DNA of 51,980 nt from an uncultured Erysipelotrichaceae bacterium. Lineage in GTDB: Bacteria; Bacillota_I; Bacilli_A; RF39; UBA660. The stretch spans positions 1 through 51,980 of the forward strand of contig CADCFX010000005.1 of NCBI GenBank assembly GCA_902800945.1. Direction: 5' to 3'. The notes under the pieces were generated by a model. That model did not search any database. It was given only the letters and a program-made list of their open reading frames with translations, and had not been told where the DNA came from. The translations under genes and the position numbers were made by a program. Below, piece after piece: positions 1-51,980 of this stretch (position 1 is its first letter; each line of letters starts with the position of its first letter).

Positions 1-28
1 TTAGTGTAAAACCATCATTCTTTTTCAT
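1..28 (-). CDS. Start of a second pilin-like gene, cut by window edge
   Basis: Reading leftward from the ATG at 28-26 gives MKKNDGFTL, identical in sequence to the start of the large pilin-like gene at 135-3248, with the same ribosome binding site and spacer upstream. Only nine codons and one base lie inside the window. The residues cover the prepilin peptidase site (G then FTL). It is probably a tandem paralogue of the next gene; how far the similarity goes cannot be seen here. Confidence 0.6.
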
Positions 29-87
29 TCACAACACCCTATCATCTACATAAATGTAACACATAATTCGACTTTAAACAATAGATT
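1..87. repeat. Direct repeat, copy A (exact match to 3221-3307)
   Basis: These 87 bases are identical to 3221-3307 in the same orientation; the match breaks at base 88 (a versus t) and cannot be followed left because the window starts here. On the minus strand the unit holds the last 14 bases of a gene ending like the 291-residue membrane protein, the 45-base spacer with a ribosome binding site (AGGGTG), and the first codons of a pilin-like gene. It looks like the junction of a tandem duplication. An assembly break at a repeat could give the same picture. Confidence 0.9.
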
Positions 88-117
88 AAATAAAAAAAGG
101 ATGATTAATATCATCCT
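88..117 (-). terminator. Intrinsic terminator of the large pilin-like gene
   Basis: A perfect 8-bp stem (98-105 with 110-117) and a TAAT loop is followed on the minus strand by a T-rich run (97-88). It lies 17 bases past the stop of the 135-3248 gene and directly before the duplicated pilin 5' unit, so the two pilin copies are probably separate transcripts. Confidence 0.8.
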
Positions 118-134
118 CAATAAATCTTGTATAA

Positions 135-3100
135 TTACCACCAAGAACAAACGCCATCCCCATCACAAACAGGGTGATTCTTTACACCGCAAGTATGCGA
201 ATTTCCCGTGGCCATATAATATGCACTATTATCACAGACCTCCCAGTCAGAGTAATATTTATTTCCATAATTTTTAGGGAAATTAGTAAGAAGAGCACCA
301 TTTGGAATATCTCCTGGAGGTAATTCATTCGTATTAAACCAGAACCAACGATAAGCACCATTCCAGTAAATATAATACCAACCATGCAATTGGCATCCTT
401 CACCAGGACACATATCCTTAGAATTATAAACAACCTTGTGAGTACTATTGCTATAATAAGTCCAGAAATAGTACCAATCAATAGTAGACGAATCATCATT
501 AATATAATATGTTCTAATATAAAACCTTAATACCCATCCTCTAGACCAATCTCTTTTCATAGTATATTGCGAACTATACAAATCAGAATTTGTAACAGGA
601 TATTTAATATGCTTATTTAAATTACAAAACGAACCAGTACATCCAGAAGCATTAACATCAACATCTATAGCGCCAAGAAGAACGGCAAATACTTTCCAAT
701 TTGTTGAATTCCCAGCTCCATCTTTGGCTTCAAGATTAAATACATAACCAGGATGGGCTCCATTAACCCGCAACCTATCATCTAGCTTATATGACCACGA
801 TGTCGTCTGTTCATTATTCTCTTTGCCAAGCTGATAATTACCATAAGTAATAGTTGTACCGCTATATCCAGAACCTCCTGTATCTGAAGCAGAAACAGAA
901 TTAATATACATTTGCGCTCCATCATTATTCGCACTATACAAATAATCAATTGAATTAATACTACCCGTTTTATTAAGAGTAAGATGGTTAAATGTAGGAG
1001 TGCATGTGCCGGCTAAATCATTTTTTATCCTTTGAATGCATGAATCTCTAGTTCCTTTCGTTAACTCATAATAACTGTTAGGGTAATTCCAAACGAAACT
1101 GCAACTGTTATTAGGCTGTAATTGACAATTCCAACTTCCAGTAGAATCCTTATAAATTGAGTTCCTATAATAATAAACCAAATTAGAAATCGTCGGAGCA
1201 ACAGTATCCCTCTTTACAGTCCTATCAGCAGGACACTGCGTACTATTTCCAGCATTATCATATACAGTCCCTGGAGATACAGCAGAACTATTCATATCGG
1301 TTTTAATAGTCCGTGTAACACTACCACTAGCATCATATGTATAATCCCCTGTATTGGCCACTTGTTTACATTTACTATGTGAATCAGTACAAGTTCCTTT
1401 TATTGTTACATTAGTATTTACCCATGAGCTACTACCACCAGAATTTGTACATGTTGGAGGAGTATTATCATATCTTACTAAAACTCCTCCAGTATTATCT
1501 GCTGCATTTTGTGCTTTATCTTTAATACTTTCTCCTTGTACCCAAATATAATAATCACCAGTCAAAGGACTACCAGATGAATATCCATTTACATCTGTAG
1601 TAAACGTCATCTTTCCATCTGTAATGGTCTTATTACTAGCATTTTTATAATTTGATATTGTTCCGCCTGTTATAGTAGTCCATTGAGTTGGAGGAGTACT
1701 ACTACTCGTCGACCATCCTACCTTGATACTATTAGCATCAGAATAGAAACCACTTCTATCATCTTGAACAGTTATATTAATAGTATGTTTCTGTTTATAT
1801 GTCCCGCAGTTATCACCACTATCGCATGTCACACTAACTGTTGGTTTATGCCAATCTACTCCAACAGATTTTAAACAATGATATATTGTTTTATCTTTTT
1901 CTAATCCTTGCAATCCCATGTAGTATTTCTTTAAATCTTTTTCACTAGTTATATCTACATAATCTGTTAATACTCCATTATTAGTATTACCATCAAAGAA
2001 CTTCGTTAACTTATTCTCTGCTGGCGGAGCACTTAATTGTCCTATAAAATATTTAACACCCATCGTTCCAATTGCTTGATTAGTAGTTCCTCTCACTCTA
2101 ACCGCTGTATTATACCATTCATATGCATTATTTAATTCTGTTTCATCTGTTTTATGTGCTTTCATCTGACAACTCTTATCAGCTGTTTCAAAATTAGATA
2201 CCGCAAGAGGTTCAGTAACCAACTCATTCCCTGCCTTATCGACAACTTTAATATAATACGTTGATTGTTCTCCATAAAAATGTGAATTATATCCAGCAAA
2301 CGAACCAGCACATTCTTCTATGCTATCTTTATTTGATTGATCATGAATAAATGGTGTCCCAGATGGGAAAGAACTATCTTTAGAACAATAGAATCCAGCC
2401 ACTCCACTACCATTCGCATCATCCAAATATAGTTTTACTTTTTTTGTAGAACCAATAGTTACATCGTTGGCAACAACTGCTCTAGCAGTTGGTACCTCTT
2501 TATCAACCCTAACTACAATCGTTCTACTATGTATTGATCCATCACTCATATTATAAGTAATTGTTACTTCACTATTAAACATTACCTGTACATCTTTAAT
2601 AGCTAGTTTATTATAATCTTCTTCATTATACACATTATCATCTACCGGTGTATTCTTTGGCTTAGTAATTGTTTGACCATCAAAATCATAACTAACACTA
2701 ACAAAGTCTGTATACACATCAGATCTAACTCTCAACACTATATCTTTATTAGTCCAAGCTGCTGTATTACCACTAATTGGAATACTTGTTTCAAGCTTGT
2801 TATTAGTTTCAGGCCACTCGAAAATAGAAACCCCAATTTGAAAATCAGCAAGCTCCTGTTCGGCAATATCACAATCTTTATTCTGCTCAGAATATTTAGC
2901 TATATAAATATCGTCCTCAATAGTTATTGTAATCAAATTACAAATCATATTATCATGGTTCAAAGGATTATTAACTTGCGCTAAACCATCAGCAGAAGAA
3001 GAATCAGGTTGCAAAAAACCTTGAGCAACCAACTTATTAACAGAAATAGTCGTACTATTCTTCAAATTTGTTTCTTTTGCAAACTTAATAGCCGCATCCT

Positions 3101-3248
3101 CTATCTCTTGCTTCTTAGATTCATAAGCCCTTTCCCTACTTCTCCTGGCCATAGAATTATATCCTGTAATCGCTGCTACAGCTAAAACAGCCATAATTGC
3201 TATTACAGCCAATAATTCAATTAGTGTAAAACCATCATTCTTTTTCAT
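135..3248 (-). CDS. Giant type IV pilin-like surface protein with Ig-like repeats
   Basis: The N-terminus is a type IV prepilin signal: a short basic leader ending at Gly6, then FTLIELLAVIAIMAVLAV with Glu at mature position 5 and a hydrophobic helix to about residue 28. Ordinary pilins have 120-200 residues; this protein has 1037. After a pilin-like segment (to about residue 150) come at least four Ig-like modules, roughly 250-345, 470-590, 595-680 and 685-855, each ending in a D-x-AGN-type motif and three opening with a P-T-type motif. The last 180 residues are rich in Trp, Tyr and Cys, with a Trp-Tyr cluster near 975 and a Cys-rich end. Family knowledge says the prepilin leader is cut by a PilD/ComC-type peptidase and the helix packs into a pilus or stays in the membrane; the modules suggest an adhesive tip. 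Function is inference. The AGGGTG ribosome binding site supports this start. Confidence 0.8.
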   Translation of the reverse strand: MKKNDGFTLIELLAVIAIMAVLAVAAITGYNSMARRSRERAYESKKQEIEDAAIKFAKETNLKNSTTISVNKLVAQGFLQPDSSSADGLAQVNNPLNHDNMICNLITITIEDDIYIAKYSEQNKDCDIAEQELADFQIGVSIFEWPETNNKLETSIPISGNTAAWTNKDIVLRVRSDVYTDFVSVSYDFDGQTITKPKNTPVDDNVYNEEDYNKLAIKDVQVMFNSEVTITYNMSDGSIHSRTIVVRVDKEVPTARAVVANDVTIGSTKKVKLYLDDANGSGVAGFYCSKDSSFPSGTPFIHDQSNKDSIEECAGSFAGYNSHFYGEQSTYYIKVVDKAGNELVTEPLAVSNFETADKSCQMKAHKTDETELNNAYEWYNTAVRVRGTTNQAIGTMGVKYFIGQLSAPPAENKLTKFFDGNTNNGVLTDYVDITSEKDLKKYYMGLQGLEKDKTIYHCLKSVGVDWHKPTVSVTCDSGDNCGTYKQKHTINITVQDDRSGFYSDANSIKVGWSTSSSTPPTQWTTITGGTISNYKNASNKTITDGKMTFTTDVNGYSSGSPLTGDYYIWVQGESIKDKAQNAADNTGGVLVRYDNTPPTCTNSGGSSSWVNTNVTIKGTCTDSHSKCKQVANTGDYTYDASGSVTRTIKTDMNSSAVSPGTVYDNAGNSTQCPADRTVKRDTVAPTISNLVYYYRNSIYKDSTGSWNCQLQPNNSCSFVWNYPNSYYELTKGTRDSCIQRIKNDLAGTCTPTFNHLTLNKTGSINSIDYLYSANNDGAQMYINSVSASDTGGSGYSGTTITYGNYQLGKENNEQTTSWSYKLDDRLRVNGAHPGYVFNLEAKDGAGNSTNWKVFAVLLGAIDVDVNASGCTGSFCNLNKHIKYPVTNSDLYSSQYTMKRDWSRGWVLRFYIRTYYINDDSSTIDWYYFWTYYSNSTHKVVYNSKDMCPGEGCQLHGWYYIYWNGAYRWFWFNTNELPPGDIPNGALLTNFPKNYGNKYYSDWEVCDNSAYYMATGNSHTCGVKNHPVCDGDGVCSWW

Positions 3249-3307
3249 TCACAACACCCTATCATCTACATAAATGTAACACATAATTCGACTTTAAACA
3301 ATAGATT
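3221..3307. repeat. Direct repeat, copy B (exact match to 1-87)
   Basis: This is the intact copy of the 87-base repeat. It covers the end of the 291-residue membrane protein gene, the spacer with its ribosome binding site, and the first nine codons of the giant pilin-like gene. The distance between copies is 3220 bases, which is one pilin gene plus its terminator. Confidence 0.9.
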
Positions 3308-4169
3308 TAGTATAAACTCTGATCGTATACTCTCTTTTTTTACCATCTTTAGACACTATTACAAACTCTGTTTTTCCACCCCTAACAAAGCTCATATTTA
3401 CACAATACTCATCTAATCCACTTTCATATTTAATTCTAGCTTCACCATAGTTTTTATCTTTTAAATACACTTTATCAGTCTTTTTAACCTCATAATTATC
3501 TCCTCCAAAAAACTGAATATCATAAACTTTCGGTTTAAGAACCGCCATCGCAGTAAACACTAGAACAATAACAAGTCCTACTCCCGCACCAATATATTTA
3601 ATATTTTTATTCTTAAATATAAACAATGGATATACTATTATTGTTACTACACAAAAAATCGCTGATAATAAATGAGAAGGAAAAAGAAAAACTAACTCTT
3701 TTAAAAACCCTGAATAATGAAAGCCAAGAAAAAACATCATAGGCAGTAGTATTAACAACCCCCACCATTTATCTTTCTTCATATAATAACCAATAAAACC
3801 CATAGGAACACATGCAATAGTTGGCAATACCCAAAATCTATAGTACGTCATCAATAGACTTGAGTGATTTACTACATCTTGAACAATATAAATAAGAGGT
3901 TGACTAATTAAAAAGAAAACAAAACATTTTAATGCTGAGTCTTTGGGTGATTCACTATTCACAATAATAACAATACCAAATAATATCCATACCTCAAACG
4001 AAATACAAATATCCCTTAATGATGTATTCAAGGTGGCAGGAATCAAAGCTATAACACCACAATAAACACCTATTAAAATCGCCGCAATTATTATCCTAAG
4101 CCAGGTTAATTTTATACCGCCAAATATTCCTTTTCTATCTTCAGCCTTATCATTTTTTACACCCTTCAT
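3294..4169 (-). CDS. Polytopic membrane protein with C-terminal beta domain, unknown
   Basis: The first 212 or so residues form about seven hydrophobic segments with short loops, following a short basic cytoplasmic start. The last 80 residues are soluble, with alternating beta-like sequence ending in a pattern (S-K-D-G-K-K-R-E-Y-T-I-R-V) typical of cadherin-like beta-sandwich domains; a similar ending occurs in the surface protein at 50615-51980. No catalytic motif was recognised. AAAGGAGAG stands six bases before the ATG. It follows thiI by 14 bases and so probably shares its transcript. The product is probably an envelope protein; its job is unknown. Confidence 0.7.
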   Translation of the reverse strand: MKGVKNDKAEDRKGIFGGIKLTWLRIIIAAILIGVYCGVIALIPATLNTSLRDICISFEVWILFGIVIIVNSESPKDSALKCFVFFLISQPLIYIVQDVVNHSSLLMTYYRFWVLPTIACVPMGFIGYYMKKDKWWGLLILLPMMFFLGFHYSGFLKELVFLFPSHLLSAIFCVVTIIVYPLFIFKNKNIKYIGAGVGLVIVLVFTAMAVLKPKVYDIQFFGGDNYEVKKTDKVYLKDKNYGEARIKYESGLDEYCVNMSFVRGGKTEFVIVSKDGKKREYTIRVYTKSIV

Positions 4170-4183
4170 ATAAATCTCTCCTT

Positions 4184-5371
4184 TTATAATAATTCACTAA
4201 ATTTATTATCATCATTATCGGATATTCTTATTATATCATCATTTTTAATTGCTTCACTAATCAATGTTTCATAATCTATTAATTTTTCATATTCTTCACA
4301 CTTGTCATGCTCAGGATTAATAACGGGATGCTTAGGGACAAATATAGTGCAGCAATCCTCATACGGCTCAATACTTATATTATAAGTATCAATTTGTTCA
4401 CTAATTTTAATAATATCCAATTTATCAAAACAAGCAAGAGGTCTAATAACAGGCATTCTTACAACCTCATTAATAACCCCCATACTACTAAGAGTCTGTG
4501 AAGCCACCTGTCCAATACTTTCACCATTAATCAATATTTTGCATTTGTTTCTTCTTGCAATTCTTTCGCTTATTCTATACATCATCCTTCTCATAATAGT
4601 TATTAAATAATCATGAGGAATATTTCTATATATTGCTTCCTGTATTTTGGTAAAATTAATTACATGTAGCTTTATATCATTGTTATATAAAGCCAATCTT
4701 TTTGCCAAATTAATAACTTTATTTTTGGCTTCTATACTAGTATGAGGAGGACTTTCAAAATATAAAGCTTCTATCTTAACGCCTCTTTTAATAGCCATAT
4801 AGCCAGCCACGGGAGAATCTATCCCCCCACTTAACATCAATAAGCCCTTTCCAGCCGAAGTAACAGGATATCCACCTAATCCTTTTTCACCATTAAAATA
4901 AAAATATATAGCGTTTAATCTTATTTCTATATTAATAGTTAAATCAGGATTATGTACATCTACCTTTTTATTTTGCATGTTTTTTAGAATAATCGCCCCA
5001 ACTATTCTACTAACCTCCATCGATTCCCTCGGATATTTCTTATTGCTTCTCTTTGTAGTAACCCTAAAAGAATTAAAATTATAATCTTTAACTTTGTCTA
5101 ATACTCTTCTTCCCAATTCATCAATGTCTTCACTATAATCCATCTTAAAAACTATATTATATTCATGTATACCAGCCACATACTGTAATCTCTCTACAAC
5201 TTTGTCTATTTCTCTAGTTTTTACAAACATTCTTCCCTTATCAAACTCTATCTCAACATCATACTTATCTAATGCGAATTCCACATTCTTTTTTAACTGC
5301 TTCAAAAATAAGTTTATATTGTCTTTTTTAGTGCTTAATTCCCCATATTTAATCATTATTAACTTTTCCAT
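4184..5371 (-). CDS. thiI: tRNA 4-thiouridine synthase ThiI
   Basis: ThiI adenylates and thiolates U8 of tRNA, and in many bacteria also supplies sulfur for thiazole. The protein shows the N-terminal ferredoxin-like part, a THUMP domain, and the PP-loop LSGGIDSPVAGY about 180 residues in. Near the C-terminus lies PYEDCCTIFVP, the conserved Cys region of the short ThiI type. It lacks the C-terminal rhodanese domain of the E. coli enzyme, as in Bacillus. The chosen ATG (MEKLIMIKYGE) follows a GGTGAT site; an ATG five codons upstream has none. Partner genes for sulfur handling lie just upstream: a rhodanese lipoprotein and a NifZ-like protein, but the latter seems inactive, so the sulfur donor may be another desulfurase. 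Confidence 0.95.
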   Translation of the reverse strand: MEKLIMIKYGELSTKKDNINLFLKQLKKNVEFALDKYDVEIEFDKGRMFVKTREIDKVVERLQYVAGIHEYNIVFKMDYSEDIDELGRRVLDKVKDYNFNSFRVTTKRSNKKYPRESMEVSRIVGAIILKNMQNKKVDVHNPDLTINIEIRLNAIYFYFNGEKGLGGYPVTSAGKGLLMLSGGIDSPVAGYMAIKRGVKIEALYFESPPHTSIEAKNKVINLAKRLALYNNDIKLHVINFTKIQEAIYRNIPHDYLITIMRRMMYRISERIARRNKCKILINGESIGQVASQTLSSMGVINEVVRMPVIRPLACFDKLDIIKISEQIDTYNISIEPYEDCCTIFVPKHPVINPEHDKCEEYEKLIDYETLISEAIKNDDIIRISDNDDNKFSELL

Positions 5372-5403
5372 ACTATCACCACACATAAGTTAATCACATT
5401 TCA

Positions 5404-5431
5404 ATTATATCCCATTAATTATTGAATGCAA
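5404..5431 (-). promoter_or_regulatory. Sigma-A-type promoter for thiI
   Basis: On the minus strand TTGCAT (5431-5426) and TATAAT (5409-5404) are 16 bases apart, about 35 bases before the thiI start and just after the terminator of the preceding gene. Confidence 0.6.
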
Positions 5432-5452
5432 GAAAAAGAGATTGAATCTCTT
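5431..5452 (-). terminator. Terminator after the rhodanese gene
   Basis: A 7-bp stem (AAGAGAT with ATCTCTT, loop of three) is followed by a run of T on the minus strand. It starts at the stop codon of the rhodanese gene. Confidence 0.7.
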
Positions 5453-5822
5453 AACTACAATTATTAATACTTCCCAAATCATAAATATGCGTATAACCAG
5501 CTTCATTCAAGCTCTTCGCTGCTAGCGCACTTCTTTTCCCACTTTTACAATAAACTACTATCACAGCATCTTTATCAACAGCATAATTATCTATCTCTTC
5601 AATTATTTTAGTATAAGGAATATTTATCGCTCCTTCTAAATGGCTCTCATCATACTCTTCTTTTTCCCTTACATCAATTATTAATCCTTGATCTGCTTGT
5701 AACTCTAATGCCTTTTCACAACTAACACTTGTTATGCCCCCCGCCAATTCTTTCTTTTCAGCATTCTTACCACAACCACATAACAAAAGCATTAAACTAA
5801 AAACTATCATTATCTTTTTCAT
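5451..5822 (-). CDS. Rhodanese-domain lipoprotein
   Basis: After MKKIMIVF and a hydrophobic stretch comes LLLCGCG, a plausible lipobox, so the protein is probably lipidated and held outside the membrane. One rhodanese domain follows: DVREKEEYDESHLEGAINIP, then the active loop CKSGKR with the sulfur-carrying Cys. Rhodaneses move sulfur through a Cys persulfide. The start at 5822 has a strong AGGGAG site; an upstream in-frame start would put extra residues before the signal. It overlaps the NifZ-like gene by 26 bases, so the two are co-translated. A secreted rhodanese beside thiI is unexpected: ThiI works in the cytoplasm, so the link may be operon position only. Confidence 0.85.
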   Translation of the reverse strand: MKKIMIVFSLMLLLCGCGKNAEKKELAGGITSVSCEKALELQADQGLIIDVREKEEYDESHLEGAINIPYTKIIEEIDNYAVDKDAVIVVYCKSGKRSALAAKSLNEAGYTHIYDLGSINNCS

Positions 5823-6903
5823 AATTAATCTCCCTCTCATAATAAATATTATCAAATACTTCTAAAAAATAATCAATATCTTTATAACTCACTAACTGAG
5901 ATAAACCAATTCTAATACTCGTTAAACTCCTTAATTTATCACCATACACAGCCATAACACTAGTACTTAAATCACTATTATCATTAACATTACTTATATA
6001 TATCTCATAATCATTAATACTATCTATAATATTCTTAGTACATATATTCATTAAACTAATACTAATTATATGAGGAATACTATATTTATTATTATTAATT
6101 AATAAACCTTTATATCCTCGTAGTTTATTAATTATTCTCTCATTTAAATCTCTAACTTTCTTATCCCATTCCACTAAATAAGTCATATTTATTTCCACCA
6201 TTTTAGCTAAAGCCACTATACTAGGTAAATCAACACTATATTTATTGGTTATTTTCAAGCCTTTTCCTTTAAATACAATCCCCTTTCCTTTAATTCCATA
6301 AGCATTATCACTTATTATCATGCCTATATCTATATCTTTAAAACTAACATTTACCCTTCCAAAAGCATAACTCAAATCAGAAAATAATAAGACTTTACTA
6401 TCTTCCTGTTTAATAGACTGTTTTATACTTTTAATCGGTTGTCTAATTCCTAACTCACCATTAACATAGGAAATAAAAACCATATAAGTATGTTCATTAA
6501 TTAAATCCTTCAAATCATTTAAATCTATCAATCCCTCTTCATTATTATTAACATAGTCTATAACATACCCATTTTTTTCTAACACCCTAATAAATTCATA
6601 CATATAAGGATCTTCAAGCTTAGATACAATAATTCTATTTCTTCCACTATTATTACTATTAATAATATCCAATAATACATCATAATTTCTATCAAATCCA
6701 CTAGTCAATATTATTTCTTCTTTATTAACTCCCAATAAACTAGCGATTTCTCCCAATGAAGTACTATACAGATGATTACTCCTTATTCCTATATCATTAG
6801 AACTTGATATCCTATTATAGTATTCTAAAGAAGCCCTAGAATAAGCTTTTAAAACCTCTTCATCAACAGGTGTTGATGAAGCATAATCTAAATACACCAT
6901 CAT
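5797..6903 (-). CDS. NifZ/NifS-like protein lacking PLP lysine and catalytic cysteine
   Basis: The fold is clearly that of class V aminotransferase cysteine desulfurases: YLDYASSTPVDEEV at the start, SYVNGELGIRQPI mid-protein, and SIRIGLSQLVSYKDI near the end. Yet the key residues are gone. The His that stacks on PLP (E-H-P in the family) is Asp (LEDPYMYE); the D-x-x-Q pair is D-x-x-Y; the S-x-H-K PLP lysine motif reads SDNAYGIKGKG with no His-Lys; and the segment where the active Cys should lie (YISNVNDNSDLSTS) has no Cys. The reading frame is intact. Its place between thiI and ezrA matches Bacillus nifZ. It is probably a pseudoenzyme that keeps a scaffold or partner role, or an early decaying gene. 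ATG 6903 follows AGAGAG; the next ATG (6900) is also possible. Confidence 0.8.
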   Translation of the reverse strand: MMVYLDYASSTPVDEEVLKAYSRASLEYYNRISSSNDIGIRSNHLYSTSLGEIASLLGVNKEEIILTSGFDRNYDVLLDIINSNNSGRNRIIVSKLEDPYMYEFIRVLEKNGYVIDYVNNNEEGLIDLNDLKDLINEHTYMVFISYVNGELGIRQPIKSIKQSIKQEDSKVLLFSDLSYAFGRVNVSFKDIDIGMIISDNAYGIKGKGIVFKGKGLKITNKYSVDLPSIVALAKMVEINMTYLVEWDKKVRDLNERIINKLRGYKGLLINNNKYSIPHIISISLMNICTKNIIDSINDYEIYISNVNDNSDLSTSVMAVYGDKLRSLTSIRIGLSQLVSYKDIDYFLEVFDNIYYEREINYEKDNDSF

Positions 6904-6915
6904 TATCACTCTCTT

Positions 6916-6944
6916 CAAAAAATAAGAATGTTACCATTCTTATT
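6916..6944 (-). terminator. Terminator of ezrA
   Basis: A 10-bp stem (AATAAGAATG with CATTCTTATT, loop GTAA) followed by TTTTTT on the minus strand overlaps the ezrA stop codon. Confidence 0.85.
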
Positions 6945-8658
6945 TCAAACCATTCAATAGCTTTTCTGAAACCCCAGGCTCTATATTATTAAGAGCCCCC
7001 ATGGTAGATTCCAAAGATTTTTTATATTCTCCCTTATAGAAGAAATCTTCAGATTCTTTCAAAGCCTCATTCATCCCCTTATTAACTGTTCTATAACGAT
7101 TCCCATAAACAACCGCCATTTCAGCCATTGCAGCAGTCTTAACCACTTGATTCGCTGTATTATAAACCTTTAAAACCAAGTCCCTAGCAGTATCCACTCT
7201 TATGTTAAGAGTCTTAATACTTATAGGTTGCATATTTAACTCTCTTATCATTTCTTCAACTGCAGCTTCAGCCTCTTCTACTTGAACATAATATTTATGA
7301 GGAATAACAGGCAAATTATAAGAACTAATCTTATCTTTTCCCTTCCTCATTATTTCTGTAATCTCTACCAACTGTTCTCTGGCTCTTGACTCATCTTCTT
7401 CTAATCCGCCAAGATTATGAAGAGCCCCATCCAACTTTTCCTCAGTTCTAGACAATCTAGCGCTTAAAGCTTCCATCTCTTTACCTAACCTAGTATAAGC
7501 AAAAGATCCAGTTCTATGAGCGTTAATGATTTCATCATAATCCTTTTTTATTGCACTTACTTCTTGTTTAATTACTTCAATAACTTTCACATCATCATCA
7601 GATAAATCATAGCTATATTTTATAACATCTAATTTTCTATACAAACTATTATTTACCTTCTCAATTTTATTAGCTCTAACAATTATCTTTCTAGTATATT
7701 CGTCAAAAATCTTCTTAGCATTCTTCTCTTCGTCAAAATTAGTATATAGATTATCAAAATAATCTAATATAGTTTTTAAATCCTGAGTACTATCCTCTAC
7801 ATTCAATACATTAAGTTTATCAAAAATATCAGATATCTTTTTATTAGACTCTTCTATATTATATTCCAAATTTAAATAATCTAGATTATACCCTTCTTTT
7901 ACCATCCTATTATAAACATTTCTAATATCTTCCACCTTACTAGGTATCAAATTTTTGCCTAAAAGAATAATCGAAGGAGCTTCACCAATTATGATTTTTA
8001 AATTACCAATAATATCCGAAATCCCCTTTACTATCTTACCGACTTCTTCATAGCTATTATTCTCCATAGCTACCTCAAAAGCCGCAAATAATTTGTCTAC
8101 ATTTTCAAATTGTAATTCTAAAGAATCACTAACTTCTCTGTAATCATTTTTATTATTATTATACTTGTTTATAATTTCTCTATACTCAGTTTTTAATTTT
8201 ATAATACTATCCCTATTTTTTTCTTCAGACAAAGTAATATCCTTTATCTCATCCAGCAAAAAGTTAGTCTTAGTTTTAACATAATATATCTCCAACTCTA
8301 CTGGAGCAATCTTCTCATCCAAGGAAGAATAATCCTTATCATTAAATAAATCCTCTATTTCAATTAATTCATCAGTAATTCTAGGAACATCTTTGTCCTT
8401 AATTTCATTAAAACGTTCCTTCCAATCTTCTAGCTTTTCTTGCATTCTGTCATTATTACTTATTAACGCTTCTACTTTATGTATTTCGCTTAGTATTGCC
8501 GATGATATAATTAGATTCTTTTCTCTTTCTAAAGCATTTATTTCTCTTCTATATCTTTTCTTTTCGTTATTATTAATGATATTTAGAACTATTATCAATA
8601 TTATGATACTTACTATATAAAACGTAACTCCAGCAAGTATATAAGCTGTATGACTCAT
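6940..8658 (-). CDS. ezrA: Septation ring formation regulator EzrA
   Basis: EzrA is a membrane-anchored coiled-coil protein that binds FtsZ, prevents extra Z-rings and links FtsZ to PBP1. Here a single N-terminal membrane helix (about residues 7-28) is followed by a basic stretch and over 500 residues of charged heptad-like helix, ending in the conserved region around YRTVNKGMNEAL and the SEDFFYKGEYKKSLE motif. The length (572) fits the family (about 560-570). AGGAGG stands before the ATG. The cytoplasmic partner GpsB is encoded at 30.5 kb in this window. The neighbour order thiI-nifZ-ezrA is as in Bacillus. Confidence 0.95.
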   Translation of the reverse strand: MSHTAYILAGVTFYIVSIIILIIVLNIINNNEKKRYRREINALEREKNLIISSAILSEIHKVEALISNNDRMQEKLEDWKERFNEIKDKDVPRITDELIEIEDLFNDKDYSSLDEKIAPVELEIYYVKTKTNFLLDEIKDITLSEEKNRDSIIKLKTEYREIINKYNNNKNDYREVSDSLELQFENVDKLFAAFEVAMENNSYEEVGKIVKGISDIIGNLKIIIGEAPSIILLGKNLIPSKVEDIRNVYNRMVKEGYNLDYLNLEYNIEESNKKISDIFDKLNVLNVEDSTQDLKTILDYFDNLYTNFDEEKNAKKIFDEYTRKIIVRANKIEKVNNSLYRKLDVIKYSYDLSDDDVKVIEVIKQEVSAIKKDYDEIINAHRTGSFAYTRLGKEMEALSARLSRTEEKLDGALHNLGGLEEDESRAREQLVEITEIMRKGKDKISSYNLPVIPHKYYVQVEEAEAAVEEMIRELNMQPISIKTLNIRVDTARDLVLKVYNTANQVVKTAAMAEMAVVYGNRYRTVNKGMNEALKESEDFFYKGEYKKSLESTMGALNNIEPGVSEKLLNGLK

Positions 8659-8747
8659 AATATTCCTCCTATTCTAAATAATCTATAAATATATTATCAC
8701 AATTTTATTATAAAATATACCCGAAATAGTAACAAAAAAGCAAAATT

Positions 8748-8775
8748 TTGAAAAAGCAAAGGCTCGTGCTATACT
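8748..8775 (+). promoter_or_regulatory. Promoter of the small secreted protein gene
   Basis: TTGAAA (8748-8753), a 16-base spacer, then TATACT (8770-8775), 28 bases before the ATG. Confidence 0.65.
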
Positions 8776-8803
8776 AAATTGCACCAGAGGAAGAGGTGGA
8801 AAT

Positions 8804-9205
8804 ATGAACAAAAAAAGAGTTGTAAATTTCGCTGCCAGTGCCTTCGTGATAGCAGGATTAGTAACTGCCGGATTAACTGGAGCACATGCTTGCCATAACA
8901 CAGATCATCTACACGAATGGTGCCCAATAAACAATTATCTAGGCGCAGGGCATCAAGCTTGGATAGTAAATAATTTATATAATAACGAAGATTACCACGC
9001 CTACGTAAGTAATAATGGAAAAGTAACTTTAGAAAGGACTCCATATCTAAGGGTAGATGAAAATGGCAATACAATGATTTATAATCCTCCAGGTTCCATT
9101 TTTAAAGGAGATAAAATAGTAACAACAATAGAAACTGACGGAATAGTCATTACAAAAGGTGAAGAAATATATAGTATTATTGAACCTCCAAAGCATTCTA
9201 GATAA
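8804..9205 (+). CDS. Small secreted His/Cys-bearing protein, unknown
   Basis: A basic start (MNKKR) and a hydrophobic core lead to GAHA, a good signal peptidase I site; the mature protein would start CHNTDHLHEWC, with two Cys and three His in eleven residues. The rest (about 100 residues) is hydrophilic with beta-like patterns and no domain that I recognise. The AGAGGTGG site sits seven bases before the ATG and the gene has its own promoter, divergent from ezrA and alone in its transcript. Metal or thiol chemistry by the His/Cys cluster is a guess. An alternative reading of GAHAC as a lipobox is weak. Confidence 0.75.
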   Translation: MNKKRVVNFAASAFVIAGLVTAGLTGAHACHNTDHLHEWCPINNYLGAGHQAWIVNNLYNNEDYHAYVSNNGKVTLERTPYLRVDENGNTMIYNPPGSIFKGDKIVTTIETDGIVITKGEEIYSIIEPPKHSR

Positions 9206-9248
9206 TCCATTAAAAACTTATTTTACTGCTAAATTACCACAGTAAACA

Positions 9249-9276
9249 TTGACAAAACAACATTTTCTTGTATAAT
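9249..9276 (+). promoter_or_regulatory. Strong promoter of rpsD
   Basis: Consensus TTGACA (9249-9254) and TATAAT (9271-9276) with a 16-base spacer. The start site would lie about 160 bases before the rpsD ATG, leaving a long leader. Confidence 0.8.
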
Positions 9277-9282
9277 TAAATA

Positions 9283-9430
9283 TGCGATGTATTTGGCAGC
9301 GTTATAAGTAATTATAAAGTGTTTATTACGTTTAAGGTTTATGAGTAATTAGGGCTGCCCTAATAAAAATATCTAAATAAACTCCCTATAACTTATTTAT
9401 AACAATCCTATATATCAATATTGATAGAAA
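9283..9430 (+). promoter_or_regulatory. Structured rpsD leader, probable S4 autoregulatory site
   Basis: The leader between promoter and rpsD holds two pairing options that exclude each other: GGCAGC (9295-9300) can pair with GCTGCC (9354-9359), while the same region can fold locally as ATTAGGG with CCCTAAT (9348-9364) just before an A-rich run. In Bacillus, free S4 represses rpsD by binding its own leader. The layout fits that kind of control; the exact fold is not shown by sequence alone. Confidence 0.6.
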
Positions 9431-9442
9431 GGAGAGCTCATT

Positions 9443-10045
9443 ATGGCAAGATATACTGGTCCAGTTTATAAGAAAAGCCGTCGTCTAGGATTTTCAATTT
9501 TAGAAAATGGTAAAGAATTAGCAAAACGTCCTTACGCTCCTGGTATTCACGGAAACGATAAAAGACGTAAATCATCAGAATATGGTGTTCAGTTAGCTGA
9601 AAAACAAAAAGTTAGATTGATGTATGGCTTAAATGAAAAACAATTCCACAGATTATTCGATAAAGCTTCTAAAATGAGAGGTAATGCTGGTCACAACTTA
9701 CTATTCTTATTAGAAACAAGATTAGATAATATTGTTTATCGTTTAGGAATGGCTAAAACAAGAAGAGCTGCAAGACAAGTAGTTAACCATGGACATATTA
9801 CAGTTAATGGTAAAAAAGTAAATATTCCTTCTTTCCAAGTAAAAGTTGGAGACATAGTTGCTGTTAAAGAAAACTCTTTAGAACACCCAGCAATTAGAGA
9901 AGCTGTTGAAACTACTTTAAATCGTCCTGCATTTGTTGAATTCGACCCTAAGAAGATGACAGGCAAATTAGTAAGATTACCTGACAGAAGTGAAGTTAAC
10001 CAAGAAGTTAATGAAACTCTTATTGTTGAGTACTACAACAGATAA
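9443..10045 (+). CDS. rpsD: 30S ribosomal protein S4
   Basis: S4 nucleates 30S assembly by binding the 5' domain of 16S rRNA and also acts as its own translational repressor. [16 protein letters not shown] opens the protein; an S4 RNA-binding domain follows ([26 protein letters not shown]). The length (200) is normal. The N-terminal zinc-binding Cys residues found in some S4 proteins are absent, as in the zinc-free type. AAAGGAG precedes the ATG. The gene stands alone between its own promoter and terminator, as in Bacillus. Confidence 0.98.
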
Positions 10046-10050
10046 TATTA

Positions 10051-10083
10051 AAAATGAAGAACTAGCAAGTTCTTCATTTTTTA
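10051..10083. terminator. Bidirectional terminator after rpsD
   Basis: A 13-bp perfect stem (10051-10063 with 10068-10080, loop AGCA) has T runs on both sides, so it can stop rpsD on the plus strand and the facing gene at 10099 on the minus strand. Confidence 0.85.
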
Positions 10084-10098
10084 TTGAATAATATTTTA

Positions 10099-10542
10099 TT
10101 ATTCATATTTTTTAATAATTTTATCTAATTTATCTACATATTTTCGAGAAAAATACTCACATTCCGATAGTTTTTCACCCGTTAAATTTACCTTTATTCC
10201 ACAACCTTCCAATTGTTTCTCATCATTTTTATTTTCCTTTTTCATTTGTTCAATAATATTTTTTACTTGAAAAAAATCTTTATTTGCAATTCTTCCAGCA
10301 TAATTAAACTGGTCTTTAGGTGGTCCATCTATCGTCATTTCATCAATAATTTTGCTTTTATATACTTTTCCATTTTTTAAAATAATTATTACTTCTCTTT
10401 TTGGATATTTATATGTTATCTTCTCAACCAGAATATTCTTCGTATTATTAATAATCCCATCATAATTATTTTTATAAATTATAAATCCTATTATTCCAAC
10501 AATAATAATTATAAACAAAATACATACTATTTTTTTCCTCAT
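10099..10542 (-). CDS. Membrane-anchored small protein, unknown
   Basis: One N-terminal membrane helix (about residues 5-24, MRKKIVCILFIIIIVGII) would anchor about 120 hydrophilic residues outside the cell. Two Cys lie near the end (G-C-G at about 117 and E-C-E at about 131) and might pair. No known domain is recognised. GAAGGGAT stands before the ATG. The gene follows the M16 peptidase pair by 35 bases in the same direction and may be read with it. Confidence 0.65.
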   Translation of the reverse strand: MRKKIVCILFIIIIVGIIGFIIYKNNYDGIINNTKNILVEKITYKYPKREVIIILKNGKVYKSKIIDEMTIDGPPKDQFNYAGRIANKDFFQVKNIIEQMKKENKNDEKQLEGCGIKVNLTGEKLSECEYFSRKYVDKLDKIIKKYE

Positions 10543-10577
10543 AATCTTTAATCCCTTCGTATCTAACTATATACTTA

Positions 10578-11843
10578 TTACCTTTCCATAATTACAACAG
10601 ACTCATTATCAAGATTCATTTTTCTGATTACATCTTTAGCCTTTTTTAGATTTGCACTATTATATATTTCATATAAATTATCATAAATCTTATTATATCT
10701 AACTAAACTACGAATAATGTCGAGATTAATATATTCAACATCATCATACTGATTAATAAGATTAGCAATATTTACTCTTCTCTTTCTTACTAATCCTGCT
10801 TCATCCATTTCCAATTCTTTCATTTTGCTCTCTATAATACTAATTACTTCATTTATTCTTTCGCTTTCTATAGTAATGTTTATAACTATAACATCGTCAT
10901 ATATAGTTGCCGAAGCCCCCATCCTAGATATCATCTTTTTTTCTTTTAATTCTTCATATAATTTAGAATTAGAAGAAAAATTATTATTTAGAATAATATA
11001 AAAATAATTATCCAGTTCTTCATCATCATAATCTTTAAATAAATCTCTACTCATTTTATAAGAAACAATAGCTTTCGGAATATTTACCATTTCTTCTTTT
11101 ATTACCATCTTTCTTTCTTTTACTTTAACCGGTTCTTTTCGATGTACCTTTTCAAAATTTACTTTCACAAACTTTTTATTATTTTGATTTGCTTTAATAA
11201 CGTCTAAAGCCTCTTTCACATTGAAATTACCAGTAATTACCACAAACATATTACAAGGATTATAAAAAGTACTATGCACCAATTTCACTTCGTCTAATGT
11301 AATTCCTTTTACATCCTCTTCTTCTCCTACAATTCTTACATTTCTTTTATTATTAAAATACAACGCTTTATTACTCTCGAATTTCAATTTATTTAACAAA
11401 TCATTTTTATATCTTCTTACTTCTTCAACAATAATTCCCTTCTCTTTTTCAATTAATGATTTCGTAAAAAAACTTTTTTGTACATAATCCAATAATAGAT
11501 TTAAATTTTTCTTAAAACTATTACTCGAAGAAACCAAGTAAGAAGTATGATCATAGGTAGTATATGCATTTATATCCGAACCATATTTTTTAAACAAATC
11601 ATTTGCCGTAACATTATCAGAATAATTAAAATTAACATGTTCAAGAAAATGAGCTATCCCATCACTAACTTTATAGTCTTTTCCATCTATTTTAAACTCG
11701 GTATCAACCGATCCATATTTAGTTGTAAAAGTAATATAATAATGATCTACATTTTTATTAGGTAACATATAAACACTAAGACCATTTTTTATCTTATCCC
11801 ACCAAATAGTCTGATCAATGTTTTTTAAACTAATTTGTTTCAT
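10578..11843 (-). CDS. M16 zinc peptidase-like protein (YmfH type)
   Basis: The inverted zinc motif H-x-x-E-H is present in GIAHFLEHVNF, and a downstream Glu pair in IIVEEVRRY supplies the third ligand region, as in active M16 peptidases. The 421-residue chain has the two-lobe layout of the family. The true start is the ATG at 11843 after GGGGAGGACAATA; a GTG five codons upstream lies inside that ribosome binding site. It overlaps the preceding M16-like gene by 14 bases. In Bacillus the ymfF-ymfH pair has the same order, with one active and one inactive partner; this is the active one. Cytoplasmic, since no signal peptide is seen. Confidence 0.9.
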   Translation of the reverse strand: MKQISLKNIDQTIWWDKIKNGLSVYMLPNKNVDHYYITFTTKYGSVDTEFKIDGKDYKVSDGIAHFLEHVNFNYSDNVTANDLFKKYGSDINAYTTYDHTSYLVSSSNSFKKNLNLLLDYVQKSFFTKSLIEKEKGIIVEEVRRYKNDLLNKLKFESNKALYFNNKRNVRIVGEEEDVKGITLDEVKLVHSTFYNPCNMFVVITGNFNVKEALDVIKANQNNKKFVKVNFEKVHRKEPVKVKERKMVIKEEMVNIPKAIVSYKMSRDLFKDYDDEELDNYFYIILNNNFSSNSKLYEELKEKKMISRMGASATIYDDVIVINITIESERINEVISIIESKMKELEMDEAGLVRKRRVNIANLINQYDDVEYINLDIIRSLVRYNKIYDNLYEIYNSANLKKAKDVIRKMNLDNESVVIMER

Positions 11844-13104
11844 TATTGTCCTCCCCACAAAGTAAGAACACTACATTCTTTTTTGCTTTCCTTGCAATTT
11901 TCATTATATCTTCTTTTTTTACACTTTTCATAACCTCAATAAACTCTTTTGCTTCATATCTATCTCTAAAATCAAGATCAAAATTATAAGCTAAAATAGA
12001 ATCTATTGAACTACTTATATTCTTTAATTTATTTTCAAAAGCTTTTATGCTATCTTTAATATCGCGTTCACTAAAATCTCCATTAATCATCTCGCTCAAA
12101 CATTTATCAATTAAATTTAGACACAAATCTTTATCTTTTTTATTAATACCCGCCCCAATAAACAAAAAATTATCATTAGGGCTAAAATTTGAAAAAATAG
12201 TATAACACAAAGAGTTTTTCTCTCTTACATTATCATACAACTTTGAAGTTAATCCACCAGAACCCAATATAAAATTAAAAAGAGCACTACTTACATATTT
12301 TTCTTTTCTAGATTTTAAATCAAGATTATAAAAAATAATTAAAGAATCTTGTTTAAAAGGCCCAATTTCTTCTATATATAAAGAATCCTCTCTAGACTCA
12401 TTATTAATGAACAAAGTATTATTATTGCTATACTTCTTAATAGAAGCAAAATACTTATCTAAATAAGATACCACTTCTTTCTTATTTAAATTACCTACAA
12501 TATAAATATAACACTCTGTATTATTTAGCATTCTATCATATGCCTTTTTCAGATCATTAACAGTCGTCTTTTCAAGATCTTCCAAATTACCATCTAATGC
12601 TACACCAGTTGAAGTATTTTTACCAAAAATTCCGATTGCTTTATTAAAGGCATATTTCATCGGTTTTTCTCTCATAGAAGTCAAATAATCGCGATAATTA
12701 TTTTTACATATTTCAAAGCATCTATTTGTATAATCACCATTATTAAAATTTGGTTTTAATATAACATTACTCAACAATTTTATTACTTCTTCTAAATAAT
12801 CGTCATCACAATACTTGGGATCTAAAAAATCCAAATCGAACTTATGAAAAAGATTATCTCCAACCCTGGTCAAATTACCATCCACATATGCATCATATAA
12901 GTATTCATATTCTATTAGGAGTTCCCTCCTAGAAGGAAAATCATACGAACTATATTGTAAAAAATCCTCTAACAAACTATTTACCGTTACTTCTTTTACA
13001 TCTAATTTTTGTTTAAACAACACCTGAATATGACAAGATTTAAATTTCTTTGTTTTTATATAATTGATTACATAATTATCTCGCTTAATTACTTCCTTTT
13101 TCAT
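11830..13104 (-). CDS. M16 family protein without zinc motif (YmfF type)
   Basis: The sequence has M16 features, such as the region around CYIYIVGNLNKKEVVSYLD and GSGGLTSKLYDNVREKNSLCY (the R/Y substrate-side motif), but no H-x-x-E-H; the corresponding stretch reads NSLLEDFLQ. Such inactive subunits pair with an active one in two-subunit M16 peptidases. The start at 13104 has GAGGTG before it; an in-frame start 13 codons earlier lies near the upstream terminator. Translation is coupled to the next gene by overlap. Which peptides the pair cuts is not known from sequence. Confidence 0.85.
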   Translation of the reverse strand: MKKEVIKRDNYVINYIKTKKFKSCHIQVLFKQKLDVKEVTVNSLLEDFLQYSSYDFPSRRELLIEYEYLYDAYVDGNLTRVGDNLFHKFDLDFLDPKYCDDDYLEEVIKLLSNVILKPNFNNGDYTNRCFEICKNNYRDYLTSMREKPMKYAFNKAIGIFGKNTSTGVALDGNLEDLEKTTVNDLKKAYDRMLNNTECYIYIVGNLNKKEVVSYLDKYFASIKKYSNNNTLFINNESREDSLYIEEIGPFKQDSLIIFYNLDLKSRKEKYVSSALFNFILGSGGLTSKLYDNVREKNSLCYTIFSNFSPNDNFLFIGAGINKKDKDLCLNLIDKCLSEMINGDFSERDIKDSIKAFENKLKNISSSIDSILAYNFDLDFRDRYEAKEFIEVMKSVKKEDIMKIARKAKKNVVFLLCGEDNNETN

Positions 13105-13128
13105 AAGACACCTCATTCGTCTATTATA

Positions 13129-13159
13129 TAAAAAAAGTAACAATATTTCTACTGTTACC
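13129..13159 (-). terminator. Terminator between the repeat protein and the M16 pair
   Basis: GTAACA (13158-13153) pairs with TGTTAC (13142-13137) across a ten-base loop, followed by TTTTTTT on the minus strand. The stem includes the stop codon of the 13155 gene. Confidence 0.7.
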
Positions 13160-14639
13160 CTTTATATTCGTTATTAACTCTAGCCATACTAGACACTTTT
13201 TCATCTATCTTCTTTATCTTTCCGTTATATAAGTATAAATCTCCATACTTAGTAGTTTTATTATAATCCTTAATATAATAAATTCTATTATCTTTTACAT
13301 ATTGATATCTATTAACATCTTCATCAATAAGTTTAGGCTTGCCACCCCTAGAATAATATAAAGAGCCACTAACGCCAGAATAGTTTTTAAAATAATATAT
13401 ATTTTTTCCATCATTACTAATACTTATATTCGTTCTTATTACATCACTATCTAATTTTTTTGCTTTATAAGAGTTAGTTATATATAAAGTTCCTAGCCCT
13501 TTCTTTGTTGCATCCGCTAAAAAAACATAACCCTTTCTGGTTTTTTGGAAAGATAGAGCTTCAACATCTCCAACTACAGTTCTACTCTTTCCAACCTTTG
13601 TTCCATTAATTCTTGCAAACATCAATTCATTATCTTTGTTAATATAATAAACAGCCTGTTTATTAAAAATATAAACATAATTTATATTACTTTTAAGCCC
13701 TTTGACAATAGCACTAGCTTCTTTAGTACCCTTTTGAAAATAAAGAGTATATCTATCATTATCATATTTACTATATACAACTTCTTTATTAACTACATCT
13801 ATAGCCGCTATATCATATATATCATTCGCCACTTTATTACTCTTACTACCATCATAATAATACAAAGTCCCTCCTATAGTTAGATAATAGAATTCTTCCG
13901 TATTTTCATCAGAATAATAAGCACTAACATCCTCATCTATTTTATTATTACTATCATCTTCAAGTCCATACAATTTCAAAGACTTATTACCATCAAGATA
14001 TATTAAGTATTTATCATTTAATAGTCTAGCATCTTTTCCAAAATTCTTTTCAATTTTTTTAATAGTATCTTTATTAGCTTTTAAACTCCTTATACTTAGC
14101 ACGCCATCTTTTAAATATATTACTTCTTCATCTGTAATAGCTTTAACATCTCTAATATCAGACACTATTTTCTCATTTTTTCTATAATTATAAACATATA
14201 GGTTATCATCTTCATCAATAGAAACAATATATTTATCATTATCATTAAAATAGTATTTTTTTACATCCCCAAGAACTTTTTTAACTTCATTCTTCCTGTT
14301 AGCTGTATATAAGTATAAAGAAGAATTCTTCATATACAAAACATATTTATCAGTATTATTAGCATATAACACATCACTGACGCTATCTTCTTTAGACAGC
14401 TCTACCTTATTCCTTTTCTTATCTAATAAAACCAAACTATTATCCTTATTATAAACAAGAGGATAATTAACAACCTTCTTTGTAAAAAACACATTTTTAA
14501 TCAAAAAAACAAAAGCAATAATTACCAAACATCCAATAAATAACCTTAAACTAGTCATAATTCCGCGCACATTATTAGCATTCAGTTCAAACTTTTTAAA
14601 TTTTAATTCCTTCTTTTTATTTTCATCTCTACTTTTCAT
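13155..14639 (-). CDS. Membrane-anchored repeat protein, propeller-like, unknown
   Basis: A short basic cytoplasmic part precedes one membrane helix (about residues 31-51, LRLFIGCLVIIAFVFLI). The remaining 440 residues lie outside and repeat a short pattern of two beta strands around an L-Y-x-Y or x-Y-Y core (for example LYLYTANRK, LYVYNYRK, LYYYDGSK, IYYIKDYN) spaced about 40-50 residues. This resembles beta-propeller blades. No catalytic residues are seen. It shares general style, though not clear sequence, with the proteins at 24329-25381 and 25406-27784. It has its own promoter inside the end of the preceding gene. A structural or binding role in the envelope is inference. Confidence 0.7.
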   Translation of the reverse strand: MKSRDENKKKELKFKKFELNANNVRGIMTSLRLFIGCLVIIAFVFLIKNVFFTKKVVNYPLVYNKDNSLVLLDKKRNKVELSKEDSVSDVLYANNTDKYVLYMKNSSLYLYTANRKNEVKKVLGDVKKYYFNDNDKYIVSIDEDDNLYVYNYRKNEKIVSDIRDVKAITDEEVIYLKDGVLSIRSLKANKDTIKKIEKNFGKDARLLNDKYLIYLDGNKSLKLYGLEDDSNNKIDEDVSAYYSDENTEEFYYLTIGGTLYYYDGSKSNKVANDIYDIAAIDVVNKEVVYSKYDNDRYTLYFQKGTKEASAIVKGLKSNINYVYIFNKQAVYYINKDNELMFARINGTKVGKSRTVVGDVEALSFQKTRKGYVFLADATKKGLGTLYITNSYKAKKLDSDVIRTNISISNDGKNIYYFKNYSGVSGSLYYSRGGKPKLIDEDVNRYQYVKDNRIYYIKDYNKTTKYGDLYLYNGKIKKIDEKVSSMARVNNEYKG

Positions 14640-14659
14640 AATAATACCATCCTAATAAA

Positions 14660-14688
14660 ATTATAGTTCATTGTACCCAATTCTTCAA
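14660..14688 (-). promoter_or_regulatory. Promoter of the repeat protein gene
   Basis: TTGAAG (14688-14683), 17 bases, TATAAT (14665-14660) on the minus strand. The -35 box overlaps the TGA stop of the dGTPase-like gene. Confidence 0.6.
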
Positions 14689-15818
14689 TGCTTTTTATTC
14701 AAACATACTTTATATTCCCTTACTATATAATCATCTGTCATTCCTGCAATATAATCAATAACCTTTCTCTCATCACTTGTATTAGCCAAATACTCCGAAG
14801 ACATTTTATTCAAGAAGACCTCAAATATACCACTGTCTTTATCTTGTTTTTTAACACATTCTAGTGAAACATCAAAAACCGTGTTAAATACCTCGTTATA
14901 AAACTCTACCATTTCTGCACTATTAGCTTTACTATAAATACTATCATAATTAAACGCCTTCAAATCCTTAAGAGCCTTAAAAACCTTATCACTCATTTTC
15001 AAATACTCTTTACCCAAACTGTTTGTTAAGACATCCTTAATAATCGTATCAATTATTTGACTATTCTTACATCCTAATACGCTTTTGATATCATCAGGTA
15101 TATCTTCTTCTTTAATTAGTCCTAACCTCATAGCATCTTCTATATCACGGCCAACATAAGCAATAATATCGCTTATTCTTACAACACACCCCTCTAATGT
15201 CATTGGAACAAGTTTTTTTACTAACCCCGCATCAGAATATGTACGATTATATTCCTCCAAAAAAGTTTCCTTTGTCTTTTTTCGCGGACGATATTCTTTC
15301 AATTCTAGTTCTCCATTATGACAAAGAATCGCATCCAACGTTTGAACAGTTAAATTGCAGCCTCTTCCCTCATTTTCTAAAACCATTAATTGTCTAACAC
15401 TTTGAACATTATGATTAAAATACCCTTCTCCTACTCGAGTACTTATTCCATTTAATATACTTTCACCAGTATGACCAAAAGGAACATGACCAATATCATG
15501 ACCTAAAGCCGCCGCTTCTATAAGATCTTCATTTAAGCCAAGTGCCCTACCAATCGTCCTAGCTATCTTAGATACCATTTGTACATGCGTCATACGCTTA
15601 CTAATATGATCATTATCATTAAAAGAAAACACCTGTGTTTTATCCATATATCTAGTATATGATAAAGAATATACTATTTTATCAATATCCCTAAAAAATG
15701 GCGGACGAATATCCTCTTCTATATCATCAAATCTTATAGCATCATCATCTCTTGTTGCATAAGACAATAAATGATTATTTTTATATCCCATATTCTCTTT
15801 AACCTTTTTAACATCCAT
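14685..15818 (-). CDS. HD-domain dGTPase-like phosphohydrolase
   Basis: The HD metal site is intact: H in RMTHVQMVSKIAR, the pair in ALGHDIGHVPFGHTGE, and a later D in VRISDIIAYVGRD. This is the dGTP triphosphohydrolase-like family, which removes triphosphate from deoxynucleotides and so affects the dNTP pool. Length (377) fits the short Gram-positive type. The ATG at 15818 follows AGGTGATTA; a GTG three codons earlier is part of that site. The stop is TGA. It lies downstream of dnaJ behind a terminator. Confidence 0.9.
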   Translation of the reverse strand: MDVKKVKENMGYKNNHLLSYATRDDDAIRFDDIEEDIRPPFFRDIDKIVYSLSYTRYMDKTQVFSFNDNDHISKRMTHVQMVSKIARTIGRALGLNEDLIEAAALGHDIGHVPFGHTGESILNGISTRVGEGYFNHNVQSVRQLMVLENEGRGCNLTVQTLDAILCHNGELELKEYRPRKKTKETFLEEYNRTYSDAGLVKKLVPMTLEGCVVRISDIIAYVGRDIEDAMRLGLIKEEDIPDDIKSVLGCKNSQIIDTIIKDVLTNSLGKEYLKMSDKVFKALKDLKAFNYDSIYSKANSAEMVEFYNEVFNTVFDVSLECVKKQDKDSGIFEVFLNKMSSEYLANTSDERKVIDYIAGMTDDYIVREYKVCLNKKH

Positions 15819-15862
15819 ATTAATCACCTAACCATCTATTTAAATATACCATTATATTTCTT

Positions 15863-15892
15863 CAAAAAAAAGAATTATGTAACCATAATTCT
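15863..15892 (-). terminator. Terminator of the hrcA-dnaJ operon
   Basis: A 9-bp stem (AGAATTATG with CATAATTCT, loop GTTA) is followed by eight T on the minus strand, overlapping the dnaJ stop. Confidence 0.85.
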
Positions 15893-17015
15893 ATAAATAC
15901 TTTTTATAATTCTTAAACTCTGATCCAATTTCCAAATCGGTTTCTGCCAATTGTTTAAACAAATCTTTTTGTTTTCTATCTAATTTATTAGGAATAATAA
16001 CATCTAATACAACATACATATCCCCATGTCTAGAGGATGAAGGGTCCTTAACACCTTTCCCCTTCATTCTCAACTGCTCTCCAGATTGACTACCCGAATC
16101 TATGTCAAGAATTACACTTCCTGTCAAAGTAGGAACTTCTTTTTTACATCCCAATACCGCTTCTGTAATTGTTAAAGGAACATCTACATATATGTCATTT
16201 CCTTTTCTTTCAAACAACGGATGATCTTTAACAGTAAATTCAATATAAATATCTCCATTAGGCCCACCATTATAACCAGCAGCACCTTTTCCAGTAATCC
16301 TCAATTGATGACCAGTATTAACTCCTTCTGGCACTTGTATTTCGATTTCTTTATTCTTCACTACATGGCCTTGACCATTACACTTTTTACAAACGGTTTT
16401 ATATTTTTTTCCTTTTCCATTACAATCAGGGCAAGTCGTTTCGCTTTGGAACACCCCAAACATAGTTCTTTGCTGTTGAATAACTCGACCATTTCCGCCG
16501 CAAGTAGAACAAGTAGTTTCACCTTCTCCACCTTTTCCTTTACAAGAATCACATTCCGAATCAAGATCAAGCGAAATGGTCTTCTTGCATCCAAACACAG
16601 CCTCTTCAAAAGTTAAACTAACCTTAACCAAAGAATCTTTCCCTTTAGCAGGACGATTTCTAGTGCTTCTTCTTGATGATCCACCAAACATACCACCGCC
16701 AAAAATATCTTCAAAAATTGAGCCCAAATCGATATCCTCAGCAGAGAAACCACCGAAGTCCCCAAATCCGCCGAAGCCACCGCCTCCTGCACCATCAAAT
16801 GCAGCATGACCAAATTGATCATATTGTTTTCTTTTTTGCTCATCAGATAATACAGCATACGCTTCGCCAATCTCTTTAAACTTAGCTTCGTCACCAGTTT
16901 CTTTGTTATCAGGATGATATTTTTTAGCTAGTTTTCTAAAAGCACTTTTAATCTCCGCAGTACTGGCTCCTTTAGATAGACCAAGCACCTCGTAATAATC
17001 TCTTTTATCAGCCAT
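15891..17015 (-). CDS. dnaJ: Chaperone DnaJ
   Basis: DnaJ delivers unfolded clients to DnaK and stimulates its ATPase. The J domain holds YHPDN with the HPD triad near residue 33, a Gly/Phe-rich stretch follows (residues about 70-110), then four zinc-binding C-x-x-C-x-G-x-G repeats (CDSCKGKG, CSTCGGNG, CPDCNGKG, CKKCNGQG) and the C-terminal client-binding part. Length (374) is normal. Its ATG overlaps the pepF stop by one base and follows GGGGTG, so translation is coupled. Confidence 0.97.
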   Translation of the reverse strand: MADKRDYYEVLGLSKGASTAEIKSAFRKLAKKYHPDNKETGDEAKFKEIGEAYAVLSDEQKRKQYDQFGHAAFDGAGGGGFGGFGDFGGFSAEDIDLGSIFEDIFGGGMFGGSSRRSTRNRPAKGKDSLVKVSLTFEEAVFGCKKTISLDLDSECDSCKGKGGEGETTCSTCGGNGRVIQQQRTMFGVFQSETTCPDCNGKGKKYKTVCKKCNGQGHVVKNKEIEIQVPEGVNTGHQLRITGKGAAGYNGGPNGDIYIEFTVKDHPLFERKGNDIYVDVPLTITEAVLGCKKEVPTLTGSVILDIDSGSQSGEQLRMKGKGVKDPSSSRHGDMYVVLDVIIPNKLDRKQKDLFKQLAETDLEIGSEFKNYKKYL

Positions 17016-18808
17016 TAATTCACCCCATCTCTTAATTCAACAAATTTATCTAACATATTATCAAAATATGCGATTGCTTTAATATAAACATTTTTATCTG
17101 TAACGTCAATTCCTAAAATCTTGTAAATATCAACAACATCCTTTTCTGAACCGGTTTTCAAGAATTTAATATAATTATCTAGCATCTCCTTATTACCAGA
17201 TAGTATTTCTCCAGCAACAAAAGACGCTATTGAAATACAAAATGCATAAGCGTATAAATAATAATTCATATAATAATGACTTCTAGAAGCCCATGTAAGA
17301 CCATAGTATTTATCTTTATTAACAACATCCCCATAATACATATCAATAGATTCTTTAACTCTCTTATCCATGTAATCCTTAGTAATACTATTTCCATCTG
17401 CAACATAATTATAGAAATCTTGTTCAATTTTTCCTTCTCTAACCGCCCCAAATAAGTTCGATACTATAACATCTATTATATTATTTACACCATTCATTTT
17501 TTCATCTTTAGTATTACCATTATTAGCTAAATAAGATGACATTAAACATTCATTGGTTAAAGAAGCAACTTCAGCCACAAGATTTGACGCATCTCTATAT
17601 TGCAAAGGATTATTTTCGCTAATATATTGATGATGAACATTATGACCACCTTCATGAATAATAGTAGATACTGATTTAAGATCGTAATTATAACTCATAA
17701 GTATTCTTGAATCAAAATCCAAACCAGCAACACTATATCCACCGCTACATTTTTTAGGATATTGTGCGTAATCAATATAACGATTATCAAATATCTTCTT
17801 AAAATGATTATAATAATCATCACCTAAAGGCTTAATAGATTCCAAACATAATTTCTGCGCTTCCTCAATAGAATACTCTTTATCTGATTCAACCATTTCC
17901 AAGTTTAAATCACACATATCCAATTTTTTTAATTTTAAAGTATCTTTAAAGATTCTAAAATATTTATGTAATTTATCAACATTTTCCTCTACAGCAGAAA
18001 TTAATGCTTCATAGGCCGCATTAGGCATCTTGTTATGAAATAACTTTTTATCCCAAGCATCTTTAAATCCATGTAACTTAGAATTAGTAATATTTGTTTT
18101 AACATAACTATTTAATAGCGATGCATTAACCGTCGCATACTGTTCTATAACACGGAAATATTTCTCTCTAACTTCTTGCCTAACCTTTTTATCTTTATTC
18201 TTTAATAAACGTCTCAAATTAGTCTGAGTAATCTTCTCGATTTCTCCATCAATTTCAATCTCCCCATAATTATGTAAAGAATTTAGAAGGGTTGAAGATA
18301 TATTTTCATAATCCATAGCACTATTACTCATTTTATTAATAATGATTTCACTATTCTCATCCAATATATGTTCTTTAGATTCATATATTCTATCTAATAC
18401 TTTTTTATACTCTAATAAATTTTTACATTTAAATAAATTATCATATTCCTTTTTAGATAGTTTTAATAATTCTGGAGCAAAGAAAGAAATAGCATTAGAA
18501 TATTCACTATATATATCATCAGCTTTAGCTGATCTATCCATATTTTCAGATATACCTAGTTCTTGGTCATTTATTAAAAAAGCATAAATGTTTATTCTAT
18601 AATTAAGAGCCATCGTCTCAGAATCTAATTTTAAAAACTCATACAATCTATCACAATCACCAGTACACCCTTTATAATCAGAGAGTTTCTTTATATTACT
18701 TTTCAAAAGTTCAAAAGTCTTATCATATTCCTTTTCATCTTTAAAAATAGTAGTTAAATCCCATTTATACTTTTCAGGCACATCTTTTCTTGATTTATAT
18801 TTTTGCAT
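17015..18808 (-). CDS. pepF: Oligoendopeptidase F, M3 family
   Basis: PepF is a cytoplasmic zinc peptidase that cuts peptides of about 7-17 residues. The zinc site HEGGHNVHH is in IIHEGGHNVHHQYIS, with the downstream Glu in ASLTNECLMSS. Length (597) is normal. It sits between dnaK and dnaJ, where most Bacilli have nothing; here a peptidase is placed in the heat-shock operon, and may clear peptides made during stress. A strong hairpin precedes the gene. AAAGGAATC is the likely ribosome binding site. Confidence 0.95.
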   Translation of the reverse strand: MQKYKSRKDVPEKYKWDLTTIFKDEKEYDKTFELLKSNIKKLSDYKGCTGDCDRLYEFLKLDSETMALNYRINIYAFLINDQELGISENMDRSAKADDIYSEYSNAISFFAPELLKLSKKEYDNLFKCKNLLEYKKVLDRIYESKEHILDENSEIIINKMSNSAMDYENISSTLLNSLHNYGEIEIDGEIEKITQTNLRRLLKNKDKKVRQEVREKYFRVIEQYATVNASLLNSYVKTNITNSKLHGFKDAWDKKLFHNKMPNAAYEALISAVEENVDKLHKYFRIFKDTLKLKKLDMCDLNLEMVESDKEYSIEEAQKLCLESIKPLGDDYYNHFKKIFDNRYIDYAQYPKKCSGGYSVAGLDFDSRILMSYNYDLKSVSTIIHEGGHNVHHQYISENNPLQYRDASNLVAEVASLTNECLMSSYLANNGNTKDEKMNGVNNIIDVIVSNLFGAVREGKIEQDFYNYVADGNSITKDYMDKRVKESIDMYYGDVVNKDKYYGLTWASRSHYYMNYYLYAYAFCISIASFVAGEILSGNKEMLDNYIKFLKTGSEKDVVDIYKILGIDVTDKNVYIKAIAYFDNMLDKFVELRDGVN

Positions 18809-18831
18809 ATTTTGATTCCTTTCAATAACCT

Positions 18832-18862
18832 GGTAAAAGTTCTAGTCACCTAGAACTTTACC
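18832..18862 (-). other. Hairpin between dnaK and pepF without T run
   Basis: GGTAAAGTTCTAG (18862-18850) pairs with CTAGAACTTTTACC (18845-18832), a 13-bp stem with one bulged T and a four-base loop GTGA. No T run follows, so it is not a classic terminator. It may stabilise the hrcA-grpE-dnaK part of the mRNA or mark a processing site, giving less pepF-dnaJ. Confidence 0.7.
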
Positions 18863-18876
18863 AACTAAACAATATC

Positions 18877-20700
18877 TTATTTTTCTTCGTAATTAGCTTC
18901 TTGAACATTATCATCACTAGAACTATCAGTTGAAGTTTCTCCACCCTCAGCCTGTTTCGCTTTAGCTGCCTCTTCATAGGCTTTTGTTGCCAAAGCCATA
19001 GCTTTTTCTTGTAATTTGTCTTTAGCTTCTTTTATATCATCTATATTGTCTTTTTCTAACGCTTCTTTTAATTTCTTAATTAATTCTTCCGCTTCTTCTT
19101 TATCAGAATCAGATACTTTATCTCCAAGATCTTTAATTGCTTTTTCAGTTTGGAAAACTAATGAATCCGCTTCATTTCTCGTTTCAGCTTCTTCTTTACG
19201 CTTTTCATCTGCTTCTTTGTTAGCTTCAGCTTCCTTAACCATTTTATCTATTTCTTCATCAGTCAAATTAGTTGAAGATGTAATAGTAATGCTTTGTTCT
19301 TTTCCTGTGCCTAAATCCTTAGCTGATACATTAACTATTCCATTAGCATCTATATCAAATTTAACTTCAATTTGAGGAATACCACGTGGTGCAGGAGGAA
19401 TACCTGTTAATTGGAAGTGTCCTAAAGTCTTATTATCTTGAACCATAGGTCTTTCACCCTGTAAGATATGAATATCTACAGCAGGTTGATTATCAGCAGC
19501 TGTACTAAACACTTGACTCTTACTTGTTGGAATAGTTGTATTTTTAGGTATTAATACAGTCATAACATTCCCTAAAGTTTCAATACCTAGTGATAAAGGT
19601 GTAACATCAAGTAATACTAAGTCATTAACTTCACCCGTTAATACACCACCTTGAATAGCAGCACCCATCGCTACGCACTCATCAGGGTTAACTCCTTTAG
19701 AAGGTTCTTGTCCCAATTCTTTCTTAACCAATTCTTGAATATAAGGAATACGAGTAGATCCACCTACTAATAATACTTTATTGATATCACTAGCCTTTAA
19801 TTTAGCATCTTTTAAAGCTGTTTTAACAGGCCCTAAAGTGCTTTCGAACAAATCCATATTTAATTCTTCAAACTTACTTCTTGTTAAAGATACTTCTAAA
19901 TGTAATGGACCACCATCATTTTGAGCAATAAACGGAATACTAATTTGTGCAGTAGTCATACCAGATAAATCTTTTTTAGCTTTTTCTGCCGCATCTTTAA
20001 TACGTTGCATTGCCATTTTATCTTTAGATAAATCTACGCCATTATCTTTCTTAAATTCTGATACTAAGTAATCCATTATTCTTTGATCAAAATCATCTCC
20101 ACCTAAATGGTTATTACCACTAGTAGATTTAACTTCAAATATACCATCACCCAATTCAAGTATGGATACATCAAATGTACCTCCACCTAAATCGTATACT
20201 AATACTGTATGTGTACTATCTTGCTTATCAATTCCATATGCTAAAGCAGCAGCTGTTGGTTCATTTATAATACGCTTAACGTCCAAACCGGCAATCTTAC
20301 CAGCATTCTTAGTAGCTTGTCTTTGTGAATCATTAAAATATGCTGGAACTGTAATAACAGCCTCTGTTACTTTTTCACCCAAATAAGCCTCAGCATCAGC
20401 TTTTAACTTCATTAAAATCTTAGCAGAAATTTCTTCTGGAGTATATTTCTTACCATCTATTTCTACTTTTTCTTTTGTACCCATTTTTCTCTTAATAGAA
20501 GATACTGTATTATCTACGTTTGTAACTGCTTGTCTTTTTGCAGTTTCTCCTACTAATTCCTCACCATCTTTTTTGATAGCAACTACTGAAGGTGTTGTTC
20601 TATTTCCTTCTGGATTTGGTATAACATGTGGTTCTCCACCTTCTAAAACAGCCACACATGAATTTGTTGTACCTAAATCAATTCCTATAATTTTTCCCAT
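18877..20700 (-). CDS. dnaK: Chaperone DnaK (Hsp70)
   Basis: The ATPase domain starts [18 protein letters not shown] and includes [14 protein letters not shown] and [12 protein letters not shown]; the substrate domain and lid follow, with a C-terminal tail rich in Glu, Ser and Asp. Length (607) is normal for Gram-positive DnaK. It stands 17 bases after grpE in the CIRCE-controlled operon and works with DnaJ and GrpE, both encoded here. Confidence 0.98.
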
Positions 20701-20717
20701 ATATATTTCCTTCTTTC

Positions 20718-21341
20718 TTATTTACTTACTTTAACCATAGCATGTCTAATAACCTTGCCTTTATATGTGTAACCTTTTTGTAATACATCTATTACCATAT
20801 TTGGTTCGATTCCTTCTGCTTCTTCAACCAATACCGCTTCCATAGTATTAGGATTAAATGGTTGATGTAAGCATTCTATAACTTCAACTTCATATGACTT
20901 TAATACATCACTCAAGTTTCCATAAATCATCTTAAATCCACTTAAGAATTTGCTTACTTCGTCAAGCAAATTGGTATCATCCATGCTAATAGCTCTTTCA
21001 AAATTATCTAACGTAGGAAGTAACTTTTTAATGAGTTCTTCCCCTTCATATTTCAATAAAGTTTGAATCTTTTCTTCATTACGACGCATCATATTTTGCA
21101 TCTCTGCACTAATGCGTAATACCTTATCATTCAATGCTTTGTTGTCTTCTTTTAATTTGTTATTTTCTTTCTCTATCTTAGCTTTTAAATGATCTTCTTT
21201 CTTACCGAACAATCCCTTTTTATCATCTTTTTTATTTTCTTCTTTCTTATGTTGCTCTGAATGATCAACTGATTTATTCTCTTGTTTAACTTCTTCTTTT
21301 TTCTTCTCTACATCTTCATTGTTATTCATCTCATCACTCAT
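20718..21341 (-). CDS. grpE: Nucleotide exchange factor GrpE
   Basis: GrpE releases ADP from DnaK. After a very charged, Lys/Glu-rich start (about 60 residues, likely disordered) comes the coiled-coil [14 protein letters not shown]-type region and the C-terminal beta domain ending [20 protein letters not shown], the family signature. Its ATG overlaps the double TGA end of hrcA by eight bases. Confidence 0.96.
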
Positions 21342-22335
21342 TCTTTCTCTTTTCTAATTCTTTATTAATATACTCCAATAAAGCAAAAACTTTATCATAT
21401 TCCATTCTCTTCGGACCAACTATAGCAATAGTTCCTTCTTCCCCATTTAGATTATAGTGAGTTTTAACAACAGTAACATTGGAATCAAACTCAGTTTCGT
21501 TTCCTATATATACGTTAATACCATCACTCTTACTTTCAATATTTTTAACCAAGTTTACATCCTCAAACTTGCTAATAATATTCTTAACTTCTTCAACATT
21601 ATCATATTCTGGTTGTTTTAACATATTGCTCTTCCCAGAAAAGAAAATATTTGTCGAATTCTTAGTAAAATCATTAAACGCATCATAGAATATTTCATAT
21701 ACAGCCTCATATTGCTTAATCCTTTTACTAATAATCGGTTTTATCTCCAATTCCAATCTCTCAGATACTTCATCAATAGGGGTACCAACCAACATTTTGT
21801 TAATTATTTCAGAAGTTTTAACTAATTCATCAATATATATATTTGGCGATATTCGAAATGTCTTATTCTCCACAACCCCTTTATCAGTACATACAAGGGC
21901 AATGATTTGATTATTATCTAAAGGTACAATACTTACTTGCCTTAAAGTATTCTCCTTCGAACTCTTTCCTAATACAACACTAGTATAATTAGTCATCTCA
22001 CTAATAATCTGCATACATTCTTGAATCGTATCACTTATTTGTAATTCTTGATTATGAAAAATTGTTTGTAGTTTTAGCATTTCTTCGCCATTTAGTTCTT
22101 TAGGTTTCATAAGATTTTCTACATAATATCTATAACCTTTCTCTGACGGAATACGCCCACTAGAAACATGGTTTTTTTCTAAATAACCCAATTGCTCTAA
22201 ATAAGCCATTTCATTTCTTATCGTCGCAGACGATAATTTAAACTTATCAGAAAGGCATTTACTTCCAACCGGCTTAATGCTTTTTATATAAGATTCAACA
22301 ATTTCTTTAAGCAGTTCTTTTTGTCTCTCATCCAT
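21334..22335 (-). CDS. hrcA: Heat-shock repressor HrcA
   Basis: HrcA binds CIRCE and represses the chaperone operon; GroEL keeps it folded. The winged-helix N-terminus shows LLKEIVESYIKSIKPVGSK and SSATIRNEMAYLEQLGYL, and the rest fits the GAF-like dimer part. The chosen ATG (MDERQKELLK) at 22335 follows GGTGGTG; an in-frame ATG nine codons earlier would start inside the CIRCE operator. The end is a double TGA, which shows that TGA is a stop here. Confidence 0.95.
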   Translation of the reverse strand: MDERQKELLKEIVESYIKSIKPVGSKCLSDKFKLSSATIRNEMAYLEQLGYLEKNHVSSGRIPSEKGYRYYVENLMKPKELNGEEMLKLQTIFHNQELQISDTIQECMQIISEMTNYTSVVLGKSSKENTLRQVSIVPLDNNQIIALVCTDKGVVENKTFRISPNIYIDELVKTSEIINKMLVGTPIDEVSERLELEIKPIISKRIKQYEAVYEIFYDAFNDFTKNSTNIFFSGKSNMLKQPEYDNVEEVKNIISKFEDVNLVKNIESKSDGINVYIGNETEFDSNVTVVKTHYNLNGEEGTIAIVGPKRMEYDKVFALLEYINKELEKRKNE

Positions 22336-22348
22336 ATAAACACCACCA

Positions 22349-22375
22349 TTAGCACTTGCCATACTCCAGTGCTAA
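22349..22375 (-). promoter_or_regulatory. CIRCE operator, promoter-proximal
   Basis: TTAGCACTT, nine bases, CAGTGCTAA: one change from a perfect inverted repeat and close to the CIRCE consensus. It covers the expected transcription start of hrcA. Confidence 0.9.
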
Positions 22376-22379
22376 ATAC

Positions 22380-22407
22380 ATTATAACAGATAATTAGCAC
22401 TTGTCAA
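22380..22407 (-). promoter_or_regulatory. Sigma-A promoter of the hrcA operon
   Basis: TTGACA (22407-22402), 16 bases, TATAAT (22385-22380) on the minus strand. CIRCE elements sit on the -35 box and just past the -10 box. Confidence 0.9.
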
Positions 22408-22420
22408 CAGAAAATGCTAA
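22394..22420 (-). promoter_or_regulatory. CIRCE operator, on the -35 box
   Basis: TTAGCACTT, nine bases, AAATGCTAA: one change from a perfect inverted repeat. It overlaps the -35 box, so two HrcA dimers could clamp the promoter. Confidence 0.85.
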
Positions 22421-22465
22421 TAATATTAATATTTCGTTATAAGCATCCCATACTATCGGAATCTA

Positions 22466-22474
22466 TGATATAAT
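22466..22474 (+). promoter_or_regulatory. Extended -10 promoter of the VanY-type gene
   Basis: TGATATAAT is a full extended -10 element, 24 bases before the ATG at 22498. No good -35 box is seen, which such promoters do not need. Confidence 0.55.
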
Positions 22475-22497
22475 AAAACAGAAAATAAGGTGATAAT

Positions 22498-23478
22498 ATG
22501 AAAAGAAAAAGGAAAAAAAGAAGACTAAGACTCCGCTACGAAGGTGTAAAATTTATAACCTACTTTTTAGCCGTTTTATTTCTTATAATATATACTATAA
22601 CCAATAGTATAAAAGCTTACAACCATTACCAATATACCAAAACAGACGAATACAAAATTCAAACCATGGGTTACAGCTTAGAAGAAACTAAAGACTTATT
22701 AAAAATAATGACCAAAGACATTAAAGAATTCCTACTCACTACACCGAAAGAAGATATATATTACACTATTACTAAACAAAAATATTTTCTAGCCAAGAAT
22801 TATTTAGAATATATAGAATATCAAAAATCACATCAAGATACGAGTTTAAACGAAATTATCGCACTAGTTAATACTCACGCTAGCGACGGTTGGTATAACA
22901 ATACCTATAAGACAGATCTGTCTAAAAACGAACAAATACTAGTAAATAAATTCTATCAATTAGATGAAAACTTCAAAAGAGATGATTTAATTAACATTCC
23001 ACTTATGTACTCATACTCAGGAAATATGGCAAGTCAAGAAGTCATTAATAACTATATTGAAATGCATAAAAAAGTAAAAGAAGAACTAGGGATTACATTA
23101 ATGGTTAATTCCTCTTTTCGTACTTACCAAGATCAAGAAGAAATATACAAACAATTTAGCAGCAAAGGAAAAGAATATGCTGATTCATATGCAGCTCGGC
23201 CAGGCTTTTCAGAACATCAAACGGGTTTAGCAATTGATATTACCTCTACAGCCAATCCAACATCTAACGCATTTAAAGAGAGTAACGAATATACTTGGCT
23301 AAAAGAACATTGTCACGAATATGGATTTATTCATCGTTACCCAGAAGGAAAAGAAAACATCACCGGTTATAACACCGAAAGTTGGCATTTTAGATACGTT
23401 GGCAAAAAAATAGCAACTCAAATATATAACGAAGGAATTACCTTTGACGAGTATTACGCATATTACATAGAAAAATAA
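22498..23478 (+). CDS. D-alanyl-D-alanine carboxypeptidase, M15B (VanY type)
   Basis: A basic start and one membrane helix (about residues 17-37) anchor an external domain. The M15B zinc site is complete: SEHQTGLAIDI (S-x-H-x-x-G-x-A-x-D) and ESWHFRYVG (W-H-x-R), after the SSFRTYQDQEEIY substrate motif. Such enzymes trim the last D-Ala of peptidoglycan stem peptides or precursors. The AAGGTGATA site precedes the ATG. It is divergent from hrcA and stands alone between promoter and terminator. Nothing suggests glycopeptide resistance: the vanRSHAX genes are absent. Confidence 0.92.
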   Translation: MKRKRKKRRLRLRYEGVKFITYFLAVLFLIIYTITNSIKAYNHYQYTKTDEYKIQTMGYSLEETKDLLKIMTKDIKEFLLTTPKEDIYYTITKQKYFLAKNYLEYIEYQKSHQDTSLNEIIALVNTHASDGWYNNTYKTDLSKNEQILVNKFYQLDENFKRDDLINIPLMYSYSGNMASQEVINNYIEMHKKVKEELGITLMVNSSFRTYQDQEEIYKQFSSKGKEYADSYAARPGFSEHQTGLAIDITSTANPTSNAFKESNEYTWLKEHCHEYGFIHRYPEGKENITGYNTESWHFRYVGKKIATQIYNEGITFDEYYAYYIEK

Positions 23479-23508
23479 TAGATATTATCCAATGATAATA
23501 TCTATTTT
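23479..23508. terminator. Terminator between convergent genes
   Basis: An 11-bp perfect stem (TAGATATTATC with GATAATATCTA, loop CAAT) with T/A runs on both sides. Confidence 0.85.
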
Positions 23509-24242
23509 TAAACCTTATCAACAAACTTTTTAACCAATATTTCTGGGCCTAATCTATAAGTTGTACAACTACCATCAGAATACTCTTTTTCACTTAAAAC
23601 CTCTGAAGGATCTCCAAAGCTACCAAAAAAATCAGCAGAACAAGTATTAATAATATTATTAAGAACAGGTTCTGTTTCAAGAGCATTTAACAAGCGTTCT
23701 CTTCGCTCACCTCCAGCATTAATCAAAGGATCATTTTTCAAAACAGGATGCGCAGCTTTCAACATACTGCTAACTTTACTAATCTGCTCAAAAAGAGCAA
23801 GTCTTTCTTCATCAGAATACATTTCTCTACTAAATATCGATACGCAAGCCACATGAGCAGGAATATCATCATAAAACGGAAGTCCCTGCTTAAACCGATC
23901 AAAAAACATACAGCTAACGATCGGATAACATGTACCATCAGCCATTGTAGCCAATTGCAAATTGCCCTTCTTAAAATCAATTGATAGAGGAAAAGATTGA
24001 CGTTTGGCCATAATCTCTGTAAAACAACTCATCAAACTATTATATAAACTAAATTTCACCACCTCATGATAAAGCGGTAGATTATGCAATAATAGTTCCC
24101 TATTCGCATCATTAGGATCTGCTCTTAAAATCGCATTTTCTCCTTCAATTAATCTTAAAACAAATGAATAAGTCTCATCAATCATCATTGGCTTAATAGC
24201 CCTTAAATAAGCGGTCAACTCTTGTTGTGTCATAATTCCCAT
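23508..24242 (-). CDS. Unknown soluble protein of 244 residues
   Basis: I do not recognise this family. The protein has no signal peptide or clear membrane helix and looks globular, with mixed helix-like first half (LRAIKPMMIDETYSFVLRL) and several Cys (in SCFTE, GTCYP, SCMFF, VACVS, NTCSADF and SCTTY). GAGGTGGG stands before the ATG. The codon choice (CGT, CGC, GCG appear more often) looks a little richer in GC than its neighbours, a weak hint of transfer. It stands between a convergent terminator and the operon of repeat proteins. Confidence 0.6.
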   Translation of the reverse strand: MGIMTQQELTAYLRAIKPMMIDETYSFVLRLIEGENAILRADPNDANRELLLHNLPLYHEVVKFSLYNSLMSCFTEIMAKRQSFPLSIDFKKGNLQLATMADGTCYPIVSCMFFDRFKQGLPFYDDIPAHVACVSIFSREMYSDEERLALFEQISKVSSMLKAAHPVLKNDPLINAGGERRERLLNALETEPVLNNIINTCSADFFGSFGDPSEVLSEKEYSDGSCTTYRLGPEILVKKFVDKV

Positions 24243-24293
24243 AACATTCCCACCTCAAAAACATGATTATTATACAATATTCCCGTTTATAAG

Positions 24294-24330
24294 ACAAGAA
24301 AAACAGCCATATATTTAATTTGGCTGTTTT
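24294..24330 (-). terminator. Terminator of the 24329 gene
   Basis: AAACAGCCA pairs with TGGCTGTTT across an 11-base loop, then TTTTTCTT on the minus strand; it overlaps the stop codon. Confidence 0.8.
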
Positions 24331-25381
24331 AATCAACTATTAAAGAAATATCTGCTCCCATAGTATTTCTATTACTCTTCCCTTTACCAGGCTTATTATA
24401 AACTTCCTGATCATTAACTTTAACCACAAACCCATCATTGTTTTCTAAAGCAACGATATTACTAATCTGAACATAATCATGTTCATATAGTTTTGTAATA
24501 GCATACGCATCAAAAACGGTTACTTGATTACTAGTATTTATCACCAATAAACCTCCACCAGGAAAACTATAATCAGATGCGTTTTTATATAGTGCATTAC
24601 CTTTTACATCATAAGCACTAAATGTTGAACCGCTTTTAACCACAACCATCTCTCCGTCATAAGCAACTATAGGAGAAGGAAACAATCTAGAATACTCCGA
24701 ACCTTTATTAATATCCAAAATAACCCATTCATTATTCTTTTTAGCAGCGTAATATCCTTGGCTATTTAAATCCTCCCCTGTCGGAACAAAGGCCCCAATA
24801 TAGTCATACTCAGGCTTAACCTTATCTACAATTTGATCTTTGTCAAACATAATTACCCCCCATTTATTATTCTCATCCTGAGCTATAAAAATAACCATAT
24901 CACTTTTATTATAGTTTTTTATCGCCTTATACTTTTTTATCACCTTACTAGTAGTATAGTCATAAACTATAACTCCGCCACTTCTATGAGAACCATCATT
25001 ATCATCGTCGTCATATAACAATACAAATCTATTATTAATTTTTTTCTTAATCTGATATTCGTTTACTTCTCCAACCTTCAAATCATACAAATTATCATCA
25101 TTAAAGCCATAAACATATCCGCAATTAGAATGCTCACACTTATAAGTACCAACTATAGTATTATTGTTTAAGATATTTAAAACACCATCATGAAACTCTT
25201 CTTCCCTTGGAGTAACTACATCATCTATCTGATTGTCTCCACTACCATCAACAAAACTTATAAACTTAGTAACTCCCCCAACAGCACCACACACAAAACA
25301 TATAACGCACAGAACAATCATAACAATTAAAGCTGTTTTTTTGTTCTTTTTCTCCTTTTCAATCAAAGCGTTTTCATCCAT
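24329..25381 (-). CDS. Membrane-anchored WG-type repeat protein, unknown
   Basis: A charged cytoplasmic start is followed by one membrane helix (about residues 15-40) and an external domain of about 300 residues. Its first part, with G-T-Y-K-C and a second Cys in NCGYVYGF, matches two segments in the next protein: LNILNNNTIVGTYKC, then an external strand, FVLLYDDDDND and Y-D-Y-T-T-S-K, then a run of short W-G or W-V-I-L repeats (NKWGVIMFD, NEWVILDIN). Such repeats are seen in WG-containing proteins. The ATG at 25381 follows GGTGATG. It follows the 792-residue paralogue by about 24 bases, so both are co-transcribed. Function unknown. Confidence 0.7.
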   Translation of the reverse strand: MDENALIEKEKKNKKTALIVMIVLCVICFVCGAVGGVTKFISFVDGSGDNQIDDVVTPREEEFHDGVLNILNNNTIVGTYKCEHSNCGYVYGFNDDNLYDLKVGEVNEYQIKKKINNRFVLLYDDDDNDGSHRSGGVIVYDYTTSKVIKKYKAIKNYNKSDMVIFIAQDENNKWGVIMFDKDQIVDKVKPEYDYIGAFVPTGEDLNSQGYYAAKKNNEWVILDINKGSEYSRLFPSPIVAYDGEMVVVKSGSTFSAYDVKGNALYKNASDYSFPGGGLLVINTSNQVTVFDAYAITKLYEHDYVQISNIVALENNDGFVVKVNDQEVYNKPGKGKSNRNTMGADISLIVD

Positions 25382-25405
25382 ATTCATCACCAACCAATTA
25401 TATTA

Positions 25406-27784
25406 TTAATCCCCAGTTTTATTCTCTTCTGTTTCTTTATTATCTTCAGGTTTTGAAGGATTTTCTTTTTCTTTATCGCTATCTGAATTCTGTTCCTTGT
25501 TCTCCTCAGGTTCAGGAGAATCTGCCCCTTTTTCTTTTGCTACAATATCTTTATATTCTGTTCCATCATAAACAGAAATAACAAAGGTTCTAGTTTTTCC
25601 ATCCGATGTAGCACTTACTTTAAATGACGGCTTATCAGTACGGCAATAAGTTGTGGAACTCAAAGGTATAGAATCCTTTAAAAGAGCATAGCCATCATAA
25701 GTATATAGCATCACCTTATTATTCTTATCAACACCAGCATAATAAGAATCATATATTTGAACATATTTCAGATTAGAATCAATAACATTTCCTTCTCCAT
25801 CAATTACATCATAATTAGTTCCTTTAACCTTAACTAAATCCAAATCTCTAGAGAAACCTCTAATTTTATTCTTATACTCTGTTCCATTACTTCCTAAAAC
25901 TAACCACTTATCTGCTTGATTCTTAGCTATAAATCTTCCACCTTCCTTTTCAATATATCTATATTCAAAAGGATAAACAGATTGAACAGAATCAACACCA
26001 ATCCTTACTATTCCATACATACCTTTTTTATTAACTCCCACAACATCAAAATCTCCAGAAGTAAGAGTCAAATTATAATCATTATTAGGAGTATATGTAT
26101 TAACCTGAGTATAAGATGACTTCGCTTTTGCCTCAACAAAATCATATAAAACAATATTTTTAGCACCATCCTGAACAAAAGCAAACCTACTATTAAATAC
26201 AGGAATCGTACTATGTCTATTTTCTTCTCCCATCGCCATCATATCATTGTCTTCAAAAATAGAATCTTGAGCAGGCATACAATTATTAAGTGCCATGTTA
26301 TTTGGATTAACATTATTCACAACACTACATTTATAGCTGCCTATTGGTGCCCCCTTATTCTCATCACCATAAAAATATAACACACCATCAAAGTAACTAT
26401 AATACTTCCAAGCTTTACTAAGAGTTCCCTCTGAAATATTAATAGAAACATTTTTATCTTCTTCATATTTTTTTGTATATGGCATAATCTCAATACTATT
26501 CTTTTGAACAGTAGGTTTAAATGCCATCATTGTCTTTTTTAACTTACCGCTCTCATCATACATATAACCAGACACGTAATCATTATTCTTCAATACAATA
26601 GGAACTTCATTATACTTTGAACCCTCATTATCTCTAACATATAAATTGTTTTTATCATCTACAGCAAAAATGTACTTATCGTCTACAGTTATAAAATTAT
26701 AATCTTTCAAAATTACATTATTCTTTAAATCAAGAACACTATATTTACCATTTTCACTAACTACTAAATACTTATCATTATAATACTTTATATCTCCAGT
26801 AGTCGTTAACAAATCACTTAGATTTTTGCCCACTTTATTAATTAAAACATATCCTTTGCCATTTTCCCCAACTAATTTATCAGTACCATCAATCATATAT
26901 AGCTTATTATACATTGGCGAAATAACAATATTTAAAGCTTCTTTGAATTGAAATAATCCGTATTTAGAAGAATCATCCTTCAATATTAAGAAATCTCCAT
27001 CATAAGCTTTCGTCTCTAAATAAGTAGCTTTCTCAGTTTTCTCACTTAAAGAGTACAAACTTATTTTACCACCAGTTGCATTCTCATTATCATATATGAA
27101 AACAAAATTTTCATTATAAACAGGCATTCTTTCATCTTTTTCTTTACCCTCAGAATCTAAAACCCTAGGAACATCTAAAGTATCACGATAAGTATTAATT
27201 GCAACATAGCACTTACCTTCATCTTTGTTTTTACATTCATACACCCCTAATTCCTCATTTTTAGAAGAAAGGATATGTAGCTTGCCTTTTTTATAATAGT
27301 AATTATCTACTACATTTACTTTTTCTTCTTCTTTATTATTCTTTTTAGGAGAATCTTCCTTTTTACCTTTAGAAAAGAATAGTATAAGAAGAGCCACAAT
27401 CAAAGCTATTAAAGCTATTACTATTAGAATAAATACAATCTTATTCTTTTTAGACATCTCTTTCCATTTATCAACTAATGATTTTTTCTTTACTTCGTCA
27501 CTTTTTTCATTATTTTGAGCTTCATCCCTCAATATTTTTTCAGCTTCGTTTATATTTTTCTCCGCTAAAGCTTCCTCGGCTGTCTCAAGGGCATCCTTTT
27601 CCTCATCAGATATTTCGACCAATTCTTGAGGCTCAGAAGCCTTAGTCGATTCATCTAATTCCTCATCACGATCTTTATACTTTTCAGTTCTTGTCATTGA
27701 AGTTGATTTCCCATCATCTTCAAGCATTTCTTCATTTATTATTTGAATAGGTTTAGTATCATCCAAATCAGAATTTTTCTTCAT
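25406..27784 (-). CDS. Large membrane-anchored WG-type repeat protein, unknown
   Basis: Residues 1-115 are very acidic and cytoplasmic (rich in Glu, Asp, Lys); one membrane helix follows (about 117-140, KIVFILIVIALIALIVALLILFF). The external part holds two copies of the module seen in the next gene: YYYKKGKLHILSSKNEELG then Y-E-C-K and C-Y-V-A, and later VLYFYGDENKGAPIGSYKC. Each is followed by repeats such as KYGLFQF, KYSVLDL, KWLVLGS. The last 45 residues are a low-complexity tail of Glu, Asp, Asn, Lys and Pro. No enzyme motif is seen. It may sense or bind something outside and signal through the acidic cytoplasmic part; this is inference. Confidence 0.75.
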   Translation of the reverse strand: MKKNSDLDDTKPIQIINEEMLEDDGKSTSMTRTEKYKDRDEELDESTKASEPQELVEISDEEKDALETAEEALAEKNINEAEKILRDEAQNNEKSDEVKKKSLVDKWKEMSKKNKIVFILIVIALIALIVALLILFFSKGKKEDSPKKNNKEEEKVNVVDNYYYKKGKLHILSSKNEELGVYECKNKDEGKCYVAINTYRDTLDVPRVLDSEGKEKDERMPVYNENFVFIYDNENATGGKISLYSLSEKTEKATYLETKAYDGDFLILKDDSSKYGLFQFKEALNIVISPMYNKLYMIDGTDKLVGENGKGYVLINKVGKNLSDLLTTTGDIKYYNDKYLVVSENGKYSVLDLKNNVILKDYNFITVDDKYIFAVDDKNNLYVRDNEGSKYNEVPIVLKNNDYVSGYMYDESGKLKKTMMAFKPTVQKNSIEIMPYTKKYEEDKNVSINISEGTLSKAWKYYSYFDGVLYFYGDENKGAPIGSYKCSVVNNVNPNNMALNNCMPAQDSIFEDNDMMAMGEENRHSTIPVFNSRFAFVQDGAKNIVLYDFVEAKAKSSYTQVNTYTPNNDYNLTLTSGDFDVVGVNKKGMYGIVRIGVDSVQSVYPFEYRYIEKEGGRFIAKNQADKWLVLGSNGTEYKNKIRGFSRDLDLVKVKGTNYDVIDGEGNVIDSNLKYVQIYDSYYAGVDKNNKVMLYTYDGYALLKDSIPLSSTTYCRTDKPSFKVSATSDGKTRTFVISVYDGTEYKDIVAKEKGADSPEPEENKEQNSDSDKEKENPSKPEDNKETEENKTGD

Positions 27785-27827
27785 AACTATGCCTCACTTA
27801 CTATCTAACATTATAATTTATTTTACA

Positions 27828-27860
27828 TAAAAAAGAAAGGAAAACTACTCATTTTCCTTT
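27828..27860 (-). terminator. Terminator of recA
   Basis: AAAGGAAAA pairs with TTTTCCTTT across a seven-base loop, followed by CTTTTTT on the minus strand; it covers the recA stop codon. Confidence 0.85.
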
Positions 27861-28897
27861 TCTATATCTGATTTCTTTTTATTATCAGGCTTTTTCATAT
27901 TCCCCAGTATATTATAATGTTCTCTAACTTTATACTCCAAATCATCTCGCAAATCAGTATGTTCCCTTAAATAATTTTTAACATTTTCCTTACCTTGACC
28001 GATTTTTTCGCCATTATATGCATACCAAGCTCCACTTTTATCCAACACACCAATATCTGTAGCTATTTCAATAATATCACTTTCTTTAGATACACCAGCT
28101 CCATACATTATTTCTACCTGAGCTGTTTTAAATGGCGGAGCCACTTTATTTTTAACAACCTTAACATTCGTTCTGTTACCAATGACCTGATCACCCATTT
28201 TTATACTTTCAGCTTTCCTTACCTCCAAACGAATAGTTGAATAAAATTTCAAAGCTCTACCACCAGGAGTAGTTTCGGGATTACCAAAGATAACCCCAAC
28301 CTTTTCACGCAACTGATTTATAAAAATAGCGGTTGTCTTAGTTTTCATTAGTATACCTGTAATCTTTCTCAAAGCCTGGCTCATAAGTCTCGCTTGTAAA
28401 CCAACATGAGAATCTCCCATTTCTCCTTCAATTTCAGCTTGAGGAACCAATGCCGCAACCGAATCAATAACTATCAAATCTATTGCCTCACTTCTAATTA
28501 ACGCCTCACATATTTCCAATGCCTGTTCACCAGTATCGGGTTGAGATAACAACAAGTTATCTATATTTACCCCTAACTTTTTGGCATATACCGGATCTAA
28601 CGCATGCTCAGCATCTATGAAAGCCGCTCTTCCACCATTCTTCTGAACTTCAGCAATAGCATGCAATGCAAAAGTTGTTTTACCAGAAGATTCAGGTCCA
28701 TATATTTCCACTATTCTTCCTTTTGGATAACCTCCTACACCTAAAGCTATGTCAAGAGCTATCGATCCAGAAGAAGTTGTTTCTATATTCATATGACTAT
28801 CGGAACCCAATCGCATAATAGATCCCTTCCCAAACTGTTTTTCTATATCTAATAATACTTGTTCTAATATTTTATCATCTTTATTATCCTTTACCAT
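27845..28897 (-). CDS. recA: Recombinase RecA
   Basis: RecA forms filaments on single-stranded DNA, drives strand exchange and triggers LexA self-cleavage. The sequence shows [13 protein letters not shown], the Walker A loop [31 protein letters not shown] and the L2 loop region [27 protein letters not shown] (both parts seen). Length (350) is normal. The ATG at 28897 follows TAGGAGG; an in-frame start six codons earlier precedes that site. In Bacillus the order is pgsA-cinA-recA; here cinA is missing between the two. Confidence 0.98.
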
Positions 28898-28928
28898 TTT
28901 ACGTCCTCCTAACACATCACAACTTCAT

Positions 28929-28956
28929 TTTATACTATTAACCATTCCTTTGTCAA
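28929..28956 (-). promoter_or_regulatory. Promoter of recA
   Basis: TTGACA (28956-28951), 16 bases, TATAAA (28934-28929) on the minus strand, about 30 bases before the ATG. Confidence 0.75.
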
Positions 28957-28966
28957 GACAATTTTA

Positions 28967-28980
28967 CAAACATTTGTTTT
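28967..28980 (-). promoter_or_regulatory. Probable LexA (SOS) box upstream of recA
   Basis: CAAACATTTGTTTT fits the Gram-positive SOS box core (AAC-N4-GTT in the context CGAAC-N4-GTTCG) at the core positions, with three outer changes. It lies ten bases above the -35 box of recA. Damage control of recA through LexA is likely; lexA itself is not in the window. Confidence 0.6.
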
Positions 28981-29042
28981 GGCGAATATTTTTACGCAAA
29001 AAAAAGAATTTATTTAAAAATCCTTTTCTAAAAAACTCTTTT

Positions 29043-29675
29043 TTATATTTCTGAAAACAAGAATTCTTTATATGATAAATAGTACTGAAATCCAGACACT
29101 ATACTCATAATAGTTGCAATAAATACAAATAAATAATCTATCCTTATTCCTTTACCTATAAATGCAAAAGGCATATTATAGAAGAACACCAATGTCAACC
29201 CTATCATCATACAAATGGTTTTAATTTTACCTGGCCAAGAAGCCCCAACAGCTCCACCTTTCTTACCACCAGCAACCATCTTAATTGAATCTACCACTAT
29301 ATCTCTTGTAATAATAATAACCGGTACAGCAAGCGGTATAAACTTATCATAAGCAAGAATAATTAACACACCATTAACCAAAACTTTATCAGCAATTGCA
29401 TCCATTACCTTCCCAAAATCAGTAACCATATTATATTTTCTGGCTATATGACCATCCAAAAAATCTGTTACCGAACCTATTAAAAATAAAACCCCTGCTA
29501 TAATATATTTCAAGTTAACATTTTCTACTCCAAACACACTGTATACTGGCCATTCAACCTTCATCTCATTCCATGGCAAACATAACATTAATAGTACTAT
29601 TACTGACACTACCAATCTAACACAAGTGATTTTATTTGGTAAATTCATCCCTTTTTTATTTACTTCTTTTTTCAT
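29043..29675 (-). CDS. pgsA: CDP-diacylglycerol--glycerol-3-phosphate phosphatidyltransferase
   Basis: PgsA makes phosphatidylglycerol phosphate, the committed step to phosphatidylglycerol. The family motif D-G-x2-A-R-x8-G-x3-D-x3-D is present in DFLDGHIARKYN and DFGKVMDAIADK. Several membrane helices follow. AGGAG overlaps the stop of rodZ upstream. The order rodZ-pgsA is conserved in Bacilli. Confidence 0.95.
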   Translation of the reverse strand: MKKEVNKKGMNLPNKITCVRLVVSVIVLLMLCLPWNEMKVEWPVYSVFGVENVNLKYIIAGVLFLIGSVTDFLDGHIARKYNMVTDFGKVMDAIADKVLVNGVLIILAYDKFIPLAVPVIIITRDIVVDSIKMVAGGKKGGAVGASWPGKIKTICMMIGLTLVFFYNMPFAFIGKGIRIDYLFVFIATIMSIVSGFQYYLSYKEFLFSEI

Positions 29676-29686
29676 TTCACATTCTC

Positions 29687-30166
29687 CTATCTATCAATAT
29701 AACTAACCATATTAGTAGTACTCGTATTACCTGTCAACAATTTAACAGCCCACAATACTACTAATAAAGCTATTATAGCAACTACTATATAAAGAACTAT
29801 CAACCACTTACCAGTTTTCCTCACGGAATTTGTATAAGGTGAAACTATTCTTTCTTTTGCCTCTTTATTCTCTTCTTTTTTTTGTTCAACTATTGCTTTT
29901 TCAATATCATCTATCGGAATCTTCGATGTATATTCAAATAAATAATCATTAAAATCATCTATAATCTTTTTAGCATCTAATCCCAAATATTTAGCATAAT
30001 TAGTCAAATCATCCTTTAAAGCAAATATGTCTTTAAAACAACCAATATTACCATTTTCTATATTTTCCAAAATTAAGGGTTTAATATCCAGATCAGTACT
30101 CGCTTCTTCCAAACTAACTCCCGAGTTCTCTCGAGTAGTTTTCAGAAGTTCTCCTATCTCATTCAA
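29687..30166 (-). CDS. rodZ: Short RodZ-like cell-shape protein
   Basis: RodZ links MreB to the membrane. Residues 1-80 form an Xre-type helix-turn-helix (MNEIGELLKTTRENSGVSLEEAS), then a basic-charged linker, then one membrane helix at about 121-142 (LIVLYIVVAIIALLVVLW). Only about 15 residues follow outside, so the extracellular beta domain of longer RodZ (about 300 residues in Bacillus) is missing. The start is TTG at 30166; AAAGGGA is about 11 bases upstream, a little far. It stands directly behind rnpB and before pgsA. Confidence 0.85.
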   Translation of the reverse strand: MNEIGELLKTTRENSGVSLEEASTDLDIKPLILENIENGNIGCFKDIFALKDDLTNYAKYLGLDAKKIIDDFNDYLFEYTSKIPIDDIEKAIVEQKKEENKEAKERIVSPYTNSVRKTGKWLIVLYIVVAIIALLVVLWAVKLLTGNTSTTNMVSYIDR

Positions 30167-30195
30167 GACTATTCACGTCCCTTTCTAAATTAATA

Positions 30196-30542
30196 ATAAA
30201 ACTTAATAAGCCACGTTCTGTACTCCTTACGGAGTGGCAAATATTTATCTACCTATTACTAGGTCCCTTACCTCGTTCATTTCCTAGTAAGGACTCCCCT
30301 ACCAAATTTGGGTTTCTCACTCGCGGGGTTTACCACGTTCCACCCTAGAAATTACTTTCTAGACTCGTCTCTTTGGCACTTTTATATCTACTCTAATCCC
30401 TTAGGGACCATTTCGAAGCCGTCAGTAAAAACTGCCTAGGGTTATTTTTTCCCCTAGCACGATCATTACAATCATCTCAGATTGTGTGAGCTTGGACTTT
30501 CCTCAATATACCCGAAGTATACCGCATTTGCCTAAGTTTTAT
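30196..30542 (-). ncRNA. rnpB: RNase P RNA
   Basis: On the minus strand the universal core pieces are present: GAGGAAAGTCC near the 5' part and ACAGAACGTGGCTTA near the 3' end. P1 is formed by AAAACTTA (30540-30533) and TAAGTTTT (30205-30198). Length of about 345 bases and the host lineage suggest class B. It is the catalytic RNA that trims tRNA 5' leaders. Its 5' end overlaps the gpsB stop codon. The gpsB-rnpB order is as in Bacillus. End positions are estimated from P1. Confidence 0.95.
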
Positions 30543-30874
30543 TCCGAATTCTTATTATCCCCAAAAACCACCTTTTCCAATTGACTTAATCTTCTTAATA
30601 AATCCAAATTACTTACATTCCCCCCACTAGAACCCTCTGCAGCAGAAATATTATCTTTAAGTCGTCTAAGTTCATTCTTTAATCTCGTATTTTCATCTTT
30701 TAGCAAACTAACTTCTCTTCTATATTCTTTTATCATATTATTATACTCATTATAATCGGCAATAATTTGATCAAGAAATTTATCGACTTCTTGAGGCCTA
30801 AAACCTCTAGCATCTATTTTAAAATCTTTATTTAAAATATCCTCAATCGTCAAAGATATTTTATCTCCATACAT
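30539..30874 (-). CDS. gpsB: Cell division protein GpsB
   Basis: GpsB is a DivIVA-like adaptor at the septum that binds class A PBPs and EzrA. The N-terminal DivIVA-like domain reads LTIEDILNKDFKIDARGFRPQEVDKFLD, followed by a coiled coil (about 45-75) and a C-terminal helix (LDLLRRLSQLEKVVFG). Its ATG at 30874 follows GAAGGGTG; upstream in-frame codons overlap the promoter. Its known partners PBP1 and EzrA are both in this window. Confidence 0.95.
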   Translation of the reverse strand: MYGDKISLTIEDILNKDFKIDARGFRPQEVDKFLDQIIADYNEYNNMIKEYRREVSLLKDENTRLKNELRRLKDNISAAEGSSGGNVSNLDLLRRLSQLEKVVFGDNKNSE

Positions 30875-30898
30875 AGCATTCACCCTTCTTACACGATT

Positions 30899-30928
30899 AT
30901 TATAAAGTCTATATCTACAAATTGTCAA
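30899..30928 (-). promoter_or_regulatory. Promoter of gpsB and rnpB
   Basis: TTGACA (30928-30923), 18 bases, TATAAT (30904-30899) on the minus strand, 25 bases before the gpsB ATG. Confidence 0.75.
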
Positions 30929-31133
30929 GTTGATACTCGTTCTAGGTATAACTGAAAATTATATCAAAGCTCGTGTTAATAACAAGCAAACACAAAAAGT
31001 ACCAGTATAACAATATAGAACGTAATCAATATTAAAAAATATATACCGAAAAGATTCCAAAAAAATGTTTTTATTAGCCACAAAACACTATATTTTATAT
31101 CCATATTGTAGTATAATTACTAAAGGTGATTAC

Positions 31134-31697
31134 ATGCAATATCCAAACAACATTAAAAAGATTAGAAATCACACATCAGTAAGTCATAGCAACCGAGGAA
31201 TGTCATTAGAAAACCTCATTAATATGACAAATGATTACTACATAAAAAAAGATATTGCCTTAATACACAAAAAACCGACGCCTATAGGAGTAGTAGAAGT
31301 AAACTATAGTAATCACAAGAAATTAATTAAAAAAGCTTATTTTAAAGAACAATCAACACTAGACTATAACGGAGTTTATAGAGGAAAGTATATAGAATTT
31401 GATGCCAAGGAAACACTAAACAAAACAGCCTTTCCATTAGCCAATGTTCACGAACATCAAATAGACCAAATTGACGGAGTAATTAAACATGGAGGAATAG
31501 CTTTTTTAATAATTAAAATGAATACTTTTTACTATCTATTAAAAGGAGAAGATTTTTTAAACTTTATACAAAATACTAAAAGAAAATCTATTCCTTATTC
31601 TTACATTCAAGACAATGCAATAATAATCAAAGAAAACTATCAACCTGCTTTAAACTATTTGAAAATAATTGACGAAATATATTTTAAAGGAGAATAA
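31134..31697 (+). CDS. recU: Holliday junction resolvase RecU
   Basis: RecU cuts Holliday junctions in Gram-positive bacteria. The family motifs are clear: NRGMSLENLINMTNDYY, KKPTPIGVVEV, STLDYNGVYRGKYIEFDAKET (nuclease Asp/Glu/Lys residues) and FPLANVHEHQIDQ. Length (187) is normal. The chosen ATG follows AAAGGTGATTAC; an ORF extension upstream lacks support. A TATAAT box lies at 31112-31117 but no clear -35 box. It precedes ponA by two bases, the Bacillus recU-ponA pair. Confidence 0.95.
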   Translation: MQYPNNIKKIRNHTSVSHSNRGMSLENLINMTNDYYIKKDIALIHKKPTPIGVVEVNYSNHKKLIKKAYFKEQSTLDYNGVYRGKYIEFDAKETLNKTAFPLANVHEHQIDQIDGVIKHGGIAFLIIKMNTFYYLLKGEDFLNFIQNTKRKSIPYSYIQDNAIIIKENYQPALNYLKIIDEIYFKGE

Positions 31698-31699
31698 AA

Positions 31700-34597
31700 A
31701 TGAGTAAAGAAAACGGAAAAAAACTAATTGCCGTAAAAAAGAAAGTAGCTAAAACTAACACTAAAGTAAAAAAGAAAGTTGAAAATAAACCAAAACGAAA
31801 AAAAAGAAGAGGAAAAATACTTAATATTATTCTTATTCTAATAATGTTGTTAGGAATTGGTATAATGGGAGTAACCCTAGCCTTCTGCGCTTACATAGTC
31901 ATTTCCGCACCGGCGTTTAACACCGACCTCTTATACAACAAAGAAGCAACCATTCTGTATGATAAAGATGGCAAAGAAATTGATCGAATAGGAAGAGAAC
32001 AAAGAGAATTAAAAACCTATGACGAATTGCCAGAGGTTCTAATCGACGCAATAATAGCCACCGAAGATTCTAGGTTCTTTCAACATAACGGATTCGATAT
32101 TGTTCGTTTCACCAAAGCCGGTTTTGGTCAAATAGCCGGGCAATCCGGTGCTGGTGGTGCTTCAACTTTAACAATGCAATTAGTAAAAAACACTTTCACA
32201 TCAACTGAAGCACATGGAATTCAAGGTATCATAAGAAAGTTTACAGACATCTACATGGCTGTCTTCAAATTAGAAAAAAATTATACTAAAGAAGAAATAC
32301 TAGAAATGTACGTTAATAAACCTTTTATGGGAAGCAACACCTATGGTGTAGAGCAAGCTTGCCAAGTATACTTCGGCAAATCAGTATCAGATATTTCTCT
32401 TACAGAGGCCGCTTTAATTGCCGGTATATTCAACGCTCCATCATCTTATAACCCTTTTTATAGTATTGAATTATCTACTCAAAGAAGAAATACCGTTCTT
32501 AATCTAATGGTTAGACACGGATACATTACCAAAGAACAAGCTCAAGATGCAAAAGATATTCCAGTAGAATCTCTACTAAGTAAAAAAGAAGATAGTACAT
32601 TAAACAAATATCAATCATTTATTGACGTAGTCGTAAGCGATGTTCAAAAAGTAACAGGTAATAATCCATATGACGTTCCAATGTTAATCTATACCACTCT
32701 TGATCCAGAAATCCAAGAAACTCTTAACAAACTAAACGAGGGTGAATTAGGTTATAAATGGGTAAATGATAGAATTCAAATTGGACTTGCTATAACTAAC
32801 GTAAAAGACGGATCAATCACAGCAATAGATGGTGGTCGTAACCAAACAACTCAAAGAGCATTCAACAGAGCTTTAAGTAAGAACTATCAGCCAGGATCAA
32901 CAATCAAACCAATTATTGATTATGGCCCATATATTGAATATAACAATGGTTCACCAGGAACAATCTTCTATGATATACCATACCGTTTCTCAAACGGAAC
33001 AATAATTACAAACTCTGATAATGGATATAAAGGAGCAATGACCATGCGTCAAGCTCTAGTACAGTCTCGTAATATACCGGCTCTACAAGCTTTCCAAGCA
33101 GTCGATAAAAATAAAGTTGCCGAATTTGTAAACAATTGTGGAATTGATTATTATAAATACGATTCCAAAGGCAATGTAACTGACGAAACACTTTATGAAT
33201 CATATGCAATTGGTGGTGGTATGGAAGTAAGTCCGTTAGACATGGCTGCTGCATACGGAACATTCGCCAGAGGTGGAACATATATTGAGCCATATTCATT
33301 TACCAAAATGATATATGAAGAAACGGACGAAGTATATGAAAGAAAAATAGAAAAAAGACAAGCTATGAGCCCAGAAACAGCTTATCTAATAAATGATATG
33401 TTAGTAACCGCTACTGAAAATGGAGTTGGTGGAAACATCAATGTACCAGGAACTCAAGTAGCATCAAAAACTGGTACATCAACATATGATTATAGAGCAT
33501 TAAAAGCCAATAACGTTCCAGACCGAGCATCAATGGATAACTGGGTATTAACTTACTCGCCAGATTATGTAATATCATTTAGATATGGTTATGATAAATT
33601 AACACATGATGATTGGACAGACGCTATAGCAGCAGCTATTCAAAGAAAAAAGATATCTGCCGTTTTAGCGAACAAAATATATAAAAAGAATTCAAAATTT
33701 ACGCGGCCAAGCGGTGTTGTATCAAGTAAATATGAAAAGGAATCTATTCCTACGGAACTTCCCAGTTCCTACACCCCTGCCGAATTAATAGGTAACGAAC
33801 TTTTTAAGAAAGGCTCAGAGCCAAGCGTTATTTCAAATAGGTTTGAACAATTAGGCAATCCTTCTAACGTATCGGCTTCTGAGTCAGGGGGTAGCGTTAC
33901 AATCACTTGGAGCGCTGCATCAACACCAGAAGCTGCCGATACCGAGTATTTAAAAAACTATTTTATTAACGCCTATGGAAAAGACCATTATAAAACATTT
34001 TATGATAGAAGAATAAACTATAATAATTCTGCTATTGGTAATATGGGATATCAAATATATATGACAGATACAGCAGGTCAAGAAAGTGACATAGGTTTTA
34101 CAGATGGAACAGTTTACACATATAATCCCCCAGTTAATGGATCATATAGTTTTACCGTAAGAACAGCTTATAGCATATATAAAGCAAATCAATCATCAGG
34201 TATCACAGTTAATGTAAACGTTTCTGGAGGTCAAGACGCAACTATAACACCAGAGCCAAAAACTGAAGATGAAATAACAGAAGCAACCATAGAGATTAAT
34301 AACGGAATATTAGTTGGAGACACCTACAACGTTTGCCTAAACGGATCAAGCTCAGGAGGAACCGCTCAAATCGGGACCATCATCGATGCTAACTCAAACA
34401 TTGGCAAAGGACATATTTATTTCTTGATACAAGGTGTACCAGGAGCAAAACAAGGAAATCATACCGTAACCTTCTCTGGAGACAAACCAACTAGTGTAAC
34501 TGTATATGCCAAGAATGACGATGGAATAGAGTCACCAAAGAAAAAAGTTAACGTTTATACTTGTAATAAATGCACCCCAACCAATACGTGTGAATAA
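31700..34597 (+). CDS. ponA: Class A penicillin-binding protein (PBP1A type)
   Basis: The protein polymerises glycan strands and cross-links them. After a Lys-rich cytoplasmic start and one membrane helix (about 45-72) comes the GT51 domain with the catalytic Glu in IIATEDSRFFQHNG and STLTMQLVKN. The transpeptidase has the S-x-x-K site in QPGSTIKP, S-R-N in VQSRNIPA and K-T-G in ASKTGTSTYD. From about residue 700 a fibronectin-III-like domain (VSASESGGSVTITWS) and a second beta domain with three Cys at the end follow. The total of 965 residues is longer than most. AAAGGAG before the ATG overlaps the recU end. Confidence 0.96.
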   Translation: MSKENGKKLIAVKKKVAKTNTKVKKKVENKPKRKKRRGKILNIILILIMLLGIGIMGVTLAFCAYIVISAPAFNTDLLYNKEATILYDKDGKEIDRIGREQRELKTYDELPEVLIDAIIATEDSRFFQHNGFDIVRFTKAGFGQIAGQSGAGGASTLTMQLVKNTFTSTEAHGIQGIIRKFTDIYMAVFKLEKNYTKEEILEMYVNKPFMGSNTYGVEQACQVYFGKSVSDISLTEAALIAGIFNAPSSYNPFYSIELSTQRRNTVLNLMVRHGYITKEQAQDAKDIPVESLLSKKEDSTLNKYQSFIDVVVSDVQKVTGNNPYDVPMLIYTTLDPEIQETLNKLNEGELGYKWVNDRIQIGLAITNVKDGSITAIDGGRNQTTQRAFNRALSKNYQPGSTIKPIIDYGPYIEYNNGSPGTIFYDIPYRFSNGTIITNSDNGYKGAMTMRQALVQSRNIPALQAFQAVDKNKVAEFVNNCGIDYYKYDSKGNVTDETLYESYAIGGGMEVSPLDMAAAYGTFARGGTYIEPYSFTKMIYEETDEVYERKIEKRQAMSPETAYLINDMLVTATENGVGGNINVPGTQVASKTGTSTYDYRALKANNVPDRASMDNWVLTYSPDYVISFRYGYDKLTHDDWTDAIAAAIQRKKISAVLANKIYKKNSKFTRPSGVVSSKYEKESIPTELPSSYTPAELIGNELFKKGSEPSVISNRFEQLGNPSNVSASESGGSVTITWSAASTPEAADTEYLKNYFINAYGKDHYKTFYDRRINYNNSAIGNMGYQIYMTDTAGQESDIGFTDGTVYTYNPPVNGSYSFTVRTAYSIYKANQSSGITVNVNVSGGQDATITPEPKTEDEITEATIEINNGILVGDTYNVCLNGSSSGGTAQIGTIIDANSNIGKGHIYFLIQGVPGAKQGNHTVTFSGDKPTSVTVYAKNDDGIESPKKKVNVYTCNKCTPTNTCE

Positions 34598-34628
34598 AAA
34601 AGAATCGAGATTAATCGATTCTTTTTTT
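34597..34628. terminator. Bidirectional terminator between ponA and nth
   Basis: AAAAAGAATCGA pairs with TCGATTCTTTTT around a short GATTAA-type loop, with A and T runs on both sides. Confidence 0.85.
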
Positions 34629-35246
34629 ATCCTTGCTTTTACATTCTTCAAAAAATAAGCACTTATCACATTCAGGGTTTTTAGCTTTACAAATATATCT
34701 ACCGAATAATACCAGTTGATGGTGAGTTCTGCTCCATTTATCTTTCGAAATCTTTTTCATTAACTTCTTTTCAATATTCAAAACATCATCCTTACTACTA
34801 GCTAATCTTAATCTCTTACTTACTCTAGCTACGTGCGTATCTACAGCTATCGCTGGAACATCAAAAAGATTAGATAATACTACATTAGTAGTTTTTCTTC
34901 CTACTCCAGGCAATCGTTCCAAATATTCTCTATCATTAGGTACTTTCCCATCACCTTCATTTAATAGACTTTTAGCAATTTCTAGAATATAACCACTTTT
35001 TTTATTATAACTACCACAGGATCTAATAATACTCTCTATATCGCCTTTATTAGCTTTAGAAAGACTTTCTAAAGTCCTATATTTATTAAACAATACTTTA
35101 GTACACATATTTACCCTTTTATCGGTACATTGAGCAGATAAAACAGTTGCTATTAACAACTCATAGTCTTTACTATACTCCAATTCACATTTTGGATTAG
35201 GAAACATACTATCCAACTTATCATTAATATTACTTATCATCATCAT
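34611..35246 (-). CDS. nth: Endonuclease III (DNA glycosylase/AP lyase)
   Basis: Nth removes oxidised pyrimidines. The helix-hairpin-helix LPGVGRKTTNVV carries the catalytic Lys and VDTHVARVSKRL the catalytic Asp. The iron-sulfur cluster site C-x6-C-x2-C-x5-C is present near the end (CKAKNPECDKCLFFEEC). Its ATG overlaps the dnaD end by 17 bases. The dnaD-nth pair is conserved in Bacilli, here facing recU-ponA. Confidence 0.96.
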   Translation of the reverse strand: MMMISNINDKLDSMFPNPKCELEYSKDYELLIATVLSAQCTDKRVNMCTKVLFNKYRTLESLSKANKGDIESIIRSCGSYNKKSGYILEIAKSLLNEGDGKVPNDREYLERLPGVGRKTTNVVLSNLFDVPAIAVDTHVARVSKRLRLASSKDDVLNIEKKLMKKISKDKWSRTHHQLVLFGRYICKAKNPECDKCLFFEECKSKDKKRID

Positions 35247-35886
35247 TCAACCAATCATAATCTAATACTTCTTGTTCCCTTTTTATAATTTCTTTATTTC
35301 CTTTAACTCTTTCTTTTCTTCTATTCTTTAAATAATCATCCACTTCTTCCATAGAAGTAAAACCTTTCTTCTCCCATTCATATATTATTTTATCAATATA
35401 TCTAAAACTAGTTACCCCATTAAATATAGCTTCTTTTAAAGCCCCAATAATCATCTCTTCCTTAGTACCAGATAATAACCATCCATTTATTAATGCTAAT
35501 TCTGTTTGAGACAGCGTCCTCCCTAATTCTTCTTCAAACCTTTTAAAAATTTCTTCTTCTCCTAATTCTTCATTTTCTTCCATATCCGCAACTTTATAAG
35601 CATTATCAATACTAACTACCTCTTTATATTTATCATTCTCATCCTTTTTAGAATCCAAAGTTACTAATCCCTTCATAAGCAAAGAATTAAACGCCTCTAA
35701 ACACTTTTCATTATCCATATTCAATGCCTTGCTCATTAATTCTATTTCAAAATTATCACTATAATTATTATCTAAATACATTAACACTAAAAACTCGTTC
35801 AAGCTTAAATCTTTAGCTTTAACTAGTCTTAACAAAACATCAGTAACAACAAACTTATACGCTTTTTTTATTACTCCTTTTCCCAC
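35230..35886 (-). CDS. dnaD: Replication initiation protein DnaD
   Basis: DnaD acts with DnaB and DnaI in loading the replicative helicase and at restart sites. A winged-helix-like N-terminus (LSLNEFLVLMYLDNN) is followed by a DnaD C-terminal domain (FEEELGRTLSQTELALINGWL, then AIFNGVTSFRYIDKIIYEWEKK). Length (218) is normal. The start is GTG at 35886 after GTGGAG; a purine-rich stretch just inside the gene could serve a later start but no good start codon follows. It overlaps cca by 32 bases. Confidence 0.93.
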   Translation of the reverse strand: MGKGVIKKAYKFVVTDVLLRLVKAKDLSLNEFLVLMYLDNNYSDNFEIELMSKALNMDNEKCLEAFNSLLMKGLVTLDSKKDENDKYKEVVSIDNAYKVADMEENEELGEEEIFKRFEEELGRTLSQTELALINGWLLSGTKEEMIIGALKEAIFNGVTSFRYIDKIIYEWEKKGFTSMEEVDDYLKNRRKERVKGNKEIIKREQEVLDYDWLNDDDK

Positions 35887-36985
35887 TTTTGCTCCACTTC
35901 TTTCTGTTGTTATATATATATTCTTTTATTAATGAATTATCATTTTCTAAATTTCCTTCAACAATTTGATTCAACAACTCATTATAAACCAAACCTATCT
36001 CTTTAGATGGCTCACAACCAAGCATTTGACATATTTCTTCTCCGGTTATACGTATATCTTTTTTACTCTTTATTGGCAATTCCTTCTCCATCTTTACAAT
36101 ATCTTTCTTCTTATAGCCAATAATATCCCCAGCTACAGAACATATATATAAACCATAATTAAAAACTGAATACTTATCAATTTTTCCTTTCTTTACTAAT
36201 TCCTTAATCTTATCAATATTATCCTTCTCTTCGCTAGTAAAAGGATATTCCCTAGTAAACTCTATTTGACTATACATACCACATATATCCGATACTCTCT
36301 TTACTTTATCATAATCTATTCCCATATTAGTAGTTAATTTTAATCTTTTTAAATAATCTAAACCCTTTATAACCTTTTTACTAACTAATATTTTTGTCAA
36401 TTCTTCCTTCATTCTCTGCGTAGAAAGATTATTTACCAAATCTTTTTTTAAAACAATGCTATCATATAACCCTTTGTCTATTTTAAAATCCAGCACAGTT
36501 GCAAACCTAATAGCTCTAAGTATTCTTAAAGGATCTTCCGTCAATTTCTTATCAACATCTCCAACACATCTAATTATCTTATTATCAATATCTTCTTTAC
36601 CATTTAGTATATCTATAATATTTCCCTCTTTATTCATACAAAGAGTATTACAAGTAAAATCCCTTCTTTTAATATCTTCTACCAAGTTATCTACATATTT
36701 TATTTTTAAATTCCTTCTATCACCATTATATTCTATATCTTCTCTATAAGTAGTAATATCAAATTTAAAGTCATTATATGTTAATTTTACCGCCCCATAA
36801 TTATTACTTACAGGATTATAATCTTTTAATATATTCATTAAGTCTTTAACTCTAGCATTAGTACATATATCTATATCTTTAGTATCTTTAGAAAGCAGAA
36901 AATCTCTTACATAACCACCAACTACATATGCTTCAAACCCATTATCCTCTATTAAACTTAATATTTTAATAATACTCTTATCCAC
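35855..36985 (-). CDS. cca: CCA-adding tRNA nucleotidyltransferase
   Basis: The enzyme adds or repairs the CCA end of tRNAs. The nucleotidyltransferase site YVVGGYVRDFLLSKDTKDID has the two metal Asp in DID, and the second motif ILRAIRFATVLDFKID follows with the template-reading region RRDFTCNTLC. Length (376) fits. The start is GTG at 36985 with GGAGATG before it. It leads the cca-dnaD-nth operon. Confidence 0.93.
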   Translation of the reverse strand: MDKSIIKILSLIEDNGFEAYVVGGYVRDFLLSKDTKDIDICTNARVKDLMNILKDYNPVSNNYGAVKLTYNDFKFDITTYREDIEYNGDRRNLKIKYVDNLVEDIKRRDFTCNTLCMNKEGNIIDILNGKEDIDNKIIRCVGDVDKKLTEDPLRILRAIRFATVLDFKIDKGLYDSIVLKKDLVNNLSTQRMKEELTKILVSKKVIKGLDYLKRLKLTTNMGIDYDKVKRVSDICGMYSQIEFTREYPFTSEEKDNIDKIKELVKKGKIDKYSVFNYGLYICSVAGDIIGYKKKDIVKMEKELPIKSKKDIRITGEEICQMLGCEPSKEIGLVYNELLNQIVEGNLENDNSLIKEYIYNNRKKWSKSGKRSNKKSV

Positions 36986-37032
36986 AGTTCCATCTCCAAC
37001 TATATTATAACATCTAAGTAAAATATAAGAAA

Positions 37033-37056
37033 CAAAAAAGCCAATAAAGGCTTTAT
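37033..37056 (-). terminator. Terminator of the 37053 surface protein gene
   Basis: AAAGCC pairs with GGCTTT across a six-base loop, with TTTTTTG after it on the minus strand; it overlaps the stop codon. Confidence 0.8.
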
Positions 37057-39008
37057 TCTATTATCCACGGACTATTTTCAGATCCATCTCCAGAAACTAA
37101 TACATCACTTGCTAAAAGCGTAATAGCAGGTCTTACCCCAAGCAAACTATCCACAGTATATACCATATCATTCATATTATTTACCAAATCCCCCGTTGTA
37201 GCAATATATCCAACATATGCATTCATATTCTTTGTTCCAACTGGCGTCATAGTCCAATAAGGAAGCCCAATATTTCTTAGTGAATTACTTCCTAAATTAT
37301 ACCATTCTGAAGCGGTTATCATACCAACAGAATGAGTAAGCCCACTATTTCCTGAATAAACATGTTCATTATACATAAATTGATCCATTTCACTTGGACA
37401 AGCCAAAGAACCAATAGGTTCATTAATTCCAAAATTTATACCCCCATTATTAACAATTTCATAAGTTCTATCATTACAATAAATTGCTTTTTCTAATCTA
37501 TTAGCATATCCAAGCATATTCTTTTTGAACCAATTATCTATAGTCATCTTTACTATAGAATCAGTTTGATTAATAGCATCACTTGCAATCATTATACCAA
37601 TACTGCTATCTAAGTTTTGCCCCAAAATCAATCGTTCGTAATAAGCAGTAGTACCATCAATTTCATATACATAGGACAATTCTTCACATGTTCCACTACC
37701 ATTCCAACATGTATAGCGTAAATTTGAATCATTAACTAACGAACTATAATTGCTACCTATAGTATTCATAGTTCCAGATAAAACATAATTACCATTTTCA
37801 TAATTAAACTCTGTCCCAAACTTTATACTTCCAGATAATGATGGTAATTCGATAGCATAAAAACTATCCAACTTATACCCAACAGATACAGGAGGTGAAT
37901 ATCGTAACGAATTATAATTATAAGAAACTTGTCCTATAGTAGCATAATTAACATTATCTAAATTAAAACCATATACAGCTGCTTCCGTATCAGAAATAAT
38001 TGTTTGAACATAATACAAAGTTGTACAAGTACCTGTTAAATTAAGACATGTATACTTACCAGCTCCATAAGTTGATATATCAGTTAATGTAAACGAATTA
38101 TTATCATAAGTAAAACCTGTACCATACAAATAATTATCAACACTCAAATCAACAGTATCACTAATCATTCCAACTATACCTAAATGATTACTTCTGTTAC
38201 TATTACATTGTCCATTTACCGGCTGGCCATTATATACCATTTTAAGTCCACCAAAATCTGTAGACCGTACTACCTGCCAACAAAACCCTCCAAATATTAC
38301 ATTTCTCTTATCAGAACATTTATCAAAGTAAACCTTAGTAGCTGATCTATAATTAAACGATCCAATAGATGGAGTTATATTACCATTATATTTAGTTATA
38401 CAAGTATTATCAGCAGCTAAATTCTCTAACAAATTTTCAATGGTTCCATCTTCTTCAGAAGTTTGAGTATAATTAAGAGTATACGTTAAATCAAGATTAA
38501 TATCATTTATAGGCATATTATTTAAATCATCTTTGTATTCTAACCTAACAATAGCTCTTTTTCTAGTACCAGGATTTAATAAATCATTAACTTGCACATC
38601 ATCCCCATAATCATACTTAATAGTAACATCTAAAAAATCCTCTGCTCCACTAGTTATCCCTTGAACACCAGCTAAAGATACCTTCCCAGGAATTGTTCCA
38701 GCATTTACTACATCAACACTAAATTCATAATAATCTCCAGGCAAGGATAACAATACAGAATAATTAATTGAAGTACTATTACTCTGTATGGCAGCCGGCG
38801 TTGTAGCCACAACAGAACCATTACTAATACTCAAGTTTTCAAAATGTATATCCCATGTATTAGCTGCTATAGTAGTATTTCCATTAATAGATAATGAAGC
38901 ATTTAAATAAGCATAACCAATACTAATAAATAGTAATAAAAAGAACAAAGAAAAATACATTATTCTCTTTTTATGATTAACGAACTTTCTCCGCTTTAAT
39001 AGCATCAT
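37053..39008 (-). CDS. Secreted surface protein with TasA-type signal, unknown
   Basis: A basic start is followed by a hydrophobic helix (about 17-32) and IGYAYLNASLSINGNTTIAANTWDIHF-like residues (written here in part), the pattern of SipW-processed secreted proteins such as TasA. After a TasA-like beta region (to about 190) come about 460 residues with paired Cys and two related modules, each with a strand pair and a C-x-N-x-T/S-G-T-C stretch (TCLNLTGTC near 324, TCWNGSGTC near 445). The protein ends in GVRPAITLLASD and SPWIIE, a C-terminal form common in such secreted proteins. The extended -10 promoter and terminator make it a single-gene unit. A role in matrix or adhesion is inference. 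Confidence 0.75.
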   Translation of the reverse strand: MMLLKRRKFVNHKKRIMYFSLFFLLLFISIGYAYLNASLSINGNTTIAANTWDIHFENLSISNGSVVATTPAAIQSNSTSINYSVLLSLPGDYYEFSVDVVNAGTIPGKVSLAGVQGITSGAEDFLDVTIKYDYGDDVQVNDLLNPGTRKRAIVRLEYKDDLNNMPINDINLDLTYTLNYTQTSEEDGTIENLLENLAADNTCITKYNGNITPSIGSFNYRSATKVYFDKCSDKRNVIFGGFCWQVVRSTDFGGLKMVYNGQPVNGQCNSNRSNHLGIVGMISDTVDLSVDNYLYGTGFTYDNNSFTLTDISTYGAGKYTCLNLTGTCTTLYYVQTIISDTEAAVYGFNLDNVNYATIGQVSYNYNSLRYSPPVSVGYKLDSFYAIELPSLSGSIKFGTEFNYENGNYVLSGTMNTIGSNYSSLVNDSNLRYTCWNGSGTCEELSYVYEIDGTTAYYERLILGQNLDSSIGIMIASDAINQTDSIVKMTIDNWFKKNMLGYANRLEKAIYCNDRTYEIVNNGGINFGINEPIGSLACPSEMDQFMYNEHVYSGNSGLTHSVGMITASEWYNLGSNSLRNIGLPYWTMTPVGTKNMNAYVGYIATTGDLVNNMNDMVYTVDSLLGVRPAITLLASDVLVSGDGSENSPWIIE

Positions 39009-39031
39009 AGTACATCACACCTATTATTACT

Positions 39032-39040
39032 AGTATACCA
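39032..39040 (-). promoter_or_regulatory. Extended -10 promoter of the surface protein gene
   Basis: TGGTATACT on the minus strand (39040-39032) is an extended -10 element 24 bases before the ATG at 39008. Confidence 0.55.
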
Positions 39041-39046
39041 ATATAA

Positions 39047-39076
39047 AGAAAAAAATAGAAGATATTTCTTCTATTT
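39047..39076 (-). terminator. Terminator after the gene remnant
   Basis: A 10-bp stem (AAATAGAAGA with TCTTCTATTT, loop AATA) is followed by a T run on the minus strand, 12 bases past the stop of the small frame at 39088. Confidence 0.8.
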
Positions 39077-39087
39077 CATAAACAATT

Positions 39088-39243
39088 TTAATACACGATT
39101 TGTTTTAATTTATTTGCAACACTTACACTTACAAAATCATTCCATGTAACATCCCTCAGCACCTCATTACCCCTATAATTATAATATATATTATCTTGAA
39201 TTCTTCTTACCTCTAAAAAAGCTTTCCCATTATAATATTTAAT
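39088..39243 (-). pseudogene. Probable 3' remnant of a decayed gene
   Basis: On the minus strand an open frame of 51 codons with coding-like composition ends VSVSVANKLKQIVY and includes LEVRRIQDNIYYNYRGNEV. An in-frame TAA lies just upstream and no ATG, GTG or TTG start with a ribosome binding site is found near its beginning (only an internal GTG). It is followed by its own good terminator. This fits the tail of a gene whose front was lost. I do not recognise the family. Confidence 0.45.
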
Positions 39244-39255
39244 TTAATATCCAAA

Positions 39256-39280
39256 ATAAAAAAGGTTTAAACCTTTTTTA
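39256..39280 (-). terminator. Terminator of thrS
   Basis: A perfect palindrome AAAAAAGGTTTAAACCTTTTTT at 39258-39279 overlaps the thrS stop and ends in a T run on the minus strand. Confidence 0.85.
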
Positions 39281-41044
39281 TTTATCATATCTAGTCTTGT
39301 TTTCAATATCTTTATTTAATAATTTAATAAAGTCTTTTCTAGATAATGTAACTGTTTCATCAGAACCACTTCTACGATATGAAACACTATTATCATCTAC
39401 TTCTTTTTGTCCAAGTATTAATAGATAAGGTATCTTTTTAACAATAGCTTCCCTAGTTTTATATGATAATTTCTCATTACGATCATCTAATTCTACTCTA
39501 AACCCTAGTTTTTTTAATTCTTCATATACTTCTTTAGCATAATCTAAATGATATTTTTCATTAACAGGTATTACTTTAACTTGTACTGGAGCAAGCCATG
39601 GAGGAAGATATCCTCTAGTCTCTTCCAAGTAATAAGCAATTGTTCTGTCTATTGAACCAAATACCGCTCTATGTAATACTACAGGAGTCTTCTTTTCGCC
39701 ATCTTGATCTACATATTTTAAATCAAATTTCATTGGTAGACAGAAATCTATTTGGCATGTAGATAAACTAAATTCATTACCTACAGCTGGTTTTAATTGA
39801 ACATCTAATTTAGGTCCATAGAAAGCTGCTTCACCAATCTTTTCTACATAAGGCATACCAATATCATCCATAATCTTTCTTAAAGCATTTTCTGCTTTAT
39901 CCCACATTTCATCATCTTGATGATATTTAACTTTATCTTCTGGATCTCTAAGTGATAATTCAAATCTAAAATCTTCTATTTTTAATTCTTTATATACTTC
40001 TAGTATTAATTCAACTACATTCTTAAACTCTGATTCTATTTGATCTGGAGTACAAAAGATGTGTGAATCATTTTGACAGAAAGTTCTAACTCTTTCTATT
40101 CCCTTTAATGAACCACTTGTTTCATAACGACAATCTCTAGCTATCTCCGCAATCCTTATAGGTAAATCTCTATATGAATGTATATCATTACTATATATTA
40201 CCATATGATGAGGACAATTCATTGGACGTAATACATATTCTTCATCTTCTACCTCCATTATAGGAAACATTGCATCTTTATAATGTTCTAAATGACCAGA
40301 AGTTTTATATAGATTAACATTACCTAATGGTGGAGTTTGAACATGTAAATAACCTCTTTTAATCTCTTTATCTCTAATATAAGTTTCTAATATATTCCAC
40401 ATTGTAAAGCCATTAGGTAGATACATAGGAAGACCTCTACCTACTAAATCACTCATCATAAATATTCCTAATTCTTTACCTAATTTTCTATGATCTCTAT
40501 TAGCTCTTTCTTCTAATTCTTTTAAATGAGCTTCTAATTCTTCTTCTGTAGGGAAACATACTCCGTAGATACGTTGAAGCATCTTATTGTTAGCATCCCC
40601 CTTCCAATAAGCTCCACTAAACTTAGTTAATTTAAAATTCTTACACAATTTAGTATTTTCAACATGTGGTCCGCGACAAAGATCAGTAAAATCTCCCTGC
40701 GTATAACAAGAAATTACATTTTCTTCTTCATCCATCCTAGATATTAAATCCATTTTATATGGATCATCTTTAAACATTTCTAATGCTTCTTCTTTACTAA
40801 TTTCTTTCCTAATAATATTCTTGGCATCTTTAGCACATTTCTTCATTTCTTTTTCTATTTTGGCTAAATCTTCATCAGTAATTTTAGCATCCCCTAAATC
40901 TATATCATAATAGAAACCTTCTTCTACTACTGGTCCTACCCAAAATTTAGCATCTGGGTATAAATGCTTAACAGCTTGTGCAAGTAAATGAGCACAACTA
41001 TGATTTAACTTATTTAAACTTTCATCTTCTTTAAAATTTATCAT
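39278..41044 (-). CDS. thrS: Threonyl-tRNA synthetase without TGS domain
   Basis: The enzyme charges tRNA-Thr. The editing domain opens at once with HSCAHLLAQAVKHLYP (H-x3-H) and has DLCRGPHV (C-x3-H) later. The class II core shows motif 2 with RPMNCPHHMV (zinc Cys), and VVLHRAVFGSIDR for motif 3, followed by the anticodon-binding domain. At 588 residues it is about 50-60 short, all at the N-terminus: the TGS domain is missing. AGGAAGGAAG precedes the ATG, which overlaps the preceding small gene by four bases, so both follow the T-box. Confidence 0.95.
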   Translation of the reverse strand: MINFKEDESLNKLNHSCAHLLAQAVKHLYPDAKFWVGPVVEEGFYYDIDLGDAKITDEDLAKIEKEMKKCAKDAKNIIRKEISKEEALEMFKDDPYKMDLISRMDEEENVISCYTQGDFTDLCRGPHVENTKLCKNFKLTKFSGAYWKGDANNKMLQRIYGVCFPTEEELEAHLKELEERANRDHRKLGKELGIFMMSDLVGRGLPMYLPNGFTMWNILETYIRDKEIKRGYLHVQTPPLGNVNLYKTSGHLEHYKDAMFPIMEVEDEEYVLRPMNCPHHMVIYSNDIHSYRDLPIRIAEIARDCRYETSGSLKGIERVRTFCQNDSHIFCTPDQIESEFKNVVELILEVYKELKIEDFRFELSLRDPEDKVKYHQDDEMWDKAENALRKIMDDIGMPYVEKIGEAAFYGPKLDVQLKPAVGNEFSLSTCQIDFCLPMKFDLKYVDQDGEKKTPVVLHRAVFGSIDRTIAYYLEETRGYLPPWLAPVQVKVIPVNEKYHLDYAKEVYEELKKLGFRVELDDRNEKLSYKTREAIVKKIPYLLILGQKEVDDNSVSYRRSGSDETVTLSRKDFIKLLNKDIENKTRYDK

Positions 41045-41304
41045 TTTATCTTCCTTCCTTTATCAGTTCTTTTTCCTATTTGTCTATTAAACTGCACACC
41101 ATTTTTATTAGCATATAATTCTAATTTTGAAATAGTATCATGAATAATTCCTGCTTGCTCAGCTAGTTTTTCTTTTTCTTTTGAAGAGGTTCCTTGTTCT
41201 ATAGCAAATCTTAAATCAAATAATTTCCTTTTCAACTCTTCATATTTTTCACTAAGCTCTTCCGCAGTATAATTCGCCCTTGTGGGCCATTCGGTTCGAT
41301 CCAT
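41041..41304 (-). CDS. Small L29-like protein, co-transcribed with thrS
   Basis: The 87-residue product has a central helix hairpin: ELSEKYEELKRKLFDLRFAIEQG, seen in part, carries the K-x-L-F-x-L-R-F-x4-G pattern typical of ribosomal protein L29, then a second helix (HDTISKLELYANKN) where L29 has its I-A-R-I-x-T helix. A basic tail (RQIGKRTDKGRKIK) ends the protein. L29 is normally in the S10 operon. The match could also be chance in a two-helix protein. The ATG at 41304 follows AAAGGAAGTG. It lies between the T-box and thrS and overlaps thrS, so it is made under threonine control. Confidence 0.6.
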   Translation of the reverse strand: MDRTEWPTRANYTAEELSEKYEELKRKLFDLRFAIEQGTSSKEKEKLAEQAGIIHDTISKLELYANKNGVQFNRQIGKRTDKGRKIK

Positions 41305-41321
41305 ATGCATCACTTCCTTTA

Positions 41322-41520
41322 AAATAAAAACCACATTATTTGCAGGAGCAAATAATGCGGTACCATCCTTGTTTTTACTTAATTATAGATAACGGCATTA
41401 ACCGAACCTTATTAGGTCTCTCAAGAAGGAGTAATTATTAACACTTCTATTAGTTTTCACCAGCCACTAACTCTCTATAAGAAATATCTTAATAATCATA
41501 TCTTCTCTCACTGATTTACA
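41322..41520 (-). promoter_or_regulatory. Threonine T-box leader
   Basis: The minus strand has the stem I pieces AGAGAGTTAGTGGCTGGTG and GAGAGACC, the T-box AAGGATGGTACCGC (41370-41357), and a terminator: CATTATTTGC with GCAAATAATG (41357-41334) followed by GGTTTTTATTTT. ACT at 41432-41430, before CCTTCTTGAGAG on the 3' side of stem I, is the likely specifier codon and codes for Thr, which fits thrS. Uncharged tRNA-Thr would stabilise the antiterminator and turn on the L29-like gene and thrS. Confidence 0.9.
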
Positions 41521-41525
41521 TCTAA

Positions 41526-41554
41526 AATATATAACAATTAGAAATATTTGTCAA
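41526..41554 (-). promoter_or_regulatory. Promoter of the T-box/thrS operon
   Basis: TTGACA (41554-41549), 17 bases, TATATT (41531-41526) on the minus strand, just before the T-box leader. Confidence 0.75.
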
Positions 41555-41751
41555 ATAAACCTTTTTAATTTTATTTGGTTTTAATCGTTGCTAGTTATCG
41601 CAAAATACACTTTTATAACTGTTTTTTATATCAAGACGTTAAATTAGAAATATTCTATTTGTTTATACATCTAATTCTCCAGTATCTATAACAGCTATAT
41701 TTGGCAGGTAAAATATGACTCTTTCCCATACTTCCACCTACTCTATATTAT
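41555..41751. other. AT-rich spacer, nothing recognised
   Basis: This stretch lies between the terminator of der and the promoter of the thrS operon. It holds a 24-residue frame on the minus strand (ATG at 41729, after AGGTGG), too short to call, and no tRNA, repeat or long hairpin that I can see. Confidence 0.5.
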
Positions 41752-41778
41752 AGAAAAAAGATAGTTATTCACTATCTT
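41752..41778 (-). terminator. Terminator of der
   Basis: AAGATAGT pairs with ACTATCTT across a five-base loop, followed by TTTTTTC on the minus strand; it overlaps the der stop. Confidence 0.8.
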
Positions 41779-43087
41779 CATCGCCATTTCTATTTTTAAA
41801 TTGTAATATAATAGGCGTCCCGCTAAAATCAAAATTCTTTCTTATTGTATTCTCTAAATATCTTTCATAACTAAAATGCACCAAACCCTTATTATTACAT
41901 CTAAAAGTAAATTTAGGAGGACATATACCAGTCTGAGAACTAAAATATATCTTCAATTTCTTTCCCTTATAACCAGGCGCTTCGTGTAAATTAGTCGCAT
42001 CAGTTATAACTGCATTTAATAAAGAAGTCTTTATTTCCTTATGATTATTATTATAAGCATTAATAATTTCTGGCATTAATGTATGTAATCTCTTCTTTGT
42101 TTTAGCAGATAAGAATACTATATTAACATATGTCATAAATTGAAATTCTGCTGCTATTAACTCTTTCCACTTTTTCATTTGCTCATCTTTATTTTCAATT
42201 ACATCCCATTTATTAACAACTAATACTAATCCCTTTCCTGCTTCAATAGCATAAGAAGCAATATGTTTATCGTGCTCTATTATTCCTTCCGAAGCATCTA
42301 TTACTAATACACAAACATTACTTCTTTCAATAGCTTTCAAACTTCTAATTAACGAATACTTTTCAACCGATTCAAATATCCTACCTTTTTTACGCATACC
42401 AGCAGTATCAATAACTATAAAATCTTCTCCGTTATATTTAAATCTCGTATCTATAGCATCCCTAGTTGTTCCTGCAACATTAGATACAATAGACCTATCT
42501 TGATTTAAAATAGCATTTATTAAACTACTCTTTCCTACATTAGGTCTGCCAATGATAGAAAATTTTAAAACATCTTCTTCTGTTTCATTAGAAACTGGTA
42601 ATCCCTCTACTAAAGAATCCATCATTTCCGTAAATCCCAAACTATGTAAAGCCGAAATCGGAATAATATGTTCAAAACCAAGTTCATAATAATAATGTTG
42701 TCTTTCTTCTATTAATTTAACATTATCTAATTTATTTAATAATACAATTACCTTCTTATCTGTCTTAATTAGCATATCTCTTACTTTATAATCGTCAATA
42801 GTCAAATCTTCTCGCCCATCAACGATAAATAGAATAACATCACTTTCTTCTATAGCTAACTCAGCTTGCAAAATAATATCTTTATTAAAATCTCCAGCCC
42901 CATAATCAATACCACCAGTATCAATAAGCAAAAATGAATAATCTTTATAATTAACCGTACCATATATTCTATCTCTTGTAATACCAGGTTCATCCATTAT
43001 TATAGCTTTGTTTTCTTTAATCAGTTTATTAAAGATAGTACTTTTACCAACATTCGGCTTACCTATTAAACATACAGTTCTTTTCAT
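41765..43087 (-). CDS. der: Ribosome assembly GTPase Der (EngA)
   Basis: Der has two GTPase domains in tandem and works in 50S assembly. Both P-loops are seen (GKPNVGKSTIFNKL at about residue 8 and GRPNVGKSSLINAI at about 183), each with its D-x-x-G (DTGGID, DTAGMRKKGRI) and N-K-x-D (NKLD, NKWD). The KH-like C-terminus follows. Length (440) is normal. TTGGAGGGG precedes the ATG. Confidence 0.97.
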   Translation of the reverse strand: MKRTVCLIGKPNVGKSTIFNKLIKENKAIIMDEPGITRDRIYGTVNYKDYSFLLIDTGGIDYGAGDFNKDIILQAELAIEESDVILFIVDGREDLTIDDYKVRDMLIKTDKKVIVLLNKLDNVKLIEERQHYYYELGFEHIIPISALHSLGFTEMMDSLVEGLPVSNETEEDVLKFSIIGRPNVGKSSLINAILNQDRSIVSNVAGTTRDAIDTRFKYNGEDFIVIDTAGMRKKGRIFESVEKYSLIRSLKAIERSNVCVLVIDASEGIIEHDKHIASYAIEAGKGLVLVVNKWDVIENKDEQMKKWKELIAAEFQFMTYVNIVFLSAKTKKRLHTLMPEIINAYNNNHKEIKTSLLNAVITDATNLHEAPGYKGKKLKIYFSSQTGICPPKFTFRCNNKGLVHFSYERYLENTIRKNFDFSGTPIILQFKNRNGDEDSE

Positions 43088-43141
43088 AATAACCCCTCCA
43101 AGCTAAACTATTTTATCAAAAAAAAGGGAATAAGTAAATTA

Positions 43142-43687
43142 TTAGCCAATTAAAATACTATCCCCATTTTGATAATAAAAACTCTTATAACTTCCATTCC
43201 CAACCTTTATAGAATCAGCACAAAAATTACCATCATCTTGATTCTTATAAACAATTTGAGCATTAATTCTTTTATTAACTACATAAACAGCCACTTTATA
43301 ATCTAACATACTAGAATAAGTTCTTGGATCTAAAAACTCTGTTTCATAAGCATTCTTACCAACTTTTTCTAATTTCAAAAATTCACGGTCTGCTAACGTG
43401 CTAATAGTAGTTAATTGACAATGATCTATAACTTTTCCTCCTATATTGCATATTTCATTGTCATCCATCAAACTAGAATCATCGCCACCAACAGTATCAT
43501 CTATATATTGAAAGTATTCTTCGCCATATAATTGTGCAGCTTTGATAGCAGTTTTTACTTTCCCACAAAACATATTAGCTTTATTCTTATTAGCTAAAGA
43601 TAAAATAGCTGGTGTAACCAATACCATTAAAACAGCCATAATTGCGATTGTAACAAGCAGTTCAACCAACGTAAATCCTTTCTTCAT
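43142..43687 (-). CDS. Type IV pilin-like protein (second of pair)
   Basis: The prepilin start MKKGFTLVELLVTIAIMAVL has the Gly before Phe cut site and Glu at mature position 5. The 182-residue protein has a helix then a Cys-bearing head: NMFCGKVKTAIKAAQLYG, EICNIGG, DHCQLTT, DNFCADS and the shared EFLDPRTYSSML. These match its neighbour at 43687-44262 piece by piece, so the two are paralogues. Its ATG overlaps the stop of that neighbour (TAATG). Pilin assembly genes (comG or pil) are not in the window; it may join a pilus or stay as a pseudopilin. Confidence 0.85.
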   Translation of the reverse strand: MKKGFTLVELLVTIAIMAVLMVLVTPAILSLANKNKANMFCGKVKTAIKAAQLYGEEYFQYIDDTVGGDDSSLMDDNEICNIGGKVIDHCQLTTISTLADREFLKLEKVGKNAYETEFLDPRTYSSMLDYKVAVYVVNKRINAQIVYKNQDDGNFCADSIKVGNGSYKSFYYQNGDSILIG

Positions 43688-44262
43688 TACCAAACCTTAA
43701 CCTTTCCATGTGAAACAGAAGCATCATGCTCTTCCTCATAATAATAATTAAATACTTTAGACGGATTAGCGTCTTTTATCTCAGCATCTTCTTTATTACA
43801 ATATCTAGAATCATCTATTTTTTTATATACGTATTTAGCATATACTCTTTCATTATCCACATATACCAAGACGTAATCATTTTTCATAGAAACCCAAGTT
43901 CTAGGATCCAAAAACTCATCATATACCTTTTTATCATCAGTAGATTTAACATGATCAAGCTCTTTTTTCAAATATCCCTTAGCCATTAATGCATTGATAG
44001 AAATAAACTGACAAGAAGACATACCAGACTCCATTACTAGCGAACAAGATCTTTCAGCAATTTTATCTCCCTTTATAGTTTCTTTAACATCATTACCATA
44101 TAATCTACCGGCTCTTTCAATAGTATCAACTTTAGAACAATACATCTTCTTTTTCATGTTTTCTTGAAAGACTAAAGCTGACGGAACTGCCACTACTGTT
44201 AATAGTGTAATAATGGTGATTACAGCTAATATTTCAATTAAAGTAAATCCTTTATTATTCAT
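43687..44262 (-). CDS. Type IV pilin-like protein (first of pair)
   Basis: The prepilin start MNNKGFTLIEILAVITIITLL has the Gly/Phe cut site and the Glu5. The head holds MYCSKVDTIERAGRLYG, RSCSLVM, SSCQFIS, EFLDPRTWVSM and SRYCNKED, matching the positions of Cys in its paralogue, so the pattern of disulfides is probably shared. TAGGTGAA precedes the ATG. Length (191) is in the usual pilin range. Together with the giant pilin-like protein near the left edge there are at least three prepilins in the window. Confidence 0.87.
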   Translation of the reverse strand: MNNKGFTLIEILAVITIITLLTVVAVPSALVFQENMKKKMYCSKVDTIERAGRLYGNDVKETIKGDKIAERSCSLVMESGMSSCQFISINALMAKGYLKKELDHVKSTDDKKVYDEFLDPRTWVSMKNDYVLVYVDNERVYAKYVYKKIDDSRYCNKEDAEIKDANPSKVFNYYYEEEHDASVSHGKVKVW

Positions 44263-44307
44263 TAATTCACCTACTATTCATATTCATTATAATACATTTT
44301 AACTCAA

Positions 44308-44330
44308 TAAAAAAGATACTATTTAGTATC
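44308..44330 (-). terminator. Terminator of engB
   Basis: GATACT pairs with AGTATC around AAAT, followed by TTTTTT on the minus strand; the stop codon of engB lies in the stem. Confidence 0.8.
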
Positions 44331-44909
44331 TAGACAAACTTTGATAATATTATGCACATCTTCTTTTCCTTCTTTTGTTACACTAGAAAAATAAACAATA
44401 TTATCATTAGGTCCCAACTCGAAAGCACTAGTAAACTTACTCTCTACTTTAGCCTTTTCACTTTGTTTAAGTTTATCACACTTAGTAGCTACTATAGTAA
44501 CATCTAATTTATAATACTTAATAAAATTAAACATTAATAAGTCATCTTCCATTATTTTATGTCTACTATCTACTAGTAAAAAAACCCTTTTTAAATTATC
44601 TCTAGTCTTTAAATACTCTTCTATCATTAACCCAAACTTCTTTTGTGTTTCTTTAGAAGTTGTAGCATACCCATATCCTGGAACATCTACTAAATAAAAA
44701 TCATTATTAACCAAATAAAAATTCAAAGTTTGTGTTTTCCCTGGCGTAGCACTAGTATGTGCCATATTTTTTCTATTTATTAAAGTATTAATGAAACTAC
44801 TCTTTCCCACGTTACTTCTACCAACCAATAAAAACTCCGACTTATTATCAGTAGGATACTGACTCTCTCTTACAGCAATAGTTTCTAACATTACTGATTC
44901 GATTTTCAT
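44319..44909 (-). CDS. engB: Ribosome biogenesis GTPase EngB (YsxC)
   Basis: This essential GTPase acts in 50S assembly. P-loop LVGRSNVGKSSFINTLI, switch region SATPGKTQTLNFYLV, DVPGYGYA and VATKCDKL are all seen. Length (196) is normal. The ATG at 44909 follows AGGTGATG; earlier in-frame starts overlap that site. Confidence 0.95.
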   Translation of the reverse strand: MKIESVMLETIAVRESQYPTDNKSEFLLVGRSNVGKSSFINTLINRKNMAHTSATPGKTQTLNFYLVNNDFYLVDVPGYGYATTSKETQKKFGLMIEEYLKTRDNLKRVFLLVDSRHKIMEDDLLMFNFIKYYKLDVTIVATKCDKLKQSEKAKVESKFTSAFELGPNDNIVYFSSVTKEGKEDVHNIIKVCLDTK

Positions 44910-44960
44910 CTCCATCACCTAAATAAATTATAAGCTATTTTCTCAGCAAATGCAAATCAC

Positions 44961-44992
44961 CCCAAATAAAAGCCCCATATTATGAGGCTTTA
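44961..44992 (-). terminator. Terminator of the 44980 gene
   Basis: AAAGCC pairs with GGCTTT across an 11-base loop, with TTATTT following on the minus strand; the T run is short. Confidence 0.6.
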
Positions 44993-45996
44993 TTCTTTTT
45001 TTCGCTCTTTAATTTTTTCTTCAACTCTTTAAAAGCTTCTTTATTATCAGGCGTGAATCCTAATCTAATAGCACTATTTCTAGCCACTAATTCTTCCATT
45101 ATCTTTTCATAATTATCTCTTGCATTCAACGCCACCATCGCTTGCTTTCCATTATTAGTAGTTACCATTAAACATTTATAAGATACAAAACCATTTACTC
45201 TTTGAATATGTTTATATACCCAAAATATATCTTCATACTTAAAATATTGTAGATTTGCAACATCAAACAAATAACTCTTCGTTAAATATATTTGACCTTT
45301 TTCAAAGAAAATAGCTTCACCGCTATATATTTCTTGATTTATTCTTTCTGCATCTTCTTTATTCATTTTTTTCATTTTAATCTTATAAACGATTAACATA
45401 ACAATTGCAACAATTACGGCGACTATTCCACCAATTAAGCCAAGATAGAATACTATGTATTGGAACGGAGCCAATGCAGATTCATCCTTAACCAAATCAA
45501 TACAAACATCTCCAAAATATCTATCATAATCACTAATTGTTAATTTATTCTCTAGTTGATCTGCAAATGCTACATTATAATCATCTATCGCAAATTGTTT
45601 CACTTCTTCTGGCACTTCTGAAGTATAACCAACTAACTCATTTTCATTAGATGAAAAAGCAGAACTAAGAGTAGCTGCTTTTGCTTTACTCATCTTAGCT
45701 ATATAATAATACTTATCATTATATACTATATAATATGCAGCACTAGGATCACTCTTTTCCGCCAACAAAATAGGTTTACCTGTTATTTTTAATTTTACTT
45801 TGATATTCTCTTTAGAAGTAGCTTTACTAGTAATTACTTCCTCTAAATCATAAGTTTCCCTTGTCTTATCTTCAACTATTCTTAAGCCCCACATATAAGA
45901 CAAAATAGCTACAATTATAATTCCAAAGGCTATATAAAGAAAATTCTTTTTACTTTTCCAACCTTTTTTAATATTTTCATTTTCAAATAGGTTCAT
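44980..45996 (-). CDS. Two-helix membrane protein, unknown
   Basis: A membrane helix at about 20-42 (FLYIAFGIIIVAILSYMWGL) is followed by an external domain of about 130 residues and a second helix at about 178-204 (YLGLIGGIVAVIVAIVMLIVY). The C-terminal 130 residues are cytoplasmic, with a PH-like or DUF-type pattern (LFDVANLQYFKYEDIFWVYKH) and a Lys-rich end. No enzyme motif is seen. It has its own promoter and no operon partner. I do not recognise the family with certainty. Confidence 0.65.
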   Translation of the reverse strand: MNLFENENIKKGWKSKKNFLYIAFGIIIVAILSYMWGLRIVEDKTRETYDLEEVITSKATSKENIKVKLKITGKPILLAEKSDPSAAYYIVYNDKYYYIAKMSKAKAATLSSAFSSNENELVGYTSEVPEEVKQFAIDDYNVAFADQLENKLTISDYDRYFGDVCIDLVKDESALAPFQYIVFYLGLIGGIVAVIVAIVMLIVYKIKMKKMNKEDAERINQEIYSGEAIFFEKGQIYLTKSYLFDVANLQYFKYEDIFWVYKHIQRVNGFVSYKCLMVTTNNGKQAMVALNARDNYEKIMEELVARNSAIRLGFTPDNKEAFKELKKKLKSEKKNKAS

Positions 45997-46016
45997 ATAA
46001 CCACTCTCCTAGTATG

Positions 46017-46045
46017 ATTATAACATGGTAAATACCTCTAACCAA
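46017..46045 (-). promoter_or_regulatory. Promoter of the 44980 gene
   Basis: TTGGTT (46045-46040), 17 bases, TATAAT (46022-46017) on the minus strand, with TG before the -10 (TGTTATAAT), about 20 bases before the ATG at 45996. Confidence 0.65.
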
Positions 46046-46048
46046 CAA

Positions 46049-46993
46049 TTATTTTTTTCTCATCGAAAGAGCTATTCTTTCAGCTTGGCCTTTAGCACTC
46101 TCATCATAAATTATTTTATAATCATATGCAATTTCAGGCAATTTAGAACCAGGCAGAGCAAAATTATAAGGTTGAGCAAATCCAGCTTTACTCATCTCCC
46201 CAAAATAGGTATGTTCCATTTGCCATCCGTGGTAAAATAACGGTTGGCTAGTCCGGCTAACATAAGTACTAACAACCTGTCCTCCCGACTCAACCAAATT
46301 TGATAAGTTTTTCGTCAATATACTAATAGAGTTATTTATTCGTTCCATATCAGCTTTTTCTCCACTCGCATCTGTACAATAGGCTTTTGCTAACAAATCT
46401 CCTATATATACAACATCATACTTCTTGTGTGTATCACTTATAGCATCAGGCGAAAACAAATCCATCTCACTAATAGAAGCTTTCTTTAAGCTTGGTATAT
46501 ATTCATTATAAGATTCTATATCCTTTGGCACATATTTACTATCTTCGTGATTGAATAAAGTACCACAAAATCCACCATTTTCATAATGTTTTAACCAAAA
46601 ATCACGTGCTTCCCTCTCATAGCCACCCTGACAAGGAACATTTTTAAGCCATTCATAAAACCTCTTATCTCCCTTTTCAAAAAAGTCACTACCAAGTTGC
46701 CAAGCCCTCTTAAATTCTAACATCCATACTCTTAGATGATAATATAAAAGCTCTAAATAATTATCACTGAACCCCTCAATATTATTAACACCATATTTAG
46801 GCAATAATAATAAAGGATCACCATTTTGAATATTACAAAGAACATCTCCACGAACTCCACAGGTACTATATATTTTATCAATATTAACTATAGAACCGGT
46901 AGAAATAGAACTATTTCCTAAAGCTTTCATTTGTTTATTATTTAATACACCATTAGCAGCCATCAAACAATCATCTAAACATCTCGCCCCCAT
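46049..46993 (-). CDS. Unknown protein with possible Rossmann-type segment
   Basis: I do not recognise this 314-residue protein. The first 180 residues are mixed (several Cys: ARCLDDC, YSTCGVRGDVLC, PCQGG). Around 190-245 the pattern KYDVVYIGDLL, a helix, then NLVESGGQVVSTYVSR looks like the second half of a Rossmann methyltransferase-type fold, but no SAM glycine loop is clear. The end (SKGQAERIALSMRKK-like) is charged. There is no signal peptide. GGAGGAG precedes the ATG. It stands alone after the ABC operon terminator. Confidence 0.6.
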   Translation of the reverse strand: MGARCLDDCLMAANGVLNNKQMKALGNSSISTGSIVNIDKIYSTCGVRGDVLCNIQNGDPLLLLPKYGVNNIEGFSDNYLELLYYHLRVWMLEFKRAWQLGSDFFEKGDKRFYEWLKNVPCQGGYEREARDFWLKHYENGGFCGTLFNHEDSKYVPKDIESYNEYIPSLKKASISEMDLFSPDAISDTHKKYDVVYIGDLLAKAYCTDASGEKADMERINNSISILTKNLSNLVESGGQVVSTYVSRTSQPLFYHGWQMEHTYFGEMSKAGFAQPYNFALPGSKLPEIAYDYKIIYDESAKGQAERIALSMRKK

Positions 46994-47027
46994 AAAGTCT
47001 CCTCCATTCGTTTAGGTATTATACAAC

Positions 47028-47054
47028 AAAAATAGAAGAACTCCAAGTTCTTCT
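47028..47054 (-). terminator. Terminator of the ABC exporter operon
   Basis: AGAAGAAC pairs with GTTCTTCT across five bases, followed by ATTTTTG on the minus strand. Confidence 0.8.
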
Positions 47055-47829
47055 ATGATCCGGTACTATAATACTTACTCATTCCATAATTAAATATCTT
47101 CGTACCTACTAATAATACAATAAATGATATAAGAGGTAAAAATACATATAATAAGTTATTTGTCTTTCCTATTAAATAATTCAATGGATAATAATTAATA
47201 ATTGTTATTGGAATTACAAAAGTAAATACCAGTCTTAATGCCCTTCTATAAATACGCATCGGATACTCAGCAAATTGTTTACCACCATTAGTAATAATAT
47301 TTACTACTTCTAAACCTTGTATAGTATAAAAACACATTGTCGCTCCCATTATAAATAATCCTAAAAATAACATTAATCCGCCTAAAAACATATTAAATAA
47401 TAATAATATCTTCCAAAAACTAAAGCTTCTTATTAATTTAATACTACTATAAACAAACAAACCTAAGGCGGTAATTACTCTACTGAGTTTTTCATAACAC
47501 ACATCACTACCAAATATTTGTAAATAAACATTTCTAGGTCTAATAAGTAAAATATCAAAATCTCCCTTTATAATCAATTTAGAGAAATTATCAAATCCCC
47601 TAAAAAACATTTCACAAAAAGAGAAAGATAACCAAATAGTACTAAAACTCAGTAAAACTTCATTAACATCATACATATCAAGCAAATTAAACTTGCTAAA
47701 CAAAGCATATACCGCAAATAATTCTATTAACATATATAAACCTTGAGATATTAAACTTAGTATAAATGACAACCTATATTCTAAACTAACTTTCAAATGA
47801 ATAGTTAAATAATTCTTTATTAAATTCAT
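47053..47829 (-). CDS. ABC-2 type exporter permease (COG3694-like)
   Basis: About six membrane helices in 258 residues, with the GDFDILLIRPRN motif between helices 2 and 3 that marks this ABC-2 permease family. The ATG at 47829 follows GGGTGGG, just past the stop of the preceding permease. With the ATPase at 48628 and the permease at 47831 it makes the three-gene set (COG4586, COG4587, COG3694) of a conserved but poorly understood exporter. The substrate is unknown. Confidence 0.85.
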   Translation of the reverse strand: MNLIKNYLTIHLKVSLEYRLSFILSLISQGLYMLIELFAVYALFSKFNLLDMYDVNEVLLSFSTIWLSFSFCEMFFRGFDNFSKLIIKGDFDILLIRPRNVYLQIFGSDVCYEKLSRVITALGLFVYSSIKLIRSFSFWKILLLFNMFLGGLMLFLGLFIMGATMCFYTIQGLEVVNIITNGGKQFAEYPMRIYRRALRLVFTFVIPITIINYYPLNYLIGKTNNLLYVFLPLISFIVLLVGTKIFNYGMSKYYSTGS

Positions 47830-47830
47830 A

Positions 47831-48631
47831 CTACCCACCCTGTATACATACTTTCTTTAATGCTTTTTTAATTAATAGGTTCCCACTAACAATAAGTATT
47901 ATTATCCAAATAATCTGTAATATAATTATTTCTTTCGCCTCTATAATATTTATATTACCAGAATAAATTCTAAAAGAAGCATCTCCAATAAGTCTAAAAG
48001 GCATATATTTTGTTACATTTACTAAAATATTAGGAAGTAATGGTACAGGTATAGCAAATCCTGATAGCAATTCACCAATACTACATACTATACTAGTTAT
48101 TCCTTTACTTTCTAAAGTAAAGAAAGTAATAGAATGAATAATCATACATAACCCAACTACCACAAAAGACCCTAGTATTAATGAAATAACAAATAGTCCA
48201 AACGCTTCCAGAGATATTGGTAAAACTAAACGATAAGGTTCAGGAAGAAGTACAGCAATTATCAAAACTGGTATACATCTAAGTGCAACTGCCGCATACT
48301 TTTTTGATAACAACCTAACATACCACCAAAAATAAAGACTATAAGGACGACATAATTCATATGCTACTGTACCACTTTTAATCTTTTCCAATATCTCAGC
48401 GTCATTAACCCTTATATAAATAAGAGAAAAGAACGACTGCATTAACCACACATAACATATTATTTCTTTAAAACTAATCGCTCCTATACTAGCATGAGTA
48501 TAAAAAGCTTCATATAGTAAACAATATAATATTCCCCAGAATACTTGCGTACATAACCCCGAAATTGCTGCTGCTTTATACTGTAACCCCATCATTAATT
48601 CTGTTTTAAAATATTTTAAATATCCACTCAT
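47831..48631 (-). CDS. ABC-2 type exporter permease (COG4587-like)
   Basis: About six membrane helices in 266 residues. After helix 2 comes EILEKIKSGTVAYELCRPYSLYFWW, seen in part, the family motif with G-x-V-A-Y-x-L-x-R-P. Its ATG overlaps the TGA of the ATPase gene (ATGA), so translation is coupled. It would form a heterodimer with the next permease. Confidence 0.85.
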   Translation of the reverse strand: MSGYLKYFKTELMMGLQYKAAAISGLCTQVFWGILYCLLYEAFYTHASIGAISFKEIICYVWLMQSFFSLIYIRVNDAEILEKIKSGTVAYELCRPYSLYFWWYVRLLSKKYAAVALRCIPVLIIAVLLPEPYRLVLPISLEAFGLFVISLILGSFVVVGLCMIIHSITFFTLESKGITSIVCSIGELLSGFAIPVPLLPNILVNVTKYMPFRLIGDASFRIYSGNINIIEAKEIIILQIIWIIILIVSGNLLIKKALKKVCIQGG

Positions 48632-49611
48632 AAATCGTAATCTTTATACAACTTAACTATTATATTATCTATGTCTTCGTTTATTATATTTACATCTTCT
48701 ATATCACTTATTTCTGTATATTTTTTAATAACACTAGATACAGATATTTTAGATATATCCACATCTAATACTACTTTATTCTTTTTCTTTTCTACAATTA
48801 TAATATTGTTAATATCTGGTTGTCTTTTTAAGTTTTTATATATTATTTCTAATCTTTTACTATTCGAAAATTTATTCTTAATACCAGTCAAAGTTCCATC
48901 ATATAGTTTTTTGCCATGACCAATTACCATTAATCTATTGGTTAAAGCTTCAATATCACTCATATCATGAGAAGTAAGAATTACCGTTACTTTTTTCTTC
49001 TTGCTTATTTCTTTAATAAATTTTCTAACTTCCAATTTAGATACCGCATCCAAACCAATAGTTGGTTCGTCTAGAAATAATACTTTCGGATTATGAAGTA
49101 AAGATGCCGCTATCTCTGCTCGCATTCTCTGCCCTAAGCTTAACTGCCTAACTGGAATTGTAAGAAGTTCTTCTAAACTTAATAATTCAACCAGTTCTTT
49201 TTTTGTTTCATTATAATCTTTATCACTTATTCTATAGATACTCTTTAATAATTCAAAAGAATCTATAACCGGAATATCCCACCATAGTTGTGATTTCTGT
49301 CCAAAAACAACCCCAATATTTTTTACATATTGTTTCCTATCTTTAAAGGGATCAAAACCAGCAACGCTAATAGTCCCACTATCAGCTTTTAATATTCCAC
49401 AAAGCATCTTTATTGTTGTTGATTTACCAGCTCCATTTGGCCCAATATAACCAACAATCTCACCTTTTTCAATGTCAAAAGAGATATTATCAACTGCCTT
49501 AATAGTTTTATACTTTCTCTTAATCAACGATTTAAAGGCGTTTCTAAGTCCACTTTCCCGTTGCATTACTTTAAACTCTTTGTTTAAATTTTTAACACTG
49601 ATAAAACTCAT
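48628..49611 (-). CDS. ABC exporter ATPase (COG4586-like)
   Basis: The ATPase has Walker A GPNGAGKSTTIKML, Q-loop VVFGQKSQLWWD, signature LSLGQRMRAE, Walker B KVLFLDEPTIGLD and the switch His in LTSHDMSDIEA. The QKSQLWWDIP stretch and the 100-residue C-terminal extension fit the COG4586 group, which pairs with two ABC-2 permeases. GTAGGAGG precedes the ATG. The ATPase leads the operon, behind a leader with a terminator-like hairpin. Confidence 0.93.
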   Translation of the reverse strand: MSFISVKNLNKEFKVMQRESGLRNAFKSLIKRKYKTIKAVDNISFDIEKGEIVGYIGPNGAGKSTTIKMLCGILKADSGTISVAGFDPFKDRKQYVKNIGVVFGQKSQLWWDIPVIDSFELLKSIYRISDKDYNETKKELVELLSLEELLTIPVRQLSLGQRMRAEIAASLLHNPKVLFLDEPTIGLDAVSKLEVRKFIKEISKKKKVTVILTSHDMSDIEALTNRLMVIGHGKKLYDGTLTGIKNKFSNSKRLEIIYKNLKRQPDINNIIIVEKKKNKVVLDVDISKISVSSVIKKYTEISDIEDVNIINEDIDNIIVKLYKDYDL

Positions 49612-49636
49612 AAATCCTCCTACTATATTAACAATT

Positions 49637-49741
49637 TTAAAAAAGATACATATATTTAATATGTACCTCTAACAGCCGATTTTCCTTTCTACTCTCCTTC
49701 CTATACAAAGCAAAAAACCCACATATAAAAATGTAGTACAT
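49637..49741 (-). CDS. Possible leader peptide of the ABC operon (34 residues)
   Basis: From the ATG at 49741-49739 a frame MYYIFICGFFALYRKE and on runs through the terminator-like hairpin and stops (TAA) in its T run. The ATG lies six bases past the -10 box, about at the expected transcription start, so translation would be leaderless; no ribosome binding site is present. Translation through the hairpin would prevent it from forming. Evidence is positional only. Confidence 0.3.
   Translation of the reverse strand: MYYIFICGFFALYRKESRKENRLLEVHIKYMYLF
49638..49668 (-). terminator. Attenuator-like hairpin in ABC operon leader
   Basis: On the minus strand AGGTACATAT pairs with ATATGTATCT (one G-U pair, five-base loop) and TTTTTT follows. 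It lies between the promoter and the ATPase gene, 27 bases before the ATG, where a terminator would stop the operon unless read through. On the plus strand the same stem has a mismatch, which favours function in the minus-strand RNA. Confidence 0.65.
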
Positions 49742-49746
49742 ATCAA

Positions 49747-49774
49747 AATATAAGTTCTCAAATAAAAAAGTCAA
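49747..49774 (-). promoter_or_regulatory. Promoter of the ABC exporter operon
   Basis: TTGACT (49774-49769), 16 bases, TATATT (49752-49747) on the minus strand. Confidence 0.6.
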
Positions 49775-49783
49775 ACCAAATAT

Positions 49784-49818
49784 ACAACAAAAAAAGAGTA
49801 AAGTCAATTACTCTTTTT
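49784..49818 (-). terminator. Terminator of the 49831 gene
   Basis: AAAAAGAGTAA pairs with TTACTCTTTTT across a six-base loop, followed by T and TG on the minus strand; an 11-bp stem. Confidence 0.8.
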
Positions 49819-49830
49819 AAATAAAGATAA

Positions 49831-50520
49831 TTATTTAGAAAAGCATCCTTGTATTCTTTCTTGTATTGATTCCTCAATATATCCCTTTTCAAAATCAAAT
49901 TCAGCTTCAGATAATAATATCCTTTCATTTCCCCTAGTATATTTAAAACAATCAATAACATCTTCAGCATGTACAATATCATAAATAGTATTACTACCGT
50001 CCTCATCAAAGAAAAGACATCTTTCTAAAAAAGGAGTACCACCAGAAATGTTATACGATTCAATAATCATTTTTTTCATATATGCATCACTTATCTGATA
50101 ACTTATTCTTTGACATGAAAAGACATTGTCTCCATAACAAGGAGCATAAGGAGAAGCCTCACTATTTTTTAAACTAAGACTATCAATAAGACCAAACAAT
50201 CCAATCCAACTAGTAGCTTTTCTATACTTAAGCACAAGTTTATTACCAACAATTATTAAATTATCCAATATCATATTCTGATGATTATCACCATACTTAA
50301 TACGAAGTTTTTTAAAACCTAAAACATATTCCCATAATTTCATACTTTTCAAATTAAATCTGAATATATCATCACTATAACAACCATTATATTTTTTTAA
50401 TTCTTCTATACATCTTTCATAATCATATATCTCTAATTTAGAAAGTCCTTCATTTGGTAATTCTTCTTTTAACTGATTTTCAATAATACTTTGTGCATTA
50501 ATAACAAGTTTTTTTTCCAT
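49831..50520 (-). CDS. Unknown soluble protein of 229 residues
   Basis: I do not recognise this family. The protein has no signal peptide or membrane helix. It shows mixed alpha/beta composition with Cys in ERCIEE, NGCYSDD, APCYGD, FSCQRIS, ERCLFF, IDCFKY and QGCFSK. The stretch LIIVGNKLVLKYRKATSW looks like a beta hairpin. AGAGGGAAA stands before the ATG. It is a single-gene unit between two terminators. Confidence 0.6.
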   Translation of the reverse strand: MEKKLVINAQSIIENQLKEELPNEGLSKLEIYDYERCIEELKKYNGCYSDDIFRFNLKSMKLWEYVLGFKKLRIKYGDNHQNMILDNLIIVGNKLVLKYRKATSWIGLFGLIDSLSLKNSEASPYAPCYGDNVFSCQRISYQISDAYMKKMIIESYNISGGTPFLERCLFFDEDGSNTIYDIVHAEDVIDCFKYTRGNERILLSEAEFDFEKGYIEESIQERIQGCFSK

Positions 50521-50586
50521 TTCTTTTTCCCTCTTTTAATAATAAAATATTGAAAATTATTGTATTATATACTATATAATAAGTCA

Positions 50587-50612
50587 ATAAAAAAGCCTAT
50601 CTACGATAAGCT
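50587..50612 (-). terminator. Terminator of the right-edge surface protein
   Basis: AGCTTATC pairs with GATAGGCT (one G-U pair, loop GTA), followed by TTTTTTATT on the minus strand. Confidence 0.75.
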
Positions 50613-50614
50613 CT

Positions 50615-51980
50615 CTATACCTCTTTAGGTAGTTCTACTTGTTCTTCTCCATTTGTTTTATTTTCTACAACATTATTATTTGATTGTATAGTATCATAAC
50701 TTTTTATTTTTGTTTCCATCTTCTTTTTATATCTTATAAAGAAGATAATACCAGCAATAATTATTATTGCTTCAATAATAGATATTATTAAAAATGGATT
50801 TAGTTTCTTTTTCTTTTCTTGACAAGCAATAGTTAATTCTTTATCCCTAGTCTTTACAAAATAATCTGTCCCCTTATCAATTTCAAATACTATATAACCA
50901 TTTACAACCTCGATATTATCTTTAATTTTACTATTACTAGAATCACTATTATTATAATAGTACAATTCTAATCTAGTACCATTCTTATATTTGTCTCCAA
51001 CATATATTTTAACTTTAGTTCCATTAGGGAACTCCTCTTTATGACCAAACTGTATACTAATTCCCTCATCATAATCAAATTTGTTTTTATATTTATCATA
51101 GTTTGTTTCTTTAATTATCTTAGTATTTAAATCTTTAACATTATCTAAATCTTTGCTAGATATAATAAAACTATATACTTCTTTATTCTTATTATCATAT
51201 TTAACAAACCTTACATCTTTACCCTTTTCTTTAATCAATGTTAAAGCATCGGAACTAATGATATCGTCATCTTTTAGCATTATTTCAACACTATCTTCAT
51301 TATTAAGTGCATCCTTTAAGTCGCTTAAATAGTACTTATCTTTCTTTCTGTTTACTACAAGACTATATTCTTTCTTTGTACCATCTTCAGCAATAACTAC
51401 TATCTTAAAATTATTCTCACCTAGAGCTAATTCATGTTCTCCTATTCCCGTAACTGAAGCTTTACTATCTTCAACTACAGCATTAATCTTAATTTTACCC
51501 ACTTGGTTATTAACAACCAATCTATAATTATTATTATCAACCGTTTCCAAGTTATATCCTTCAACATTCAACTCTTTTAAATTAGTATTATTCGATTTCT
51601 TTTCTTCAATCTTCTTCTCGGTTTCTTTATTAATAACCGGTCTAGAAGGAGTTGTAGGTGTAACAGGTGTTGGCGTAGGAGCCGGAGTAGGTGCCGGACG
51701 ATTATCGAACGTTACAGAAACAGAACCAGAGGGATAAGTAGTCACATCTGTATCATAGTCAGTAATATCCCCTGACAGTTTAACAGTTAGTGTTGATGGT
51801 GAATTAGCCGTCAAAGTATATGATTTAGAACAGCTAGCATTACTATCCATATTAAATCCAACAATAGTATCATTAACAGCACCACTTACCGCTAAATTCC
51901 AAGTACCTGCAAAACAGTTAACTGTAACAGTAACACTATCACCAACATAAGCATTTTGCGAACTAATAGAAATATTAGCA
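50615..51980 (-). CDS. C-terminally anchored surface protein, cut at right edge
   Basis: The open frame runs past the right edge, so the N-terminus is missing; 454 residues are visible. The visible part begins in a beta-rich domain (SQNAYVGDSVTVTVNCFAGTW) with two Cys that may pair. A Pro/Thr-rich linker follows (APTPAPTPTPVTPTTPSRP), then a cadherin-like beta-sandwich domain (LKELNVEGYNLETV and GEHELALGENNFKIVV, ending KKEYSLVVNRK), a further domain of about 170 residues, and one membrane helix near the end (LIISIIEAIIIIAGIIFFI) with a basic, then Asn/Glu-rich cytoplasmic tail of about 40 residues. It is anchored by the helix, not by a sortase motif. A binding or adhesive role is inferred. 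Confidence 0.8.
   Translation of the reverse strand, partial: ANISISSQNAYVGDSVTVTVNCFAGTWNLAVSGAVNDTIVGFNMDSNASCSKSYTLTANSPSTLTVKLSGDITDYDTDVTTYPSGSVSVTFDNRPAPTPAPTPTPVTPTTPSRPVINKETEKKIEEKKSNNTNLKELNVEGYNLETVDNNNYRLVVNNQVGKIKINAVVEDSKASVTGIGEHELALGENNFKIVVIAEDGTKKEYSLVVNRKKDKYYLSDLKDALNNEDSVEIMLKDDDIISSDALTLIKEKGKDVRFVKYDNKNKEVYSFIISSKDLDNVKDLNTKIIKETNYDKYKNKFDYDEGISIQFGHKEEFPNGTKVKIYVGDKYKNGTRLELYYYNNSDSSNSKIKDNIEVVNGYIVFEIDKGTDYFVKTRDKELTIACQEKKKKLNPFLIISIIEAIIIIAGIIFFIRYKKKMETKIKSYDTIQSNNNVVENKTNGEEQVELPKEV

Follow-up and report, generated by a model that had tools for sequence, protein, structure and literature searches.

Inactive IscS-like proteins are already known as a kind, and the closest precedent for the protein described here, which belongs with them, is IscS of Archaeoglobus fulgidus (structures 4eb5, 4hvk and 4r5f). 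This natural, retained gene product has the class I desulfurase fold, its PLP lysine is replaced by aspartate, and it has been measured to have no desulfurase activity; its cysteine is kept and ligates the cluster on IscU [PMC7585200]. The PLP lysine is likewise absent from IscS1 of Methanosarcina acetivorans. NifZ of Bacillus subtilis, an active PLP enzyme with both lysine and cysteine whose gene is linked to thiI, is a specific interaction partner of ThiI [PMC8300815], and in E. coli IscS the residues H104, Q183, K206 and C328 are indispensable for activity [PMC9978102].

The protein analyzed here is encoded by positions 5797 to 6903 (reverse strand) of a 51,980-nucleotide stretch of DNA from an uncultured Erysipelotrichaceae bacterium (contig CADCFX010000005.1), in the following called the window. 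It resembles A. fulgidus IscS in its fold and in the replacement of the PLP lysine, in this case by asparagine, and the desulfurase inactivity measured there is expected here. In contrast to A. fulgidus IscS, however, its cysteine loop is lost and its gene is linked to thiI instead of iscU, and although it shares the fold and the thiI linkage with B. subtilis NifZ, it has neither the lysine nor the cysteine. In the literature searched, no cysteine desulfurase homolog was found from which the PLP lysine and the persulfide cysteine are both absent.

The same locus is present in four species of the genus. In all of them the gene order is ezrA, the pseudoenzyme gene, a rhodanese gene, an insert (in three of the species) and thiI, so that the linkage to thiI by which NifZ is recognized is found in each. 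In the window, ezrA lies at 6940..8658 (reverse strand; identified by profile match and locus comparison, and the upstream anchor of the locus in all four species) and thiI, encoding the tRNA uracil 4-sulfurtransferase, at 4184..5386 (reverse strand; TIGR00342, 2e-106). Between pseudoenzyme gene and thiI, at 5451..5822 (reverse strand), lies a gene for a rhodanese-domain lipoprotein, with an LCGC lipobox and a CKSGKR active-site loop read by eye, whose start and Shine-Dalgarno sequence are situated inside the last pseudoenzyme codons, giving an overlap of 26 nt. An earlier note made from the sequence had placed the pseudoenzyme gene between thiI and ezrA; this is indeed the locus, but the gene does not adjoin thiI because the rhodanese gene intervenes. 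The pseudoenzyme probably derives from the NifZ of the thiI locus.

Predicted fold and catalytic residues

The reading frame begins with ATG ATG at position 6903, with GAAGAGAG ahead of it, and comprises 368 codons with a single, terminal stop. The product matches Aminotran_5 (PF00266) with an E-value of 4.5e-27, which assigns it to the class V aminotransferase fold, while its scores with the NifS/IscS profiles lie far under the curated cut-offs (at best 143 bits vs 304 for PRK02948 of NCBIfam). It is similar over its full length to the sequences of the NifS, IscS and NFS1 structures (best 1ecx, E 3e-32), and its AlphaFold2 model (pLDDT 89.2, pTM 0.87) superposes on NifS/IscS with a TM of 0.88–0.89, Foldseek giving a TM of 0.89 to NifS 1ecx. 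The IscS/NifS fold is thus predicted with confidence to be kept.

The protein was aligned with IscS, NifS and NifZ proteins of the same genus. Residue numbers are those of E. coli IscS, for which we used a sequence that agrees with 16 published residue positions. The PLP lysine K206 is asparagine in all four species (SGHK to SDNA), whereas lysine is found in 84 of 84 cysteine-positive homologs, and the preceding H205 is aspartate in all four. The PLP-stacking H104 is aspartate in the window protein and D, S, E or V among the four orthologs; Q183 of the D-x-x-Q motif is tyrosine in the window protein and Y or F among the four. Nor are the phosphate contacts left: T76 is absent, the position of S203 is occupied by I, I, R and V, and H205 is lost. 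The loop 232–243 is deleted in all four species together with T243 (the missing stretch, PLIHGSGK..NDLR.GT, has 15 residues), and the loop of Cys328 is shortened and cysteine-free in all four, NVNDNS replacing TNTACSSG in the window protein. Asp180, which contacts the pyridine N1, is kept in all four, and N154 in the window protein and three orthologs.

Since all four residues that are indispensable in IscS are gone, it is nearly certain from the alignment that the protein has no desulfurase catalysis. It probably contains no PLP either; this is put more cautiously because the K206A mutant of IscS retained some PLP [PMC9978102], although in the present case the phosphate contacts are missing too. 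The earlier note had read an intact frame, a NifZ-type fold and the loss of the PLP lysine, the stacking histidine, the D-x-x-Q glutamine and the active cysteine from the sequence, and in all these points it proved right; a lysine and a cysteine at equivalent positions, which it had named as counter-evidence, were looked for in the alignment and neither is present. The case calls for caution against naming such genes cysteine desulfurases from fold and position alone.

Selection on the inactive copies and origins of the cysteine loss

In the genus, which includes Candidatus Coprovivens excrementavium, intact orthologs with the same losses were found at the same locus in three other independently assembled genomes (G014, 67% identity; G007, 65%; G010, 58%), which excludes an assembly or sequencing error or chance. 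In nine further species the NifZ-like protein has the complete set of catalytic residues, and its gene adjoins ezrA, thiI or the rhodanese gene. The pairwise dN/dS of the four dead copies is 0.25–0.34 at a dS of about 1, with a bootstrap upper bound of 0.48, and conserved residues are spread along all 368 codons. This is above the values of the active copies linked to ThiI (T-type, median 0.17), of the second NifZ-like enzyme discussed below (C-type, 0.066) and of the neighbors ThiI (0.06–0.12) and EzrA (0.04–0.08) in the genus. When neutral evolution was simulated at 0.35 substitutions per site, about 18 in-frame stops arose and never zero. Simple decay is ruled out by the intact orthologs in four species, the dN/dS values and this simulation; of the checks proposed in the earlier note, the search for the same losses in related genomes and the dN/dS test thus both gave a positive result, while the frameshifted relatives that would have pointed to decay were looked for and are absent.

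The stem branch of the dead group measures 1.58 changes per site vs 0.09 for the active group, and this long branch together with the raised dN/dS indicates that constraint was relaxed for a time, so that the dead copy first changed rapidly and then came under constraint again, though a weaker one. Most simply, the replacements of lysine by asparagine and of histidine by aspartate as well as the loop deletion would precede the split of the four species; as the losses are common to all four, selection has, by parsimony, acted on an already inactive protein. Faster evolution of ThiI was discarded as an unspecific sign of a partner change, since EzrA shows it too. Among viral contigs, no relatives were found.

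The survey was extended to 386 genomes of the family and to loci from another collection. Of the T-type copies that could be read, 84 have the catalytic cysteine and 15 do not, and thiI is present at the locus of all 15; ThiI has no C-terminal rhodanese domain and keeps the conserved Cys-Cys in all cysteine-less genomes. Eleven of the 15 copies belong to other genera (G034, G228, G325, G156, G364, G430, G279, G177 and G059–G061) and are likewise constrained, with a median dN/dS of 0.22–0.33. They share with the four dead copies the locus, the loss of the cysteine loop and the intact frames, but ten of the 11 keep the PLP lysine and all 11 keep H205, both of which are missing from the four. The cysteine-less copies therefore form a graded series with lysine in ten, arginine in G279 and asparagine in the four species, and the 11 copies of the other genera look like an earlier step on the same path. 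Throughout the 15 copies Asp180 is kept and Asn35 is lost, and Thr243 is lost in 11. Intact copies, copies without cysteine but with lysine, and copies without either thus exist within one family as natural separation-of-function variants.

The evidence on the number of origins is divided. The position of IscS Gln57 is occupied by glutamine in 84 of 84 cysteine-positive copies and by glutamate in 14 of the 15 cysteine-less ThiI-linked copies, and this shared replacement favors a single origin or convergence. The gene tree unites all 15 cysteine-less copies; a tree that keeps the genus together is nevertheless not rejected by the gene data (p-AU 0.14; 0.71). In the ThiI tree the four dead-copy species fall inside their genus (99/89), and one origin is rejected (p-AU 0.029). 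Within the genus, active and dead copies are succeeded by one and the same rhodanese gene, which favors descent in place. Two or three origins of the cysteine loss are likeliest, ahead of one loss with lateral spread.

The T-type gene of G279 (locus L271) is a separate observation in this series: it is cysteine-less, its change from PLP lysine to arginine is a separate loss of the lysine, and no C-type gene was found in this 94%-complete genome.

A second desulfurase and the possible role of the retained copy

The window genome encodes an intact NifZ-like enzyme on another contig (C27), adjoining genes for a thioredoxin and a second thioredoxin-like protein. In addition it has SufS in a SUF operon, in which the IscU/SufU-like gene seen in this genome is also located, and two IscS-like enzymes, one of them beside a ferredoxin-thioredoxin protein. 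The C27-type (C-type) enzyme is present in all four dead-copy species and was found in none of the nine active-copy species of the genus. Contamination as its source was rejected, as the divergence of these genes in the four genomes keeps step with that of ThiI and EzrA. Across the family, a second enzyme occurs in 13 of 15 cysteine-less vs 12 of 84 cysteine-positive genomes (Fisher p 7e-8, uncorrected for kinship), where, as a conservative choice, any second strong match in a cysteine-positive genome was taken to be C-type; the association comprises only one to three evolutionary events, too few to give a phylogenetically controlled test any power. The cysteine-less genomes in which no C-type gene was found are G279, mentioned above, and G325 (65% complete). 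The suggestion of the earlier note that another desulfurase serves ThiI fits these data well, and the C-type enzyme is the most likely one to feed it.

We favor the following reading, to which we assign a probability of about 0.5. The ancestor of the four species would have possessed an intact C-type desulfurase alongside the copy at the ThiI locus, and the C-type enzyme would have taken over as sulfur donor of ThiI. The ThiI-locus copy would then have lost PLP binding and the persulfide cysteine, but not its fold or its position in the gene cluster, and its sequence would have stayed under selection. As a folded, cofactor-free and probably homodimeric protein that needs no sulfur, it may support the ThiI (s4U tRNA) pathway as a partner with a structural or regulatory function, for instance by docking to ThiI. 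The role of scaffold or regulator, already considered in the earlier note, is plausible and compatible with the intact open reading frames and a dN/dS of about 0.3. Docking needs no chemistry, as in E. coli a persulfide on Cys328 is not required for IscS to bind ThiI [PMC2854127]. However, R237 and M239 of E. coli IscS rank among the residues on which ThiI binding depends most [PMC2854127] and their positions lie inside the loop deleted in the dead copies, which weakens the case for docking through a site of the E. coli type, although ThiI here has no rhodanese domain. If the retained copy does act on ThiI, tRNA-thiolation desulfurases have a structural role besides sulfur transfer. A more general version, in which first the cysteine and then PLP binding were lost independently in two or three lineages once a second desulfurase was available, and the copies were kept for a non-catalytic task in the ThiI/s4U pathway common to active NifZ, is put forward only tentatively.

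The next best explanation, though we consider it a good deal less probable than takeover with a retained partner function, is that the dead copy is a relic on its way out, made redundant by the C-type enzyme and kept solely because the rhodanese gene has its ribosome-binding site and its start within the 3' end of the dead gene and because frameshifts are prevented by polarity toward thiI. The 26-nt overlap, the long stem branch and the raised dN/dS agree with this, and most family genomes appear to carry a single NifZ type and not both, so that loss of the thiI-linked copy after the gain of a C-type enzyme may be common. Such coupling would account for the open frame, but not for amino-acid conservation. 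Four lineages show a dN/dS of about 0.3 at a dS of about 1 and have conserved residues throughout the frame, and this argues against a relic, as does the constraint on the 11 cysteine-less copies of other genera.

It is rather unlikely that the protein is an inactive subunit that tunes the C-type desulfurase in a heterodimer, in the manner of inactive LCB1, which pairs with LCB2 in serine palmitoyltransferase. LCB1, antizyme inhibitor and PDX1.2 are PLP-fold or vitamin-B6 pseudoenzymes that act through a partner, and like the window protein they are inactive enzyme homologs retained beside an active paralog. Co-occurrence with the C-type enzyme and the membership of both proteins in a homodimer-forming family speak for such a pairing. 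The loop around Thr243 of IscS reaches into the active site of the partner subunit, however, and since it is deleted in all four dead copies the site of the partner would not be completed; moreover, a consistent signature is absent from the C-type enzymes of these genomes, which differ from those elsewhere in the family by shifts at just two conservative positions.

New PLP-independent chemistry in a remodelled pocket, the other possibility raised in the earlier note, is improbable. The Asp-Asn pair at the former His-Lys (Asp199/Asn200 in the numbering of the window protein), Tyr202 and the new lysine (Lys207; GIKGKG in place of GPKGIG) are the same in all four species, but other pocket positions drift, among them those of H104 and S203, the protein has lost the phosphate contacts as well as the loops that cover the substrate, and the idea gained no positive support. 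A sulfur donor working through another lysine and cysteine can practically be dismissed, as no cysteine is conserved among the four orthologs or present in the catalytic loop and the sole nearby lysine shared with active enzymes (GPKG) is their second one, besides the PLP lysine. A role as Fe-S ligand, like that of A. fulgidus IscS, was likewise rejected because it needs the cysteine.

Expression signals and neighboring genes

A perfect 11-bp A+T-rich hairpin running into a T-run is located at 6920..6945 (reverse strand), between the ezrA stop and the Shine-Dalgarno sequence of the pseudoenzyme gene. It is kept in the four species with changes confined to the loop or beside it, and its predicted folding energy is -10.2 kcal/mol in three of them and -9.8 in G010; with only two G-C pairs it remains under the threshold of a terminator scan. 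The gap after ezrA measures 37–41 bp in the four dead-copy species vs about 60–90 bp in the active-copy species checked, most of which have a different, terminator-like hairpin and a promoter-like TTGATT...TATAAT in this place. In this gap the dead gene probably lacks its own promoter, and its expression would rely on read-through.

Some features of the neighborhood may be recorded. The rhodanese lipoprotein should be extracytoplasmic according to its lipobox, yet its gene overlaps or abuts that of a cytoplasmic NifZ homolog in dead- and active-copy species alike. On contig C43 of the window genome (locus L002, 825–2601), a gene for an IscS-like desulfurase is directly followed by that of a two-domain ferredoxin-thioredoxin protein, which is possibly its dedicated redox partner. 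Between ezrA and rpsD, 8804–9205 (forward strand) encodes a small secreted-looking protein that has no Pfam match and is poorly conserved even in the closest species. Finally, 135–3248 (reverse strand) encodes a protein of 1037 aa with an N-terminal type IV pilin methylation motif (N_methyl, 5e-8); it is far bigger than a pilin and is possibly a giant pseudopilin-anchored surface protein.
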